DNA of 64,000 nucleotides from an uncultured Clostridia bacterium (GCA_944350085.1 CALVNY010000003.1:1-64000), one strand, 5' to 3'. Numbered from the stretch's first letter, positions 1 through 64,000 are shown. A program made the numbers and translations. Notes: generated from the sequence alone by a model not told the origin.

Positions 1-135
1 TGGCTTATGCCTTTTGTTGTGTTTGTTGCAGTGTATGGAATGTGTGCCTTAATTTATTTGATTGATTTTGCCATAAAAAAAATCCATCAAAAACATCTTG
101 CAAAACAAGCAAAAGAACAAAAAATAGGAGAATGA
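1..135 (+). CDS. C-terminal end of a small membrane protein (partial)
   Basis: The reading frame is open from the window edge and stops with TGA at 133-135. The 44 visible residues contain one hydrophobic helix (about residues 2-22) followed by a Lys/Gln-rich basic tail, so the protein ends in the cytoplasm. It is followed after three bases by another small gene with its own GGAG site, as in compact phage-type operons. A holin or other small element-encoded membrane protein is possible, but the visible part is too short to name a family. Confidence 0.5.
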   Translation, partial: WLMPFVVFVAVYGMCALIYLIDFAIKKIHQKHLAKQAKEQKIGE

Positions 136-138
136 TAG

Positions 139-234
139 ATGTATAAAACTGAAGTCGTTGGTTATACACCAAAAGCCAAAAATATGGCAAAGAAAATTGA
201 AGAAAAATGCAACGAAATGGAAGAAAGGTTTTAG
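139..234 (+). pseudogene. decayed DUF4177-like small element gene
   Basis: An ATG at 139 follows a GGAG at 127-130. The first 31 codons read as a small helical protein with a CNEMEER segment, then stop at TAG. In the +1 frame the sequence continues, past another stop, into a stretch ending SATITPALAII. Small DUF4177-type proteins of Firmicute prophages have this plan: an N-terminal beta strand and helix, a glycine-aromatic turn, then a hydrophobic C-terminal strand. I infer a frameshifted remnant of such a gene extending to about 285. The family call rests on my recollection of the pattern and is tentative. Confidence 0.35.
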
Positions 235-291
235 TTAGATTTCTGCAACAATAACTCCTGCTCTTGCTATAATAGGACCATAACGGAGTGA

Positions 292-328
292 TACCGCCGT
301 GAATGTCGGAAGATACAAAATATTTCAT
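292..328 (-). pseudogene. truncated start of a metallophosphoesterase-like gene
   Basis: On the minus strand an ATG at 328 begins MKYFVSSDIHGG, which matches the first strand and metal-binding DxH motif of YfcE-type phosphodiesterases. It is preceded by a run of nine G (334-342 on the plus strand as C) at ribosome-binding distance and by an extended -10 (TGCTATAAT, 370-378). After residue 12 the frame no longer resembles the family. I infer that only the promoter, ribosome site and first codons survive at a junction inside the element. Chance resemblance cannot be excluded. Confidence 0.3.
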
Positions 329-461
329 TATTACCCCCCCCCTAAATTATATAAACTATGCTTTCAAAAATTATAGCATATAACTTATAAAATTTTATAA
401 TCTTTCTTAAAACAATTTCAATAGTCCTGCATAGTTTTAGGCAGTTTAAAAGAATAAAAAA

Positions 462-523
462 AGTAGTAAAAAGTGCTAATAGTAGTAAATAGTAGTCAAG
501 CACTTCAAAAGAGTTGACTACTA
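462..523. repeat. AGTAGTNAA repeats near the attachment site
   Basis: AGTAGTAAA occurs at 462-470 and 481-489, AGTAGTCAA at 491-499, and its reverse complement TTGACTACT at 514-522. The last two lie in a perfect 10-bp inverted repeat (490-499 with 514-523). The block sits about 85-145 bp from the tRNA remnant. Tyrosine integrases of tRNA-targeting elements bind short repeated arm sites at this sort of distance from the core, so I infer arm-type integrase or excisionase sites. Confidence 0.4.
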
Positions 524-607
524 AAAGATTTTATAAGAGCCTATTCGCCTTTATTTATATGGCATATAGAAAATAGCATAAAAAGACTTTCAATTTACAT
601 TACTTTT

Positions 608-652
608 CTGATAAGGTGGAGGTTGGTGGTTCGAGTCCACTCAATCCTACCA
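608..652 (+). other. 3' half of tRNA-Ile(GAT), attachment-site copy
   Basis: The anticodon loop CTGATAA (GAT at 610-612) is followed by the 3' anticodon stem GGTGG, a five-base variable loop, a complete T arm with TTCGAGT loop, the 3' acceptor strand CAATCCT, discriminator A and encoded CCA. There is no D arm or 5' acceptor strand upstream, so it cannot fold as a full tRNA. The intact gene should begin with AGGATTG and lie on the other side of the element. Confidence 0.75.
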
Positions 653-655
653 AAT

Positions 656-680
656 AAAACGGCTAAAAAAGCCGTTTTTT
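656..680 (+). terminator. Rho-independent terminator after the tRNA remnant
   Basis: A nine-base stem (656-664 with 670-678) with a five-A loop is followed by a T run. It is the natural terminator of the tRNA-Ile gene, which stayed on this side when the element integrated. The interval 681-1015 holds no gene; it is AT-rich spacer with one more hairpin near 915-944. Confidence 0.8.
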
Positions 681-914
681 ATTTTAAATTAATCAACATT
701 TTATTTTTATTAAATATGTAAATTATTAAAAATAAAAATTATAATTTTAACACTTGAAAAACCCAAATATTCTAATGTTGCTTATCATTTAAAGCATAAA
801 TTGTAAGATAAAAATTAATATTAGTTAATAGATAGATAAAATGCTGTTAGGTTTATGCTTTTTTGTTGGTATAAAACAATTCAATTTAGTTAAATAAATT
901 TGATTAAAAAAATA

Positions 915-944
915 AAAAGCAATTATTTTGAAGTAATTACTTTT
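915..944 (-). terminator. probable terminator of the NIF3-like gene
   Basis: An imperfect eleven-base inverted repeat (915-925 with 934-944, one mismatch) has an eight-base loop. Read on the minus strand it is followed by TATTTTTTT. It lies about 70 bases beyond the stop of the gene at 1016. Confidence 0.5.
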
Positions 945-1015
945 TAAATTATACTAATTAAAATTACATTTTAAATATTTTAATTTTCTAAATTTAAAAT
1001 TTAGATAATATATCA

Positions 1016-1354
1016 TTAAAAACTATTTTCATCAATCAATGGCACTATGTCAATTGCAGGTTCTTCATAAGGGTGAACTTGTCTTATAGTTTGAACCACT
1101 TCCTTTACATCTTCAACATTACATATAACTTCTAACTTTTCTTCATTAACATATTCAATTTTGTTTTTTTCACCAATATATGGATTGGAATTTTCGTTGG
1201 GTTTAAAAGTGCCAACACATTTTATAGCGGAAGAGCAACATGTGTAATTTCCAATTATCCCAGCTTTTGTTTTAAAAATCTCTTTTCTAACATTTTCAAC
1301 ACTTTTAGTTGGTATTGCAACAAAAATTTTAACTTTACTTATATTAATATTCAC
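1016..1354 (-). CDS. stand-alone NIF3/YqfO-type PII-like domain protein
   Basis: The 112-residue product has the ferredoxin-like fold pattern and the signature HPYEEPAIDIVPL near its C-terminus (about residues 94-106). That signature is known from the CutA/PII-like domain inserted in YqfO/NIF3 (DUF34) proteins and from short stand-alone homologues. The rest of a NIF3 metal-binding enzyme is missing, so this is the domain alone, which is a normal family length. The start is GTG at 1354, preceded by a G-rich GGGGTGGTG segment. The function of the stand-alone domain is not established; a ligand- or metal-sensing trimer is the usual guess. Confidence 0.75.
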   Translation of the reverse strand: MNINISKVKIFVAIPTKSVENVRKEIFKTKAGIIGNYTCCSSAIKCVGTFKPNENSNPYIGEKNKIEYVNEEKLEVICNVEDVKEVVQTIRQVHPYEEPAIDIVPLIDENSF

Positions 1355-1608
1355 ACCACCACCCCGAATTTATAAAACTATGAACTAAAAAAATATTTTA
1401 AATTTTTTAGTATAACCATTGGTTATAAAATAAAATTGAATTATTTTAAAAATAAATATATTTTTTGTTAATTGTTAAAAAATTATTAATTAATAATTTA
1501 TAACATTTGTAAAAAGCATTGTCAACTTAATAAAAAATTAAAAGCAAAATTAAGATACAATTAAGTTGCAATAAACAATAAATAATAATGATGTTTTTTT
1601 GTTTTTTA

Positions 1609-1617
1609 TGATATAAT
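1609..1617 (+). promoter_or_regulatory. extended -10 promoter, leaderless start
   Basis: TGATATAAT (1609-1617) is a perfect extended -10 element. The first base expected to be transcribed is about 1624, which is the A of the ATG of the next gene. No Shine-Dalgarno sequence precedes that ATG, so the mRNA may be leaderless. Confidence 0.45.
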
Positions 1618-1623
1618 TTTTAT

Positions 1624-2460
1624 ATGAAAAAATTTTTATATTTGGTTTTAATTTTAATTATAACAATTGCCACAATTTTTATTGCACCCCTAATTTACAA
1701 AAACAACAAAAATAATAATGAAAAAGAAATATTAGGTGTTTGGTGGTGGGATAACAGAATAGATAGTTCATATCTTGATTTTGCACAAGAAAATGGTGTT
1801 ACTGAAATTTATTATTATGTTTCAGATTTTAATGAAAAAATTGCAGATTTTGTTAAAACAGCAAATTTAAAAAATATTAAAGTGTATTGGCTTACAGGAA
1901 AATACCAATGGATTGAAGACTACGACTCTTTAAAAAATAAAATAAATGAATTTTTAAATTTTCAAAGCAAAAATAACAACCTATTTGCAGGAATACATTT
2001 TGATATTGAACCACATCAACACCCCGAATTTAAACAACGACGAGAAGAAATCCTATTTGAATTTATTGACTTAACATATAAAATAAAATCCGATTATAAT
2101 AATATTTTTATTGAGTATGATTTACCATGCTGGCTAGACGATGAAATAGAATATAATGGTCAAACAAAACCTGCATTTGAATATGTTTTTGATAATGCAA
2201 ATAGAATAACCCTTATGAGTTACCGAGATAGTGCTGAAAAAATTTACAACTTTGCAAAAGATGAAGTTGAATATGCAAAAACAAACAATAAACAACTAAT
2301 CTTAGGAGTTGAAACTCAAGATGTTAACGACAGCATAGTTTCTTTTTTCGAAGAAGGTAAAATGTTTATGAACCAAGAATTAAAGTATTTAAAAAGTATG
2401 CTTCCTAAAAATTTTGGAATTGCAATTCACCATATAGTTTCATGGTTTGATTTAAAATAG
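1624..2460 (+). CDS. membrane-anchored glycosidase-like TIM-barrel protein
   Basis: The 278-residue protein has an N-terminal hydrophobic helix (about residues 4-24) with no lipobox cysteine, so it is probably a signal anchor and the rest is outside the membrane. The body alternates strands and helices like a TIM barrel. It contains HFDIEPH (residues 125-131) at the end of a strand, the place where GH18-like enzymes keep catalytic acids, and later strands LMSY and LGVET. The substrate is unknown and a non-enzymatic relative is possible. The gene stands alone: its neighbours are a divergent NIF3-like gene and a separately promoted ttcA-like gene. It has no ribosome binding site. Confidence 0.55.
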   Translation: MKKFLYLVLILIITIATIFIAPLIYKNNKNNNEKEILGVWWWDNRIDSSYLDFAQENGVTEIYYYVSDFNEKIADFVKTANLKNIKVYWLTGKYQWIEDYDSLKNKINEFLNFQSKNNNLFAGIHFDIEPHQHPEFKQRREEILFEFIDLTYKIKSDYNNIFIEYDLPCWLDDEIEYNGQTKPAFEYVFDNANRITLMSYRDSAEKIYNFAKDEVEYAKTNNKQLILGVETQDVNDSIVSFFEEGKMFMNQELKYLKSMLPKNFGIAIHHIVSWFDLK

Positions 2461-2611
2461 TATATAATTCATTTTGAAATATATTAAAATTTATATATTA
2501 AAATTTATCAATTTAGTTTTGTTTATTTAAACCTATTTTTAATAGTTGATTCAAATTTATTTAATTATGGTTTTTGTGAGTTAGTTTTTTAATTTAAATT
2601 AAATAATTTAA

Positions 2612-2640
2612 TTGAAATTATTTTTATATATTATTATAAT
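2612..2640 (+). promoter_or_regulatory. sigma-A promoter of the ttcA-like gene
   Basis: TTGAAA (2612-2617), a 17-base spacer and TATAAT (2635-2640) form a near-consensus vegetative promoter 35 bases upstream of the ATG at 2675. Confidence 0.7.
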
Positions 2641-2674
2641 TAATTGTATTTCAAATAATTAATAAAAGGTAAAT

Positions 2675-3514
2675 ATGGAAAAATTTAAAGAAATTGAACG
2701 TTCAATAATTACAACCTACAGAGCACGGATTTGGTCTAAATTTACAAAAGCAATTAACGAGTTTAATTTAGTTGAACCAAATGACAAAATTTGCGTTTGC
2801 ATATCTGGTGGCAAAGATTCAATGCTACTTGCTAAACTTTTTCAAGAATTACATAAACACACAAGAATTCCATTTGATTTGGTATATATTGTCATGAACC
2901 CCGGATATAATGACAAAAATATGCATCTTATTGAAAATAACTTGAAATTGCTAAATATTCCAGCAGAAATTGTTAAAACTGACATATTTGAAATTTCAAA
3001 TGAAATGGAAAAGAACCCTTGTTATATATGTGCAAGGATGCGAAGAGGTGCATTATACAGAATTGCAAAAGAATTTAATTGCAACAAAATTGCACTTGGG
3101 CATCACTTTGACGATGTAATTGAAACAACTTTAATGAATATGCTAAACACTGGTTCTTTTCAAACAATGCTTCCAAAAATTAAAAGTGATAATTATTTAG
3201 ACATGGAACTTATAAGACCAATGTATTTTATACATGAAAAAGATATAATTACATGGAAAAATTCTTGCCAATTAAATTTTATTGAATGTGCTTGTAGATT
3301 AACTGAGAATATAGAACAATTTAAAGATAAACATTCGTCATATAGATTAAAAACAAAAGAACTAATAAAAGATTTAAAGAGTTATAACCCTAATGTTGAA
3401 ATGAATATATTTAAAAGTGCATATAATGTTAATTTAGATAAAATAATTGGATATAAAACAAATGGCAAATATCACTTTTATTTAGATAATTATAACACAA
3501 AAAATAAATCTTAA
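2675..3514 (+). CDS. TtcA-family PP-loop tRNA thiolation protein
   Basis: The 279-residue protein has the PP-loop SGGKDS at residues 44-49, which binds ATP for adenylation of the target base. A CxxC pair follows at residues 116/119 and further cysteines (205, 207) sit where TtcA carries its third iron-sulphur ligand. GHHFDDVIET at about 142-151 is the family's second motif. TtcA makes 2-thiocytidine in tRNA with a [4Fe-4S] cluster; related proteins of the family act on other bases or substrates, so the exact product is inferred. About 50 C-terminal residues after the conserved core are not recognisable. The start has an AAAAGGT site eight bases upstream. Confidence 0.75.
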   Translation: MEKFKEIERSIITTYRARIWSKFTKAINEFNLVEPNDKICVCISGGKDSMLLAKLFQELHKHTRIPFDLVYIVMNPGYNDKNMHLIENNLKLLNIPAEIVKTDIFEISNEMEKNPCYICARMRRGALYRIAKEFNCNKIALGHHFDDVIETTLMNMLNTGSFQTMLPKIKSDNYLDMELIRPMYFIHEKDIITWKNSCQLNFIECACRLTENIEQFKDKHSSYRLKTKELIKDLKSYNPNVEMNIFKSAYNVNLDKIIGYKTNGKYHFYLDNYNTKNKS

Positions 3515-3543
3515 ATAAACAATAATTTAAAGGAGAATATTTT

Positions 3544-4275
3544 ATGAATTCATTAATACTTAACCCAACCTTATATGGTTTTGAACATTTAACATACCTT
3601 GCAATTTATGTTGTTATTTTTGTTGCAACAATACTTTTAACAAAATTTTTTATAAAAACCGAAAAACAAAAGACTATTTTATTAAAATCTGTTGCAGGCT
3701 TGCTTTTAATAGCAGTGCTAATGAATAGAATATCACTAATTTTTAAAAATGACAGAATCACTAGTTTTATACCTGATACATATTGTGGCCTTACAAGTAT
3801 GCTTCTTAGCCTATTTGTTTTGTTTGGAAAACCAAACTTAAAAGCATATCACTGCTTGTGGTACTTAGGAATTGTTGGTGGACTTGGAACAATGCTTTAC
3901 CCGGACTTTATAGGTCAAAACCAATCTTTCTTTTATATTCCAACAATTTCTGGATTCCTTCATCATTCTATTTTGTTTTTATTATGTGTTTTATTACTTC
4001 AAACAAAATGGTTTGTTCCTAGCATAAAAAAATGGAAATGTTTTCCTATTGGATTTGGTTGCTATGTTTTATATGGGTTATTCCTTATGGACATTTTAAA
4101 TTTGAATAGTGCTATGTCAATAAAAACGCCATTAATTGAAGGCACACCTTTAAATTGGTGGTTTATGTTAATTGTTGGAACTATCCTTGTAGTATGTTTT
4201 GAATTTGTTGTTGATTTAATTAAAAATAAAAAAGCTAAAAATAAAAAAGTTAATAACAATAATATTATTGGATAG
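3544..4275 (+). CDS. YwaF/TMEM164-type integral membrane protein
   Basis: The 243-residue protein has about seven hydrophobic helices and ends in an Asn/Lys tail. It matches the TIGR02206 (YwaF) family: a YCGLTS segment (Cys81) in one helix and a GFLHHS segment (His140/141) in another. The distant eukaryotic relative TMEM164 is an acyltransferase using a Cys and a His, so these residues could be catalytic here; that is inference. A GGAG site lies just upstream. It starts 29 bases after the ttcA-like gene and is probably cotranscribed with it. A terminator follows at 4358. Confidence 0.65.
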   Translation: MNSLILNPTLYGFEHLTYLAIYVVIFVATILLTKFFIKTEKQKTILLKSVAGLLLIAVLMNRISLIFKNDRITSFIPDTYCGLTSMLLSLFVLFGKPNLKAYHCLWYLGIVGGLGTMLYPDFIGQNQSFFYIPTISGFLHHSILFLLCVLLLQTKWFVPSIKKWKCFPIGFGCYVLYGLFLMDILNLNSAMSIKTPLIEGTPLNWWFMLIVGTILVVCFEFVVDLIKNKKAKNKKVNNNNIIG

Positions 4276-4357
4276 CGTGTAAATAAACAGAACAAAAAAA
4301 TTAATTTATTATGTACCTTTAAATTTAGATTATTTAAATTGTCAAAATTAAATAAAA

Positions 4358-4385
4358 AAATCCTACTATGTGTAGGATTTTTTTT
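4358..4385. terminator. shared convergent terminator
   Basis: A nine-base perfect stem (4358-4366 with 4372-4380) with a five-base loop is flanked by A and T runs on both sides. It can end transcription of the plus-strand YwaF-like gene and of the minus-strand gene that stops at 4384. Confidence 0.8.
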
Positions 4386-4779
4386 AATTATTAAACAAGC
4401 AATTATAAATTTCAACTGCAGTATTTATATTTAATAATAATTTTTTTTCAATAATTTCTTTTGCTGTATTTCCACCATCTTCAATTAAAATTGCAATATA
4501 CCTTCCAGCATTAAACAAAAGTTCTGACAAGTTTTTTGATAAACACAAAATTGATGGATAATCATAATCTAAAACGTCATCAGATTTTATTGAAATCATA
4601 TCTTTTACATCTTTAAAAATGTCATTTATCATAGTGGAAAATAATTGTTGTCCTTCTTTATTGCATTTTACAGATTTTTGAGTATCTCCATCGTTTAAGG
4701 CCTCTTCACTTTCAATAAATAATTTACATACTTGTCCACCATGTTCAATAAGTTCTGCCAAAATTTTTATTTGTTCCAT
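4384..4779 (-). CDS. hypothetical helical protein downstream of gltX
   Basis: I do not recognise this 131-residue acidic protein. It has no membrane segment or signal, is predicted to be mostly alpha-helical (an antiparallel bundle looks likely), and has four scattered cysteines with no CxxC pair. It starts ten bases after the gltX stop with an AAAGGTG ribosome site, so the two are surely cotranscribed. Its role is unknown; the operon position alone does not show a link to tRNA charging. Confidence 0.7.
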   Translation of the reverse strand: MEQIKILAELIEHGGQVCKLFIESEEALNDGDTQKSVKCNKEGQQLFSTMINDIFKDVKDMISIKSDDVLDYDYPSILCLSKNLSELLFNAGRYIAILIEDGGNTAKEIIEKKLLLNINTAVEIYNCLFNN

Positions 4780-4788
4780 TTTACACCT

Positions 4789-6444
4789 TTAAATAAATTC
4801 ATAAAACTTGTTAAATCTATTTTTTATTTTTTCTTTACCAAACAATTTTAAAATTTCGTACAAATCTGGTGTTTGTGTTCTACCTGTTACTGCAACTCTA
4901 ATAAGTGTACAAACATCTCCACAATGCCCAATGTATGCTTCTTTATTTTTCTTAAATTCCTTAACTTCTTTTGCAAAGCCGTATTTTGCACCTAGTTCTT
5001 TGATTTTATTAAACCAAGTGTCTTTTGCATCATTTTCATCAAATATTGTTAGATATTCGTTTAATAGCTCTTTTGCACATTTATAATTGTTTGGCAAATC
5101 ATAATCTTCAATGCTACTTGGATTATAAAATTCATCATAAAAATATTTATATAATTCTGGAATACTGCTCCATTTATAAATATCTTTTCTTGGTTTTTCA
5201 ATATTTCTATCAATATTAAACATTTTTATTGCATAATCTTTGTTGTTTAAAAGCAATTCATACCAAGAATTATTATATTCTTTTGCCCATTTTAACACAT
5301 TGTTGAAAACTTCTTCTGCTGTCATTTTAGAAATAATATTTTTAGATATGTCATTTAATTTAACCAAATCAAATATTGGTGAAACAGCAGTAATATCATT
5401 AATTCCAAACTTGAATTCTTTCCAACTAAGTTCCGGATTGTTTCTTCTCCATTCTTCAAATGAAGATGAAATTAGGTTTAATAAATATTCAAGCACGCTT
5501 TCGATTGGATAACCATTTTCAAAATAATAACGCATATCTGCTTCTGGGTCATATCTTTTAGAAATCTTGCGTTTGTTTCCATTTTCAGGTATTTTACAAA
5601 TTAATGGATTATGGCAATATTTAAACCTATCAAACCCAAGAGCATCTATAATTTCCAAATGAACAGGCGTTGAAGAAATATATTCTTCCCCTCTAACAAC
5701 AGTTGTAACCCCCATAAGTTTGTCATCAATTATATGACAAAATGTATATGGTGGAATCCCATCTGATTTTACCAATATAACATCTTTTGCGTTTGCGTTG
5801 GCAGTAATTTCGCCTTTAATTAAGTCAGTAAATGTTACCCTTTTTATTCCATCGCCACTTGTTTTTAGCCTTATGGCAAATTTTTCGCCATTGTCGATGT
5901 GTTTTTTTACTTCATCAAAACTTAAATTCCTACATGCATCATATTCTGTTGCATCATTGTCTAAAAATTTTGTTTCCCTATCTTTCAAAATTTCTTCTTT
6001 ATTTTCAAATGCTTTACAAAAGCAAGGAAATGCCTTTCCAATTGAAACTAGATATTTTGCAAAAGAGTGATAAATATCCAACCTTTCTGTTTGAATATAT
6101 GGGCCATAATAGCCTTTAATTTCGCCGTTTAATGTTTCATATTCATCAGGATATATTCCAAATTTATCCATTACCATTTCAATAACTTCAAAAGCACCTT
6201 CCTTTTCTCTTTTTCGGTCGGTGTCTTCAAGTCTTCTTATAAACACTCCATTTGTGTTTTTGGCTAAGTTATATGATATAAACATTTGAAAAAAGTTTCC
6301 AATATGCATATACCCTGTTGGGCTTGGAGCATATCTTGTAACTTCACCTTTTACATTTTCTCTTTTTTTGTATTTGTTTAAATAAAAAGTGTAATCTTTT
6401 ACATTTGGATATAGTAAATCAGCAATTTTTTGGTATTCGTTCAT
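4789..6444 (-). CDS. gltX: glutamate--tRNA ligase
   Basis: GltX attaches glutamate to tRNA-Glu, and in organisms without GlnRS often also to tRNA-Gln. The class I signature APSPTGYMHIGN spans residues 39-50 and the second signature KISKR lies near residue 290; between them are the RLEDTDR and GEEY segments of the Rossmann core. The length (551) is at the upper end for the family, with a 35-residue N-terminal lead-in before the catalytic fold and a standard helical anticodon-binding C-terminus. The ATG follows an AAGGTG site. It heads an operon with the 131-residue helical protein. Confidence 0.93.
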   Translation of the reverse strand: MNEYQKIADLLYPNVKDYTFYLNKYKKRENVKGEVTRYAPSPTGYMHIGNFFQMFISYNLAKNTNGVFIRRLEDTDRKREKEGAFEVIEMVMDKFGIYPDEYETLNGEIKGYYGPYIQTERLDIYHSFAKYLVSIGKAFPCFCKAFENKEEILKDRETKFLDNDATEYDACRNLSFDEVKKHIDNGEKFAIRLKTSGDGIKRVTFTDLIKGEITANANAKDVILVKSDGIPPYTFCHIIDDKLMGVTTVVRGEEYISSTPVHLEIIDALGFDRFKYCHNPLICKIPENGNKRKISKRYDPEADMRYYFENGYPIESVLEYLLNLISSSFEEWRRNNPELSWKEFKFGINDITAVSPIFDLVKLNDISKNIISKMTAEEVFNNVLKWAKEYNNSWYELLLNNKDYAIKMFNIDRNIEKPRKDIYKWSSIPELYKYFYDEFYNPSSIEDYDLPNNYKCAKELLNEYLTIFDENDAKDTWFNKIKELGAKYGFAKEVKEFKKNKEAYIGHCGDVCTLIRVAVTGRTQTPDLYEILKLFGKEKIKNRFNKFYEFI

Positions 6445-6460
6445 TTTTTTTCACCTTACA

Positions 6461-6491
6461 AAACAAATAGGGCTAAAAACCCTATTTGTTT
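6461..6491 (-). terminator. terminator of the lipoprotein operon
   Basis: A perfect twelve-base stem (6461-6472 with 6480-6491) with a seven-base loop sits between the stop at 6506 and the gltX start. The minus-strand side continues in a short T-rich tail. Confidence 0.8.
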
Positions 6492-6505
6492 TTATTTTAA
6501 ATTTA

Positions 6506-7714
6506 TTAATAAATTTCACTAAGTAATAAAATTTTATTAGCAGCTTTAAGCAAAACAACTAAATCATAACTAGAAAAGTTTTCAATAACTGTTAGTTTTG
6601 CAGTTTGTTCAGCATTTAATGATGACCTAAATTCATTTAAACTTGAAAATAAAGTATTGTCTGCTCCACCTGTTCTTAATTGATTGTATGTGTACATATC
6701 AAATTCACTAGCATTTGATTTATATAAATTTAAGAAAATATCAAATCTATCAATAACTTGTTTAAGGTTGTTTGCTCTGCTTTCAAGTTCATAATATTTT
6801 TTGTATTCGTCTGATGTTTCTTCTACCTCACTAGAAGGTTTTTCAACTCCAACATAATACCAATTATTAGTTGTCAACATACTTAAATCATTAAACAATT
6901 TTACTATTTCACTGGTTAAGTTAGCATTAGTAGTGTCACACAAGTTGTTATTTTGATATGTTGTTATAGCATCTAAGAAATAGCCATAAGCATATTTTAA
7001 ACTAGCTTCCATTACAAGCCTTTCTGCTGTATCACAAGTAACTAATTCATCTTTTAAAATATATTTGTTGTGTATGTCACAAAATGCCAAGTTAAATTCA
7101 AAATTTGCTTTTATTAAATTAACATAAACATAATTAAATGTTTTGATTTTAGAAGCCATAACTTGTGTTTGTGGAGTTATAAATTTTGCCAAACTTGTTA
7201 GATTATCTAAACTAATTTTAAATTCTTCAACAGAATTATTTAAATTTTTAAGTTTATTAAGCAAATTATAAAGTTCTTCGCCATCAATTTCAACTTCTGA
7301 TGTGAAGAAATCTTTTTGATATCTTAAAAAGTAACTATTAGAATATTGCAATAAATAAGCATACATCCCTTTTAATCTATCATAAAGATTTTTAAGATTT
7401 TCTTCCATATCAACAGTGCTTGTTAAAACACTATCAAATTTAATTCTGAAAGTTACATTACCATTGCTTTCAGTTGAAGGTCTAATGTAGTCATATGTGT
7501 TATCGTCTATTTTATTTGCATCACCACTGTATGTAAACATTGTATTATATGTTTCAGCAACACCTTGTGTTTGGTATTCATTTACCATTGAATTATATTC
7601 TTTTAATATGTCGTTTAATGTTGCAGAATCTTTTTTACAACCTGCAAGCAATGAGCCAATTCCAAGTACAGGCACAATTAATAAAAGTGATAATATTTTT
7701 AAAACTTTTTTCAT
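6506..7714 (-). CDS. unrecognised all-helical lipoprotein
   Basis: The 402-residue product begins with a typical lipoprotein signal: two lysines, a hydrophobic stretch and the lipobox LLAGC with Cys26, so it should be lipid-anchored on the outer face of the membrane. The mature part is long, mostly helical and rich in Asn, Tyr and Lys, with no known enzymatic motif. It starts 30 bases after the 437-residue anchored protein and shares its composition and predicted fold, so the two may act together or be distant paralogues. I know of no family to place it in. The ATG has an AGGAGG site. Confidence 0.75.
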   Translation of the reverse strand: MKKVLKILSLLLIVPVLGIGSLLAGCKKDSATLNDILKEYNSMVNEYQTQGVAETYNTMFTYSGDANKIDDNTYDYIRPSTESNGNVTFRIKFDSVLTSTVDMEENLKNLYDRLKGMYAYLLQYSNSYFLRYQKDFFTSEVEIDGEELYNLLNKLKNLNNSVEEFKISLDNLTSLAKFITPQTQVMASKIKTFNYVYVNLIKANFEFNLAFCDIHNKYILKDELVTCDTAERLVMEASLKYAYGYFLDAITTYQNNNLCDTTNANLTSEIVKLFNDLSMLTTNNWYYVGVEKPSSEVEETSDEYKKYYELESRANNLKQVIDRFDIFLNLYKSNASEFDMYTYNQLRTGGADNTLFSSLNEFRSSLNAEQTAKLTVIENFSSYDLVVLLKAANKILLLSEIY

Positions 7715-7744
7715 AAAATTTTCCTCCTTTAATTAACCTATACT

Positions 7745-9058
7745 TTAATTATCTTTGAAAGCATACACAATCAAATTGTGAGCATCTTCCAAAATATCTT
7801 CTCCAATCTTAATATTAGTAGATTGTTGTTTCATGTAAGCATCTTTTGTTGTAATTTTTTCATCAAAGAAACTTTTTAACATTGCACCAAGTTCTGCTTT
7901 TGTTACAGCATTATTAACATAATTTCCATCAATCAAATCATCTAAATCAGCCTTGGTAAATGTTTTAGAATCATATTCATATTTTTCAGTGAATTTTTTA
8001 AATTGTTGTTTTTCATCTGCTGTAAAATAACTTTCAGTATTAATATTATCGTAATTTGTATTACTTAATTTAGCATTAATTGAATTATAAAATTCTTCAA
8101 GCATATAGTTGTTTCCATCAAGATCTAACCCTTTAAGATCAACTCTTTTTTCGGAACTTAATTTTAACACCTTTAATAAATCTTCACTACTTAAATTTTT
8201 GTACGCATCTAAGAATGCAGCTGAATCCTCTGTAAAATATGAATTTTCTTCATATTGATCAATTGTGTCACTTATTTTATTTGTTTCAGCTAAATAATAT
8301 GACTGATATTTACTTTTAAAGTTATTAAGATCTGAAACTTTTGTGTTTAGTTCTTCGCAAAGAATATTTAATTGTTGAACATATACATCATACATTGCAG
8401 ATTTTAAATCTGGAACAAATGTTTTGAAAACATATTTATTAACATAATCTCTTAATTTAAAGAATAATTCGTTTTCAATAGATTGTTTTGTTAATGCCTT
8501 TTTATACAAAGTAAAGTTTATATCTACCAAATCTTTATATCCTGCATCATTAGGATATGTTGTGCTTATAACAATTCTTGAACCAAATGCGTTCACAACA
8601 TCACCAAAGCATGCAACCAATTCATCAATTGCTTTATTATATTCTGTGATTGTGTTAACTAAACTTTTTCTATCTGCATTTTTAACTTTTTCAGCACTTG
8701 CAGTTAATGAGTAGTAATAGTTTATTGCAGCACTTGAATTATTGTTTAGATTCAACAAAGTTTCAACATTTTGTTTTATTTTGTTAAGTTCGTCAGTTGT
8801 GCCGATTTCTTTATTAGTGTTCTCGCCTGTTTTATATTGGGTAATACCTTTATAATAATCAACAATTTTACTATAGCCTTTGTAAACTATACCATCTAAC
8901 CCAGTAATAGCAACTTCATCTTCCAAATGAGTTTTTGTTTCAGTCATTTCTTTAAATACAACTTCATTAGGTTTTGTTCTAAAACAAAAATACCATATTC
9001 CGCCACCAACTAATCCTAAGATTAATATAGTAACCAATATTCTTACCACATGTTTCAT
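7745..9058 (-). CDS. unrecognised membrane-anchored helical protein
   Basis: The 437-residue protein has one N-terminal hydrophobic helix (about residues 6-24) with positive charges before it, so the remainder is probably outside the cell. The exterior part is helical and Asn/Tyr/Lys-rich with long amphipathic segments, and ends in a short hydrophobic segment. There is no lipobox at the signal. It is the first gene of a two-gene operon with the lipoprotein at 6506 and has its own promoter at 9125-9154. No family is recognised; a surface or envelope-assembly role is only a guess from topology. Confidence 0.75.
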   Translation of the reverse strand: MKHVVRILVTILILGLVGGGIWYFCFRTKPNEVVFKEMTETKTHLEDEVAITGLDGIVYKGYSKIVDYYKGITQYKTGENTNKEIGTTDELNKIKQNVETLLNLNNNSSAAINYYYSLTASAEKVKNADRKSLVNTITEYNKAIDELVACFGDVVNAFGSRIVISTTYPNDAGYKDLVDINFTLYKKALTKQSIENELFFKLRDYVNKYVFKTFVPDLKSAMYDVYVQQLNILCEELNTKVSDLNNFKSKYQSYYLAETNKISDTIDQYEENSYFTEDSAAFLDAYKNLSSEDLLKVLKLSSEKRVDLKGLDLDGNNYMLEEFYNSINAKLSNTNYDNINTESYFTADEKQQFKKFTEKYEYDSKTFTKADLDDLIDGNYVNNAVTKAELGAMLKSFFDEKITTKDAYMKQQSTNIKIGEDILEDAHNLIVYAFKDN

Positions 9059-9124
9059 TGTTTTTTCTCCTAATTATTTACAATTTATAAAATAACAAAA
9101 TAGCCACATATATTTATTATTTAT

Positions 9125-9154
9125 ATAATAACATTAAATATCAAATAAAGTCAA
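9125..9154 (-). promoter_or_regulatory. sigma-A promoter of the anchored-protein operon
   Basis: On the minus strand TTGACT (9149-9154) and TATTAT (9125-9130) are separated by 18 bases, about 65 bases ahead of the ATG at 9058. Confidence 0.6.
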
Positions 9155-9177
9155 TATCTTAAACTAATTAATTAAAA

Positions 9178-9918
9178 TTAGTATTCAACTTTAACAAGCA
9201 CTAATCCGTGTGCTTTTACAGTTGCTCCTGCAAACTTTCTGTCCTTTTTGTTAATAATTTCAACAATACTTTCAGGTTTTATTTTGCCATAACCAACATT
9301 AATCAATGTTCCCATTAAAATACGCACCATGTTGTATAAAAACCCATTTCCACTAACAACAAATTTGTATTGATTGTATTCTTTATTAACACACTCAATT
9401 TTTGCATTAAAAATTGTTCTTGTTTTATCTTCAACTTCAGTTCCTGAAGCACAAAATGAAGAAAAATCAAAAGTTCCAACTAAAAATTTGCAAGCAAGTT
9501 GCATATCATTAATATTTAGTTCCCCTTTAAAAAAGCTAAATGTTTTGTCAAAATATGCATTACTCGTTTTCCCGAAATAAAAATTATATTCATAAGTTTT
9601 ATTTTTTGCATTAAACCTTGCATTAAAATCATTATCCACTTCATAACTTTTTACAATTCTTATATCTAGTGGCAAATTATCGTTCAATAAATACATCAGT
9701 TTTTCTGGTGGAAATAAATCGTCACAATTAAATGAAACAACTTGTCCTATTGCTGAAACTAATGCATCGGTTCTGCCACTTGCATAAGTTTTGATTTGCT
9801 TATTAAAAACTTTAAATAAGGCTTTTTCTAATTCATCTTGAACCGTTTTTTTGTTTGGTTGAGATTGCCAACCAGAATAATTTGTTCCGTCATAACTAAT
9901 AATAATTGCAATATTCAT
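9178..9918 (-). CDS. truA: tRNA pseudouridine(38-40) synthase
   Basis: TruA isomerises uridines 38-40 in the anticodon stem of many tRNAs. The 246-residue length is normal. The N-terminus (ISYDGTNYSGWQSQPN) and the catalytic block ASGRTDALVSAIGQV around residue 50 are both present, and the catalytic Asp is kept. The usual GVHA that follows GRTDA is LVSA here, an uncommon variation. The C-terminus with the NMVRILMG segment is intact. The gene is monocistronic, with an extended -10 just upstream and an AGGAGA site. Confidence 0.92.
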   Translation of the reverse strand: MNIAIIISYDGTNYSGWQSQPNKKTVQDELEKALFKVFNKQIKTYASGRTDALVSAIGQVVSFNCDDLFPPEKLMYLLNDNLPLDIRIVKSYEVDNDFNARFNAKNKTYEYNFYFGKTSNAYFDKTFSFFKGELNINDMQLACKFLVGTFDFSSFCASGTEVEDKTRTIFNAKIECVNKEYNQYKFVVSGNGFLYNMVRILMGTLINVGYGKIKPESIVEIINKKDRKFAGATVKAHGLVLVKVEY

Positions 9919-9936
9919 ATTTTCTCCTATGATTTA

Positions 9937-9945
9937 ATTATAGCA
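9937..9945 (-). promoter_or_regulatory. extended -10 promoter of truA
   Basis: TGCTATAAT on the minus strand lies about 20 bases before the truA ATG, giving a very short leader that still contains the ribosome site. No good -35 is seen, as is usual for extended -10 promoters. Confidence 0.5.
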
Positions 9946-10065
9946 TATTTAATTTTTTTATGAAATAGTTAAAAACATTTAATATATTATTAAAAAATTT
10001 TTTTGAAATTTTTTGCATTAAATTAATAGTTAAATTTTTTTATTTACAATATTTTTTGTAATTGC

Positions 10066-10095
10066 GTGACTTAACATTTTAAACTATTGTATAAT
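10066..10095 (+). promoter_or_regulatory. promoter of the PFOR gene
   Basis: GTGACT (10066-10071) and a perfect TATAAT (10090-10095) are 18 bases apart, 56 bases ahead of the ATG at 10151. A strong AAGGAGAAC ribosome site follows at 10139. Confidence 0.55.
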
Positions 10096-10150
10096 CTTTA
10101 TATAAATTAGTTTTGTTAATAAATATAATATTTTAAATAAGGAGAACAAA

Positions 10151-13100
10151 ATGACAAATAAAATAACTGTTGATGGAAACACAGCAACTGCATTAGTTGC
10201 GTATAAATTAAGCGAACTAGCAACAATTTATCCAATCACTCCAAGCAGTGGTATGGCTGAGCTTTGTGACACTTTATCAAGCCGTGGCGAAAAGAATATT
10301 TTTGGAGAACCATTAAAAGTTGTTGAAATGCAATCGGAAGGTGGTGCTGCAGGTGCTTTGCACGGAGGACTAACTAGTGGTGCTTTAACTACAACATTTA
10401 CTTCAAGCCAAGGTTTGCTTCTTATGATACCAAATATGTACAAAATTGCAGGAGAAATGTTGCCTTGCGTTATTCATGTTAGTGCAAGAGCAATTGCAAC
10501 TCATGCTTTAAGTATTTTTGGTGATCACTCTGATGTTATGGCAGTAAGACAAACAGGTTTTAATATGCTTTGTTCTAGTTCTGTTCAAGAAGCACAAGAT
10601 TTTGCACTAATTTCTCACATTTCTGCTCTTAAAGCATCTTTGCCATTTGTTCACTTTTTTGATGGCTTTAGAACTAGCCACGAAATAAACACAATTTTTG
10701 ATATAGATTTTGAAAAAGTTAAAAAAATTTATCCTTTTGATAAATATTACGAGTTTAAATCAAGAGCCTTAAATAGCAACTCCCCTGTTCAAAGAGGAAC
10801 TGCTCAAAATCCCGATATCTTCTTCCAAAACAAAGAAGCATGCAATAAATATTACAATGCAGTTCCAAAAATTGTTGAAAGCGTTATGGACGATGTTTAC
10901 TCTATAACAGGCAGAAGATACCACATTTTTGATTATTATGGAGCAAAAGATGCAGAAAATGTTATTGTTTTAATGGGAAGTGGTGCAACTACTGTTAAAA
11001 CAACTGTTGAATACTTAAATAAACTAGGCAAAAAAGTGGGCGTTTTAGTTGTTAGATTATACCGACCATTTGATAGCAGTTATTTTATTGAAAAACTACC
11101 AAAATCTGTAAAAAGAATTGCTGTTTTAGACAGAACAAAAGAGAGTGGTGCTGATGGCGAACCTTTATATAAAGATGTAATATGTGCAGTATTTAATGCT
11201 AAAAAAGATATAAAAGTTTATGGCGGAAGATATGGGCTTGGAAGCAAAGAATTTACACCAAGCATGGTTAATGCTGTTTTTGAAAATCTATCGTTAAACA
11301 AACCTAAAAATAACTTTACTATTGGAATTGAAGATGATGTAACAAATTTAAGTTTAAAAGTTGAAAATTACATTTATCCAACTCATGGAAAAGTTACAAG
11401 TTGTAAATTTTATGGTTATGGTGGCGATGGAACAGTAAGCGCAAACAAAAGTAGTATAAAAATTATTGGCAACAATACAGACTTAAACGCACAAGCATAT
11501 TTTGAATATGATAGTAAAAAAAGCGGAAACGCAACAATAAGCCATTTAAGGTTTGGTAAAGATGAAATTAATGAAAGTTACTTGCTAGACAATGCAAATT
11601 TTGTGTCGGTTCATAACCAAACTTATGTAACAAAATATAACATTTTAAAGGGCTTAATTGATGGCGGAACACTTTTAATAAACACTAATTGGACAGATGA
11701 AGAAATTGACCACAACTTCCCTAATTCACTAAAACAAGAAATTGTAAAAAGAAACATAAAACTATACACTATAAACGCATATGATTTAGCAAAAGAAATT
11801 GGACTAGGCAACAAAATTAATTTAATTATGCAATCATGTTTCTTTAAACTAATTAACATAATTTCGTTTGACAAAGCAAAAGAAGAAATGAAACATTACG
11901 CACTTGTTAGTTATGGCAAAAAGGGAGAAGATGTTTTAAACAAAAATTATTTGGCTATTGATAAAGCGATTGATAATTTATATCAAGTTAATGTTCCATT
12001 AGATTGGGGAAAAGATGATTGTGATTGCAGTAAATGTTCAAACACTAACAGCAACTTAACTATTGATAAAAACTCTAAAAATCCTTATTTTGAAAATTAT
12101 ATAAAACCAATTCAAAGTTTAGAAGGCGACAAACTACCAGTTTCGGCATTTAGCCCTGATGGGACAGTTCCAACTGGAACTACTAAACTTGAAAAACGAG
12201 GCATTGCAACAATGCTACCTTGCTGGGAAAGTGAAAATTGCATACAATGCAATATGTGTTCATTTGTTTGTCCACATGCAGCAATAAGACCAGCACTAAT
12301 TAAAAGTGAAAATTTAAAAAACGCACCTGAAAGTTTAAAAGTTTTAGATGCAACAGCAGAAAAAGATTTAAAATTTGTTATGCAAATAAATCCACTTGAT
12401 TGTACAGGTTGTGGCGTTTGTTCAAGTGTTTGCCCTGCAAAAAACAAAGCACTTGTAATGAAACCATTTGATGACATAAAAAATGACAGCCAAATCAACT
12501 ATGAATATGTAAATAGTGTTCCACACGAAAAAAGTTCTGTGTTTAAAGAAAACACAGTAAAAGGTTCTCAATTTAATGAACCTTACTTTGAGTTTAGTGG
12601 TGCATGTGCTGGCTGTGGAGAAACTCCTTACATTAAAGTAATAAGCCAATTATTTGGCGACAAAATGATTGTTGCAAATGCAACAGGATGTAGTAGCATA
12701 TATGGTGGAAGTTCCCCAACCTGCCCTTACACAAAAGACGAAAATGGCCATGGTATTGCTTGGAGCAATAGTTTGTTTGAAGACAATGCAGAATTTGGTT
12801 ATGGAATTAAACTTGCAACACAAATAAATGAAAACAAACTTAATACTTTACTAAATACTTTACTTGAACAAAATGTTAGCGACAATTTTAAAACAAAAAT
12901 TAAAGATTATTTAAAATCAAACAACACATTAGAACAAAGAAATTTAGGCAACCAACTACTTGAAATGGTATCTAATGAAAATGTTGATAAACAATTTGTT
13001 GATGAACTAAATTCATTAAAATGTGTGTTTGGAAAACAAAGTGTTTGGATGTTTGGTGGTGACGGCTGGGCATACGACATTGGATATGGTGGTTTGGACC

Positions 13101-13678
13101 ATGTTTTAGCAAGTGGACAAAATGTTAATGTTTTAGTTTTAGACACAGAAGTTTATAGCAACACTGGTGGACAAAGTAGCAAAGCAACTCCACTAGGAGC
13201 AAGTGCAAAATTTGCATCAGCAGGCAAAAGAACAAACAAAAAAGACTTGGCACTTATGGCCATGGCTTATAAAAATGTTTATGTTGCTAAAGTTAGCATG
13301 GGTGCAAATATGCAACAATTTTTAAAGGCAGTAATTGAAGCCGAAAATTATGACGGACCATCATTAATTATTGCTTATGCTCCTTGCATAAATCATGGTA
13401 TTGACATGAAAAACAGCAGTTTGGAACAAAAGAAAGCAGTTGAAACTGGATATTGGCATTTGTTTAGATACAATCCAGAATTAGCAAAAGAAAACAAAAA
13501 TCCTTTTATGCTTGATAGTCCAGAACCAAAACTTGATTATATGGAGTTTTTAAATAGTGAAAGTAGATACACTGCACTTCTTCGTCAAAACGAAACAGAA
13601 GCACTAAAACTATTTGAAGAAGCAAAAGAGTTTGCCATGAAAAAATATAATGAATACAAAGAAATGGCAAATAAATAA
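10151..13678 (+). CDS. nifJ: pyruvate:ferredoxin (flavodoxin) oxidoreductase
   Basis: This single-chain 1175-residue PFOR oxidises pyruvate with CoA to acetyl-CoA and CO2 and passes electrons to ferredoxin, the key step of anaerobic sugar breakdown. The N-terminal TPP domain has YPITPSSGMAEL. Two [4Fe-4S] ferredoxin motifs lie near residues 697-710 (CIQCNMCSFVCP) and 750-762 (CTGCGVCSSVCP). The C-terminal half carries the third-cluster cysteines (CAGCGE, about 818) and the Mg-TPP motif GGDGWAYDIGYGG near 970, followed by SNTGGQSSKATP. Length and domain order are those of the homodimeric clostridial enzyme. It is monocistronic with its own promoter, and it indicates a strict anaerobe. Confidence 0.96.
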   Translation: MTNKITVDGNTATALVAYKLSELATIYPITPSSGMAELCDTLSSRGEKNIFGEPLKVVEMQSEGGAAGALHGGLTSGALTTTFTSSQGLLLMIPNMYKIAGEMLPCVIHVSARAIATHALSIFGDHSDVMAVRQTGFNMLCSSSVQEAQDFALISHISALKASLPFVHFFDGFRTSHEINTIFDIDFEKVKKIYPFDKYYEFKSRALNSNSPVQRGTAQNPDIFFQNKEACNKYYNAVPKIVESVMDDVYSITGRRYHIFDYYGAKDAENVIVLMGSGATTVKTTVEYLNKLGKKVGVLVVRLYRPFDSSYFIEKLPKSVKRIAVLDRTKESGADGEPLYKDVICAVFNAKKDIKVYGGRYGLGSKEFTPSMVNAVFENLSLNKPKNNFTIGIEDDVTNLSLKVENYIYPTHGKVTSCKFYGYGGDGTVSANKSSIKIIGNNTDLNAQAYFEYDSKKSGNATISHLRFGKDEINESYLLDNANFVSVHNQTYVTKYNILKGLIDGGTLLINTNWTDEEIDHNFPNSLKQEIVKRNIKLYTINAYDLAKEIGLGNKINLIMQSCFFKLINIISFDKAKEEMKHYALVSYGKKGEDVLNKNYLAIDKAIDNLYQVNVPLDWGKDDCDCSKCSNTNSNLTIDKNSKNPYFENYIKPIQSLEGDKLPVSAFSPDGTVPTGTTKLEKRGIATMLPCWESENCIQCNMCSFVCPHAAIRPALIKSENLKNAPESLKVLDATAEKDLKFVMQINPLDCTGCGVCSSVCPAKNKALVMKPFDDIKNDSQINYEYVNSVPHEKSSVFKENTVKGSQFNEPYFEFSGACAGCGETPYIKVISQLFGDKMIVANATGCSSIYGGSSPTCPYTKDENGHGIAWSNSLFEDNAEFGYGIKLATQINENKLNTLLNTLLEQNVSDNFKTKIKDYLKSNNTLEQRNLGNQLLEMVSNENVDKQFVDELNSLKCVFGKQSVWMFGGDGWAYDIGYGGLDHVLASGQNVNVLVLDTEVYSNTGGQSSKATPLGASAKFASAGKRTNKKDLALMAMAYKNVYVAKVSMGANMQQFLKAVIEAENYDGPSLIIAYAPCINHGIDMKNSSLEQKKAVETGYWHLFRYNPELAKENKNPFMLDSPEPKLDYMEFLNSESRYTALLRQNETEALKLFEEAKEFAMKKYNEYKEMANK

Positions 13679-13724
13679 AAAAAAATATAATTTTTATGAA
13701 TAAAAATTGAAATATAACAAACAT

Positions 13725-13837
13725 TATAATTAGTAAAGCATTAAAGAACTTGTTTTCAGGATTTGCTTTACTTAAAAATAATTTCTCACATATAAATGTG
13801 AGGCTAGCAAAAAGCACCACTAAAATGGTGCTTTTTT
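13725..13837 (+). ncRNA. candidate structured RNA ending in a terminator
   Basis: Three successive hairpins lie between PFOR and transketolase: a nine-base stem 13732-13740 with 13764-13772, a seven-base stem 13785-13791 with 13796-13802, and the terminator at 13811-13834. A TATAAT at 13725-13730 precedes them but has no clear -35. This could be a small RNA, or simply the structured 3' end of the PFOR mRNA. It matches no RNA family I know. Confidence 0.3.
13811..13837. terminator. convergent terminator of PFOR and transketolase
   Basis: A perfect nine-base stem (13811-13819 with 13826-13834) with a six-base loop is followed by a T run on the plus strand. On the minus strand it is followed by five T, so it can serve both converging genes. 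Confidence 0.8.
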
Positions 13838-13871
13838 GCTGTTATTAAAATAGTAAAATTAATTTTAATTA

Positions 13872-15860
13872 TTAAAATATGCTTAATGTTTTTGTTTTAT
13901 TTTTCTTAATGTTTTTTATTGTAACATTTACTATATTTTCAACAGTTATATTAAAATGATTATACAAATCTTGTTCTCTTGCACTAAATCCAAACGAATT
14001 AACTGTTATAGTGTCGCCATTAAGCCCAACATATTTAAACCAAGATAATTCACTGCCAGCTTCAATTGCAATTCTACTAACACAATTTCTAGGAATTACT
14101 TTGTTTTTATATTTATCTGTTTGTTCGTCAAAAATTTCCATACAAGGCATTGAAACAACCCTAACATTATAACCTTTTTCAAACAAAACTTTTTGGGCAT
14201 CAAGCGCCAAATGAACTTCGCTTCCTGTTGCAATTAAAACAGAGTGCAATTCGCCCATATTTTCTTTTGAAATAATATAGCCACCTTTCATGGCATTTTG
14301 CATAGTACTTTGCACATATGGCAAAACTTGCCTACTTAACGCAAGAATTAAAGGTTTTTGTGTTGTTAAACTTACCAAATATCCTGCCTTTGTTTCTTCC
14401 ATATTGCAAGGTCTAAACACATTAATATTTGGCATTGCCCTAAACTGAACAAGTTGCTCAACAGATTGATGTGTTGGGCCATCTTCACCTACTGCAATGC
14501 TATCATGACTAAAAATATAAAGAACTGGCAAATTCATTAAAGCACTCATTCTTACAGCATTTTTCATATAATCACTAAATGCAAAAAATGTTGAAGCAAA
14601 TGGTCTAAGCCCACCATATAATGCAATTCCGTTTGAAATTGCCCCCATTGCGTGTTCCCTTACACCATACAAAATATTCCTGCCACTATACAAATTTGGT
14701 CCAAAGTTTCCACCATCATTAATATATGCTTTTGTGCTTGCACTAACATCAGCAGTTCCACCAATGATATTCAAATGATTTTTTGATATATGATTTAAAA
14801 CAATAGAACTTAAATTTCTAGTTGAAGCATCTTTATCGAACACAAGATTTTCTAACTCTTCTTCAACTTTTGAGTTGTTTTCAAAAAAACTTAAAAGTTG
14901 TTTATATTCTTTTTTATAGTGTTTTTTATAATATTTTAATTTGTTTACAACATCTTCAAAAACTTTTTCTTTTGTTTCTTTTAATTCATCAAAGTATTCT
15001 TTTGTTTCAGGCAAAATTTCAAAAGGTTTTGTGTTAATTTTAAGGTTTTCTCTTAAACTTTTTAAACCTTCTTCTTTTAATGGATTACCATGTATTTTTG
15101 CTTGTCCTTCGTATGGGCTACCAAAACCAATAAGAGTATTTACTATAATAAAATTTGGCTTATCGCTTTCCTTTGCTTTGTTAATTGCTTTTTCAATTTC
15201 GGAAACACTATTGCCATTTTCTACTTCCAAAACATTAAATCCATAACCCTTTAACACTTCAATGGTGTTTTGATTAAATGTTTGACTAATAGAGCCATCA
15301 ATAGTAATTGCATTAAAATCATACAAAAATATTAATTTATTTAGTTTGTTTGTTCCAGCAAAACTCAATGCTTCATTGGCAATGCCTTCCATTAAACAGC
15401 CATCACCAAGCAAGCAAAATGTGTAATTGTCAAATAAATTACAATCAGGTTTGTTGAAATTGCTTGCCATATATTTTTCAGCAACTGCAAACCCAACAGC
15501 ATTTGCAACACCTTGCCCTAATGGCCCTGTTGACACATCAACACCATCACAAACATTAACTTCAGGATGCCCTGTTGTTATACTGCCCATTTGCCTAAAT
15601 TTTTTTAAATCGTCCATTGTTATATTATATCCAAGCAAATGAAGCCCAGCATATAACATACTACTGCCGTGCCCAGCAGACAAAACAAATCTATCTCTTA
15701 AAATATGGTTTGAATGCTTTGCGCTAGATTTCATACTTTTTAGTATCGCTAAATAAATAGGAGTGGCACCAAGCGCAATGCCCGGATGACCACTCTTTAC
15801 ATTAGAAATCATATCGCAAGCTAAAGTTCTTAAATTGTTTATTGCAATAGTTTCTTTCAA
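13872..15860 (-). CDS. tkt: transketolase
   Basis: The TPP enzyme moves two-carbon units between sugar phosphates in the non-oxidative pentose phosphate pathway. Family motifs appear in order: SGHPGIALG near the N-terminus, STGPLGQGVANAVG, the TPP-magnesium motif GDGCLMEGIANEA, GVREHAMGAISNG with the catalytic Glu, and GEDGPTHQSVEQL. The length of about 662 is normal. I place the start at TTG 15860, seven bases after an AGAGGTGA site; the GTG at 15869 overlaps that site and is less likely. The upstream shikimate-kinase-like gene ends in this same region, so the two are translationally coupled. Confidence 0.94.
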   Translation of the reverse strand: MKETIAINNLRTLACDMISNVKSGHPGIALGATPIYLAILKSMKSSAKHSNHILRDRFVLSAGHGSSMLYAGLHLLGYNITMDDLKKFRQMGSITTGHPEVNVCDGVDVSTGPLGQGVANAVGFAVAEKYMASNFNKPDCNLFDNYTFCLLGDGCLMEGIANEALSFAGTNKLNKLIFLYDFNAITIDGSISQTFNQNTIEVLKGYGFNVLEVENGNSVSEIEKAINKAKESDKPNFIIVNTLIGFGSPYEGQAKIHGNPLKEEGLKSLRENLKINTKPFEILPETKEYFDELKETKEKVFEDVVNKLKYYKKHYKKEYKQLLSFFENNSKVEEELENLVFDKDASTRNLSSIVLNHISKNHLNIIGGTADVSASTKAYINDGGNFGPNLYSGRNILYGVREHAMGAISNGIALYGGLRPFASTFFAFSDYMKNAVRMSALMNLPVLYIFSHDSIAVGEDGPTHQSVEQLVQFRAMPNINVFRPCNMEETKAGYLVSLTTQKPLILALSRQVLPYVQSTMQNAMKGGYIISKENMGELHSVLIATGSEVHLALDAQKVLFEKGYNVRVVSMPCMEIFDEQTDKYKNKVIPRNCVSRIAIEAGSELSWFKYVGLNGDTITVNSFGFSAREQDLYNHFNITVENIVNVTIKNIKKNKTKTLSIF

Positions 15861-15865
15861 AAATT

Positions 15866-16369
15866 TCACCTCTTATAATAATCTAAAATGCTTTTACCAA
15901 TCATTTTTATAAGTTGAGTGTCTGTTAAATTTTTAACATTTATAGTTATGTCACATACTCTACTTAAAATAAAATCTCTTTCATTAAAAACTGTTTGAGC
16001 CAATTTTATTTGACTAACTTTTGTTACATCTTCATTTAACTTATTTGTTAGTTCGTCTTTATCTAAGCGCAAATAAATAAGTAAAGTGTTTTGTTTTATA
16101 TAGTTTAAATTTGTTTCATTATTAAGTGCATTGTAATTTACAGTTATAACAGAATTATCATAACTTGTAACAGTTTTTATTTTAGAAGCTTCAAGTTTTC
16201 TAATATATTCTTTTCCACATGTTTTTTCTGCCTCGGCAATATCTAAAATATCAAATTGAATAAGGTCTGTAATGTCGGCATAATACATTTCAAGTTTATC
16301 AGCAAACTTTTTAGCAATTTTTTTTGTATAGTCTTTTGCTAAACCAACTATTGTTATATTTTTTTTCAA
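15866..16369 (-). CDS. shikimate-kinase-like protein without a P-loop
   Basis: The product of about 167 residues follows the shikimate kinase pattern: a first strand NITIVGL, a helix, a YADITDLI segment in place of the usual D-x-D-xx-I, a GKEYIRKLE helix, a NSVITVNYNAL strand, and a YLRLDKDELTNKL segment. The Walker A motif GxxGxGKS is replaced by GLAKDYTKKI and the GGG substrate motif is absent, so ATP binding and kinase activity look lost. I infer a retired kinase fold with a structural or regulatory role. TTG at 16369 is the preferred start, nine bases from AGGAGG and giving the family-like MKKNITIVG. It is coupled to tkt. Confidence 0.55.
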   Translation of the reverse strand: MKKNITIVGLAKDYTKKIAKKFADKLEMYYADITDLIQFDILDIAEAEKTCGKEYIRKLEASKIKTVTSYDNSVITVNYNALNNETNLNYIKQNTLLIYLRLDKDELTNKLNEDVTKVSQIKLAQTVFNERDFILSRVCDITINVKNLTDTQLIKMIGKSILDYYKR

Positions 16370-16451
16370 TGCCACAAACCTCCTTTTATAATTAATATTT
16401 TATAACCAATGAAAATATACCAAAGCAAAACAAAAATTGATTAGTAATATT

Positions 16452-16480
16452 ATTATACTAGATTTTATTAATATTTACAA
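16452..16480 (-). promoter_or_regulatory. promoter of the shikimate-kinase-like/tkt operon
   Basis: On the minus strand TTGTAA (16475-16480), a 17-base spacer and a perfect TATAAT (16452-16457) lie about 80 bases before the first gene. Confidence 0.65.
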
Positions 16481-16501
16481 TGATTTTTAATTATTGTTAA
16501 A

Positions 16502-17608
16502 TTAAACATTGTTTTTATTGTCGTTTTTAGTATATTTTGGGAAAAACACTATTATTAAGCAAACCCCCATAATTCCCAGTGCAATATAGTAATAATCAAC
16601 AAATATATATGTTGAAACATCTTTAATAAACAAAAAATCGCTAAATGAGTCTTCGTTTATAAAATAAATAATATTGCCTAAATTTTGAGTTGAATATGTG
16701 TTGTTATAAAGTTCTTCACTATAATTTTTTAGATTGTTTAGCACTTCACTGCTTGGGTGCCCATAAGAATTTTCTCCACAACTTATAATTGCATATTTTG
16801 GATTTAAAAATTCAAGAAACGTAGAACTTGTTGAAGTGTTACTTCCGTGATGTGCTAATTTTAAAACATCAATATTTAAAGAATCTTGTGTGTTGATTAA
16901 CTCAATTTCATTTTCAGTTGTTGCATCTCCGGTTAAAAGCACGCTTTTGTTTTTATATTCCAATTTTATATAAGGACTATACATATTTTCATCTGAGTAA
17001 TTATCTTTTGTTGGCGATAAAAATGTAACATATTCATTTATTTCATCAGTTTCAGCACCTACAAAATTATAAAACACATTTATTTTATTTTCCATTTTAA
17101 GGCTATTTAATTTTTTTATAATTTTATCATAATTTGCATCATCTATAACTAAATCTATATTTTCATTATAATTTGTGTCGTAATTTTTACTATAAATTTT
17201 TGGTCTATAAAAATTTTTAACCTGATAATTATTTAAAATATATAAAAAATTGCCACTATGGTCAGAATCACTATGTGTTAAAATTGCATAGTCAAACACC
17301 CTTTCTTTTTGTGAATTAAAAAATACATTATTTATATAATAAACAATTTTGCTTTCATAATTATTTTTGCCACTATCTACTATTAAATTTTTATTGTTTG
17401 GCAATCTTACTAAAATAACATCGCCTTCGCCAGTGTCCACAAAATGCACTTGCATTGAATTGCTTTCAATTTTAGATAAATTTGGCTTTAAATGAAAAGC
17501 ATAGTTTAGTTGTTCATTAAAAAACATTGTTACAATCATAGTAACAAAAATAATACCACAAATTATTAGCAATGTTTTGTTTAATTTAAAATTTCTTTTC
17601 TTTCTCAT
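16502..17608 (-). CDS. ComEC/Rec2-type metallo-beta-lactamase-fold hydrolase, membrane-anchored
   Basis: The 368-residue protein has an N-terminal membrane helix (about residues 12-29), a metallo-beta-lactamase domain and a second helix near the C-terminus (about 337-356). The domain has MQVHFVDTGEGDVILVRLP, the metal motif HSDSDH at residues 112-117, LTGDATTENE and KLAHHGSNTS, all typical of the ComEC C-terminal domain. There is no ComEC channel, so it is the soluble-domain relative held outside the membrane. Such proteins cut nucleic acid or other phosphodiesters; the substrate is unknown. It starts 11 bases after the patatin gene. Confidence 0.7.
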   Translation of the reverse strand: MRKKRNFKLNKTLLIICGIIFVTMIVTMFFNEQLNYAFHLKPNLSKIESNSMQVHFVDTGEGDVILVRLPNNKNLIVDSGKNNYESKIVYYINNVFFNSQKERVFDYAILTHSDSDHSGNFLYILNNYQVKNFYRPKIYSKNYDTNYNENIDLVIDDANYDKIIKKLNSLKMENKINVFYNFVGAETDEINEYVTFLSPTKDNYSDENMYSPYIKLEYKNKSVLLTGDATTENEIELINTQDSLNIDVLKLAHHGSNTSTSSTFLEFLNPKYAIISCGENSYGHPSSEVLNNLKNYSEELYNNTYSTQNLGNIIYFINEDSFSDFLFIKDVSTYIFVDYYYIALGIMGVCLIIVFFPKYTKNDNKNNV

Positions 17609-17619
17609 TTGTAATCTAA

Positions 17620-18447
17620 TTATATTTTATAATTAATATTTTTTTTGCAAATTTTGCCCACAATAAATTTTTGTTTTTCCCCTAAAAGTTGCTTTATTTC
17701 AGGCATTTTTCTAATTGTTGCATTGTATCCTTCCATAATCATTTCGTCTATTTGTTTTAGTTTTGTACTTTTAAATCGTTTTAGGTCTGGTTGAATCATT
17801 AAGTCTGCATCAACATAACCCTTTTGAGAGTTGGATTTCATCATTATTCTAATGCTGGCAAGTAAAATTTCAAAGTAATTATTACTATCCGTTCCTTCCC
17901 CTCTCTTGCTATTTAAGTCAACCGCTATTATTTTATCACAATTAAAATTTTTTGCCACACTTGATGGAATATTATTTACAAGCCCTCCATCAGCCAAAAG
18001 AGTGTTATCAAATGAAACAGGCATAAAAACACCCGGCACACTACAACTTGCACATACTGCCTTAATTAAATCTCCTTTAATTATGTCGTATTCTTCGCCT
18101 CGCCTTAAATCAGTTGCAACTGCACAAAAAGGAATTTTTAAATCATCAAAGTTTATTTCATCCTTTTCAAATAATCTTTTACATAATTTTGCTATTCCAT
18201 CAACTTTGCTTGGCATTAATGGCAAAGGATTGGAAAGTATATCCTTATTGGTTAAGTCTTTTACAATATCATAAGCCCGTTTACTACTCACGCCGTATGC
18301 AATACATGCACCAACTATGCTTCCAACACTTGTTCCTGCTATAAAATCAAATGTTATGTTGTTCTCTTCAAACGCTTTTAACATGCCAATATATGCAACA
18401 CCTCTTGCTCCACCACCACCAAGAACTAAGCCTACTTTTGATTTCAT
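17620..18447 (-). CDS. patatin-like phospholipase (RssA/YchK type)
   Basis: The 275-residue protein has the oxyanion loop GGGGARG (10-16), the nucleophile elbow GTSVG with Ser40, and the dyad aspartate in LADGGLVNN (Asp153). These are all the catalytic residues of patatin hydrolases, and no membrane segment is present, so it should be a cytoplasmic or peripheral lipid acyl hydrolase. The length fits the bacterial RssA group. An AAGGGGT site precedes the ATG. It heads a two-gene operon with the ComEC-type hydrolase. The natural substrate is not known. Confidence 0.85.
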   Translation of the reverse strand: MKSKVGLVLGGGGARGVAYIGMLKAFEENNITFDFIAGTSVGSIVGACIAYGVSSKRAYDIVKDLTNKDILSNPLPLMPSKVDGIAKLCKRLFEKDEINFDDLKIPFCAVATDLRRGEEYDIIKGDLIKAVCASCSVPGVFMPVSFDNTLLADGGLVNNIPSSVAKNFNCDKIIAVDLNSKRGEGTDSNNYFEILLASIRIMMKSNSQKGYVDADLMIQPDLKRFKSTKLKQIDEMIMEGYNATIRKMPEIKQLLGEKQKFIVGKICKKNINYKI

Positions 18448-18544
18448 TTTTTACCCCTTAATAAATTAAAAATTAAATAATTAATGTAATTAATATTAGA
18501 ATTTGTTTTTTTAATTGTAATATAATATTATCATAAACATTTTA

Positions 18545-18553
18545 AGTATATCA
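18545..18553 (-). promoter_or_regulatory. possible extended -10 promoter of the patatin operon
   Basis: TGATATACT on the minus strand lies about 100 bases ahead of the patatin start. The surrounding 18448-18655 is AT-rich spacer with no gene. Confidence 0.35.
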
Positions 18554-18655
18554 TATTATATTATCTTTTTTTATTTTAAAGAAACAATTAATTAAAAAAA
18601 ATATATTTAAATTTTAAAATATAATATTGTTTTTATTTTTTAAATAATAAAATTA

Positions 18656-18686
18656 AAAAAATGGTATGAATAACATACCATTTTTT
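18656..18686 (-). terminator. terminator of the coiled-coil protein gene
   Basis: A thirteen-base stem (18656-18668 with 18674-18686) with a five-base loop lies directly after the stop at 18688. The minus-strand tail is T-rich. Confidence 0.85.
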
Positions 18687-18687
18687 T

Positions 18688-20067
18688 TTAGTGTTCGTCG
18701 TACCATTTAATTGCTTCATTAACAGTTTCAATTTCTTTTGTTAATCTATCAACTTGTTTTGTTAATAATTTGTTTGTTTTTTCTAAAATTGGGAATCTAT
18801 CTTCGTTTTGTTTAATAACTTCTTCGCAGTGTAAAACGCTATCTTTTAATTCTTTTAAAGTTGCCATATCTTCATCAAGTTTTGCTTTCTTTTCAGGGTC
18901 AACATTTTTTGGACTATTTACTCCATATAAAGCAATTTTTTGTTTTGCAACTAAAACTTCTTTTTTACGAAGTTTTTCACCATCACGGGCAAGTGCTTTT
19001 TTACATTTAACTATTGGCATATATTCCCTTTTATTTGCTCTTAATTCCTTGTTTGTGTCAGCTAATTCTTTTTGTAGTTGTTCAAGTTTTGAAACATAGT
19101 AATCACGAGTAAAGTAAGGTTTGTCATCTTCAACAGGTGTTTGTTTAATATTTTCAAGTTCTTTTGCAAGTTGTTCTTTTTCTTCTGCTAATTTAGCCTT
19201 TTCTTCTTCTAGTTTTTTGTTTTTCTTTCTTTGACTTTCGTTTTCTTTAATTATTTCACTATTTTCAGAAATATTTTTTAGTCTATTTTTTATGTTTTGG
19301 CTTTTTTCTGATTGTACTTTTCTTTTGAAATCTTTTAATTCTTCAAGTTCTTTTAACTTTGCATCTAATTCTCTATCCTTTTCTTCATCTTCTGCCATTT
19401 TTTGCAATGCTTCGTTTTTGTTAACAAGAACTTCTTTCCTTAGCTTTCTTAACTCTTTAATATTTTCATCATTATCCAAATAAACCACTTTTTCTTTAAT
19501 TATTGTTTTTGGTTCAATTTGAACTACTGGTTGTTCTTCTTCTGCCTTAAAGATTTCAACATTTTCTTCTTCAACAATTGGAGCATCTTCTACTTTTTCT
19601 TTTTGTTTCTTATCATCTTCTTCCTTGATTTGTTTTGATAAGTCTTCCAAAATTTTGCCTAACTCTTCTTCCCCATCGTCTGCAAAAAAGTCTTCATCAT
19701 CTTCTTCAACCATTTTTTCTAAATTGGTAAAAATTGGTTCATTAACAACTTCTGTTTCTTCTGTCTTTTGATTTAAACTTTGTTCCAACATTCTTTGTTC
19801 TTCCAAAGCCTTTTGCATATCAACAGCATTGTATTCTTCTGTTGTTTTTTCCTCAACCAATGGATAAATGTTTTCTTCTTTTTTTTCAGTGTAATTTAAT
19901 TGTAATGGCTCTTCATTTTTGTTGGAATGTTTAATTAAAATGCCATCTCTATTGCCATCAATAGCAGTTAGAATTAAATCAATAATTAGTATTAATATAA
20001 ATGCACCAAAAACAACTATTGCTAAAATCCCTAATGTGTTAAGTAAAATGTTTAAAAATTCTTTCAT
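18688..20067 (-). CDS. membrane-anchored coiled-coil protein, unrecognised
   Basis: The 459-residue protein has one strongly hydrophobic helix (about residues 12-35), a short basic patch, a Glu-rich low-complexity region (about 55-190), and then almost continuous coiled coil with heptads of Glu, Lys and Leu to the end. The basic residues after the helix suggest that the long part is cytoplasmic. No enzyme motif is seen. The plan resembles division or cytoskeletal linkers of the EzrA type, but I cannot assign a family. It begins 39 bases after the tmRNA 3' end with a GGGAG site and has no promoter of its own that I can see. Confidence 0.75.
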   Translation of the reverse strand: MKEFLNILLNTLGILAIVVFGAFILILIIDLILTAIDGNRDGILIKHSNKNEEPLQLNYTEKKEENIYPLVEEKTTEEYNAVDMQKALEEQRMLEQSLNQKTEETEVVNEPIFTNLEKMVEEDDEDFFADDGEEELGKILEDLSKQIKEEDDKKQKEKVEDAPIVEEENVEIFKAEEEQPVVQIEPKTIIKEKVVYLDNDENIKELRKLRKEVLVNKNEALQKMAEDEEKDRELDAKLKELEELKDFKRKVQSEKSQNIKNRLKNISENSEIIKENESQRKKNKKLEEEKAKLAEEKEQLAKELENIKQTPVEDDKPYFTRDYYVSKLEQLQKELADTNKELRANKREYMPIVKCKKALARDGEKLRKKEVLVAKQKIALYGVNSPKNVDPEKKAKLDEDMATLKELKDSVLHCEEVIKQNEDRFPILEKTNKLLTKQVDRLTKEIETVNEAIKWYDEH

Positions 20068-20106
20068 AATATTTCTCCCAAAATATTTAAAAATTATTTA
20101 ATTAAT

Positions 20107-20461
20107 TGGTGGAGACGGTGGGAGTTGAACCCACGTCCGAAAAGGCATGCAAGGTGTTTCTACATATTTAGTTAATGATTGTTATTCGCCCAAACTAATT
20201 TCATTAACAAAGTTAATTTGGACTATTTTGTTAAAATCTCAAATGTAACCACAAACATATTACATTTGGTTGCCCACTAATGTTGCCCATTTAGGTTTCG
20301 TGGGAGTAACCTATGGACATAGCACCTGCGTTAACTAAGCAGCTAATGCTAATTTTTCATTGTTGTTTGCATTTAAATTTGCAGTTTCCGTTTTTAATGT
20401 AGACGAGCCTACAATATGCTTTCCCCTCTCAAAACCAATCCGTCGAAACCAATACGTCCCC
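20107..20461 (-). ncRNA. ssrA: tmRNA
   Basis: The 355-base RNA rescues stalled ribosomes. Its ends form a tRNA-like domain: 5' GGGGACG (20455-20461) pairs with 3' CGTCTCC, and the T arm GTGGGTTCAACTCCCAC and an encoded CCA follow. The reading frame for the tag ends at TAG and reads most likely ANLNANNNEKLALAA, closing with the usual LALAA degradation signal; the exact resume codon is inferred. A GTAGGCTCGTC segment near the 5' end belongs to a pseudoknot. It lies next to smpB, as in many Firmicutes. Confidence 0.95.
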
Positions 20462-20468
20462 CTAAATT

Positions 20469-20497
20469 ATTATATAAGTTTAAATTTGTTTTTATAA
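20469..20497 (-). promoter_or_regulatory. promoter of ssrA
   Basis: TTATAA (20492-20497), a 17-base spacer and a perfect TATAAT (20469-20474) lie seven bases upstream of the mature 5' end at 20461, as expected for a transcript that starts at or near the first base of tmRNA. Confidence 0.65.
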
Positions 20498-20543
20498 TAA
20501 TTATAATACTTATATAAAAATTTAAGTTGATATAAAATTAAAG

Positions 20544-20993
20544 TTAAATCTTTTTTAATTGTCTTAAAGTTTCTCTGTTTATGTCTTTTTCTTTTAATGT
20601 TTGCTTTTTATCATAATTATGTTTTCCTTGTGCCAAAGCCACTTCAACCTTAACTAGCGAACCCGAAAAATATAATTTTGTTGGAATTAATGTTAAACCT
20701 TTTTCTTTAACTTTTGAAAATAGTTTTGTTATTTCAGTTTTATGCATTAAAAGTAACCTATCTGCACGCTCTTTTGTTTTAAAAGTGGCATCTTTGTTGT
20801 CATAAGGTTTAATGTACATATTTTTAATATACATTTGACCCAACTTGCTAATAGAAATAAAAGCGTCTTTCAAACTAACATTGCCTTGCCTTATACTTTT
20901 AACTTCGGCGCCATTTAATTTTATTCCTGCCTCAAAAGTGTTAAGTATAAAATAATTATGATAAGCTTCTTTGTTTGTTGCGATAATTTTCAT
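20544..20993 (-). CDS. smpB: SsrA-binding protein SmpB
   Basis: SmpB binds the tRNA-like domain of tmRNA and takes it to stalled ribosomes. The 149-residue protein has the family start (ATNKEAYHNYFILNTFEAGIKL), the GAEVKSIRQG segment, and a Lys-rich C-terminal tail (KHNYDKKQTLKEKD) that enters the mRNA channel. The length is standard. It sits 82 bases before ssrA and downstream of rnr, the classic Firmicute order. It has an AAAGGA site and probably its own promoter at 21081. Confidence 0.96.
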   Translation of the reverse strand: MKIIATNKEAYHNYFILNTFEAGIKLNGAEVKSIRQGNVSLKDAFISISKLGQMYIKNMYIKPYDNKDATFKTKERADRLLLMHKTEITKLFSKVKEKGLTLIPTKLYFSGSLVKVEVALAQGKHNYDKKQTLKEKDINRETLRQLKKI

Positions 20994-21032
20994 AATTTAA
21001 TCCTTTTAAACTTATTTGTCAAAAAAATAAAT

Positions 21033-21078
21033 AAGAGATAATTTTACAATTAGTTGCTTATTTTGAAAATTACCTCTT
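21033..21078 (-). terminator. hairpin between rnr and smpB (terminator or leader)
   Basis: A thirteen-base stem with one mismatch (21033-21045 with 21066-21078) and a 20-base loop is followed on the minus strand by ATTTATTTTTTT. It can terminate the rnr transcript. A possible smpB promoter at 21081-21108 would start inside it, so it may also lie in the smpB leader. Confidence 0.5.
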
Positions 21079-21080
21079 AT

Positions 21081-21108
21081 ATTATAACACATTAAAATAA
21101 ATATTCAA
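21081..21108 (-). promoter_or_regulatory. possible promoter of smpB
   Basis: TTGAAT (21103-21108), a 16-base spacer and TATAAT (21081-21086) read toward smpB. Transcription would begin at about 21074. Confidence 0.45.
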
Positions 21109-21154
21109 TACCTTATTTTAGAAATTTTGAGCAGATTTTACTAAAAAATACCAA

Positions 21155-23431
21155 TTATACAAGCACAAAATCAATTTCTCTTGATAAAATATCTGCTCTT
21201 ACGGATTTTACTTTTACAGGCATTCCAATCACAAAAGTGTTTTTCTTGCCTTGTAATTTATATTCTTCTTCAATATATTCGTATTCATCTTCTGGCAAAT
21301 CAGTTAGTGAAACTAGCCCTTCAACAGTGTTGTCTAATTCGACAAACACACCAAATGCAGTTACCCCCGAAACCTTGCCATCGAATTCTTCATTTAAGTG
21401 TTCCTTCATATAGAAAACTTTATATAAGTCGTCAACATCACGCTCAACATCATCTGCTACAACTTCTCTTTCGCTTGAATTAATTGAACTTACAATAACA
21501 AAATTTTTTGTGTCACTTAATTTTTTTCCAACAAGTTCGCCATGTAAGTCATCTTTAATTATTCTGTGAATTGTAAGGTCTGGATAACGCCTTATTGGAG
21601 ATGTAAAATGACAATAAAACTTACTTGCAAGCCCAAAGTGCCCTAAACAATCTTGGCTATATTTAGCCTTTTTTAATGAACGCAAGCAAACCCTATTTAC
21701 CATATCTTTTGAATCTAATGTGTTTGCCTCATTTAAAATAGTTTGAAGTTCTTTTGGTTGAACTGCTTCTGGATTTGCCATGGTGGTTATTCCCAATTTT
21801 TTAACCAAATTTAAAAAGTTATTCATTTTTTCAGAACTTGGAGTTTCGTGAACACGGTAAACAAATGGGGCTTTTAATTTTGCATAATGTTCTGCCACAG
21901 TTTCATTTGCAACAACCATAAACGCTTCAATTAGTTTTGTGCCATCATCACTTTTTCTTTTACTTAAATTTACCACATTTCCTAATGCATCTAACTCAAC
22001 TTTAACTTCTGGAATATCAAACTCTATATATCCTAAATTATGTTTTTTCTTCATTAAAATTTGTGATAATTTATGCATATTCCACAATGCGCCTGTAAAT
22101 TGTTTATTATTTTCACAAGCAACTGGGTCTTTTTCTAAGATTTTTTGAACTTCGGTGTAAGTAAATCTCTTTTTACTACAAATAATACTTTCAAATATAG
22201 AGTGATTTATAACATCGCCTTTTTGGTCGATATCCATTATAACTGACAAAGCTAATCTATTAACCCTTTCATTTAAAGAACATATTCCATTGCTTAATTC
22301 TCTTGGAAGCATTGGCAACACTAAGCCCGGGAAATAAACACTTGTTCCTCTTTTAAACGCTTCTTGGTCAATTTCGTTGTTAAACTTAACATATTCACCA
22401 ACATCGGCAATGTGAACACCTAATGTGTATGTTCCATCATTATTTGCCTTAATAGATATAGCATCATCAATATCTCTTGTGTCTTCACCATCAATAGTAA
22501 AAATTAGTTCGTCTGTTAAATCTTTCCTATTAGGATAATCTTCCTTATGAATTTCAACCGGCAAATTTTCAGCACTTTCTTGAACTTTTTTAGGAAAATT
22601 TTCAAAAAGATTATAACTTCTAATAATTGCTTTTACTTCAGTTTCAATTAAATTTGGCTCTCCTAAAACTTCTGTAACAATTCCTTCTGATGATTTTAAG
22701 CCAAATTTTGTAATTGTAACTACAACTTTTTCGCCATTATCTGCATTTAAAGTTTTTGACAACGGAACTACAATGTCCATGCCAAATTTTACATCATCAG
22801 GTGTTACATAAGCACAAGTTTTTGTTAATTTAATTTTACCAATAACTTTTTCATTTGCTCTTTCAATTATATTAACAACTTTTCCTTCAATCCTTTTGCC
22901 ACTAGGAACTGTTTCAATAATTACTCTATCGCCATTTAATGCACCTTTTAAACTCTTTGCAGGAATAAATATGTCTTGCATATTTACATCATCAGGTATT
23001 AAAAAAGCATATCCTTTTGATGTTCCACTTATTTTACCCTCAATCTTTTGATAATTAAATTTGCGTTTGTGTTTTTTAGGGTCAATTTTTAAAATTTTAT
23101 ATGCATCATCTAGCATTTCACTTTCTTCAAAGTAATCACTAACAATCTCTTTTTTACTTTTCTTTTTAAATTTTTTAAATTGTTTTTTACCCTTTGCAAC
23201 ATAATCATTTTGAGAAATTGTTTTTGTTTCAATTTCAGTTTTATAAACTAAACCATCATCTTTTTGACTATTTAATACAACCTTTCCATCTTTAACAAGT
23301 TCGTCAACAACAACCTTAATTTCTTCGTAAGGTTTGTTGTTTAACACACATAGTTGCGCTATAAGATAAGGATATTCTAATCTATCTAATTTATTAATAC
23401 TTATTTGTTCTAAAATTTTATTTGTGTCCAT
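21155..23431 (-). CDS. rnr: ribonuclease R
   Basis: RNase R is a processive 3'-5' exoribonuclease that degrades structured RNA and defective mRNA freed by tmRNA. The roughly 758-residue protein has an N-terminal winged-helix region, two cold-shock domains, the catalytic RNB domain with IDGEDTRDIDDAIS (metal-binding aspartates) and GVHIADVGEYV, then HFTSPIRRYPDL, and a C-terminal S1 domain (VSGVTAFGVFVELDNTVEGL). The usual basic tail is short. I take ATG 23431, preceded by AAGGGG, rather than 23452, which has no ribosome site. Confidence 0.94.
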   Translation of the reverse strand: MDTNKILEQISINKLDRLEYPYLIAQLCVLNNKPYEEIKVVVDELVKDGKVVLNSQKDDGLVYKTEIETKTISQNDYVAKGKKQFKKFKKKSKKEIVSDYFEESEMLDDAYKILKIDPKKHKRKFNYQKIEGKISGTSKGYAFLIPDDVNMQDIFIPAKSLKGALNGDRVIIETVPSGKRIEGKVVNIIERANEKVIGKIKLTKTCAYVTPDDVKFGMDIVVPLSKTLNADNGEKVVVTITKFGLKSSEGIVTEVLGEPNLIETEVKAIIRSYNLFENFPKKVQESAENLPVEIHKEDYPNRKDLTDELIFTIDGEDTRDIDDAISIKANNDGTYTLGVHIADVGEYVKFNNEIDQEAFKRGTSVYFPGLVLPMLPRELSNGICSLNERVNRLALSVIMDIDQKGDVINHSIFESIICSKKRFTYTEVQKILEKDPVACENNKQFTGALWNMHKLSQILMKKKHNLGYIEFDIPEVKVELDALGNVVNLSKRKSDDGTKLIEAFMVVANETVAEHYAKLKAPFVYRVHETPSSEKMNNFLNLVKKLGITTMANPEAVQPKELQTILNEANTLDSKDMVNRVCLRSLKKAKYSQDCLGHFGLASKFYCHFTSPIRRYPDLTIHRIIKDDLHGELVGKKLSDTKNFVIVSSINSSEREVVADDVERDVDDLYKVFYMKEHLNEEFDGKVSGVTAFGVFVELDNTVEGLVSLTDLPEDEYEYIEEEYKLQGKKNTFVIGMPVKVKSVRADILSREIDFVLV

Positions 23432-23463
23432 ACTACCCCTTAAATTAACCATATTAAAAAATA

Positions 23464-23485
23464 AAGTGACTAAATTTAGTCACTT
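23464..23485 (-). terminator. hairpin between secG and rnr
   Basis: A perfect 22-base palindrome (AAGTGACTAAA and its complement) is followed on the minus strand by TATTTTTT. It may partly terminate transcription after secG and lower rnr expression. Confidence 0.7.
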
Positions 23486-23499
23486 AATTTTAGTTAAAT

Positions 23500-23814
23500 T
23501 TATCTATTGTATATTCGTGTTAAAATTAAGTATAAAACAGTAAATACAAAAATACATATTGATGAAACTATTATAATTTTTCTAAGTCTGCCTTCTCTAC
23601 TACTGCCTTTATTTTGTGAATAAAAACTTTCGTTTGAACCTGTAATTGCATTACTTCCCCCATCAGGATTTGAAGGATTAACAAGCACACAAATTATGAT
23701 TGCAAGTGCTAAAAGAGCAATTAAAATAATTAAAATTGTTTGTACAATTGGAAAAGATACCTTAATCCAATTAGGAATTGGTTTGTCTGTTAAAAGCAAA
23801 TTTAAGAAATTCAT
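23500..23814 (-). CDS. secG: protein translocase subunit SecG
   Basis: The 104-residue protein has two membrane helices (about residues 20-45 and 80-100) joined by a polar Gly/Ser/Asn-rich loop (NPDGGSNAITGSNESFYSQN), the layout of SecG in the SecYEG channel. It is slightly longer than usual because of its N-terminus. Gene order secG-rnr-smpB-ssrA is the common Firmicute arrangement and supports the call more strongly than the weakly conserved sequence. A GGAGG site precedes the ATG. Confidence 0.82.
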   Translation of the reverse strand: MNFLNLLLTDKPIPNWIKVSFPIVQTILIILIALLALAIIICVLVNPSNPDGGSNAITGSNESFYSQNKGSSREGRLRKIIIVSSICIFVFTVLYLILTRIYNR

Positions 23815-23860
23815 TTAATCCTCCACCATATAAAAAAACTCAAAAATCTTAATACAAGTT

Positions 23861-23889
23861 ATTATAACACATAAAATATTTATACACAA
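23861..23889 (-). promoter_or_regulatory. promoter of secG-rnr
   Basis: TTGTGT (23884-23889), a 17-base spacer and TATAAT (23861-23866) lie about 45 bases before the secG start. Confidence 0.6.
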
Positions 23890-23946
23890 CAATAAATATT
23901 AAAAAACTAATATTAAAAACTAAAAAAATTAGCATTTTACAACAAA

Positions 23947-23969
23947 AAAACCACTAAAATAGTGGTTTT
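23947..23969 (-). terminator. terminator of the small membrane protein gene
   Basis: A nine-base perfect stem (23947-23955 with 23961-23969) with a five-base loop lies just after the stop at 23973 and has a T tail on the minus strand. Confidence 0.8.
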
Positions 23970-23972
23970 ATT

Positions 23973-24200
23973 TTACCATAAACACGAATATATAACTCCA
24001 ATAACTGTTAAGGCTACTGCAACATAGAACAAAAACCAATTACTAATAATAATTGAATCTTTTTTCTTTATGCTAAAAATAAAGCATACTAAAGCCAACA
24101 AAAATATAACTAAAATTATAAGTGCTTTAATTTTAGGGTCAACAGCACGAACTACTGTATTATAGAAGTTGTACCACATATTTTTGAACATTTCAGCCAT
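23973..24200 (-). CDS. small two-helix membrane protein, unrecognised
   Basis: The 75-residue protein has hydrophobic helices at about residues 25-44 and 52-73, joined by a short basic turn (KKKD). The first 24 residues are amphipathic. I do not recognise it. It has its own promoter (24235-24263) and terminator, so it is a genuine single-gene unit. Confidence 0.65.
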   Translation of the reverse strand: MAEMFKNMWYNFYNTVVRAVDPKIKALIILVIFLLALVCFIFSIKKKDSIIISNWFLFYVAVALTVIGVIYSCLW

Positions 24201-24234
24201 AGGATTTACCTACCTTTTTTTATATTCTACTTAT

Positions 24235-24263
24235 AGTGTATATTATATAACATTTTTTGTCAA
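24235..24263 (-). promoter_or_regulatory. promoter of the small membrane protein gene
   Basis: A consensus TTGACA (24258-24263), a 17-base spacer and TACACT (24235-24240) are placed 35 bases before the ATG at 24200. Confidence 0.6.
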
Positions 24264-24308
24264 TATTTTAAATAAAAACAAATATTTATTATGTTTATAT
24301 TTACTTTA

Positions 24309-25070
24309 TTAATCATTTATTTTTGTATTAAAAATTACACCAAATTTTTCTAAATTCAAACAAGCACCACCAATTAAGCCACCATCAATGCTTGGCATTT
24401 TTAATAATTCTGTAGCATTTTTTTCGTTCATACTACCACCATACAAAACAACAATTAAATCTGTGCTTTTTAATTTGTATAATTTACATATATATTTTTT
24501 TATATGGCTTATTACTTCTTCTGCTTGTTCACTTGTTGCAGTTTTGCCAGTGCCAATAGCCCAAATAGGCTCATACGCAAATATAACACTTGACAAATCT
24601 TCAACTTTAACATCTTTAAGTGCCTTTTTAATTTGGTTGTCTATCACTTTAAATGTTTCGTTTTTTTCTCTTTCAAGTTCACTTTCACCAACACAAATAA
24701 TTGGAACTATGTTGCTTGAAAGTGCTTTTAAAACTTTTAAATTTACACTATCATCTGTTTCATTGTAATAATTTCTTCTTTCGCTATGTCCAATAATAAC
24801 CATATCACAATTAAAATCGTTTAACATTTCTGCACTAACTTCACCCGTAAATGCACCACTTTCTTTATAGTGCAAATTTTGAGCGCCGTACAAAACATTG
24901 CTATGATTTAAATATTTTTTTGCATAGCACAAATAAGGATAAGGCACACAAATTCCCACATGATTGTTTGTGTTTTTTGCCATTTTTTTTATTTTTTTTA
25001 AGTAAGGAATAATATCTGACTTAGTAAGATTCATTTTAAAATTACCTATCAAATACAACTCTTTTTCCAT
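24309..25070 (-). CDS. tpiA: triosephosphate isomerase
   Basis: TpiA interconverts dihydroxyacetone phosphate and glyceraldehyde 3-phosphate. The 253-residue TIM barrel has Asn10 and Lys12 in GNFKMN, the electrophile His95 in IIGHSERR, the base Glu167 in FAYEPIWAIGTGK, and the phosphate loops YGGSM and GGLIGGACL. Its length is normal. It follows pgk by nine bases with an AGGAG site and is the last gene of dusB-pgk-tpiA. Confidence 0.96.
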   Translation of the reverse strand: MEKELYLIGNFKMNLTKSDIIPYLKKIKKMAKNTNNHVGICVPYPYLCYAKKYLNHSNVLYGAQNLHYKESGAFTGEVSAEMLNDFNCDMVIIGHSERRNYYNETDDSVNLKVLKALSSNIVPIICVGESELEREKNETFKVIDNQIKKALKDVKVEDLSSVIFAYEPIWAIGTGKTATSEQAEEVISHIKKYICKLYKLKSTDLIVVLYGGSMNEKNATELLKMPSIDGGLIGGACLNLEKFGVIFNTKIND

Positions 25071-25079
25071 ACACTTCTC

Positions 25080-26267
25080 CTAATTTTTGTTTTGAATAAT
25101 ATCAATTGCTGGTAGAACTTTTCCTTCAAACAATTTTAAGCTTGCTCCGCCACCTGTTGAAACATGTGTAACTTTTTTTGAATATCCCATATTTATTACA
25201 GCAGCAGCACTATCTCCGCCACCTACTATTGTAACCCCTTTACATTTTGCAAGTGCTTTTGCAACCTTTTTTGTTCCACAAGAAAATTCTGGCGTTTCAA
25301 ATATACCCATAGGACCATTCCATAAAACAAGTTTTGCTTTTTTTATTATTTTATAAAAAGTTTTTGCAGTCTTTTTTCCAATGTCAACACCTATTAAATT
25401 TTCAGGGATATTTACTCCATCTGTGTTTTCAATAATTGTTGGATTTTCAATGTTGTCACAAACAACATGATCCATAGGAAGAATAATATTTACTCCATTT
25501 TCTTCAGCATTGGTTAACATTGTTTTAACTTCTTTTAAATATTCTTTTTCAACTTTTGATTTTCCAACCTTATAACCCATTGCTTTTAAAAATGTGTAAG
25601 CCATTGCCCCACCAATCACAATGCTATCACAACCAGAATTTATAAATGAATTTACAATTCCAATTTTGTCACTAACCTTAGAACCACCTAGCACTGCAAC
25701 AAAAGGGTGTTTTGGATTTTCAATATTTTCAGTTATGTTCTTTAATTCCTTTTCAATTAAAAATCCCATTGCATTTGGTAAAAGTTTTGCAACCCCATAA
25801 GTTGATGCATGTTTTCTATGTGCAGTACCAAAAGCATCATTAACATAAACATCTGCCAACTTTGCTAATTTTTCAGCAAACTTTGGGTCATTTTCTTCCT
25901 CTTCACTGTGAAATCTAACATTTTCCAACATCAAAATTTCGCCTGGTTTTAAATTTTTGGAAAGTTTTGTTGCGTCTTTGCCAATTACATCACTTGACAT
26001 AATAACTGGCTTATTTAAAAGTTCACTAAGCCTTACAGCAACAGGTTTTAAACTATATTTACTATTAAATTCCCCTTCTGGCCTACCTAAATGACTGCAT
26101 ATAATTAAACTTGCACCTTTTTCTAGCAAATAATTAATTGTTGGTAGTTCTTCTTTAATTCTATTGTCATCTGTAATAACTCCATCTTTCATTGGAACAT
26201 TAAAATCGGCACGAAGTAGAACCTTCTTTTCAAACACATCAATATCTCTTATTGTAACTTTCCCCAT
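25080..26267 (-). CDS. pgk: phosphoglycerate kinase
   Basis: Pgk makes ATP from 1,3-bisphosphoglycerate in glycolysis. The 395-residue protein has the N-terminal substrate motif LLRADFNVPM, HLGRPEG, LENVRFHSEEEENDP, VLGGSKVSDKIG and the C-terminal nucleotide motif VGGGDSAAAV with STGGGASL. I start it at ATG 26267, five bases after GAGGAG; a GTG six bases upstream is too close to that site. The start lies inside the 3' end of dusB, so translation is coupled. No gapA is adjacent, unlike the usual gap-pgk-tpi order. Confidence 0.96.
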   Translation of the reverse strand: MGKVTIRDIDVFEKKVLLRADFNVPMKDGVITDDNRIKEELPTINYLLEKGASLIICSHLGRPEGEFNSKYSLKPVAVRLSELLNKPVIMSSDVIGKDATKLSKNLKPGEILMLENVRFHSEEEENDPKFAEKLAKLADVYVNDAFGTAHRKHASTYGVAKLLPNAMGFLIEKELKNITENIENPKHPFVAVLGGSKVSDKIGIVNSFINSGCDSIVIGGAMAYTFLKAMGYKVGKSKVEKEYLKEVKTMLTNAEENGVNIILPMDHVVCDNIENPTIIENTDGVNIPENLIGVDIGKKTAKTFYKIIKKAKLVLWNGPMGIFETPEFSCGTKKVAKALAKCKGVTIVGGGDSAAAVINMGYSKKVTHVSTGGGASLKLFEGKVLPAIDIIQNKN

Positions 26268-27205
26268 AAACACTCCTCATTTTTTTCTAATAATTTTATT
26301 ACATCTTCAATTTTTGTAATTTCAGTAACTTGTTTTTTTATTTCCGTTGCGTTTTTACAACCTTTTAAATACCAAAGTATATGCTTACGCATATGTTTTA
26401 CAACAAAGTTTTCATTAAAATTTTCAAGCAAAATTTTATAATGCAATTTTATCATTTCAAGTTTTGTTAAATCTATTTCTTTATCAAGTAATTTTGCAAA
26501 AATTTCAGGGTTCCCAAGTGCACCTCTGCCAATCATTACAGCATCAACACCTGTTTTTAACATTTCATTGTATGACTCTTTATCAACAACATCACCACTT
26601 CCAATTACAGGAATTTTAACAGCACCCTTTACTTCTCTTATTATATCATAATTTGCTTTGCCACTATAAAACTCACTTCTAAGCCTTGGGTGAATTGTGA
26701 TTGCACTTGCCCCTGCTTCTTCACACATTTTGGCAAATTCAACTGCATTGTTTTTTTCGTAACCTGCTCTAAATTTTACTGTTATAGGTTTATTTGTTCC
26801 TTTAACACAGGCTTCAATTATTGATTTTGCAAGTGGCAAATTTTCCATTAACTTAGAGCCATCGCCATTTTTTACCACTTTTGGAGCAGGACACCCCATG
26901 TTTATGTCAATAATGTCAAATTTATCGAGTTCTTTAAATTTTACAACTTCTTTAAAAACTTCGGGGTCGTTGCCAAAAAGTTGAACAACTTTTATTTTTT
27001 CAATTTCATCTGTTTTTAATAAATCATAAGTGTTTTTGCTTTTGTACTTTAAACCCTTAACACTTACCATTTCAGAAACGGCAAAATCTGCACCAAAATG
27101 TATTGCCAAATGTTTTAAACCCAAATCTGTAACTGATGCCATAGGTGCTAAAATTAAGTTGTTTTTACATATTATATTGCCAATTTCCATATTTAATTTT
27201 AACAT
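26249..27205 (-). CDS. dusB: tRNA-dihydrouridine synthase (DusB family)
   Basis: This FMN enzyme reduces uridines in the tRNA D loop. The 318-residue protein opens with LILAPMASVTDLGL, has the catalytic cysteine in NMGCPAPKVVKNGDGS (Cys105), the IKVKFRAG-like segment, IPVIGSGDV and the phosphate-binding MIGRGALGNP. It has no clear ribosome site, so ATG 27205 or the ATG five codons later could be the start. It heads the pgk-tpiA operon. A TATAAT sits at 27282-27287 on the minus strand. Confidence 0.9.
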   Translation of the reverse strand: MLKLNMEIGNIICKNNLILAPMASVTDLGLKHLAIHFGADFAVSEMVSVKGLKYKSKNTYDLLKTDEIEKIKVVQLFGNDPEVFKEVVKFKELDKFDIIDINMGCPAPKVVKNGDGSKLMENLPLAKSIIEACVKGTNKPITVKFRAGYEKNNAVEFAKMCEEAGASAITIHPRLRSEFYSGKANYDIIREVKGAVKIPVIGSGDVVDKESYNEMLKTGVDAVMIGRGALGNPEIFAKLLDKEIDLTKLEMIKLHYKILLENFNENFVVKHMRKHILWYLKGCKNATEIKKQVTEITKIEDVIKLLEKNEECLWGKLQ

Positions 27206-27350
27206 AAAATTAATGTTTATGTTAAATAAAAAATACTATATTAATTTAATATTAATAATAATTATATATTAATATTTAAAAATTATAACAATTTCATTTT
27301 ATAACAAGTTTTAATTAATATTTGGTTAATAGTTTAAATTTTAAAAAAAT

Positions 27351-27378
27351 AAAAGACCAAGTTAAAACTTGGCCTTTT
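27351..27378 (-). terminator. terminator of the first HU gene
   Basis: An eleven-base stem with one G-T-type mismatch (27351-27361 with 27368-27378) lies 16 bases after the HU stop, with a T-rich tail on the minus strand. The 27206-27350 spacer before dusB has no gene. Confidence 0.75.
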
Positions 27379-27393
27379 AAATGAATTTTTATT

Positions 27394-27672
27394 TTAGCGT
27401 TTGTTAACAGCATCTTTTAAAGCTTTACCAACTTTAAATGCAGGTGCTTTGCAAGCAGGAACTTGAACAACTTCTTTTGTTCTTGGATTGATGCTTTCGC
27501 GTTTTGCTCTTTGTTTAACAACAAATTTACCGAAACCAGCGATTGCTACTTCTTCTCCTTTAACTAAACAGTTAACTGTGTTAGAAACAAAAGAGTCCAA
27601 TACTGCGTTAACTTCTTTTTGTGTTAAAGCAGTTTCTTCTGCAATTGCTCTTACTAAATCAGCTTTATTCAT
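27394..27672 (-). CDS. hup: DNA-binding protein HU
   Basis: The 92-residue protein is a canonical HU: two N-terminal helices (MNKADLVRAIAEETALTQKE), the beta saddle with GFGKFVVKQRAKRESINPRTKE (the DNA-intercalating RxNP region), and a C-terminal helix ending KALKDAVNKR. It bends and compacts DNA as a dimer. It has a strong AAGGAG site and its own promoter. A diverged paralogue lies immediately upstream. Confidence 0.96.
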   Translation of the reverse strand: MNKADLVRAIAEETALTQKEVNAVLDSFVSNTVNCLVKGEEVAIAGFGKFVVKQRAKRESINPRTKEVVQVPACKAPAFKVGKALKDAVNKR

Positions 27673-27707
27673 AAAAAATTCTCCTTATGTTAAATTTTGT
27701 ATAATTA

Positions 27708-27735
27708 ATTGTACCATAAATTGTAATTTAGTCAA
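27708..27735 (-). promoter_or_regulatory. promoter of hup
   Basis: TTGACT (27730-27735), a 16-base spacer and TACAAT (27708-27713) lie 36 bases before the hup start. Confidence 0.65.
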
Positions 27736-27818
27736 AGCAAATAGCATAATTTTTTGGCTTTAATAAAAGAAATTTTTAATTTTTTATTTTGTTAAATTTT
27801 TAATATTTTTTAAAAAAT

Positions 27819-28097
27819 TTAATAGTTTCCAACTGCTTCTTTTAAATTTTTTCCGGCTTTAAAATTTGGTGTTTTTCTTGCTTTAAGCAAAACAGTTTTT
27901 CTTAAATGTGGATTAAAACTATTTCTTGCTTTTTTGTTTTTAACTTCAAACTTGCCAAAACCTGCTAAGTTTATACTTTCCCCTCTACTTAAAGATTTTG
28001 ACACCACACTTGTTAGTGCGTTTAAACACATGTTACAATCCTTTTTGGTTAACTTGCAAACTTTTGAAAGTTCGGTTACTAATTCTGCTTTATTCAT
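27819..28097 (-). CDS. second, diverged HU-family protein
   Basis: This 92-residue paralogue keeps the HU fold (MNKAELVTELSKVCKLTKKD, LAGFGKFEVKNKKARNSFNPH, FKAGKNLKEAV) but is more basic and has three cysteines in its first half, which the main HU largely lacks. ATG 28097 is chosen because AGGAG is eight bases upstream; the ATG two codons earlier is too close. It lies between hup and the SpoVB-like gene. It may form heterodimers with HU or serve a specialised stage; that is inference. Confidence 0.88.
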   Translation of the reverse strand: MNKAELVTELSKVCKLTKKDCNMCLNALTSVVSKSLSRGESINLAGFGKFEVKNKKARNSFNPHLRKTVLLKARKTPNFKAGKNLKEAVGNY

Positions 28098-28141
28098 AAA
28101 CATATCTCCTTTTTGTTTAATAATTACCTAATGGAGTGATG

Positions 28142-29752
28142 TTATACAACTTTTTTTGATTTTTTAATAAATTTTGGAAAAACCTCTCTTTCTTCTTTGC
28201 TGAAACTTTTAAGCAAAAATATCAATATAAAATAGAATAAAACACCAACAATTGCACTTAAAACAAAATAAATGTAAATGTTTGTATCAAGCAACAATTC
28301 TCTTAAAATAACTGATATTGTGCTTGCAATTGTAATTGCAAAAATAGGTGCTAAAAACATTTGATAAACTCCAAACTTTAAATAAATGTATTTTCTAACA
28401 TTTAACAAACATATTATGCTTGCTATTGTTAAAAATACTATGTTTGAAATTGCAACTCCAAAAATATTTATTTTTGAATTTGAAACAAGCACAAAAACTA
28501 AAATAAATCTTACAATTAATGCAATACTTAAAGCAATCAATGGCAAAACAGGTTTGTTAATTGCTTGCAAAATTGCCGTAAATGTTTGCAAAAATCCGTA
28601 ATAAATTATTGTACAACTTGAAATTATAAGCAACTTATAAGCAAATTCAAACTCATTAATTACTATACTATCAAGCCCCCTACTATAAAGCAAATAAATT
28701 ATATCTTTTGAATATAGCATCAAAAAAATGACACATGGCAAGGAAATTAAAAATGCAACTTTTATGAACATTGAACATTTAAAACACACTTGTTCTTTGT
28801 CTTCATTTACAACCATACTGCTTAAATTAGGGACTATTGCAGTAGACAAAGATGCTGTTAAAATTACAGGGATATTAACAAGTGAAGTTACAATTCCATT
28901 ATTTAGACCATACAAACTTGTTGCTACTGCACTAGTAAATCCTCCTTTTATTAATAAATTTATTACCATAAAACTATCAAAAAAGGATGTTATTGGAATT
29001 ATAATTGCACTTAAAGTTGCAGGCATAGAATATTTAAAAATTAATTTAAAAGCACTAGAAAATGTGTAGGTTTGTTGCGGTTGATTGCTGTCAACATAAG
29101 CAAAACTATTTTTCTTTTTAAATACTAAATAATTAATAAAAAGCAAGAGCAAAGACACAAATTCACTAATTGTTACACCTAAAACTGCACCAAAAACAGA
29201 AAATTCTATTCCGTAATCTAAAAACAAAATTGAAAAATATAATCCAAAAACAACTTTTACAATTTGTTCAATAATAAATGAAAATGATGTTGGAAACATA
29301 TTTTCAAGACCTTGGAAAAAGGCTCTAACTATTGCAATTATGGAAGAAAAAATAAGTGCTGGAGCAATGGCTATGTATGCTAATTTTGCGTTTATGTTTC
29401 CTTGTAATACACTAATTTGCTGTGAAAATACAACCATTAAAAGTGCACCAATTAAACTTAAAATTAGAGAATAAAGTAGTGCAACTTTAAAAATTATAAT
29501 TTCATTTTTTCTGCATTTTTTTGCTCTTTCTTTTGCAATAATGGTTGAAACGGCAGTGCCAATTCCCGAACTGCATAGAACTAAAAGCAATGAGTAAAAT
29601 GGGAATACTAAGTAATATACCCCCATACCATTTGCACCTAAAATATTTGTTAATGGGATTTTGTAAATTGCACCAATTGCTTTTGCTAATATACCTGCAA
29701 TGGCAAGTATTGATGCACCAATAAAAATGTTTCTGCTGGCATTTTTTTTCAT
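28142..29752 (-). CDS. SpoVB/YabM-type MOP-superfamily flippase
   Basis: The 536-residue protein has about fourteen membrane helices and the N-terminal pattern of polysaccharide flippases (IGAIYKIPLTNILGANGMGVYYLVFPFYSLLLV). SpoVB and its paralogues move lipid-linked precursors during spore cortex or polysaccharide synthesis. Its start overlaps the spoVT stop by four bases (ATGA), and the same spoVT-flippase neighbourhood is known in Bacillus subtilis, where the flippase is YabM. The transported substrate cannot be read from sequence. Confidence 0.82.
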   Translation of the reverse strand: MKKNASRNIFIGASILAIAGILAKAIGAIYKIPLTNILGANGMGVYYLVFPFYSLLLVLCSSGIGTAVSTIIAKERAKKCRKNEIIIFKVALLYSLILSLIGALLMVVFSQQISVLQGNINAKLAYIAIAPALIFSSIIAIVRAFFQGLENMFPTSFSFIIEQIVKVVFGLYFSILFLDYGIEFSVFGAVLGVTISEFVSLLLLFINYLVFKKKNSFAYVDSNQPQQTYTFSSAFKLIFKYSMPATLSAIIIPITSFFDSFMVINLLIKGGFTSAVATSLYGLNNGIVTSLVNIPVILTASLSTAIVPNLSSMVVNEDKEQVCFKCSMFIKVAFLISLPCVIFLMLYSKDIIYLLYSRGLDSIVINEFEFAYKLLIISSCTIIYYGFLQTFTAILQAINKPVLPLIALSIALIVRFILVFVLVSNSKINIFGVAISNIVFLTIASIICLLNVRKYIYLKFGVYQMFLAPIFAITIASTISVILRELLLDTNIYIYFVLSAIVGVLFYFILIFLLKSFSKEEREVFPKFIKKSKKVV

Positions 29753-30276
29753 ACTTCACCCAAAAAATTTGAAAATACTTGACAACATTTTAAGTCGTTT
29801 GTTGTGATTTCTTTTTCGTTTAATGAATACAAAATAATTCCACCAACAACATCACCTTCGCAAATTATTGGTATAATTGCTTGCGAAGTGTAAATGCTTG
29901 TGTCATTTGAATATATGGACATCATCATTGAAACTGATTTTTGCAATATGTAATTTTTTCTATTAAAAAAGTTTTTTATTATATTTTCATTTAATAGTTT
30001 GTTATTAAGTGTTTTTTTGTTGCTTGCCACAATCTTTTCAGTGTCACATATTAAAACATTAAATTCTAAAACTCTACTTAAACTTTCACATATTATATTT
30101 GCAAATTCGTAAATACTGCTTATTTTCGAATACTTGCTTAAAACTATTTCACCACTTTTTAAAATATTAATTTCAAGAGTTGAGCCTTCGTGCAATCTAT
30201 ATGTTTTTCTAATTTCTTTTGGAATTACAATTCTACCTAACTCATCTACTCTCCTTATAATACCACCTGTTTCCAT
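29749..30276 (-). CDS. spoVT: stage V sporulation protein T, AbrB-type regulator
   Basis: The 175-residue protein has an N-terminal AbrB swapped-hairpin DNA-binding domain (GGIIRRVDELGRIVIPKEIRKT, residues 4-25, then LHEGSTLEI) and a C-terminal GAF-like domain, which is the SpoVT layout and length. SpoVT adjusts sigma-G-dependent gene expression in the forespore. Its presence argues that this organism or its recent ancestors form spores. A strong AAGGAGA site precedes the ATG, and it is translationally coupled to the flippase. Confidence 0.9.
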   Translation of the reverse strand: METGGIIRRVDELGRIVIPKEIRKTYRLHEGSTLEINILKSGEIVLSKYSKISSIYEFANIICESLSRVLEFNVLICDTEKIVASNKKTLNNKLLNENIIKNFFNRKNYILQKSVSMMMSIYSNDTSIYTSQAIIPIICEGDVVGGIILYSLNEKEITTNDLKCCQVFSNFLGEV

Positions 30277-30375
30277 AACTTCTCCTTTACCTTTTCTAAT
30301 CTTTAATTTTCCAAAATTTACTATTTCTAATGTTAGTATTTGAAAAGTTATGTTAAATATTCTATAAAATAAAAA

Positions 30376-30398
30376 AAGATTACAATTAATGTAATCTT
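30376..30398 (-). terminator. terminator of the 75-residue membrane protein
   Basis: A perfect nine-base stem (30376-30384 with 30390-30398) overlaps the stop codon of the gene and is followed on the minus strand by TTTTTTATTTT. Confidence 0.8.
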
Positions 30399-30624
30399 AT
30401 TCTACTTTCCATTTTTTTGAAAAATAATTAATTATTAATATGTCTATAAGCAAAAATATTGCACATAATGCAATCAATATAAATGCTGTCACAAAAATTC
30501 TAGTTGAAGTTTTTTCAAAATTAAAAACAAACGCACACAAATATATTGCCACAGCAAATACCACAATATTTATTACAATAATAAAATAATACAAGTTTAA
30601 TAACTTTTTATCGTTCTTTTCCAT
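30397..30624 (-). CDS. small two-helix membrane protein, unrecognised
   Basis: The 75-residue protein has two hydrophobic helices (about residues 8-30 and 40-65), a charged N-terminus (MEKNDKK) and a basic end. No family is recognised. It has an AAAAGG ribosome site and a terminator that begins at its stop codon, which supports a real gene. Confidence 0.6.
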   Translation of the reverse strand: MEKNDKKLLNLYYFIIVINIVVFAVAIYLCAFVFNFEKTSTRIFVTAFILIALCAIFLLIDILIINYFSKKWKVE

Positions 30625-30690
30625 ATTAACCTTTTAAAATAATATATTATAGTATATCATAAAATTTGCAAATTTTAAATAAATATTACA

Positions 30691-30720
30691 AAAAAGCACA
30701 AAGAAAACTTTGTGCTTTTT
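30691..30720 (-). terminator. terminator of the DUF975-like gene
   Basis: A perfect thirteen-base stem (30691-30703 with 30708-30720) with a four-A loop lies 30 bases after the stop at 30752. Confidence 0.85.
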
Positions 30721-30751
30721 GTAAGTTATTTTGTAATTTTAAAGATTATTT

Positions 30752-31651
30752 TTATTTTTTATTGTTTTTAGTGTTTTCTTTTTTTTCTTCTACAACTTTT
30801 TCAACTTTATTTTCTTCAAGTGTTACATCTTTAGTTTCTTCAGTTGTTTTTGTGGTTGTTTGTTCTTTTTCACAATTAGAGCAAGTTCCATTTGAACAAT
30901 TTTTTGAATTTGCTTTTGCTTTGCGTTTTTCTATAACTTTTTGATTGTTTTCTCTAATATAATTATCTGCATATTCTTTTGATGGTAAACAATTTAAATA
31001 AAATTCCATTTGTGTTGCTTGATACAAAACATTAACCAAAGTTAAAAGAATAATTCCAACTATAACAACTAAAATTCCTAAAAATATGCTTAATGCAAAG
31101 TTTGATGCATATAAAGTGCTAATTGGCACAAATAATAATCCACAAGCAGCAATTATTAAAGCCATTAAAAAATATAACAAAATTTTGTATGACAAAACCA
31201 AAGTTTTGTTTCCAATCATACGAGTTGAATTTTCATTAAATGCACCTAATATACTTGTTTCCTTTTGGTCGGACAAAATATGCATATTAACGCAATAATA
31301 AATCACAAAAACAATGCTTGGGAATATTAATAAAATAAATCCTATAACCATACAAATTATATTAATAATGCCCATTAAAGTTGCTGCACCAAATTTGCTG
31401 TAATTTGAAAAAATCACTTTTAAATTTGGATTTTCACCTTTAAATAATTTTTTGTAGTATTCAATTAAACCATAAAATAAGTAACCACTAAAAAACAAAG
31501 CCAAAACAATACCAATGTAATATGGAATAAATGAAATGGCAACAAGTGGAGCAATTACAACTAGAGTTGCTAAAAATGCTTTTCCAAAGTTTCCTTTTAA
31601 TTTTTTGCAAGCAGTGTTCATTAAAGTAAAACAATTAACATTTGTATTCAT
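30752..31651 (-). CDS. DUF975-like multi-pass membrane protein with cysteine tail
   Basis: The 299-residue protein has about five or six membrane helices in its first 215 residues, in the pattern of DUF975 proteins (paired helices with an amphipathic link, a VIYYCVNMHIL segment, and LYQATQMEFY after the last helix). The C-terminal 80 residues are cytoplasmic, with a compact cysteine group CSNGTCSNCE near residue 253, followed by a Lys/Glu/Thr low-complexity end. The cysteines could bind a metal; that is inference. The function of the family is unknown. The ATG has an AGGAGAG site. Confidence 0.65.
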   Translation of the reverse strand: MNTNVNCFTLMNTACKKLKGNFGKAFLATLVVIAPLVAISFIPYYIGIVLALFFSGYLFYGLIEYYKKLFKGENPNLKVIFSNYSKFGAATLMGIINIICMVIGFILLIFPSIVFVIYYCVNMHILSDQKETSILGAFNENSTRMIGNKTLVLSYKILLYFLMALIIAACGLLFVPISTLYASNFALSIFLGILVVIVGIILLTLVNVLYQATQMEFYLNCLPSKEYADNYIRENNQKVIEKRKAKANSKNCSNGTCSNCEKEQTTTKTTEETKDVTLEENKVEKVVEEKKENTKNNKK

Positions 31652-31775
31652 ATTTCACTCTCCTACTTTCTTATCTATTTAAAGTATACACTTTTTTTTA
31701 GTATTTAACAAACATAATAAAATAATTAATTTATTTTTTGATTTTAATAATTTTTTATAAATTATAATATAAAAA

Positions 31776-31801
31776 AAGAAAAGGCTTTTAAGCCTTTTCT
31801 T
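31776..31801 (-). terminator. terminator of the giant surface-protein gene
   Basis: A twelve-base self-complementary stem (31776-31787 with 31790-31801) overlaps the stop codon at 31800 and is followed on the minus strand by a T run. Confidence 0.75.
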
Positions 31802-34800
31802 ATTTTGTTAATGTACAAGAAATTTCTGAACTTGTGTAAATTATGTCCTCACCATTTTTTACAGTTAATTTTAAAATTGCATTAACATAATTTGGATACT
31901 GACCATCAACATCTCCATAAGTTAATGTAATAACTCCGTTTGATATTGTTGCAGTAACAACCAATCCACTAAATTGGTCAGGTCCACAAGCGTAAGATAT
32001 TACTTCAACTTGGATTGTTAAATTTGTATATTCTTTACTTTCGTCACTAGCATTTACAACCTTAATCGGAGCATCTGTATTGATTTGAGTAGAGCCAGAA
32101 TCGCTTGTTATATTTATTTCTTTAGAATTAAATAAATTTAACAATTTAGTGTTTTGTTCTAATTTTAATACTGAATTAGAATTAAATACACATTCTACAC
32201 CATTAATTTCATTAGTATATGAAACATTGAATATTATTTCTTTTGTTTCCAACAAATATAAACTATTTTCAATAACAACTTTGTCGGACTCAATAGTTAC
32301 ATATTCATTGTCCTCAACATTTGCTAATTCAATTACAATTTCACCACTAGAATCAGCAGTAATCAATGAATTTGAAGCATTGTTTATTTGAACGCTCTGT
32401 TCACTTGTTAACTCTGGGTCTAAGGTTAATGAAACATTATTAGCAACAAAATTAATTTTTGGTGTAACCGTTACATTGTAAGTGTTTGAAACTATATTAT
32501 CATTAAATGTTGCCTGTACATCAATAATAAGTTCTTGACTATATGAAAATTTTGAATAATCAATTTTTAAAATATATTTATTAGATTGTTCATCTTTTTC
32601 AATAACTGCAAAGTTTGTTGTGTTTTGCAATCTAAATGTGTAATCTGTTGCTTGAATTTGTCCATTTTCTGTGCCATATTTTGAAGAAAGTTCTACAATA
32701 CCAATTGTGTCATTATCTTGTGTTGGCTCTTCAACATTAAATGTTTCTTTACCATTATATAGAATTTCCCAACTTGTTTCAACTGGCAACACATAGAAAG
32801 TGATGTTTGTTTGTAAATTATTATTTGAATTTACAATAAATGTAAATGGAGTTCTATGTAATCCTATGTTTGTGCTATAGAATGGTATTAATGTTATATT
32901 ATTTCCATTTTGAACATATTTATCGTTTTCTCCAGTACTTGAAATACTAAATGTTAATCCATTTTTAACAAGTTCAACACTTTCAACATTTATAACATAA
33001 TTTGTGCTAGTTATTAAAACTTTGTTGGTTTCCATATTTACATTGTAACTACCATTGTATTCAACACCACCAGTTAATTGTGATTGAAGAATATAAGTTG
33101 TTCCTTCTCCATCAGGTATGCTAATAATATAATATTTGCCCAAGTTAGTATCAACATATTTATTTGAATCTTCAGTTTTAATATCTAAAGAAGTTGATTC
33201 AGTTATTTCAACATATTCCGATGAAATTACATAATTGCCTGAATATTCTTCACCACTTGCATTAACCAACTTGTTAGTTCCTGTTGAAGTTGATTGAATA
33301 TAATATTTTGAAGCCCCAATCATTATATAGTTGTTTTGAACAATATAGTTTACCAATTCAGTTAAATCAATTGTTCCTTCATTGCTATTATAAATGTTTA
33401 AAACTTTTGTATTGTCTGACAAAGTTAAATCTATTAATGAATCAAATGAAGCAACTACACTGCCTGCAATTTTAACATCTTCACCATCAACTTCTCCAAC
33501 TTGTACCTTTTTATAATCATATACAATATTGTTAATTACATAATATTCGTTATTATTATATGTAAAGGTTTTAACTGCATCAATTGGCGATAGTATTGCG
33601 TTATTATTAAATGAAACAAACGCACTTACAATTTCCGATACTCCACCAATAGTGAACTTAATTTCAAATTTTGAAACTACTGAACTATGAATATTAAACA
33701 CAACAGTTTGACCAGACAATGTTGCATAGTTGTTTGCAACTGAAATAGTGAACAATTTTGATAAATCTTCTTTGTCTATTAAAACTTTTGTGCTGTCACC
33801 ACTATCAAATGTTGCATTTTGAACTAATGTAACATTTAGTAGTGTGTACAAATTAACAACATTATCGTTATTATTTCTAACAATCACTGAATATGGATTA
33901 TCAGAATTGTAACTAGATGTAACAGAACTTATTACACTTAGTAGTTCAATAACAATTTCTCCATTAGTTCCTGGTGTGTAGTAATATTCATGAGCATATT
34001 TACCATCAATCAAATTATCGGCAAATACTCCACAATACTTAATGTTACCCTCATCTGCAATATATCTTAAATTTAGATAATATGGAATTCTAACTTCAGT
34101 TGTTTCGCTTACAGCCTTAAATTTTATACCACTAGATGTTATTGTGTAATAGTCTGTTTCACATTCTTCAAATAGCAAATATGCTATTGTTTTTTCACCA
34201 GCACTATTTAGAACATCAATAGACATACTATTTGTAGTTAAAGGTTCAGAATCTGATGCTTTGTAACTTTGTTCTAATATTGTTCCTTCCATTGTGTTGA
34301 AAGCTTTAAATTCAACTGAACTTCCACCATAAATAGAAAGTTTTTGTTTAGAATTTGTTGAATCACCAACACTTGTTTGATAATTTATTGTTACACCATT
34401 ATTTGCACTAATGTTTGGTTGAAATGCTATGTTGTAAATCCTACTATATGATGCACCATTTTGCCATGTAATTAAAATTTTTACTTTAACCATGGTATTT
34501 ACCTTGTTAGTTGGCAAATATACCAATGCACCTGTGTTTGGATTTAGCGCATTAACAATATTGCTTTCATCTTCTTCAATGCTAAATAATATTGTTGTAC
34601 CACTTCTAAAATCAATATTGTTTCCATAATAATCAGTTATATAAATTGGATAACTTGAACTATTTTTTTGGTCATCCCATAGATATAATGTTTCTCTATT
34701 GTTTGTTATTCCATCATTAACTTTAATTGGAGCACTAATTTGTGTTCTATATATTGTTGGAGCAGATGATGTTTCATAATCAAATACAATTTTTACATTT

Positions 34801-37800
34801 GGTTTAAATGTTATTTTAAGAACTTCTTGATATGAACAACCATCTAATTCAACATCAATTAAAACATAAACTACTTTGTCAATTTCAATGTTATTATGTT
34901 TTATTTTTCCATTACTTAAAGTTACATCATTGTATGTAAATGGATCTCCCTTTTCATCAACTAATGTGTATGTTATACCACTTGTTATTGGAGTTTCAGC
35001 ACTGTCCCCATAAATTATAGTAAATGGTGATAACTCTGTATTTGCTATATCAATTTCAACTCCTGCTGGAATATAAGTTTGATTTGGGCTAATTATTACA
35101 TTAGGTTTAACTGTTAAAGTTAATTTTGTAATAGTATCCCCATAAACACTTGTGATTGTGTACAAATAGAATACTACAGTTTTGCTTACTCCAACATCAT
35201 TAAATTTTAGAGTTGAATCATAACCTATTAATTCGTATGGATTAATTGTAGTATATAAGCCATCTGTGTTTTTAGATTTTAATGTTAGTCCATTAAAGTC
35301 TTGAACCAAAATTCTTAGTGCATTAAAATTACTTGTTAATGCTGATGGCAATTTACAACTATTAATAAATTCTCTAAGACTAAATTCATTGTTTGCATAA
35401 ACTTCTACATTTCCATCAACAGAAACAACATATCTTTCTAAATTATTTCTTACAGCAAATGTGTAATATGCAGTTGCACCATTAAAAGTTTCAATTTTTA
35501 CTACTGTGTTTATTGTGTTGTAATCTTGAATATTAAATGTGATTTCACTTCCTTGTAATACTCCAGAATCAACATTTGCTTGTCCACTGTAAACTGAATA
35601 TGTGAACATTGAGTCGGCATTATTAATTACAAAATCTATTGTTGAATCAGTAAATGCTGTTAATTGATCTTCTTCTACCAATCCACTTTCAATTAGTTTT
35701 TGTTTGTCTACTGATAATGTTATAGTTTTATCAATAGAATTTGTATCTTTTAGGTTTGCATTTAAAACAACACCATTGTAACTTAATTCAACTCTTCTGT
35801 TCTTACTTATAAAGTTTTTTTCTAAATCTATAGTTGTATTATTATTTGCATTTTCATAAGAATCTAAAACAGGATAAGTTGTAGTAATTGTTATATCTGG
35901 CATTAATTTAAAGTAGAATTCATACATTTCGTTTGAAATTGAAATAAATACAATTTTGTAATACTCAACTTCGTTAACACTATTTTTATAATTTAATTTT
36001 ACTAAATTATATAAATTTACGTCATTTCCACTTGTTACATAGTTTGTTATTAATTCAACAGAATCACCAGTGTAAACACTATAAACTTGATTTGTTTTCT
36101 TTTGTAATACAACATTTTTTATTATGCTATAAAATACATCAGTGTTATTTCCACCAATTAGTGAAACCAAGTTGTCAACTGCTTCACTACCATAAACATT
36201 CGTTATTGAATCATTATAAGACACTTCAACATATTTGTTGCTACCACTCGTATTTGGAGTTATAGTGTATTGTTTTTGAACTTCGTAAGCATTTTCTTCT
36301 GTGTTGTAATCTGTTTCATATTTAACAGTTTTGTTAACTTTTAAATAAATTAAATTTTCAGAAGTGTTTGTTAGTTCAACTGTTTTTGTTCCATATTCAA
36401 CAAAGTAAACTTTAATTCGAATTGTTTCATCAGTTGTTAGTGCTTCACTTGTTTTTATTTCACCATTTGTAAAGAATAAGTTATTTTGTACTAATTCGTT
36501 GTACTTTTCTTCGCCAAAGATGTTTCTTAATTTACTTTCAGGTTCGGTATCAGCAATTTGAATTCTTAAAATTGTGCTTAAATCATCAATTTCAGAACTA
36601 TAATTTGAAGTAACTTTAAATAATTTTACACCAACATTATCAGGCTCATTTTCATCATATTGGCCATCAGTAAATAAATTGTATGTTAAGCCTGCTTTTA
36701 TATTAAATGTGTTTGTATTAAATTGAATATTATTATAGTATGGCAAAACTCTAATAGTAATTGTGTTGTATGTGTAAGTTTCTGTTGTGCCTTGAACAGA
36801 TATATTATATTTAATTGTAACACCAACATTTTCATATGTTTTTGTTGGTGAAACCCTACTTGGAATAAACACATTAGATGAACCAATTGAACCATAACTA
36901 TTATTTGATGTAACTTCATAAATCAAAGTTAAGTTTGCACCATTTTTCTTTAATTTATAATAATCATCTAAACTCTTGTTTGTTTCATTAAATGTGTAAA
37001 TAGTATTATTTGCACCAAGTGTTGTTTCAATATAGTTTTTACCTTCTGGTAAGTCAGTGGTTATTTCCAAATTTGCTTTTACGGTTATGTAATAAACATA
37101 ATCTGCACTAGCACTATTAAATGTTGAAATTCTAATTGCTGCATCAATATCTGTTAAACTATCTTTTGCATAAACAATTAACGAATATTCCCCACCTGTT
37201 GCCTTTAAACCACTTACTTGATAAGTTGGTTTTCCATCTACCAAGAAGTATATTGCATTTTTATCTGAATTTTGACTATCAGCAGAATGATAAGTTTCAA
37301 TTGTAAAAATTAAAGAATCTCTAATGTCTACATTGTCTATTGTTGCAGAAATTGGTGTTCTTGTTTGTATTACACCATCAATTGTGTCTCTTGCACTATG
37401 TTCTGCCAAAATATCAAACGAACTACCACCTTTTATTTTTTGTGAAGTTTGAGTGCTATCATTTATTTGCCACAAATCTACGCCACTTTCATTGTTTATA
37501 GAATATCCTGTAACAACAACTTCAGATTGAACGATATTTAAAACAAATCTAAATGTAAACTTTGTTCCATTGTATTTTACATCATTTGAACCAACTGCAT
37601 CTTCATACAAATAAATTGTACAAGTTATAACTACATTTATTCCTTCAGGTGAACCTTTTAAAATAGTTAAAATTGGATCGTAACCGTTTGCTCCTGCTTT
37701 TTCAGTTACAGAAACATAACTTGGTTCGCTACTTACCCACTCGTAAATTGCATTGTTTTTAATATCTTCACTTATTGTTTCTTCATTACCTACATAAGCA

Positions 37801-40790
37801 GTATCCAAATTTAAGTTTAAATTGTAATCTAGGCTTTTATTTCCATCACTGCCACCAAATTTAAATTCACCTTTACTTTCGCCACCTTCGTAGTATTGCC
37901 ATACCAATTTACCATTGTTTAATGAACCCTTAATTGATAAGGTTTGATCATTTGAGATTGCTTGGTTTGATGAACCACCAGCAGAATAATATGCCTTAAC
38001 TGTGTTTTCTTGAATTGTTGCAAAAGAAATTTGAATATTTGCTCTACAACCTTCAAGGAAAGAAAATTCATCATCATTTACTGCAAGGAAAATATCTGCA
38101 CTTGTAGTTGCATCAAAACATTCAATAGTTATCTTTATCATTCCATTAACCATTGAAAGTGTTTCGTGAATTTGTACTGCCGATTCATTTGATGTTGAAA
38201 AGAACGCATTTTTATTTTGTCCATTTAAGTTATTAAACCAAAAATCAAACAATGCAGTATTTAAGTTAGTCCTTTCATTGTCGCTTCCATTAAATGTGCC
38301 TGTATTGTCTAAATTTAAGTTTGTAACAAACATTTCAAAGCGTTGGCCAACAACCATTTTTACAGGAGTTTTAATTACTCCATCAACGGTTGTCCTATTT
38401 TGGAAATTACTTGTGCCTTCTTCCTCTGCTGTGTAAAATTGTAAATCTTGTAAAAATGAGTAAATGTTAAACTTTATTGTTTCACTTGCAACTTTTATTA
38501 TGTCGTAAACATTTCTATATTGCCAATTACCTGTTCCTTCTTCATCATATTTTTCATCAACTAAGTTGCCATCAGCATCAATAGGTTCGCCCAACACATT
38601 TGTTCTAACTACTGCAACATAAAGTTCAATATCATTTAATGTGTAAACACTTGTTGGGTTTGTTGGATTTGCTTCATCCATTGTGTACACAACGCTTGTG
38701 TTTAATGCTTCAATACATATTCTACCAGAAGAATCGTTTGTATAATTTATTTCGTAAACATTTATTGTGTTTCCACCATAAGGCAATGTGTAAACCATTG
38801 GGTCACCATCAAGTGTTCCATCAACAGTTTTAACTCTAACTTTTAAATATCCATTTTTTGCTGTTGCTTCGCTAACAAACAATTTGATATTTGTGTAACT
38901 AGCATCCATTGTAAATTCTTTAATTAACGAACCACTTGTGCCAATTTTGTCTAAACTTAAATCAACATACTGAACATTAGGATAACCATTGTTGTTGGTT
39001 GAATTAATGCTCATATCAGTAATTAAGTTTTGATTTAGACTAAACACATTTATTTGATTAATTTTAATGTTAACATTTGCAATTTGCTTAAAGTATGTTC
39101 CACTAATTTCGTCATATAATACAAACAATATACCTGTTCCGTCGTCTTCACGTTCTTGTTCTTTATTTGCTGTTATTTTCCAAACCTTAGTTGAATCTTG
39201 CGAACTTGGATTTTTAACTTCCAACACAGTATTATTTGATTTGTATGTTAAATATTTTGTAACCCCCTCAACCAAAATTGGTGAATAAACAATTTTGTCA
39301 ACTAATTGCCCGTTTTCATATTCCTTAATGGTTAATAAATCTTCACCCTGAATTGCTTCAACGCTATCAAATATGTCGCCTTGTTTAATGCTATATAATT
39401 GAAGGTCATTTAGCCTTACATTTAATGCACTATCTGAAATATTACTACTTGTGCTTGTTAATTTGATATTAAATAATTTTGTTAAATTTTCTCTTGTTAG
39501 TTCTTGTCCATTATATTTTAAAGATTCAAACAAGTTTAAATTTATAACTGTATTTCCAACTCTAAAATCTGTTAATTCTACATTTTCAACAACAATATCT
39601 TGTGATGCTGTTATAAACATTAAATCCATCAAAGCATAATAATCTGCTTCACGGTTAATAACTAACCTTCCATCTTGTGTTGATTTTTCTTTGTACCAAT
39701 TATAACCAGTAGTTGAAACTGTGTTAGTTTCGTTATCAACAACAATTTCGCCACATTGTTTTATATAGTCTAAATACTTGTTTGCAAAGTTGGTTACAGC
39801 CATAAAACCTTGACTTACATCTGTTTTAAAAATTGTGTCTGCTTCCAAATAATCTAAATACATTTGATATGTTGGTAAAGTTTTTGATGTGATTGTACTA
39901 GTTCCAGCCTGTAATGTTTTGAAAGTATATCTTATGCTTCTAAGTAAATCATCATCACCATCTCTTCTTTCTAAATTTTCTGTTTTTGTTATTTTAATAA
40001 CTTCTTCATTACTACTTTCAGTTATTACATTTTTAAATGAAAATTTATCAGTATAAATTTCTCCCGTGCTTGGATTAATTGCATAAGTTGGCATTGTTGT
40101 TAAAGTAAAAGTTAAATCATTTTCATTAAAAACTATTGTGTTATTTTCTAGTTCACCAGGAACTTCTGAAAAATCTAAGCCAATATCAGTAATACTACTA
40201 TCTACAAAAAATTCAAACTGGCTCCAAGTTGTTCCCCCCTCGCTGTCAACTGCTTTTATTCTAACTTCGCCACCAACATTAAATTCCTTAATTTTATAGT
40301 AATTGTCACCAATTTTAATTACGCCTATTTCATCAAAGATTTCATACTCTAAGTTTGTAACTAATGCATAATTATTGTCGTATAATTTGTTTTCAATTAT
40401 GTAATAAGTTAAAGAACCAAATGTTACTTGTTTTGTTTTTACAATTTCAACTGTAAATTCTTCACCAGCAACAACAGTTTTTGGAACAACAACTGCTTCT
40501 TGCCCCTTTAACACAGTTAAAGTTAAATTTTTAGTAGTTGCATTTTCAGGTGAAAAATTGATTTTCATATTAAAATTATCATTTGCAACCAAAACATCAT
40601 TAATTTTTGAGATTGCAGTATTGTTTTCATCTAAATTATTTAACAAACTATCGCTATCAAAATTAATAGTTTCAAGATAAATGCTTTCATCTTTGAAAGC
40701 ACCCGTAGCAAACAAGACACCTATAGTGCCTGCTATTAAAATTATAATTCCTAAAAATGCCCAGCCAATATATTTAAAAACTTTTCCCAT
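31800..40790 (-). CDS. 2996-residue membrane-anchored modular surface protein
   Basis: One uninterrupted 8991-base gene. The N-terminus is a signal anchor (about residues 9-31) with lysines before it and no lipobox, and there is no LPXTG or S-layer motif at the end, so about 2960 residues should project outside. The rest is beta-rich, Thr/Asn/Ser-rich, acidic and very poor in cysteine. Segment ends recur with a strand of the type hydrophobic-x-Pro-Asn/Asp/Lys-hydrophobic: LPYYNN (near 1350), MPDI (1630), KPNV (1897, 1995), QPNI (2122) and TPKI (2778). This suggests tandem Ig-like or cadherin-like modules about 100-270 residues long. No catalytic motif is seen. An adhesin or cell-wall-spanning fibre is my inference. 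It has a strong promoter and its own terminator. Confidence 0.8.
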   Translation of the reverse strand: MGKVFKYIGWAFLGIIILIAGTIGVLFATGAFKDESIYLETINFDSDSLLNNLDENNTAISKINDVLVANDNFNMKINFSPENATTKNLTLTVLKGQEAVVVPKTVVAGEEFTVEIVKTKQVTFGSLTYYIIENKLYDNNYALVTNLEYEIFDEIGVIKIGDNYYKIKEFNVGGEVRIKAVDSEGGTTWSQFEFFVDSSITDIGLDFSEVPGELENNTIVFNENDLTFTLTTMPTYAINPSTGEIYTDKFSFKNVITESSNEEVIKITKTENLERRDGDDDLLRSIRYTFKTLQAGTSTITSKTLPTYQMYLDYLEADTIFKTDVSQGFMAVTNFANKYLDYIKQCGEIVVDNETNTVSTTGYNWYKEKSTQDGRLVINREADYYALMDLMFITASQDIVVENVELTDFRVGNTVINLNLFESLKYNGQELTRENLTKLFNIKLTSTSSNISDSALNVRLNDLQLYSIKQGDIFDSVEAIQGEDLLTIKEYENGQLVDKIVYSPILVEGVTKYLTYKSNNTVLEVKNPSSQDSTKVWKITANKEQEREDDGTGILFVLYDEISGTYFKQIANVNIKINQINVFSLNQNLITDMSINSTNNNGYPNVQYVDLSLDKIGTSGSLIKEFTMDASYTNIKLFVSEATAKNGYLKVRVKTVDGTLDGDPMVYTLPYGGNTINVYEINYTNDSSGRICIEALNTSVVYTMDEANPTNPTSVYTLNDIELYVAVVRTNVLGEPIDADGNLVDEKYDEEGTGNWQYRNVYDIIKVASETIKFNIYSFLQDLQFYTAEEEGTSNFQNRTTVDGVIKTPVKMVVGQRFEMFVTNLNLDNTGTFNGSDNERTNLNTALFDFWFNNLNGQNKNAFFSTSNESAVQIHETLSMVNGMIKITIECFDATTSADIFLAVNDDEFSFLEGCRANIQISFATIQENTVKAYYSAGGSSNQAISNDQTLSIKGSLNNGKLVWQYYEGGESKGEFKFGGSDGNKSLDYNLNLNLDTAYVGNEETISEDIKNNAIYEWVSSEPSYVSVTEKAGANGYDPILTILKGSPEGINVVITCTIYLYEDAVGSNDVKYNGTKFTFRFVLNIVQSEVVVTGYSINNESGVDLWQINDSTQTSQKIKGGSSFDILAEHSARDTIDGVIQTRTPISATIDNVDIRDSLIFTIETYHSADSQNSDKNAIYFLVDGKPTYQVSGLKATGGEYSLIVYAKDSLTDIDAAIRISTFNSASADYVYYITVKANLEITTDLPEGKNYIETTLGANNTIYTFNETNKSLDDYYKLKKNGANLTLIYEVTSNNSYGSIGSSNVFIPSRVSPTKTYENVGVTIKYNISVQGTTETYTYNTITIRVLPYYNNIQFNTNTFNIKAGLTYNLFTDGQYDENEPDNVGVKLFKVTSNYSSEIDDLSTILRIQIADTEPESKLRNIFGEEKYNELVQNNLFFTNGEIKTSEALTTDETIRIKVYFVEYGTKTVELTNTSENLIYLKVNKTVKYETDYNTEENAYEVQKQYTITPNTSGSNKYVEVSYNDSITNVYGSEAVDNLVSLIGGNNTDVFYSIIKNVVLQKKTNQVYSVYTGDSVELITNYVTSGNDVNLYNLVKLNYKNSVNEVEYYKIVFISISNEMYEFYFKLMPDITITTTYPVLDSYENANNNTTIDLEKNFISKNRRVELSYNGVVLNANLKDTNSIDKTITLSVDKQKLIESGLVEEDQLTAFTDSTIDFVINNADSMFTYSVYSGQANVDSGVLQGSEITFNIQDYNTINTVVKIETFNGATAYYTFAVRNNLERYVVSVDGNVEVYANNEFSLREFINSCKLPSALTSNFNALRILVQDFNGLTLKSKNTDGLYTTINPYELIGYDSTLKFNDVGVSKTVVFYLYTITSVYGDTITKLTLTVKPNVIISPNQTYIPAGVEIDIANTELSPFTIIYGDSAETPITSGITYTLVDEKGDPFTYNDVTLSNGKIKHNNIEIDKVVYVLIDVELDGCSYQEVLKITFKPNVKIVFDYETSSAPTIYRTQISAPIKVNDGITNNRETLYLWDDQKNSSSYPIYITDYYGNNIDFRSGTTILFSIEEDESNIVNALNPNTGALVYLPTNKVNTMVKVKILITWQNGASYSRIYNIAFQPNISANNGVTINYQTSVGDSTNSKQKLSIYGGSSVEFKAFNTMEGTILEQSYKASDSEPLTTNSMSIDVLNSAGEKTIAYLLFEECETDYYTITSSGIKFKAVSETTEVRIPYYLNLRYIADEGNIKYCGVFADNLIDGKYAHEYYYTPGTNGEIVIELLSVISSVTSSYNSDNPYSVIVRNNNDNVVNLYTLLNVTLVQNATFDSGDSTKVLIDKEDLSKLFTISVANNYATLSGQTVVFNIHSSVVSKFEIKFTIGGVSEIVSAFVSFNNNAILSPIDAVKTFTYNNNEYYVINNIVYDYKKVQVGEVDGEDVKIAGSVVASFDSLIDLTLSDNTKVLNIYNSNEGTIDLTELVNYIVQNNYIMIGASKYYIQSTSTGTNKLVNASGEEYSGNYVISSEYVEITESTSLDIKTEDSNKYVDTNLGKYYIISIPDGEGTTYILQSQLTGGVEYNGSYNVNMETNKVLITSTNYVINVESVELVKNGLTFSISSTGENDKYVQNGNNITLIPFYSTNIGLHRTPFTFIVNSNNNLQTNITFYVLPVETSWEILYNGKETFNVEEPTQDNDTIGIVELSSKYGTENGQIQATDYTFRLQNTTNFAVIEKDEQSNKYILKIDYSKFSYSQELIIDVQATFNDNIVSNTYNVTVTPKINFVANNVSLTLDPELTSEQSVQINNASNSLITADSSGEIVIELANVEDNEYVTIESDKVVIENSLYLLETKEIIFNVSYTNEINGVECVFNSNSVLKLEQNTKLLNLFNSKEINITSDSGSTQINTDAPIKVVNASDESKEYTNLTIQVEVISYACGPDQFSGLVVTATISNGVITLTYGDVDGQYPNYVNAILKLTVKNGEDIIYTSSEISCTLTK

Positions 40791-40905
40791 TTTTTATACC
40801 TCTTAAATTTTGGGGCTTAATTTTATTGTGCTCATTTTACAAAATAAAATTAAAATTATTTAATTAGAAATTTAAAAATGCAAATTTCTACATTTATACA
40901 ATTTA

Positions 40906-40933
40906 ATTATATAAATATATAAATATTTGTCAA
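40906..40933 (-). promoter_or_regulatory. strong promoter of the giant surface-protein gene
   Basis: A consensus TTGACA (40928-40933), a 16-base spacer and a consensus TATAAT (40906-40911) give a leader of about 110 bases. The leader has no obvious structure, and an AAGAGGT site lies before the ATG. Confidence 0.7.
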
Positions 40934-41000
40934 ATAAAATAGATTTTGTTTATATTTTTAGCCAATTTTTCTAACTCAAATATTGTTTTTTAAAAATAAA

Positions 41001-41025
41001 AAAACTCTTAAATTTTAAGAGTTTT
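41001..41025 (-). terminator. terminator of the ribosomal superoperon
   Basis: A twelve-base self-complementary stem (41001-41012 with 41014-41025) lies 12 bases after the rplQ stop and has T runs on both sides. Confidence 0.8.
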
Positions 41026-41036
41026 TTTAATGATAA

Positions 41037-41540
41037 TTAAACCAATTCAATTAAAGCCATTTCTGCATTATCGCCATTTCTAGTTCCAAGTTTAACAATA
41101 CGAGTGTATCCACCACCTGTTCCTAGTTCTTCTTTGCGTTTTGCATATTTTGGTGCATAAATATTAAATATTTTTTCAATTAATGGGTAATTAATTTCTT
41201 CTGTTCTTTTAACATATGCTTCTTTCTTTTCTTTTGGAAGACGCTTTTCTTGAACAACATTAAGTTTTGCCATTAATTTTCTTCTTGCATTAAGTTTCTT
41301 TGTTCCATCGTTAACAACTTCTCTTTTTTGTTTAACACCCTTAGCATCAACAACTGTTTTTGTAACTTTAACGGTATCTTCATAAGAATTTATTGCAAGA
41401 GTTAATAATTTTTCAGCATAAGAAGCAACTTCTTTTGCCTTTTCAACTGTGGTTTCAATTTTACCATTCCAAAGTAAATCAGTTGCAAGGTTTTTTAGCA
41501 TTGCGTTTCTATGTGCAGTTGGTCTACCTAACTTTCTCAT
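41037..41540 (-). CDS. rplQ: 50S ribosomal protein L17, long form
   Basis: L17 sits near the exit tunnel of the large subunit. The start (RKLGRPTAHRNAMLKNLATDLL) and end (GGGYTRIVKLGTRNGDNAEMALIELV) are canonical. At 167 residues it is about 45 longer than the Bacillus protein: the extra part falls after residue 50 and includes a charged segment (VVDAKGVKQKREVVND) inside the helical middle. It is the last gene of the superoperon, 18 bases after rpoA. Confidence 0.96.
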   Translation of the reverse strand: MRKLGRPTAHRNAMLKNLATDLLWNGKIETTVEKAKEVASYAEKLLTLAINSYEDTVKVTKTVVDAKGVKQKREVVNDGTKKLNARRKLMAKLNVVQEKRLPKEKKEAYVKRTEEINYPLIEKIFNIYAPKYAKRKEELGTGGGYTRIVKLGTRNGDNAEMALIELV

Positions 41541-41558
41541 TTTATTATTTTCTCCTTA

Positions 41559-42512
41559 TTATTCTTCATCGTTTCTTAAACTTAGGCCATAACTTTGAAG
41601 CTTTTCTTGAACTTCTTCAAGTGAGCGTTTACCTAAATTTTTAACTTTTGCTAAGTCACTTTCAGATTTTTTAGTTAAATCTTCAACAGTTGAAATGCCT
41701 GCTCTCTTTAAACAGTTATAACTACGAACTGATAAATCCATATCTTCAATGGTCATTTCTAAAACTTTTGTTTGTTTGTCTTCTTCACGGCTAACTAAAA
41801 TTTCCATTTCTGCCATATTTTCAACAAGTTCAACAAATAGTCCAATGTGGTCTTGAATTAACTTTCCTGATAAACTTATAACTTCCCTAGCAGTTAAAGT
41901 GCCATTAGTTTCTACTTCAATAGTTAATTTATCATAATCAATGCTTTGTCCAACACGAGTGTTATTAACAAAGTAATTTACTTTTTTAACAGGTGTAAAA
42001 ATAGAATCTACTGCTATATAACCAATAGGTGCATCATCTCTTTTATTTGATTCAGCAGGAACATATCCTCTTCCACGACCAATAAAAACTTCCATTTCAA
42101 AACTTGCACCTTCGTCCATTGTACAAATGTGTAAGTCTGGGTTTAATATTTCAACTTGGTCGTTAGGTTCAAAATCACGAGCTGTAACTTCACCAGCACC
42201 ATACTTATTAATTCTAAGAATGGAAGTGAAATCTTTACTTGTATCCATTGTTTTAACTGCTAAATTTTTGATGTTTAAAACAATATCTACAACATCTTCC
42301 ATAACGCCTTTAATAGTACTAAATTCGTGTTGAACACCATTTATTTTAATACCTATTGCAGCAGCACCAGGAAGAGCAGATAGTAAAACACGCCTTAAAC
42401 AGTTACCAATAGTAATACCAAAACCTCTGTCAAGTGGCTCAACAATAAATCTTGCAAAACAACCGTTGTCAGTTTCTTCACAAGTGATTTTTGGTTTTTC
42501 GATTTCCATCAT
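41559..42512 (-). CDS. rpoA: RNA polymerase alpha subunit
   Basis: The 317-residue protein has the alpha N-terminal dimerisation domain (IVEPLDRGFGITIGNCLRRVLLSALPGAA) and the C-terminal domain that contacts UP elements and activators (ELTK-like VEDLTKKSESDLAKVKNLGKRSLEEVQEKL). Length and domain order are normal. ATG 42512 follows AGAGAGGT at eight bases. It lies 84 bases after rpsD, the longest gap within the alpha block apart from the one before rpsM. Confidence 0.97.
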   Translation of the reverse strand: MMEIEKPKITCEETDNGCFARFIVEPLDRGFGITIGNCLRRVLLSALPGAAAIGIKINGVQHEFSTIKGVMEDVVDIVLNIKNLAVKTMDTSKDFTSILRINKYGAGEVTARDFEPNDQVEILNPDLHICTMDEGASFEMEVFIGRGRGYVPAESNKRDDAPIGYIAVDSIFTPVKKVNYFVNNTRVGQSIDYDKLTIEVETNGTLTAREVISLSGKLIQDHIGLFVELVENMAEMEILVSREEDKQTKVLEMTIEDMDLSVRSYNCLKRAGISTVEDLTKKSESDLAKVKNLGKRSLEEVQEKLQSYGLSLRNDEE

Positions 42513-42596
42513 ACGAAAAATACCTCTCTTAAAATTATTTGATTAAACCATTTACTTTTATAGTTTGCATATAAAAGCAACACTCTAATAATATTA

Positions 42597-43217
42597 TTAT
42601 TTTGAGTATAATTCTACAATTAAATGTTCTTGGATATTTAGGTCAATATCATCTCTTTGTGGTAAAGCATTAATTTTACCTGTTAGTTTTGTGTTATCAA
42701 ATTCTAACCATTTTGGATAAACAACTTTAACATCTTTTAAAGATTTGAACATTTCTTTTTCGCGTTTATTTTCTTTTACAGCAATAACATCATCAACTGA
42801 TACTAGATAACTTGGGATATTAACTGTTTTACCATTAACAGTAATGTGTCCATGGTTAACAATTTGCCTACTTTCATCACGGCTAGCACCAATGCCCATT
42901 CTATAAACAACATTATCAAGTCTGCGTTCTAGAAGTACAAGCATATTTTCACCAACGATACCTTTCATGTTATTTGCCATATCGTAGTATTTTCTAAATT
43001 GTTTTTCTTGTAAACCGTATGCTCTTTTAACTTTTTGTTTTTCTCTTAATTGTGTTCCATATTCAGTAATTTTCTTTCTTGCAGCCCCATGTACACCAGG
43101 AACATTAGGTCTTCTTTCAAAAGAACATTTTTTTGTTAAACAGCGTTCACCTTTAAGGAACAATTTACAACCTTCTCTACGACACAATTTGCAATCTGCA
43201 TCTGTATATCTTGCCAT
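42597..43217 (-). CDS. rpsD: 30S ribosomal protein S4, zinc-binding type
   Basis: S4 nucleates 30S assembly on 16S rRNA. The 206-residue protein keeps the zinc-type cysteines Cys9, Cys12, Cys26 and Cys31 and the S4 RNA-binding domain (LDNVVYRMGIGASRDESRQIVNHGHITVNGK). In many bacteria S4 represses its own operon; here it lies in the rpsM-rpsK-rpsD-rpoA block as in E. coli, whereas B. subtilis has it elsewhere. Confidence 0.97.
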   Translation of the reverse strand: MARYTDADCKLCRREGCKLFLKGERCLTKKCSFERRPNVPGVHGAARKKITEYGTQLREKQKVKRAYGLQEKQFRKYYDMANNMKGIVGENMLVLLERRLDNVVYRMGIGASRDESRQIVNHGHITVNGKTVNIPSYLVSVDDVIAVKENKREKEMFKSLKDVKVVYPKWLEFDNTKLTGKINALPQRDDIDLNIQEHLIVELYSK

Positions 43218-43242
43218 TTATTTATTCTCCTTAAAATTTCTA

Positions 43243-43635
43243 TTATATTCTTCTACGCTTTGGTGGGCGACAACCATTGTGTGGGATTGGAGATACATCT
43301 TTAATTAATGTAACATCAATTCCGCTAGCAGTAAGTGCTCTAATTGCAGTTTCTCTTCCTGTGCCCGGACCTTTTACATAAACTTCTACACTTTTAATAC
43401 CAGCATCTCTTGCTGCTTTAGCAGCAATTTCGCCTGCTTGTTGAGCAGCATAAGGTGTGCTTTTTCTACTACCACTTAAACCCAAACTACCTGCACTACT
43501 CCAAGAAACAGTGTTTCCTGCCATATCAGTAATAGTAACAATAGTATTGTTAAAAGAAGCATGAATATGAGCAATACCTTTGTCGGTATTTAATGTGCTT
43601 TTTCTTTTCTTTGTAGTTTTCTTAACAACAGCCAT
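43243..43635 (-). CDS. rpsK: 30S ribosomal protein S11
   Basis: The 130-residue S11 lies on the small-subunit platform near the mRNA exit. It has the family sequence [17 protein letters not shown], the [13 protein letters not shown] segment, and the basic end [11 protein letters not shown]. It starts 29 bases after rpsM with an AAGGAG site. Confidence 0.97.
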
Positions 43636-43664
43636 TATTTATTGACTCCTTATTTTAATTTTAT

Positions 43665-44045
43665 TTATTTAACATTTGCTTTTTTGCCCTTAGAAACAGT
43701 TTTCTTTGGACCTTTTCTTGTTCTAGCGTTTTGTTTAGTATTTTGACCACGAACAGGCAAACCTTTTCTATGTCTAATACCACGATAGCAACCTATTTCT
43801 TGTAAGCGTTTAATGTTTAGTGATACTTCTCTTTGTAAGTCACCTTCAACAACGCAGTTTTTTTCAATGTAACTTCTTAATTTTGCTACATCGTCTTCGG
43901 TTAAATCTTTAACACGAGTATCTGGATTTACTTTGGTTTCTTTTAAGATTTTAGCAGAAATTTTTGGTCCAATACCATAAATATAGCATAATCCTGCTTC
44001 AACTCTCTTATCTCTTGGTAAATCAACACCAGCAATACGAGCCAT
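43665..44045 (-). CDS. rpsM: 30S ribosomal protein S13
   Basis: S13 contacts the 50S subunit and P-site tRNA. The 126-residue protein has [25 protein letters not shown], the helix-two-turn-helix core, and the conserved basic end [19 protein letters not shown]. It follows a 219-base gap after rpmJ, the only long gap in the superoperon, and may be transcribed from its own promoter there. Confidence 0.97.
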
Positions 44046-44175
44046 TAATTTTCCTCCATAAAATTTATTAAAAGTTTTTTTGCAATTTAACTTAGAATGA
44101 TTGAGTTTTAATTAAATTGCCAATCTGTGATTAATTTTTAAAATTAATTTACAAGATATATATTAAACGCAAAAT

Positions 44176-44203
44176 TTTATATGATTTAATCATACAGCCG
44201 CAA
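44176..44203 (-). promoter_or_regulatory. possible internal promoter for rpsM-rplQ
   Basis: TTGCGG (44198-44203), a 16-base spacer and TATAAA (44176-44181) lie in the rpmJ-rpsM gap, giving a leader of about 125 bases. Palindromes in the same region could fold in that leader, the place where S4 feedback acts in other bacteria. Confidence 0.4.
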
Positions 44204-44235
44204 ACTTTGCGATTATTTTCAAGTTATTTTTTTAT

Positions 44236-44268
44236 AAAAAAGCCTTAATATATAATTTTATATATTAA
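44236..44268 (-). terminator. terminator-like palindrome after rpmJ
   Basis: A perfect 24-base palindrome (44245-44268) overlaps the rpmJ stop and is followed on the minus strand by GGCTTTTTTAT. The stem is all A-T pairs, so it is likely to be weak and only partly effective. Confidence 0.45.
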
Positions 44269-44381
44269 CCTTGTCTTTGTTTGTGTTTTGGGTATTTTGA
44301 GCAAATAACCATAACAACACCGTCGCGTTTGATTATTTTGCATTTATCACACATTTTTTTAACTGATGGTCTAACTTTCAT
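44265..44381 (-). CDS. rpmJ: 50S ribosomal protein L36
   Basis: This 38-residue zinc protein reads [15 protein letters not shown] and on to KHKQRQG. It carries the metal ligands Cys11, Cys14, Cys27 and His33 of the zinc-binding form. It starts 18 bases after infA with an AAGGAG site, the standard infA-rpmJ-rpsM order. It is very short but complete. Confidence 0.97.
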
Positions 44382-44399
44382 TATATTTCTCCTTAAAAA

Positions 44400-44621
44400 T
44401 TACTTTTTTAAACGCCAAATAATTCTGCCTTTGGTTAAATCGTAAGGCGACATTTCAACTTTTACAGTGTCACCAGCCAAAATCTTTATATTGTTCATAT
44501 AAAGTTTTCCACTAATATACGCAGTAATTATAAAGCCATTTGTTAGTTTTACTTTAAAGTTTGCATTTCGTAAAACTTCAACAACCTCTCCTTCTGTTTC
44601 AATTACATCATTTTTAGACAC
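44400..44621 (-). CDS. infA: translation initiation factor IF-1
   Basis: The 73-residue S1-like barrel binds the 30S A site during initiation. It has the family core [17 protein letters not shown], then [33 protein letters not shown]. Position 3 onward diverges slightly from the usual MAKED start. Its ATG overlaps the stop of the KOW protein by one base. Confidence 0.96.
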
Positions 44622-44884
44622 TATAATATGCCTCCCAATTTATTTTTTTGATTTGTTTTTTTCAACCAAAATATTATATCACAATTATGCATAGATTTAA
44701 AGTCTAAATTTTCCATTTTACAAAGAAATTTTAAATGTTTTAAATTTTTTCTTTTTAAATTGTTCAAATTTTTAACTTTTCCATCTGTTAAATAGGCAAA
44801 ATTACCTTCTATTTTAATAACTGCATAAATTTTATTTATATCTTTTCCCTTAGTTGAAATTACTACACTATTTTCTGTAATCAT
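44621..44884 (-). CDS. KOW-domain RNA-binding protein (L14e-like)
   Basis: The 87-residue protein starts with a KOW-like barrel ([32 protein letters not shown]) followed by [15 protein letters not shown] and a variable tail. Small L14e/KOW proteins are regularly found between map and infA in Clostridia, which is where it lies. The function is not established; RNA or ribosome binding is the common expectation. It starts six bases after map. Confidence 0.8.
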
Positions 44885-44890
44885 AATATC

Positions 44891-45634
44891 CTATAATGTT
44901 AAAATTTCAATTCCGTTTTCTGTAATTAAAATTGTGTTTTCATAGTGACAAGATGGCTTACCATCTAATGTTTTACATGTCCAACCATCTGGCATAAATA
45001 CAACATTTCTGTTTCCCATATTAACCATAGGTTCAACGGCTAGTACCATATTTTTATTAAGTCTTGCACCCGAGCCCTTAACTCCAAAATTTGGAATAGA
45101 TGGGTCTTCATGAAGTTCTTTGCCTACACCATGACCAGTTAATTCTCTAACAATAGAATAACCATTTTTTTCAACAAATTTTTGTACAGAACTTGATATG
45201 TCACCAACATAACTTCCTGCTTTTATATTTTTAACCCCTTCAAAAAAACTTTTTTCAGTAATGTCAATTAGTCTTTTTTTGTCGCTGTCAATTTTTCCAA
45301 CAGGAAATGTTCTTGCAGCATCACTATAATATCCGTGATAAACTGCACCTGTGTCTATACTGATTATATCCCCTTCCTCTAAAACTCTATCACTAGGAAT
45401 ACCATGAACAACTTCTTCATTAACAGAAGCACATATAGTTCCAGGAAATCCGTATAATCCTTTAAAGGCAGGCTTACAACCTTTGCTTAAAATAAAATCG
45501 TATGCAAGTTTATCCAAATGTTTTGTTGTAACACCCGGTTTTATTTCTTTTTTAAGCATTTCTAGCGTTAATTTAGTAACTTCACACGCTTTTCTTATAA
45601 GTTTTATTTCTTCTTCATTTTTAATCTTAATCAT
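44891..45634 (-). CDS. map: methionine aminopeptidase, type I
   Basis: Map removes the initiator methionine from new proteins. The 247-residue protein has the metal ligands in SIDTGAVYHGYYSDAARTF (two Asp), the GHGVGKELHEDPSIPNFG histidine, and the glutamates in AVEPM and HYENTILI. I take ATG 45634, six bases after AGGTGAG; a GTG three codons earlier overlaps that site. The start overlaps the adk stop by eight bases. Confidence 0.96.
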   Translation of the reverse strand: MIKIKNEEEIKLIRKACEVTKLTLEMLKKEIKPGVTTKHLDKLAYDFILSKGCKPAFKGLYGFPGTICASVNEEVVHGIPSDRVLEEGDIISIDTGAVYHGYYSDAARTFPVGKIDSDKKRLIDITEKSFFEGVKNIKAGSYVGDISSSVQKFVEKNGYSIVRELTGHGVGKELHEDPSIPNFGVKGSGARLNKNMVLAVEPMVNMGNRNVVFMPDGWTCKTLDGKPSCHYENTILITENGIEILTL

Positions 45635-46274
45635 TGTTCTCACCTATTATGTTAACCAAATGATTAAAAATGCTAGATATTTGCTCATCAACATTTTTAC
45701 TTTCAAATTCTTTTTGGTTTACAACCTTTAAAATACCCTTATTTTTATAGTAGTCAACCAGTGGAAGTGCTTCTTTATTGTAAGTGGCAATTCTTTCATT
45801 AGTTTTGTAAGCATCGCTTCTAATATAAAGTTCTCCACCACATTTTTCACAAGTGCTTTTACTATAATTGTGAATATTATAAATTGCTCCACAATCTTTG
45901 CATGTCCTTCTAGACATTGCCCTTTCCCTAATTTCATCTTCATCTACATCAAGCAAAATTGCAATATCAACATTAGCAATTTTGTCTAATTCAACTGCTT
46001 GGGGTATTGTTCTAGGAAAACCATCTAAAATGTAACCATTTTTACAGTCTTCATTTGAAATTCTGCCTTTAAGCATATTTATTGAAACTTCGTCTGGCAC
46101 AAAGTGACCATTATCAATATAACTTTGTGCCAAAATTCCTAGTTCCGTTTTATTCGCAATTTCTTTTCTAAATAAATCACCAGTGGATATATGAGGAATA
46201 TTATAATATTTTGTTAAAAGTTCAGCCTGAGTGCCTTTACCACAGCCCGGCATTCCTAACAATACAATAATCAT
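45627..46274 (-). CDS. adk: adenylate kinase, zinc-lid type
   Basis: Adk balances ATP, ADP and AMP. The 215-residue protein has the P-loop GMPGCGKGT (7-15), the AMP site DGFPRT, and a long lid with a zinc site formed by Cys125, Cys128, Cys142 and Cys145, typical of Gram-positive enzymes. It lies between secY and map, its standard place, eight bases after secY. Confidence 0.97.
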   Translation of the reverse strand: MIIVLLGMPGCGKGTQAELLTKYYNIPHISTGDLFRKEIANKTELGILAQSYIDNGHFVPDEVSINMLKGRISNEDCKNGYILDGFPRTIPQAVELDKIANVDIAILLDVDEDEIRERAMSRRTCKDCGAIYNIHNYSKSTCEKCGGELYIRSDAYKTNERIATYNKEALPLVDYYKNKGILKVVNQKEFESKNVDEQISSIFNHLVNIIGENND

Positions 46275-46282
46275 ATAAACTC

Positions 46283-47590
46283 CTATTTATTTAAAAATCC
46301 TTTATAATTTCGCATTAACATTAATGCTTCTAATTGTTTGTCGAATTCAATTGCAACACTAACAACGATTAGTAGTCCTGTTGCACTAAATGCACTTGTT
46401 AGCCCACTGCCACCAATTATTCCAAATATTAAACTTGGAACTAAAGCAATAAATGCTAAGAAAGTTGCACCAAATAGAGTAATTCTATTTGAAATTTTCT
46501 TTAAATATTCAGCAGTTGGTTTTCCAGGACGAATTCCAGGAATAAATCCGCCGTTTTGTTGAATATTTTTTGAAACATCTTCTGGATTAAATTGAATTTG
46601 TGTCCAGAAATATGCAAAGAATAAAATCAATAAACACATTACAACAATGTATATTATACTGCCTGTACCTAGCCACTCTGTATACCATTTTGCAAATCCA
46701 GAACTTGTGTCAGCATCAAAAATGCTTATTAAAAGTTGTGGAAAAGATAGTAAACTCATAGCAAATATTATTGGCATAACACCTGTTGCATTAACCCTAA
46801 TAGGAATATGTGTAGATTGTCCACCATACATTTTTCTGCCCTTAACTTGTTTAGCATATTGAACAGGAACTTTCCTTTCGGCTAAGTCCATAAATACAAT
46901 AAAACCAAATACAAAAATTAAAGCAATTATAAATAAAACTAATGGTAAAATTCCAGATGTGTCGCCTTTAAAAATTAATGATAAATTATTAAATATTGCA
47001 ACACCTGCACTAGATAAAATACCTACAAATATTAATAAAGATTGTCCATTGCCAACACCAATTCCTGTAATTCTTTCACCTAACCAGAAAGTAAACATTG
47101 AGCCAGCAACTAGTGTTAAAACAACAATAGTTCCAACAACCCAAGCAGGACATTCAAATCCAAACATGCTTGTGTTTAAAATATTTTGTTTGTTAAATGC
47201 TATAACAATAGCAATACTTTGTGCCAAAGCCAAAATTAATGCACATATTTTGGTATATAAACCAATTCTTTTTTTGCCTTCTTCACCTTGTTTGCTAAGC
47301 CTTTCCCAACTAGGAATTGCAATAGTTAAAAGTTGAATAATAATTGATGCACTAATATATGGTGAAATACCAAGTGCTAAAATTGCACCTTGGGATAACG
47401 CACCACCAGAAATGGAACTTAAAAGTTGTAAAAATTCTTGTCCTTCAATTGCATTACTAAATTCGTTAATATTTAATCCTGCAACTGGCAAGAAACAACC
47501 AATTCTATAAATTAACAATAATAACAATGTTAATAAAATTTTATTTCTAATTTCTTTTACTTTAAAAGCATTTGCTATAGTTTTAAACAT
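46283..47590 (-). CDS. secY: protein translocase channel SecY
   Basis: The 435-residue protein has ten membrane helices with the plug region after helix 1 (LPVAGLNI), the conserved FAYFWTQIQFNPEDVSKNIQQNGGFIPGIRPG segment and the cytoplasmic loop ERKVPVQYAKQVKGRKMYGGQSTHIP, both of which contact SecA and the ribosome. It pairs with SecG at 23.5 kb. Its ATG overlaps the rplO stop by one base. Confidence 0.97.
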   Translation of the reverse strand: MFKTIANAFKVKEIRNKILLTLLLLLIYRIGCFLPVAGLNINEFSNAIEGQEFLQLLSSISGGALSQGAILALGISPYISASIIIQLLTIAIPSWERLSKQGEEGKKRIGLYTKICALILALAQSIAIVIAFNKQNILNTSMFGFECPAWVVGTIVVLTLVAGSMFTFWLGERITGIGVGNGQSLLIFVGILSSAGVAIFNNLSLIFKGDTSGILPLVLFIIALIFVFGFIVFMDLAERKVPVQYAKQVKGRKMYGGQSTHIPIRVNATGVMPIIFAMSLLSFPQLLISIFDADTSSGFAKWYTEWLGTGSIIYIVVMCLLILFFAYFWTQIQFNPEDVSKNIQQNGGFIPGIRPGKPTAEYLKKISNRITLFGATFLAFIALVPSLIFGIIGGSGLTSAFSATGLLIVVSVAIEFDKQLEALMLMRNYKGFLNK

Positions 47591-48036
47591 TATAGCACCT
47601 CTACTTTACCACCAGCGGATAAAATTTTTTGCACAGCACTATCTGTGAATTTGTTTGCTTTAACAGTTAAAGCCTTAGTTAATTCACCATTGCCTAGCAC
47701 TTTTAATCCATAAGGGGCAACTTTATTTATTAATTTCTTTTCTAATAGTAATTCAACTGTAACAACAGTTTTGTCATTAAATACATTTAGATCACAAACA
47801 TTAATAATGTTGTATTCTTTTTTGAATATTTTGTTGTTAAAGCCCCTTCTTGGAAGTCTTCTGATTAAAGGCATTTGGCCACCTTCGAAGCCTGGGCGAA
47901 CACCACCACCACTTCTAGCATTTTGACCTTTATTACCTTTACCACTTGTTTTACCTAAACCAGAACCTATACCTCTACCTAATCTTTTAGGAGATTTTGT
48001 TGAGTTAGGAGCTGGAGCAATTTCGTGTAATTTCAT
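47590..48036 (-). CDS. rplO: 50S ribosomal protein L15
   Basis: The 148-residue L15 has the glycine-rich start [38 protein letters not shown], which threads into 23S rRNA, and a globular C-terminal half ending in [15 protein letters not shown]. It starts 14 bases after rpmD. Confidence 0.97.
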
Positions 48037-48050
48037 TTCGCTTAAACCTC

Positions 48051-48491
48051 CTATATTTCTTCAACATTAACTAGATGTTTAACTTTAAAAATCATTCCAC
48101 GAGTAGCAGGATTATCTGGCAAAACATTACTTGAATGTAATTTGTTTAAACCTAAACTTCTAACTACCAATGCTTGTTTTTTATTGTAACCAATTGTACT
48201 TCTAACTAATGTAACTTTTATTTGTTTAACTGGTTTAGTTTCAGTTTTAGTAACAACTTTTGTTTCAACTGTTTTAGTTGCAGGAGTTTTTTCAACTTTT
48301 GTTTCAGCCTTAACTTCTACATTCTTTTTAGCAGTTGTTGTTTTTGTAGTTGTTGTTGTTTTTTTAGTTGTTGTTGATTTTGTTGAATTTGTTTTAGTTG
48401 TTGTAGTTTTTTTAGCAGCAGTTTTAGCCCCTGTGCTAGTTTTAGCAGCAGTGGTTTTAGTTGCTGTTTTTGTAGTTTTTGCTTCAGCCAT
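48051..48491 (-). CDS. rpmD: 50S ribosomal protein L30 with long N-terminal extension
   Basis: The last 58 residues are a complete L30 ([28 protein letters not shown] and on). They are preceded by about 88 residues of Lys/Thr/Ala-rich low-complexity sequence, making 146 residues against the usual 60. The extension is in frame with the only good ribosome site, AGGTGA before ATG 48491, and no internal start near the L30 domain has one. The extension is histone-H1-like and should be disordered and basic. The DNA beneath it is a GTT/TTG-rich simple repeat, so it may have grown by slippage. Confidence 0.93.
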
Positions 48492-48502
48492 ACTTCACCT
48501 AC

Positions 48503-49054
48503 CTATCTAATTTCTTCTATGGTTTTTCCTCTAAGTGCAGCAACTTCTTCAATGCTTTTTAATTGCATTAATCCATTAAGTGTTGCACGAGCACAATTTA
48601 TTTTTGCTCTTGAACCATGAATTTTACTTGTAACATCTTTTATTCCAACTAATTCAACAACTGGTCTAACAGCACCACCTGCAATTACTCCAGTACCTTC
48701 TTTTGCTGGCATAAGAATTACTGTACTTCTGCCATATTTACCGATAACTTCATGTGGAATTGTTGTACCATCAAGTGAAATTTTAACCATACGTTTTTTA
48801 GCGTCCATAGTTGCTTTTTCAATTGCTTGTGGAACTTCTGCTGCTTTTCCTGTACCAATACCTACTTGACCCTTTTTGTCGCCACATACTACTAGTGCAG
48901 AGAAACGCATTGTTCTACCGCCTTTAACAACTTTGGTTACACGGTTAACATTTACTAATTTCTTTTCAATTGCATCTACTTCTTTTTCTTTGCTAAAAGT
49001 TCTTTTTTCTCTTGGTTTTCTTTCAGCGTTATGTTTGTTTTCATTATTTTGCAT
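48503..49054 (-). CDS. rpsE: 30S ribosomal protein S5
   Basis: S5 shapes the mRNA entry tunnel and affects decoding accuracy. The 183-residue protein has [28 protein letters not shown]-like [17 protein letters not shown], and the C-terminal domain with [18 protein letters not shown] place the start at ATG 49054, eight bases after AGAGG, since the GTG at 49063 abuts that site. About 25 charged residues precede the conserved core. Confidence 0.97.
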
Positions 49055-49066
49055 AACATTCACCTC

Positions 49067-49435
49067 TTAAAACTCTAAACCAGCGCTTCTTGCGCCATCT
49101 GCTAATGCTTTAACTCTGCCTGTGTATAAGTAACCTGCTCTATCAAAAACAACTTTCTTAATACCTTTTTTAATTGCAAGTTTTGCAACTGCTTCGCCAA
49201 CCATTGTTGCAGATTCGGTTTTGGTTTTTCCTTCTAATTTTTTTGCTAACTCTTTGTTAGTAGTAGATGAACTAACTAAGGTAACACCGTTTACATCGTC
49301 AATAACTTGTGCGTAGATATGAGTTAAGCTTCTGTAAACACTAAGTCTTGGGCGTTCAGGAGTGCCTTTAACCTTGCTTCTAACTTTTATAGCACGGCTT
49401 TTACGCAATGCGTTTTTATTTTTCTTACTTACCAT
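49067..49435 (-). CDS. rplR: 50S ribosomal protein L18
   Basis: The 122-residue L18 binds 5S rRNA. It has the basic N-terminus, [18 protein letters not shown], and the family end [28 protein letters not shown]. It lies 13 bases after rplF. Confidence 0.97.
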
Positions 49436-49448
49436 TACATTTCACCTC

Positions 49449-49988
49449 TTACTTTTTACCTGTCTTTCTTTCTTTACGCACAACTACTTCGTCAACATAA
49501 GTAATACCATATGCATGATATGGTTCTACTGGTTTAATATCTCTAACTCTTGCTGCAAATTGGCCAACAAGTTCTTTATCAATACCTTTAACTGTTATAA
49601 CAGTTTTATCGCAAGATAAAGTAATACCTGGAATAGCCTTTACTTCAACTGGGTGAGAGAACCCAATATTTAAAACAACATTTGGACCACTCATGCTTGC
49701 TTTAAAACCAACACCATTGATGTTTAATTGTTTTTGGTAACCTTTTGTTACTCCAACAACCATATTTTCAACTAATTGTCTGTATAAACCGTGTAATGCA
49801 CGAGTTTCATCTTTATCGTTGTTTCTTGAAACTAAAATTTCATTATTTTCAACTTTAAATTGAATATCCTTGCTAGGAAATTCTCTTGTTAATGTTCCCA
49901 AAGGACCTTTAACTGTAACTTTACCATTGTTGTTTTCAAATGTTACAGATGATGGTAATTCAATAGGTTTTCTTCCGATTCTACTCAT
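49449..49988 (-). CDS. rplF: 50S ribosomal protein L6
   Basis: The 179-residue L6 stands near the factor-binding centre. It starts MSRIGRKPIELPSSV, has two related alpha/beta domains, and ends with GIDKELVGQFAARVRDIKPVEPYHAYGITY, the conserved C-terminal signature. It lies 12 bases after rpsH. Confidence 0.97.
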   Translation of the reverse strand: MSRIGRKPIELPSSVTFENNNGKVTVKGPLGTLTREFPSKDIQFKVENNEILVSRNNDKDETRALHGLYRQLVENMVVGVTKGYQKQLNINGVGFKASMSGPNVVLNIGFSHPVEVKAIPGITLSCDKTVITVKGIDKELVGQFAARVRDIKPVEPYHAYGITYVDEVVVRKERKTGKK

Positions 49989-50000
49989 AATTTAAACCTC

Positions 50001-50396
50001 CTACCACACATAAGCAAGCACTTCGCCACCGATTTTTTCGGCTCTTGCTTGTCTATCTGTCATTAATCCTTTTGATGTGGAAACAATAGCAATTCCTAAT
50101 CCATTAAGAACTTTTGGAAGGTCTTCATAACCAGCATAAATTCTTAAACCTGGTTTAGAAATTCTTTTTATTCCATTAATTACTCTTTCGTTGTTTGGAC
50201 CATATTTTAATGTAATTTTAATTACACTATCAACGCCTTCACCAACTACTTCATAAGCAGAAATATATCCTTCATTTAACAATACTTCTGCAATGTTAAC
50301 TTTTGTTTTAGAAGTAGGAATAGATACTTCTTTATGTTTTGCAATAATTGCATTACGAATTCTTGTAAGCATATCTGCGATTGGATCGTTCATCAT
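50001..50396 (-). CDS. rpsH: 30S ribosomal protein S8
   Basis: The 131-residue S8 binds the central 16S domain. It has [14 protein letters not shown] at the start and the signature [28 protein letters not shown] at the end. ATG codons 1 and 2 are adjacent; AGGAGG fits the first. It lies 17 bases after the S14 gene. Confidence 0.97.
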
Positions 50397-50413
50397 TTAT
50401 CATTTCCTCCTTC

Positions 50414-50599
50414 TTACCAACTACTCTTTTTAAAACCAGGAATTTCACCTTTGTATGCTAATTCTCTGAAACAGATTCTGCAAATGCCATATTTTTTAAG
50501 CACTGAGTGAGGTCTGCCACAAAGACTGCAACGAGTGTATTCCCTAGTACTAAATTTTTGTGCTTTTTTATTTTTTTCAATTAATGCTTTTCTTGCCAT
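50414..50599 (-). CDS. rpsN: 30S ribosomal protein S14, type Z (zinc)
   Basis: The 61-residue short S14 keeps four zinc ligands, Cys24, Cys27, Cys40 and Cys43, in [21 protein letters not shown], and ends in the usual GFKKSSW. This is the zinc-dependent form common in Gram-positive bacteria. It lies 21 bases after rplE. Confidence 0.97.
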
Positions 50600-50620
50600 A
50601 TTAATTCTCCTTTAAAACCC

Positions 50621-51172
50621 TTACTTTTTGAAAGGCAAACCTAAGTTTTCCAACAAAGATTTAGCTTCCTTATCAGATTTTGCGGTTGTAACAAATATAA
50701 CATCTAACCCTCTGACTTTATCAATTTTTTCGTAAGATATTTCAGGGAATATTAATTGTTCTGTTAAACCAAGTGAATAGTTTCCTTTTCCATCAAAAGC
50801 TTTTGAACTAACGCCTTGGAAGTCACGAACACGAGGCAAAGCTATTGTAATTAATTTTTCTAAAAATTCATACATAATTTCGCCACGAAGTGTAACTTTT
50901 GCACCAACTTTTTGTCCTGCTCTTAATTTGAAATTTGCAATAGACTTTTTAGCAGTTGTAACTAATGGTTTTTGTCCAGTAATTAGTGCAAGTTCTTCAA
51001 CTGCTTTATTGAAAGATTGTGTATTGTCTTTAACATCGCCAAGTCCACGGCTAACAACAATTTTATCTAACTTTGGAACTTCGTTAACATTTTTATAGCC
51101 ATATTCTTTTGTTAATGCTGGAACAACATCTTTAACATAATGAACATACATTCTATTATCTTTTTTAGCCAT
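50621..51172 (-). CDS. rplE: 50S ribosomal protein L5
   Basis: The 183-residue L5 joins 5S rRNA to the large subunit and touches P-site tRNA. Conserved parts include [34 protein letters not shown] and the end [23 protein letters not shown]. It begins two bases after the rplX stop, so the two are coupled. Confidence 0.97.
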
Positions 51173-51174
51173 TA

Positions 51175-51684
51175 TTACTTATCTCCTCCGTTCCTAGTAA
51201 TTGATTTTTTTGGTGCAGTTTTGCTTGCACTCTTTTTAGCAGGTGCTTTTTTAGTTTCAGTTGATTTTTTTGTTACTGCTTTTTTTGCAGTTGTTGTTTT
51301 TTCTTCAACTTTTGCTTCTGCTGGTTTTGATTTGCTAACAGCTTTTGCTGTTGTTGTCTTTTTAACTTTTTCATCTAAACTTGCTCCACAATGTTTACAA
51401 GTACGAGTTGATTTTCCATCAACAACTTTATTTGAAACACGTGTTGCTTTTTTACAACTTGGGCAAACTAATTGAACATTACTTACATTAATTTTGCCTT
51501 CTGTTTTAACTATTGCGCTTTTTTCTTGTGCATTTCTTGCTTTTTTGTTTTTTGATATAATATTAACACCTTCAACAACTACAGAATTATCAGAAGGATT
51601 TGCTACTAATATTTTACCTGTTTTACCTTTGTCACGACCAGCAAGAACTACAACATTGTCGCCTTTTTTAACATGTAATTTCAT
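51175..51684 (-). CDS. rplX: 50S ribosomal protein L24 with C-terminal extension
   Basis: The first 105 or so residues are a normal L24: KOW motif ([20 protein letters not shown]) and the zinc-ribbon-like [12 protein letters not shown] ... CKHCG. About 65 further residues form a Lys/Ala/Thr-rich tail ([18 protein letters not shown] and similar), ending TRNGGDK. The total of 169 is well above the usual 100-110. The tail is the same kind of sequence as the L30 extension in this operon. It is translated in frame with no break. Confidence 0.94.
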
Positions 51685-51693
51685 ACTTTCCTC

Positions 51694-52062
51694 CTATAAA
51701 ACTTCTGGTGCTAAAGATATTATTTTCATATAGCCCTTATCTCTTAATTCACGAGCAATAGGTCCAAAGATACGAGTACCCTTTGGTAGTTTTTGGTTGT
51801 CAATTATTACTGCTGCATTGTCGTCAAAACGAAGATATGAACCATCTGGTCTTTGAATACCTTTTGATGTTCTAACTACAACTGCTTTAACAACATCACC
51901 TTTTTTAACAACACCACCAGGAGTAGCAGTTTTTACTGATGCTACAATGATATCACCAATGTTACCACTTCTTCTGAATGAGCCACCTAGTACTCTAATA
52001 CACATAATTGTCTTTGCACCTGTGTTATCAGCAACTTTTAATATTGATTGTGGTTGTATCAT
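51694..52062 (-). CDS. rplN: 50S ribosomal protein L14
   Basis: The 122-residue L14 forms an intersubunit bridge. It starts [17 protein letters not shown] and has the family signature in [24 protein letters not shown]. It is unmodified in length and lies nine bases before rplX. Confidence 0.97.
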
Positions 52063-52073
52063 AATTTTACTCC

Positions 52074-52337
52074 TTATCTTGCTCTTTCAATTACTCTTAG
52101 TAATCTGAAATATTTATCTTTACTTAAATGGCGTGTTTCTTCGATTTCAACAGTATCACCAACATGCGCTTCATTTAATTCATCATGTGCTTTAAACTTT
52201 TTAGTTTGTTTAAATACTTTTCCATAAATAGGATGACGCTTATTTGAAACAACTGCAACTGTTATTGTTTTGTCCATTTTGTCACTAACAACAGTTCCTA
52301 TTTTTGTTCTTCTTTCATTTCTTTCTAACTTTTCCAT
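52074..52337 (-). CDS. rpsQ: 30S ribosomal protein S17
   Basis: The 87-residue OB-fold S17 has [16 protein letters not shown] and [19 protein letters not shown], with [20 protein letters not shown] at the end. It lies eight bases after rpmC. Confidence 0.97.
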
Positions 52338-52345
52338 ATATCCTC

Positions 52346-52552
52346 CTACTTACTTGCCTTATTATTTAACTCGCGTTCAGTTAAAATTGTTTTTGCTTTT
52401 GCAATGTCCTTTTTAACTGCCACTAGTTGCATAGGATTTGTTAATTGACCGGTAGCATGAGAAAAGCGTAAATTAAATAATTCTTGTTTAAGTTCTTTAA
52501 TTTTAGCATTTAACTCATCATTGGTCATTTCTCTTAATTCTTTTGCTTTCAT
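52346..52552 (-). CDS. rpmC: 50S ribosomal protein L29
   Basis: The 68-residue helical L29 lies at the exit-tunnel rim. It has [37 protein letters not shown], the family pattern. Its ATG overlaps the rplP stop by one base. Confidence 0.97.
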
Positions 52553-52995
52553 TATTCATTACCGCCTTTATCAAGATTTTCTTCCATTCCGGCTTTTGAT
52601 ACAAATTTTGTTTTGCATGGAAGTTTATGACCTGCTAAACGCATTGCTTCTCTTGCAGATGATTCTGGAACACCTGCGATTTCAAATAAAACTCTACCCG
52701 GTTTGATTACAGCAACCCAATATTCTGGTGCACCTTTACCTTTACCCATACGAGTTCCAGCAGGTTTTTTAGAAACTGGTTTGTGAGGGAACACATTAAT
52801 CCAAACTTGTCCACCACGCTTTGTGTAACGGTTAATTGCAACACGCGCAGCTTCAATTTGGTTAGCAGTCATCCAACAAGGTTCAGTAGCAACTAATGCA
52901 TATTCACCATAAGCAATCTTATTACCTTTTGTTGCTACACCTGTCATTCTACCACGAAATTGTTTTCTTCTTTTTACTCTTTTAGGCATTAACAT
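52552..52995 (-). CDS. rplP: 50S ribosomal protein L16
   Basis: The 147-residue L16 helps to position A-site tRNA. It has [16 protein letters not shown] at the start and [27 protein letters not shown] in the middle. The start at 52995 fits AGGAGG nine bases upstream and gives the usual MLxPKR beginning. It overlaps the rpsC end by 14 bases. Confidence 0.97.
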
Positions 52996-53674
52996 TAGGT
53001 GTTACCTCCTTTTTATCGTCAGTTGTTTCTTTAACTATTTTCTTAGTTAAAATTTCACCTTTGCAAATCCAAACTTTAACACCAAGTACACCGTATGTTG
53101 TGTGTGCTTCAACATTTGCATAGTCAATGTCTGCTCTAAGAGTGTGAAGTGGTAGTCTGCCTTCATGATAATGTTCACTTCTAGCAATTTCTGCCCCATC
53201 AAGTCTTCCGCTTACCATAACTTTGCAACCAACTGCTCCTGCACGCATAACTTTTTGCATACCTTGTTTCATTGCTCTTCTAAAACTCATACGTTTTTCA
53301 AGCATTTGAGCAATACTTTGTGCAACAAGTGAAGCATCTAAATCTGGTTTTTTAACTTCTTTAATGTTTACACTAACATTTTTGTTTGTAGTAAGTTTTG
53401 CAACTTCTTTCTTTATGTCTTCAACACCTGCACCTTTTGTTCCAATTAAAACTCCTGGGCGTGATGTGAAAATATCAACAATCAATCTATTAGCAGTTCT
53501 TTCAATATCAACTTTTGAAATGCCACATTGATTATATTTTTTTGTAATATGTTTTCTAATATTTTGGTCTTCTAATAAAAATTTAGAAATATCTTTTTTA
53601 TTTGCCATCCAAGATGAACTCCAATCTTTATTAACACCAACTCTTAATCCATGAGGACTAACTTTTTGACCCAT
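52982..53674 (-). CDS. rpsC: 30S ribosomal protein S3
   Basis: The 230-residue S3 lines the mRNA entry tunnel. It has the KH domain ([23 protein letters not shown]) and the C-terminal signature [38 protein letters not shown] short variable tail follows ([10 protein letters not shown]). It lies 14 bases after rplV. Confidence 0.97.
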
Positions 53675-53688
53675 AATTCACCTCGTCC

Positions 53689-54078
53689 TTATTTCTTTAC
53701 TACATCAAGTATAATTGTGATGTGGCAAGTTCTTTTTATTATTGTGTCAACCCCACCTCTTCCTCTAAAAGAAACTCTTTTAAATGAAGGTCCTTGGTCT
53801 GCAAAACATTCTGCAACATATAAATCATCTTTATTTAAGCCGTTGTTGTGTTCTGCATTTGCTGCTGCTGAATTTAACACTTTCAAAACTGGAGCAGCTG
53901 ATAAACTTGTGTTGTTAACTAGGATTGCTTTTGCAACATTGTATTCTTTACCACGAATTGTGTCCAAAACTCTTTTTGCTTTTGAAGCACCCATTCTAAC
54001 ATACTTTGCAACTGCACAAGGGCGGGTATCTTTATTTTCTTGTATTTTTGCTGTTTTTTCTTTAATTCTTTTTGCCAT
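53689..54078 (-). CDS. rplV: 50S ribosomal protein L22
   Basis: The 129-residue L22 reaches into the exit tunnel with its beta hairpin. It has AKYVRMGASKAKRVLDTIRGKEYNVAKAIL and the loop SFKRVSFRGRGGVDTIIKRTCHITI. About 18 extra charged residues precede the core. An AGGAGG-like GGGAGG site precedes its ATG. Confidence 0.97.
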   Translation of the reverse strand: MAKRIKEKTAKIQENKDTRPCAVAKYVRMGASKAKRVLDTIRGKEYNVAKAILVNNTSLSAAPVLKVLNSAAANAEHNNGLNKDDLYVAECFADQGPSFKRVSFRGRGGVDTIIKRTCHITIILDVVKK

Positions 54079-54098
54079 GTTTTAATACCTCCCCTTTA

Positions 54099-54389
54099 TT
54101 AACCTTTTTTACCTGTGGTGGTAACTTTCTTTTCTCCTGCATGACCTCTAAATGTTCTTGTAGGAGCAAATTCACCCAATTTGTGTCCAATCATATCAAT
54201 TGTGCAATATACGGGAATATGCTTCATTCCGTTATGAACAGCAATTGTATGTCCAACAAATTCAGGGTAAATTGTAGATGAACGCGACCAAGTTTTAACA
54301 ACTTGTTTTTTGCCACTTTCATTCATTTCAACTATTCTTTTCATTAACCTTTCTTCAACATAAGGTTTTTTCTTTAATGACCTTGACAT
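54099..54389 (-). CDS. rpsS: 30S ribosomal protein S19
   Basis: The 96-residue S19 sits in the small-subunit head. It has [18 protein letters not shown], the signature [29 protein letters not shown], and [14 protein letters not shown]. It lies 11 bases after rplB. Confidence 0.97.
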
Positions 54390-54400
54390 ATTTTACTCCC

Positions 54401-55228
54401 TTAATTTACGCGTTTGATAATTAATTTTGAACTTTTTTTCTTAGCATTTCTTGTCTTTAAGCCAAGAGCTTTCTTACCCCAAGGTGTTCTTGGTGCATCT
54501 CTACCAACTGGAGATTTACCTTCACCACCACCGTGAGGGTGATCAACTGGGTTCATAACTGAACCACGAACTGTAGGTCTAATACCCATGTGGCGTTTTC
54601 TACCAGCTTTTCCTAAAGATACAATTTCATGTTCTTCGTTTCCAACTGTGCCAAGAGTTGCACGGCAAGTTGCTAGAACCATTCTCATTTCACCTGAAGG
54701 TAATTTGATGGTTGCAAATTTTCCTTCTTTTGCCATTAATCTTGCTTCATTACCAGCAGAACGAACAATTTGTCCACCTTTTCCTGGTGTTAATTCAATG
54801 TTGTGAATTACAGCACCAACAGGCATATCAGATAGTGGTAAACAGTTACCAACTTTTATTTCAACATTGCTTCCACTCATTACTGTGTCGCCTACATTTA
54901 GTCCCTTTGGTGCTAAGATATATCTCTTTTCGCCATCAACATAGTGTAGTAATGCAATGTATGCTGACCTATTTGGGTCGTATTCAATACCTGCAACTTT
55001 AGCAGGGATATTGTCTTTATTTCTTTTAAAATCTATAACTCTAATTTTAGTTCTGTTACCGCCACCTCTGTGTCTTACAGAAATCTTACCTTGATTGTTT
55101 CTTCCAGCGCTTTTACTTTTTGAAACTAAAAGTGATTTTTCAGGACTACTTTTAGTTACCTCAGCAAATGATGCTGTTGTGTAAGAACGACGAGCAGGAG
55201 ATGTAGGTTTATAAGTTTTTATAGCCAT
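54401..55228 (-). CDS. rplB: 50S ribosomal protein L2
   Basis: The 275-residue L2 supports the peptidyl transferase centre and subunit joining. It has [25 protein letters not shown] near the start and the signature [37 protein letters not shown], with the key His in DHPHGGG. Length is standard. Confidence 0.97.
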
Positions 55229-55247
55229 TTTATTTTCCTCCTACCTT

Positions 55248-55538
55248 TTATGACAAGCTATCGAAAAACTCAATTGATTTACTATCATCAGTAAGTGTAA
55301 CAATTGCTTTTTTCCAATCTGATGTATAGCCTTGGGTTTTGCCTTGTCTTTTTAATTTTCCATTAACATTTGAAGTATTAACTTGTTTAACTTTAACGCC
55401 AAACAATTCTTCAACTGCTTTTTTAATTTCAACCTTATTAGCATCTTTTGCTACTTTGAAGGTATAACGCTTGTTAGCAATGTCAGCGTAACTTTTTTCA
55501 CTAAGAATAGGTTTAATAATAACATCTACTGCTTTCAT
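55248..55538 (-). CDS. rplW: 50S ribosomal protein L23
   Basis: The 96-residue L23 is the docking site for trigger factor and SRP at the tunnel exit. It has [44 protein letters not shown] and a basic loop. It overlaps the rplD stop by one base. Confidence 0.97.
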
Positions 55539-56164
55539 TATGCTTTATACGCCTCCTCAATAGATTTAACAGCGTCAACAGTAAGTAATAGTTTGTCGCA
55601 TGCAACAATATCATAAACATTTAATAAGTTTGAAGTTGTAACATCAACATACTTTAAGTTGCCACTTGCTTTGATAACATTTTCGTTATTTTCTTTTGTA
55701 ACGATAATTGCAGTTTTATCAATATTTAGATTTTTTAATACTGCAACTAATTCTTTTGTTTTGCCTAGTTTTAAATCAAAATTTTCTAAAACAAGCAATT
55801 CTTTACTTTTTAGTTTTTCACTAATTGCACTCTTGAATGCTGTGCGTTTTGCTTCTTTGTTAACTTTTTTACTAAAATCTCTTGGCTTTGGAGCAAACAC
55901 TATTCCACCACCACGCCATTGTGGTGCTTTTGTTGAACCATGTCTTGCACGGCCTGTGTGTTTTTGTCTCCAAGGTTTTTTAGCATGACCTTTAACTTCA
56001 GAACGAGTAAGTGTACTTTTTGTTCCTTGTCTAGCATTTGCTAACTGAGCAACTATAACTTGGTGAATTAGTGCTTCATTATATTCTTGTTTAAAAACTT
56101 CATCATTTAATTTAAGGCTACTTACTTCTTCACCTTTTAAATTGTAAACTTTTACATTTGCCAT
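55538..56164 (-). CDS. rplD: 50S ribosomal protein L4
   Basis: The 208-residue L4 has a long loop lining the exit tunnel ([43 protein letters not shown]). In E. coli L4 also represses the S10 operon; whether it does so here is unknown. It lies 11 bases after rplC. Confidence 0.97.
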
Positions 56165-56175
56165 AAATTTACTCC

Positions 56176-56808
56176 TTATCCTTGACTCTTAACTGCTTCT
56201 TTAATAGTTAGCAAAGTGCCTTTTGAACCAGGAACTGCACCTTTGATTAACAAAACATTACGATCTAAATCAACTTTAACAACTTTTAAGTTTTGGATTG
56301 TTACTTGATCGTTACCATATCTACCAGACATCTTTTTGCCTTTCCAAACTTTTCCTGGATATGTGTTAGCACCTGTACCACCAGCATGACGATGAACAGG
56401 ACCATTACCGTGAGTCATTCTCATACGATTGAAATTCCATTTCTTAATTAGTCCACTCCAACCATGACCTTTTGTATTGCCTGTTACGTCTACCAAGTCG
56501 CCTTCACTGAAAACTGAACAGTCAATTTTTTGACCTAAAGTATATTCGCCTTCAAGTTTTAATTCTTTAATATACTTTTTAGGTTCTACATTTGCTTTAA
56601 CAAAAACACCTTTTTGTGGTTTGCTTAATTTTCTTTCTTTGATATCCTCAAATGCTACTTGTACTGCGTTGTATCCATCTAAATCATTTGTTTTGATTTG
56701 AGTTACATAGCATGGGCCAGCCTCTACAACAGTAACAGGAACTACTAACCCATCGTTAGTAAAAATTTGAGTCATACCTAGTTTCTTACCTAATATTGCT
56801 TTTTTCAT
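56176..56808 (-). CDS. rplC: 50S ribosomal protein L3
   Basis: The 210-residue L3 approaches the peptidyl transferase centre with its loop. It has AILGKKLGMTQIFTNDG and the signature RMTHGNGPVHRHAGGTGANTYPGKVWKGKKMSGRYG. It lies 25 bases after rpsJ. Confidence 0.97.
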   Translation of the reverse strand: MKKAILGKKLGMTQIFTNDGLVVPVTVVEAGPCYVTQIKTNDLDGYNAVQVAFEDIKERKLSKPQKGVFVKANVEPKKYIKELKLEGEYTLGQKIDCSVFSEGDLVDVTGNTKGHGWSGLIKKWNFNRMRMTHGNGPVHRHAGGTGANTYPGKVWKGKKMSGRYGNDQVTIQNLKVVKVDLDRNVLLIKGAVPGSKGTLLTIKEAVKSQG

Positions 56809-56833
56809 TTCTACTTAAATCTCCTGTTTACTT

Positions 56834-57142
56834 TTATAATTTGATGTTAATATCTACACCAGCAGGAAGTTCTAACTTCATTAAAGCGTCTACTGCTTTG
56901 GCTGATGGACTATATATATCAATCAATCTTTTATGTGTTCTTTTTTCGAACTGTTCTCTACTATCCTTGTACTTATGTGGAGCACGGATAATTGTAACTA
57001 CTTCTTTTTGAGTAGGTAGTGGAATTGGTCCACTAATTTTTGCTCCGAACTTGATTGCAGTATCTACAATCCTTTTACTAGCTTGGTCAATTAAATTGCT
57101 GTCGTAAGCTAATAATTTTATTCTAATTTTTTGTGTTGCCAT
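56834..57142 (-). CDS. rpsJ: 30S ribosomal protein S10
   Basis: The 102-residue S10 (also NusE in antitermination) is the first gene of the superoperon. It has [53 protein letters not shown] and the end [14 protein letters not shown]. The ATG follows a strong GGAGG and a leader of about 220 bases that appears structured. Confidence 0.97.
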
Positions 57143-57362
57143 TAATTTCCTCCATATTTCGATTTTTAAAAAAATTAATTTACTTACTCTTTATAATTAC
57201 TTTAATAAAACACCGAACCGTGTGTTTCATACTGTATCACTAAAAAAAATTGTAATTAGAGAGTAGTCGATAACATCAAAGTGCTATCACTTGTCAATGT
57301 AAATTATCCTAAATCTTCGGCGTAAATTTAGGTAACTTCACATATCGCCCCATAATACAGTA
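57143..57362 (-). promoter_or_regulatory. structured 5' leader of the S10 superoperon
   Basis: The RNA from the predicted start near 57361 can fold as follows. The first eight bases (57355-57362) pair with 57230-57237, closing a 117-base domain. Inside are a seven-base hairpin (57308-57314 with 57326-57332) and an interrupted hairpin (57273-57283 with 57288-57300). After the domain comes a further six-base hairpin near 57209-57228, and the rpsJ ribosome site follows. No terminator is evident in it. Such leaders bind ribosomal proteins in other bacteria. The ligand here is unknown. Confidence 0.5.
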
Positions 57363-57367
57363 CTCAT

Positions 57368-57396
57368 AGTTTACATTGATTTATTTTAATTGTCAA
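57368..57396 (-). promoter_or_regulatory. main promoter of the S10 superoperon
   Basis: A consensus TTGACA (57391-57396), an exact 17-base spacer and TAAACT (57368-57373) are preceded by an A/T-rich tract of the UP-element kind (57400-57425). Confidence 0.75.
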
Positions 57397-57438
57397 CACT
57401 TTTTTAAAAAAAATATTTTTATTTATTAAAAGCCAAAA

Positions 57439-57469
57439 AAAAGAACATAATAAAAAATTATGCTCTTTT
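57439..57469 (-). terminator. terminator of the DUF1858 gene
   Basis: A thirteen-base stem with one mismatch (57439-57451 with 57457-57469) is followed on the minus strand by eight T. It separates the DUF1858 gene from the S10 promoter. Confidence 0.8.
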
Positions 57470-57548
57470 AATTTTGTTTTAATTAAACAATCTTTAACAT
57501 GAAAATTATATTCTATAACATATTTTGCAAATAAAATTTAAAAATGTT

Positions 57549-57800
57549 TTATTTTACTTTTGTTCTTCTTACACATTTTTTTCTTTCAGTAATTTTTTTG
57601 GTTTTATTTTTATTTAATTCATTTAGCTTTTCAATCATTAAATCCAAGTCTGCCCCATGAACAACACTTGCTTCTTCAAGTGTTTCCATTAAAGACATTG
57701 GACAGCCAAAACAATGAAGTCCAAAACCAGACAAAACTGCCTTTGCATCTTTATTACTTTCTAAAATTTCTCCAATAGTCATATCTTTATTGTATTCCAT
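57549..57800 (-). CDS. DUF1858 small protein with CxxC
   Basis: The 83-residue protein has the DUF1858 pattern: MTIGEILESNKDAKAVLSGFGLHCFGCPMS, then ETLEEASVVHGADLDLMIEKLNEL. The paired cysteines (CFGC) lie at the start of a helix and could be redox-active or bind a metal. The domain is also found joined to hybrid-cluster and other anaerobic redox proteins. ATG 57800 is chosen for its AGGAG site seven bases upstream. A Lys/Arg-rich tail with one more Cys ends the protein. An eight-base perfect hairpin (57821-57842) stands in the leader. Confidence 0.8.
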   Translation of the reverse strand: MEYNKDMTIGEILESNKDAKAVLSGFGLHCFGCPMSLMETLEEASVVHGADLDLMIEKLNELNKNKTKKITERKKCVRRTKVK

Positions 57801-57886
57801 AAAATATCTCCTTATTTTAACATTTGTTATTTTGAACAAATGTGCATTTAAATTGAACTTAATATAATGATTAAGTAAATATATAT

Positions 57887-57915
57887 AATATATAATAAAT
57901 TATATACTTTGTAAA
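57887..57915 (-). promoter_or_regulatory. promoter of the DUF1858 gene
   Basis: TTTACA (57910-57915), a 17-base spacer and TATATT (57887-57892) lie about 85 bases before the start. The region is so AT-rich that other -10 elements are possible. Confidence 0.45.
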
Positions 57916-57995
57916 CATTTTTAAATTAAACGCCACAAAGACAAACAAATTATTACACTATTTATTTTTTATTTCAACTATATTTATAATTTTTA

Positions 57996-59081
57996 TTAAA
58001 AATCTTGTCTAAACCCACATTTTGGACAAAAGGAAGAATTAACATCTATTGTTTCTCCACAAAATTTGCATTGTTTAAGTGTTGGAGTGCTATTAAAATC
58101 ATTTTCTACTTTTGCCTGTGTTCTAACATTTCCTTTATTTTTAAATAATATGCTAGGGTCGCTTCTATTAAACAATATGTCTTTTGCTTTATCTTTTGTT
58201 GTTGTGGTTGTTTTTAGGTCGTTTACAAAATAACTATCTAATTCTTGCACTTTTGAGCCATTGTCAATCATCGTTTCGCTATCAACTAGTTCATTTTCTT
58301 TTTTTGTACCTGCCTCAACTTTAACCTTTCCGGTTGAAAATTCTTCAAATTGTTCTTCAAATTCACTTTGATTAGACAAATATTTATTTACTTTTTCTTG
58401 TACTTTTTTGTTTAGTCTTAAAGCAGTAACTTCAGCATCAAGTACTCTTACACCCATATAATCTAACTTATCAACCATTTCTTGTTCTAAATATTTATGG
58501 ATTGCATTTGGGTGCATAATGATATCTTTAAAGTTTGTGTCACTCTTTTCTAAAATTGAATTAATTTCGTCGCCAGCACAAACGCTAAGCATTTCAATCC
58601 CTTTTCCATTTTTAATATACGGCATATCCATTAACAAAAATTCTATAAGTTTTGCAGAATCTACAACCCTAAAATCAATCATGCCTTCTGTAAAACCTTT
58701 TACTTTGCCAAAGGAATGGCTTTTTAAAACAAAAGGATTTTGTCCAATAAAGTTTGTGCTTATATCACTTAAATTAACAAAATAAATGTCACACTTAAAC
58801 TTGCTTGGCGTTTTGCCTTTTTTATTTGCTCTATTTAACTTTAACTTATTAAACAAAACAGGCAAACTAGCATTGGTTATTCTGTGTTTTCCCTCGTGCA
58901 AAACATCACAAACAGTGTCGTTTGCAACAAACACTGCCTCAAAGCCATTTGGAATAGTTATAAATCTATCCACTTTTATTAAATTAACTAGAGGAAACAT
59001 AAAAACAAAATGATTGGATATGTCCTCTTTACATTCCAAGTCTTTATTAAAAAAACTTTTAATAAAAGAAATTAACCCCAT
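57996..59081 (-). CDS. SPFH-domain protein with C-terminal zinc ribbon (YdjI-like)
   Basis: The 361-residue protein has an SPFH/band-7-type N-terminal two-thirds of the virion-core/YdjI group: PNGFEAVFVANDTVCDVLHEGKHRI, the NLPVLFNKL-like segment, KFKCDIYFVNLSD, a GFTEGMIDFRVVDS strand and a helical stretch (EQEMVDKLDYMGVRVLDAEVTALRL). A linker follows and then a zinc ribbon, CKFCGETIDVNSSFCPKCG, at the very end. The first residues are only weakly hydrophobic, so it is probably peripheral to the membrane. YdjI homologues act in envelope-stress and phage-shock-type responses; the role here is inferred. Confidence 0.75.
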   Translation of the reverse strand: MGLISFIKSFFNKDLECKEDISNHFVFMFPLVNLIKVDRFITIPNGFEAVFVANDTVCDVLHEGKHRITNASLPVLFNKLKLNRANKKGKTPSKFKCDIYFVNLSDISTNFIGQNPFVLKSHSFGKVKGFTEGMIDFRVVDSAKLIEFLLMDMPYIKNGKGIEMLSVCAGDEINSILEKSDTNFKDIIMHPNAIHKYLEQEMVDKLDYMGVRVLDAEVTALRLNKKVQEKVNKYLSNQSEFEEQFEEFSTGKVKVEAGTKKENELVDSETMIDNGSKVQELDSYFVNDLKTTTTTKDKAKDILFNRSDPSILFKNKGNVRTQAKVENDFNSTPTLKQCKFCGETIDVNSSFCPKCGFRQDF

Positions 59082-59391
59082 AAACTATCGCCTTTAACAT
59101 TTCTTTATATTATTTTATCAAAAGTAATTTTTTTTGCAACTTAAATTGATAACTCATAAACAATTATTGCTCAATTTAAAACTATAAAACCATGTTTAAG
59201 TTAAACTAAATGTTTTTTATTTTATGTTTATTTGCTTGTTGTAAAATTCAATAATTCATCTTAATATAAATAAATCAAAATTTAGACAATAAATTTAAAA
59301 TAAAAATTTACGATTTTTCTAAATTAATTCATAATACAAAAAATTTTATAATAATCTAGTAGTAAGGACAAGCAATAAGCATGGAGGGAAA

Positions 59392-60087
59392 ATGACTAAA
59401 ATCTCAGAAGTGATATCAAAACCTGTTATAAGTTTATATAACTGCGAATTTGTAGGAATTGTTAAAAACATATTGTTTGACAAAACAAAAAAAATGGTTA
59501 AATATATTATTATTTTAAATGAAGAAGACGATATTGAATACGCAATAAAAACCAACGGCATATACAAAATAAACAATGATGCAATTCTAATAAAAAATAA
59601 TGAAGAACTAGAACTAAAAAGCAATTTAGAACTTGAATCTTCTAATTATTATTCATTAATAAATTTGCCCATATTTAATATTGATGGTGAATTTCTAGGC
59701 AAAATTAAAGAAATAAATATAGATGAAAAATATAAAATAAATAGTATGGAAACCAACAAAAATCAAATTTTAAACAAAGATATTAAAAAAATAGCAAAAG
59801 TTGTAATTTGTTCTAGTCAAAAAATCAACTTTAACAAGTTTAAAAAAAGAATAAAATTTGAAAAACCAAAAGAAAACTATACTGTAACATTGCAAGTTTC
59901 AAAACCAAAACTTCCTAGTAAAGCACTAATTAATGAAAATATGCTTTTAAATAGAGTGGTTTATAACAATATTTTGGATCAAAATAATCAAACAATAATA
60001 AAAGCAAACACAATTATAAACAACACCATTATTGAAATTGCAAAAAAATACGGCAAATTAAAAGATTTGATTAAAAATAGTTTTTAA
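59392..60087 (+). CDS. PRC-barrel-like protein, two domains
   Basis: The 231-residue protein begins with a PRC-barrel pattern (KISEVISKPVISLYNCEFVGIVKNILFD, residues 3-30) and repeats it near residue 90 (YYSLINLPIFNIDGEFLGKIKEINID). A basic linker and a C-terminal barrel-like part (about residues 180-225) follow. There is no membrane segment. PRC barrels act as small protein- or RNA-binding adaptors, as in RimM. It is the only plus-strand gene between 14 and 64 kb, with a GGAGGG site and a possible TATAAT at 59347-59352. The 59082-59346 spacer holds no gene. Confidence 0.65.
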   Translation: MTKISEVISKPVISLYNCEFVGIVKNILFDKTKKMVKYIIILNEEDDIEYAIKTNGIYKINNDAILIKNNEELELKSNLELESSNYYSLINLPIFNIDGEFLGKIKEINIDEKYKINSMETNKNQILNKDIKKIAKVVICSSQKINFNKFKKRIKFEKPKENYTVTLQVSKPKLPSKALINENMLLNRVVYNNILDQNNQTIIKANTIINNTIIEIAKKYGKLKDLIKNSF

Positions 60088-60117
60088 AAAATAAACACCT
60101 ATAAGGTGTTTATTTTT
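60086..60117. terminator. shared convergent terminator
   Basis: A thirteen-base perfect stem (60086-60099 region with 60105-60117) with a five-base loop and T runs on both strands ends the PRC-barrel gene and the convergent membrane protein gene. Confidence 0.85.
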
Positions 60118-60134
60118 TTCAATCGTTAGTTATA

Positions 60135-60644
60135 TTATTTTGATTTTTTCTTCTTTCCACAAGAAATTGTAAGTGCACCAGCCACAATTCCCATAACTGT
60201 AATGTATCCAACACCAATATTTGGGAAGTAAATAGATGAAATAGTTGTACCAAAAAGCGTATTCGATGAAGCTGTTGCAATTGTTCCTAAAATCGTAAAT
60301 ACCAAAACAAGAATTGAAACAACAACCAACACAATACCCACAATTTTAGCAATTAAATTTAGCACTTTACTATTTAAGAAAATTTGTAATAATGCACACA
60401 CTAATGCTATACAAGCTAAAACAATAGTTATAATAACCATAATTCTTGCAATTTGGAACCAAGTTCCTTCATCTGAAGTATTTTGTGCAAGAAAATCAGA
60501 CCATTCCGACCAAGATATTCCTGTCGTTGTAGACTTGTTACCTGTTGTTAAAGCAAATAAAATATGATCAAATGCAAAAACAACAAATGTAAGTGCACTA
60601 AATACCATTGTGCATATTCTAAGCGCCAATGATTTACCCTTCAT
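60135..60644 (-). CDS. four-helix membrane protein, unrecognised
   Basis: The 169-residue protein has four hydrophobic helices (about residues 10-30, 68-90, 97-118 and 145-162). A polar loop with NKSTTTG and a WSEW segment lies after the first helix, and the protein ends in KKKKSK. The layout is like small claudin-type or DUF-type four-helix proteins, but no family is recognised. It has a clear promoter and terminator of its own and a strong AGGAGGAGG site. Confidence 0.7.
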   Translation of the reverse strand: MKGKSLALRICTMVFSALTFVVFAFDHILFALTTGNKSTTTGISWSEWSDFLAQNTSDEGTWFQIARIMVIITIVLACIALVCALLQIFLNSKVLNLIAKIVGIVLVVVSILVLVFTILGTIATASSNTLFGTTISSIYFPNIGVGYITVMGIVAGALTISCGKKKKSK

Positions 60645-60672
60645 AATCCTCCTCCTTACTTATTATATATTT

Positions 60673-60701
60673 ATATTAAACATAAAATGTTATTTTGTCA
60701 A
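60673..60701 (-). promoter_or_regulatory. promoter of the four-helix membrane protein
   Basis: A consensus TTGACA (60696-60701), a 17-base spacer and TAATAT (60673-60678) lie 29 bases before the ATG. The remaining spacer to 60940 is AT-rich with no supportable gene. Confidence 0.65.
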
Positions 60702-60941
60702 ATAATTAAGCATATTTTTAATATTTACAAAAAATTAAAAGAAAAACAATTTTGTGTTAATTATAAGCATTCTAAAAAAAACTATAAAATAATAAAAAAA
60801 TTAACATTATTTCCAAATCAAATGCATTTTGTAATCATTGTAATCTGCGTTAAATATTATATGTATTTAAATAATATTAAAATATAAAAAAACAGAAATT
60901 AATAATATTAATCAATTATTTAAACCACCTTTTAAAATAAA

Positions 60942-60960
60942 AAGCACTCAAAGAGTGCTT
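60942..60960 (-). terminator. terminator of the 705-residue coiled-coil gene
   Basis: An eight-base perfect stem (60942-60949 with 60953-60960) with a three-base loop lies just after the stop at 60966 and has a T-rich minus-strand tail. Confidence 0.8.
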
Positions 60961-60965
60961 ATTTA

Positions 60966-63083
60966 TTATTTTTTAATTTTTGGCATTGTAAAAGTTGGAA
61001 CTTTTGATGAACTAGACCTTGTTGAAGTTTTTGATGTTGTTGCTTTTTTTGTTGCAGCCTTTTTTGTTTGTGCATTTAATTTTGCCATCCTTTCCTTTAA
61101 AGCATTGGCACTATTATTTTTAGGTTTAACTTCATCTATTTGACTGCTTAGTTCTTGTTCTCTTTCTCTTAATTTTTCGTTTTCGGCTTCAATATCTTTT
61201 GTTAATTCTTTTAATTCATCAATTTTTTCTTCTTTTGCTTCTTCTTTTGATTCTTCTTTTACATTTTCTTCTGGCAATTTTACAACTTTTACTTCTGGAA
61301 CTTCATTTTCTTCTGGTAGCTTTACAACTTTCACATTGCCATTTTCATTGGCATTATTATCATTTGAAGTTTCATCTTTAGCTTTTGCATCTGCATCGTT
61401 GTTTTCAACTTTATCTTCCAATTTAACAACAGTAACATTTGCCTCTTTTTCTTGTTCTTCTTCACTTAAATTTTCGTCTTGCAATCTTTCTTCAACAGGC
61501 AATTTCATTTCTTTTTTTACATACTTAAATGCTTCTCTGTCTTGATTTTTTAATTGTTTTAATTCCTTTTTAGACATTGTAAGTCTTTGTCTAAATTCCT
61601 CACTTGTCATATATTCTCTTAAATTTTTAACTGCTTCAAGTTCAGATAGTCTAACATTAAGTTCTTGCTTTGTTTCTTCAATTGCCTTTTCTTTTTCAGC
61701 AATAACATTGTCTTTTTCTTGTATTGTTGCATTTAATTTATTTATTTGCTCATTTAAATCATCAATTTTGGCTTGTGTTTCATCAATAATTGGTTGATTT
61801 TGTTTTAAAACTGTTTCTGTTACTTGTCCGTAAATTTTGTTAACATAAGTTTTACCTTCAGCCAACATATTTTCAGTTGCTTGCTCTTTTCTACGCTTAA
61901 TTTCATCATTAAACTTGTCTATTTCATATTGAATATCTTGTTGCTCTTTTTGAAATCTTGATGATGCCAAATCGTAATCTTTTTCATATTGTTGATAACG
62001 AGCTTGTTCTTCATTTAATTTTTTCTTTAAATAGTTTGCTTCAATCTTTACTGTGGTTTGGTTAATTTGGTCGCTAACACTATTTATTATTTCCCTACTT
62101 GCTTGCGCTTTCCTTTCAAAATCTTTTGTTACTTCATCAAAGTTCTTTTGATAGTTTATTTTTTCTTGTTCTTTTGCTCTTATTCTTTCAGAAAAGTTTC
62201 TTTTAACATTTAAATATTTTTCACTTTCCTTCATAGCACGCTCTAAAAGCAAACTACTATCAACACCCAATTCTTCAAAGTCGTAATTTTCGCCAACTAA
62301 GTTGGTCATTGCTTCTTCTTCTTTGCGTTTCTTTTCAGCAGCCTCAGATTTTTCCAAATACTCTTGAAGTGCGGGGATATTTTCTTTTATTTCTTTTTTA
62401 GTAAATAGAACTTCATAATCAATAACTTCTGGCATTGTTTTGCAAGCCCTATCTAAGTTCTTTTCAAATTGTTGAAAGTTGTAATATAAGTCTGCCATAA
62501 TTGCAGTGTGCCTTGCACTTAAAAATGAAATAAACAACATTCCTAATACAAACAATAATACAGGAACAATTAAAACTTGGAAAAATACTGCATAAGCACT
62601 TCTTCCTGTGATTGAATAGAAATTACCAAGACCAAATATAAAGGTTAATCCACAAATGATTGAAATAAAAATTTTGCAAATTCTAATGCTTGTTTGATAA
62701 CTACTAATTCTGGTTGGAATATCAATACAATTATCACAATTTATATATTTGCTTGGCTTGTCACGATTTAACATATATTCTTGCCAGTTGTGTCTTACAA
62801 CTTTTGGAACTTGTTTCATTTTGTCGTTAAATTCAATTAAGTTGTTTTCATCAATATTTTGTTTTTTTGCTAAATACTTATTTAACTTTTTTGTTTTGCT
62901 TAACAACTTTGCTTCATAAGTAAAACTTGTTCTAATCCAAGTTATAAGCAAAGTTAAAACCAACAACCCAACACTTCCATAAAGCAAGTACTCTAATGTC
63001 ATAAAGTTAGAAAATTTTTCGATATAACTAACCAATGCATTAAAGACTTTTGTTACAGATTCGGATAGTAAAATACTCGTCAT
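60966..63083 (-). CDS. three-helix membrane protein with long coiled-coil tail
   Basis: The 705-residue protein has membrane helices at about 33-51, 134-154 and 165-188. The loop between the first two is polar and contains a CDNC pair (116/119). From about 200 to 530 it is nearly continuous coiled coil. An acidic region follows with a repeated VKVVKLPEEN motif (two copies and one variant), and then a Lys/Ala/Thr/Ser-rich tail. One helix, a loop, two helices and a long cytoplasmic helix is the plan of MotA/TolQ/ExbB-type proteins such as ZorA, but I see no convincing channel motif and no MotB-like partner nearby. The family is uncertain. It has its own promoter. Confidence 0.7.
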   Translation of the reverse strand: MTSILLSESVTKVFNALVSYIEKFSNFMTLEYLLYGSVGLLVLTLLITWIRTSFTYEAKLLSKTKKLNKYLAKKQNIDENNLIEFNDKMKQVPKVVRHNWQEYMLNRDKPSKYINCDNCIDIPTRISSYQTSIRICKIFISIICGLTFIFGLGNFYSITGRSAYAVFFQVLIVPVLLFVLGMLFISFLSARHTAIMADLYYNFQQFEKNLDRACKTMPEVIDYEVLFTKKEIKENIPALQEYLEKSEAAEKKRKEEEAMTNLVGENYDFEELGVDSSLLLERAMKESEKYLNVKRNFSERIRAKEQEKINYQKNFDEVTKDFERKAQASREIINSVSDQINQTTVKIEANYLKKKLNEEQARYQQYEKDYDLASSRFQKEQQDIQYEIDKFNDEIKRRKEQATENMLAEGKTYVNKIYGQVTETVLKQNQPIIDETQAKIDDLNEQINKLNATIQEKDNVIAEKEKAIEETKQELNVRLSELEAVKNLREYMTSEEFRQRLTMSKKELKQLKNQDREAFKYVKKEMKLPVEERLQDENLSEEEQEKEANVTVVKLEDKVENNDADAKAKDETSNDNNANENGNVKVVKLPEENEVPEVKVVKLPEENVKEESKEEAKEEKIDELKELTKDIEAENEKLREREQELSSQIDEVKPKNNSANALKERMAKLNAQTKKAATKKATTSKTSTRSSSSKVPTFTMPKIKK

Positions 63084-63125
63084 TTCTTTTTCTCCTTAAA
63101 TTTAAATAACACATATTCTAGTTGT

Positions 63126-63154
63126 AGTATAGCACAAAATTATATAGTTACCAA
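63126..63154 (-). promoter_or_regulatory. promoter of the 705-residue coiled-coil gene
   Basis: TTGGTA (63149-63154), a 17-base spacer and TATACT (63126-63131), preceded by TGC to make an extended -10, lie about 40 bases before the ATG. Confidence 0.65.
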
Positions 63155-63217
63155 ATATTTAAAAATAATTTTAAATTTATTTTTTATATTATTATTTCAG
63201 TACTACTAAATAGTTTG

Positions 63218-64000
63218 CTACATTTCAATCAATTTATTTAAGAAAAATGAATACAAATATTTTTTTTGCACAACTATGTTTTTACCATGTTCAAGAGCAT
63301 AAGAGTAAAGTTTAAGTTGTAAGCTATATTTTTCTTTTAAACTTTCAACATCATTGGTTCTATTTGTTTTAAAATCAATTAAAGTTGCAACACCATTATT
63401 TATTAAAACCAAATCAATAACCCCCTGCACCATAACAGATGTATCATCATCAGACCCTTGAATTAAATTTTTATGTTTGTCTTTAATTATAAATTGTTGT
63501 TCTTTTAATATTTCAGTTTTGTCATCAATTAATCCCTTAATTGTTTTTACTGCAATTTCTATTTTATTTAAATCAACATAGTTTGCAATATTTTTATCAA
63601 TCAACTTCAATGTAACTAAATTTTTAAATATGTCGTAAACATTTTGTTCTTTAAAATAATCTATTTGCTCCATTATTGCATGATATGCATTTCCTATTTC
63701 AAGCGACAATTTATTGTTTATGGTTTCATTTATTTTTAACTCTTTTGGAGATTCATTTATTTCAACATAGTCATCTTCCATAATGCCTGTAACACTTGTT
63801 TTAAGTGCAATATTTTTTGCTTTTGAATAAGGATAAATAAAAGAAAAATTCCTTTTTAAATCTATTAATATTTCGTTGTCAACAAACAAATCATTTTCTT
63901 TTATTTCCAACTTTTTGTCAAAAACTTGATATTCAATGTCATCATTGTTAATAATATTGATATTAAAACAAATATTATCATTAATTTTAATTGATGAATT
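63218..64000 (-). CDS. addA: helicase/nuclease AddA, C-terminal part (partial)
   Basis: The frame is open from the window edge and stops at 63218, so about 260 C-terminal residues are visible. They form the RecB-family nuclease domain: GNAYHAIMEQ (metal-binding His), VQGVIDLVLINNGVATLIDFKTNR (Asp and the D-x-K catalytic pair), and YSLQLKLYSYALE. AddAB resects double-strand breaks and degrades linear DNA. The helicase part, and probably addB, lie to the right of the window. The internal TTG at 63910 is not the start. Confidence 0.85.
   Translation of the reverse strand, partial: NSSIKINDNICFNINIINNDDIEYQVFDKKLEIKENDLFVDNEILIDLKRNFSFIYPYSKAKNIALKTSVTGIMEDDYVEINESPKELKINETINNKLSLEIGNAYHAIMEQIDYFKEQNVYDIFKNLVTLKLIDKNIANYVDLNKIEIAVKTIKGLIDDKTEILKEQQFIIKDKHKNLIQGSDDDTSVMVQGVIDLVLINNGVATLIDFKTNRTNDVESLKEKYSLQLKLYSYALEHGKNIVVQKKYLYSFFLNKLIEM

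Follow-up and report, generated by a model that had tools for sequence, protein, structure and literature searches.

Among described proteins, two systems are close to the one analysed here. Gli349, the leg protein of Mycoplasma mobile, consists of 3,183 aa, extends over ~100 nm and combines an N-terminal transmembrane segment with repeats of ~100 aa (PMC4937208, PMC7052211). Giant1-5 of Apilactobacillus kunkeei, encoded in a 1.5 Mb genome, are extracellular proteins of 3,000-8,000 aa that are found in supernatants (PMC12863079).

The DNA considered here (the window) is a stretch of 64,000 nucleotides from an uncultured Clostridia bacterium, whose assembly comprises 1.14 Mb in 29 contigs, and it carries the gene of a giant protein (Table 1). 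Its low GC content, together with the spoVT and spoVB-like genes, suggests a reduced member of the Bacillota. In agreement with the preliminary description, this 9 kb gene is uninterrupted and preceded by a consensus promoter; a Shine-Dalgarno-like motif (AGAGG) lies 5' of its ATG. Because the gene has a promoter-like site and a terminator-like stem-loop of its own, it is, judging from these motifs, probably monocistronic. The giant had no match in Pfam (even at an E value of 1), NCBIfam or PDB sequences, and searches of PDB sequences with the module profile and the N-terminal profile described below yielded nothing meaningful.

Table 1. Coordinates of the giant gene, its parts and its neighbours in the window
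Feature	Position	Strand	Basis
Giant ORF, 2,996 aa, ATG start	31800..40790	(-)	open frame, 2,996 codons
Sigma-70-type promoter, TTGACA-16-TATAAT, 12/12 matches	40906..40933	(-)	consensus match only
Terminator-like stem-loop with T run	31776..31801	(-)	
Putative N-terminal signal anchor, residues 1-33 (basic start MGKVFKYIG, helix ~10-31, then family motif GxF, here GAF)	40692..40790	(-)	hydrophobicity and homologue comparison
Residues 1-330, best-conserved part of the family (profile A3)	39801..40790	(-)	profile
Residues 222-313, aligned with the stretch around the Big_2 match of the G032 homologue (L014, aa 164-214)	39852..40127	(-)	alignment
Tandem module, residues 1785-1897	35100..35438	(-)	profile comparison
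Tandem module, residues 1891-1998	34797..35120	(-)	profile comparison; low-confidence Ig-like fold
Tandem module, residues 1991-2126	34413..34820	(-)	profile comparison
Related module, residues 2771-2903, outside the profile seed	32082..32480	(-)	E 3e-10 after iteration
rplQ (L17) and rpoA, conserved upstream flank of the locus	41037..42512	(-)	
Multi-TM membrane protein, 299 aa, downstream of the giant, syntenic in the window's clade	30752..31651	(-)	
SpoVT-like regulator, conserved flank of the locus	29749..30276	(-)	

The hydrophobic helix at residues ~10-31 (maximum Kyte-Doolittle mean 2.45) is the sole segment of the giant to exceed a mean of 1.6, which is consistent with the earlier proposal that this helix tethers the chain to the membrane. 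An N-terminal hydrophobic helix was present in all 28 homologues inspected, and the GxF motif follows it in nearly all of them, L170 being an exception. The residue preceding the F of this motif is variable (A, E, Q, G, S, Y or V), a variability that speaks against cleavage by signal peptidase at this point; the junction itself is conserved, has no A-x-A site, and adjoins a long hydrophobic core. We infer from these sequence features that the helix remains uncleaved and that the topology is type II. As previously described, the giant displays no sortase, lipobox or S-layer signal: its end, inspected for sequence and hydrophobicity, is devoid of an LPXTG motif with hydrophobic stretch and basic tail, its N-terminus has no lipobox Cys (the first Cys being residue 346), and Pfam revealed no SLH domains (PF00395). 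Its C-terminus showed no recognisable adhesin tip or ligand-binding domain of a known type, and Pfam scans of the giant and of the homologue sets revealed no wall-binding domain.

The view that the protein is modular, cysteine-poor and marked by recurring P-N/D/K strand ends was upheld as well. Cys amounts to 12 residues (0.4%). Profile self-comparison showed that residues 1793-2215 consist of tandem repeats, each ~105-128 residues long, and uncovered a longer-range repeat as well (1116-1260 versus 1511-1652); the C-terminal half contains recurring tandem modules of ~100-135 aa. The module profile detected 4 modules in the window giant, and between 4 and 6 in every one of six close homologues, with zero matches in reversed or shuffled giants, while its seed version recovered three modules in L175, a homologue outside the seed (E 8e-6 to 1e-10). 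Nine P-N/D/K sites, from residue 1235 on, coincide with the ends of the tandem modules that profile comparison had found independently. Read by eye, recurrent ends made of a hydrophobic residue followed by P-N define 13 borders between modules, the first at residue 1241, with modules of ~100-270 residues between them, and this spacing suggests a total of 20-25 modules in the window giant.

A link to a known family came from the homologues. Pfam Big_2 (PF02368) scored 34.9 bits in the G032 protein, a close homologue, against a cut-off of 22.8, and this match aligns with residues 222-313 of the window giant, where Big_2 itself stays below the Pfam gathering cut-off. The lipoprotein neighbouring the giant in G046 also matched Big_2, at 22.9 bits and thus just above the cut-off, and further Big_2 matches turned up in other proteins of the sets scanned. 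Neither the module consensus nor three tandem modules gave a significant Pfam family. A single-module fold model (eight module rows, window modules only) was all-beta with 8 strands at pLDDT 54, so that the beta-rich character noted earlier appears to hold, with low confidence. With few exceptions, the best structural matches of this model were sandwiches of Ig-like type, among them domains of the Sap S-layer protein, at Z ~5, a value that may mean merely a shared beta-sandwich arrangement; Foldseek returned no match under E 1e-3, and AlphaFold, run on a three-module stretch as single sequence, gave pLDDT 36. These comparisons suggest that at least some of the modules making up the giant are Big_2-like, and an Ig fold would apply to most of its modules.

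The remark that no family is known for this protein did not stand. Of the 309 genomes of the taxonomic family, 222 (149 of the 190 good ones), representing 27 of its 42 genera, gave a match to profile A3, which was built from the N-terminal 330 aa of nine members, and nearly always the match was one per genome; in the rest of the order the profile gave eight weak matches only (E 6e-4 to 5e-7). The preliminary description had raised similarly anchored large paralogues in the same genome, where A3 gave one match only and no such paralogue was found. A direct search of 99 relatives yielded homologues in one genus whose frames run to 3,040 and 3,078 codons. A peptide-pattern search of named genomes for close relatives returned nothing, and none of 80 SpoVT-based loci, among the matches listed, carried the family N-terminus. 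Homologues vary several-fold in size, from ~1,100 to ~5,700 residues (1,127-5,689 aa in the loci read, with open frames to 5,699 codons), leaving out frames cut by contig ends. Reading of 20 further loci showed 19 giants with the anchor, with GxF or a variant of it, and without a C-terminal anchor; the long frame inspected in L180 starts in a lipoprotein-like manner and has no signal anchor. Judged by libraries and a limited literature search, the family is undescribed, and as far as searched it is restricted to one taxonomic family. One homologue, that of G022 (L170:3064-10338), bears near its C-terminus a transglutaminase-like domain (aa 2188-2295; Pfam Transglut_core, E 3e-7), which from its sequence is a possible catalytic tip; one member of its set, presumably this giant, matched the NCBIfam entry "MAG6410 family transglutaminase-related lipoprotein" (E 7e-14).

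In several genomes, belonging to sister genera, the locus reads rpoA-rplQ-(Big_2 lipoprotein)-giant-(multi-TM protein)-spoVT-spoVB-like-dus, with losses and insertions. A search of the genome to which the window belongs did not find the upstream Big_2 lipoprotein; in sister genera, a lipoprotein-like gene of ~1,080-1,480 aa lies upstream of the giant (L024:1696-4947, L175:12744-15980 and L176:11009-15442). The block of spoVT and a spoVB/MurJ-like gene that stands beside the giant in this 1.14 Mb genome (window 28142-30276) is conserved across several genera. The 299-aa neighbour was considered as a PrsA-like foldase and rejected as such, being a multi-TM membrane protein instead; DUF975 was matched (E 1.4e-4) by one member of set A5, a set in which a homologue is included. 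The giant gene is located away from rpoA in many genera, and the genera without a profile match that were checked had no giant frame adjoining rpoA. Within the 20 further loci, a cardiolipin synthase gene lies directly 3' of the giant in nine, from several genera (L163, L164, L165, L166, L169, L171, L172, L177 and L178), two of these calls being made by Pfam PLDc_2 and the other seven by the start sequence. A divergently transcribed gene of 690-920 aa precedes the giant in four loci (L163:15998-18235, L166:15802-18555, L169:14741-16801 and L171:15260-17875). Elsewhere in the window (60966-63083), a 705-aa protein of no clear family showed a weak DUF2207_C match only.

Comparison of two genomes of one genus (G046 and G007) revealed an identity of 96% for RpoA, 77% for SpoVT, 71% for the multi-TM protein, 47% for the giant and 38% for the lipoprotein, which evolves faster still than the giant. 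Within the giant, the initial 150 aa have an identity of 0.69, which declines to 0.35-0.44 in the final 600, a gradient that relaxed constraint would yield as well, and the dN/dS ratio was ~0.39 with dS near saturation. The giant thus appears to change rapidly under constraint, and most of all at a distance from the membrane, a pattern that an exposed distal end would be expected to show. The codon adaptation of the giant (0.706) is above that of tpi (0.692), pgk (0.671) and transketolase, and within the range of the ribosomal-operon reference genes. Together with the wide conservation of the family, this value makes it plausible that the giant is the main surface structure of the organism, as had been suggested.

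With regard to the envelope, transpeptidase PBPs were present in 35 of the 35 genomes of the taxonomic family examined, and therefore a peptidoglycan wall is expected. A sortase was found in only 1 of these 35 genomes, compared with 11 of 24 from the order's other families, and not in the window's own genome; SLH domains were likewise not found in that genome and occurred in none of the 35. As sortase is nearly absent, SLH absent and PBPs present, an N-terminal membrane anchor appears a sensible route of display, and the length of the chain would let it pass the wall.

On balance we favour, as rather probable, the reading of the giant as a fibre that is anchored in the membrane, crosses the wall, is composed of Ig-like modules and has a fast-evolving distal end, adhesion being its likeliest activity. 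The first ~9 residues would be cytoplasmic in this type II arrangement (N-in, C-out) and the helix would span the membrane as an uncleaved Sec signal-anchor, followed by ~20-25 Ig-like beta-sandwich modules in tandem, mostly of ~100-140 residues. By analogy with Gli349, the chain may reach a length of the order of 80-110 nm; at that length it would cross the peptidoglycan and protrude, and would need neither a sortase nor a wall-binding domain. Its distal, fastest-changing end would then be the part in contact with the surroundings, be it a host surface, other cells or phage.

The strongest competitor, which we nevertheless hold to be unlikely, is an envelope tether and not an adhesin, in which the chain runs between membrane and wall and determines the spacing of the wall or scaffolds lipid and wall enzymes. 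The mostly single-copy, widespread occurrence within the taxonomic family would suit such a role, as would the cardiolipin synthase genes downstream in other genera, the SpoVB/MurJ-like flippase gene in the syntenic block of the window's clade and the retention of PBPs in all genomes examined. However, the giant diverges fast, and fastest at its membrane-distal end, the several-fold length differences would be odd for a fixed spacer, and the neighbouring genes differ between genera.

Less probable still is a secreted or loosely wall-bound protein, whose helix would be a cleaved signal peptide and whose chain would be released or non-covalently held; Giant1-5 of A. kunkeei provide a precedent (PMC12863079), whereas the length of the hydrophobic core, the conserved GxF junction devoid of an A-x-A site and the want of any recognised wall-binding domain speak against it. 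A motility leg, in which a flexible stalk anchored at its N-terminus would carry a binding foot and be driven from within the cell, recalls Gli349 in size class, N-terminal anchor and ~100-aa repeats (PMC4937208, PMC7052211), but no motor genes were seen adjoining the giant at the locus and Gli349 acts in wall-less cells while the present genomes keep PBPs, so that we regard it as very improbable. Finally, an assembly artefact or spurious frame, in favour of which no point was found, has practically no likelihood left and is already refuted, since full-length homologues (of 3,039, 3,077 and 3,220 aa) occupy this locus in independent assemblies.

Returning to the membrane-anchored fibre, a wider and more tentative proposal, to which we give somewhat less than even credence, is that this streamlined taxonomic family lost sortase display and replaced it by a single-copy giant threaded from the membrane through the wall, which would be its primary, perhaps only, large surface appendage and would diversify outward from a fixed anchor. 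Since some of the order's smallest genomes devote approximately 1% of their length to this single exported protein, its role is likely to be important. Should the anchor model prove correct, it would illustrate how very long proteins can be displayed on a walled cell that uses no sortase, S-layer or wall-binding domain for the purpose, and these uncultured bacteria would offer a defined, family-wide surface protein for studying their interactions with host and phage.

Overall, the giant shares features with several known systems. Like the LPXTG- and SLH-anchored giant adhesins of Gram-positives, it is a long, modular, exported stalk of a walled cell, yet it has neither LPXTG nor SLH, and sortase is almost absent from its taxonomic family. 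It resembles Big_2 (PF02368) surface proteins in module size and strand pattern, and Big_2 occurs in one homologue and in a relative's lipoprotein, whereas the window giant itself lies below detection and most of its modules match no Pfam family. With A. kunkeei Giant1-5 it has in common its size, its repeats and its notable share of a small genome; those proteins differ in possessing a signal peptide and a C-terminal SH3b-like wall attachment, in lacking a transmembrane segment and in being encoded by five genes in a row, and Giant1-4 carry N-terminal beta-solenoid domains. No C-terminal DUF5776/SH3b-like wall attachment was matched by Pfam in the window giant. Gli349, compared here by its published description, may be regarded as the nearest described design in function: it is a giant surface chain anchored by an N-terminal transmembrane segment only, with weak ~100-aa repeats, and it differs in its wall-less host, its Gli521 partner, its internal motor and its sialic-acid-binding foot. 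An N-terminal anchor on a chain of this length is unusual, as was first remarked, and in view of Gli349 not unprecedented; the giant belongs to a familiar kind of surface protein, of which it represents a variant not described so far.
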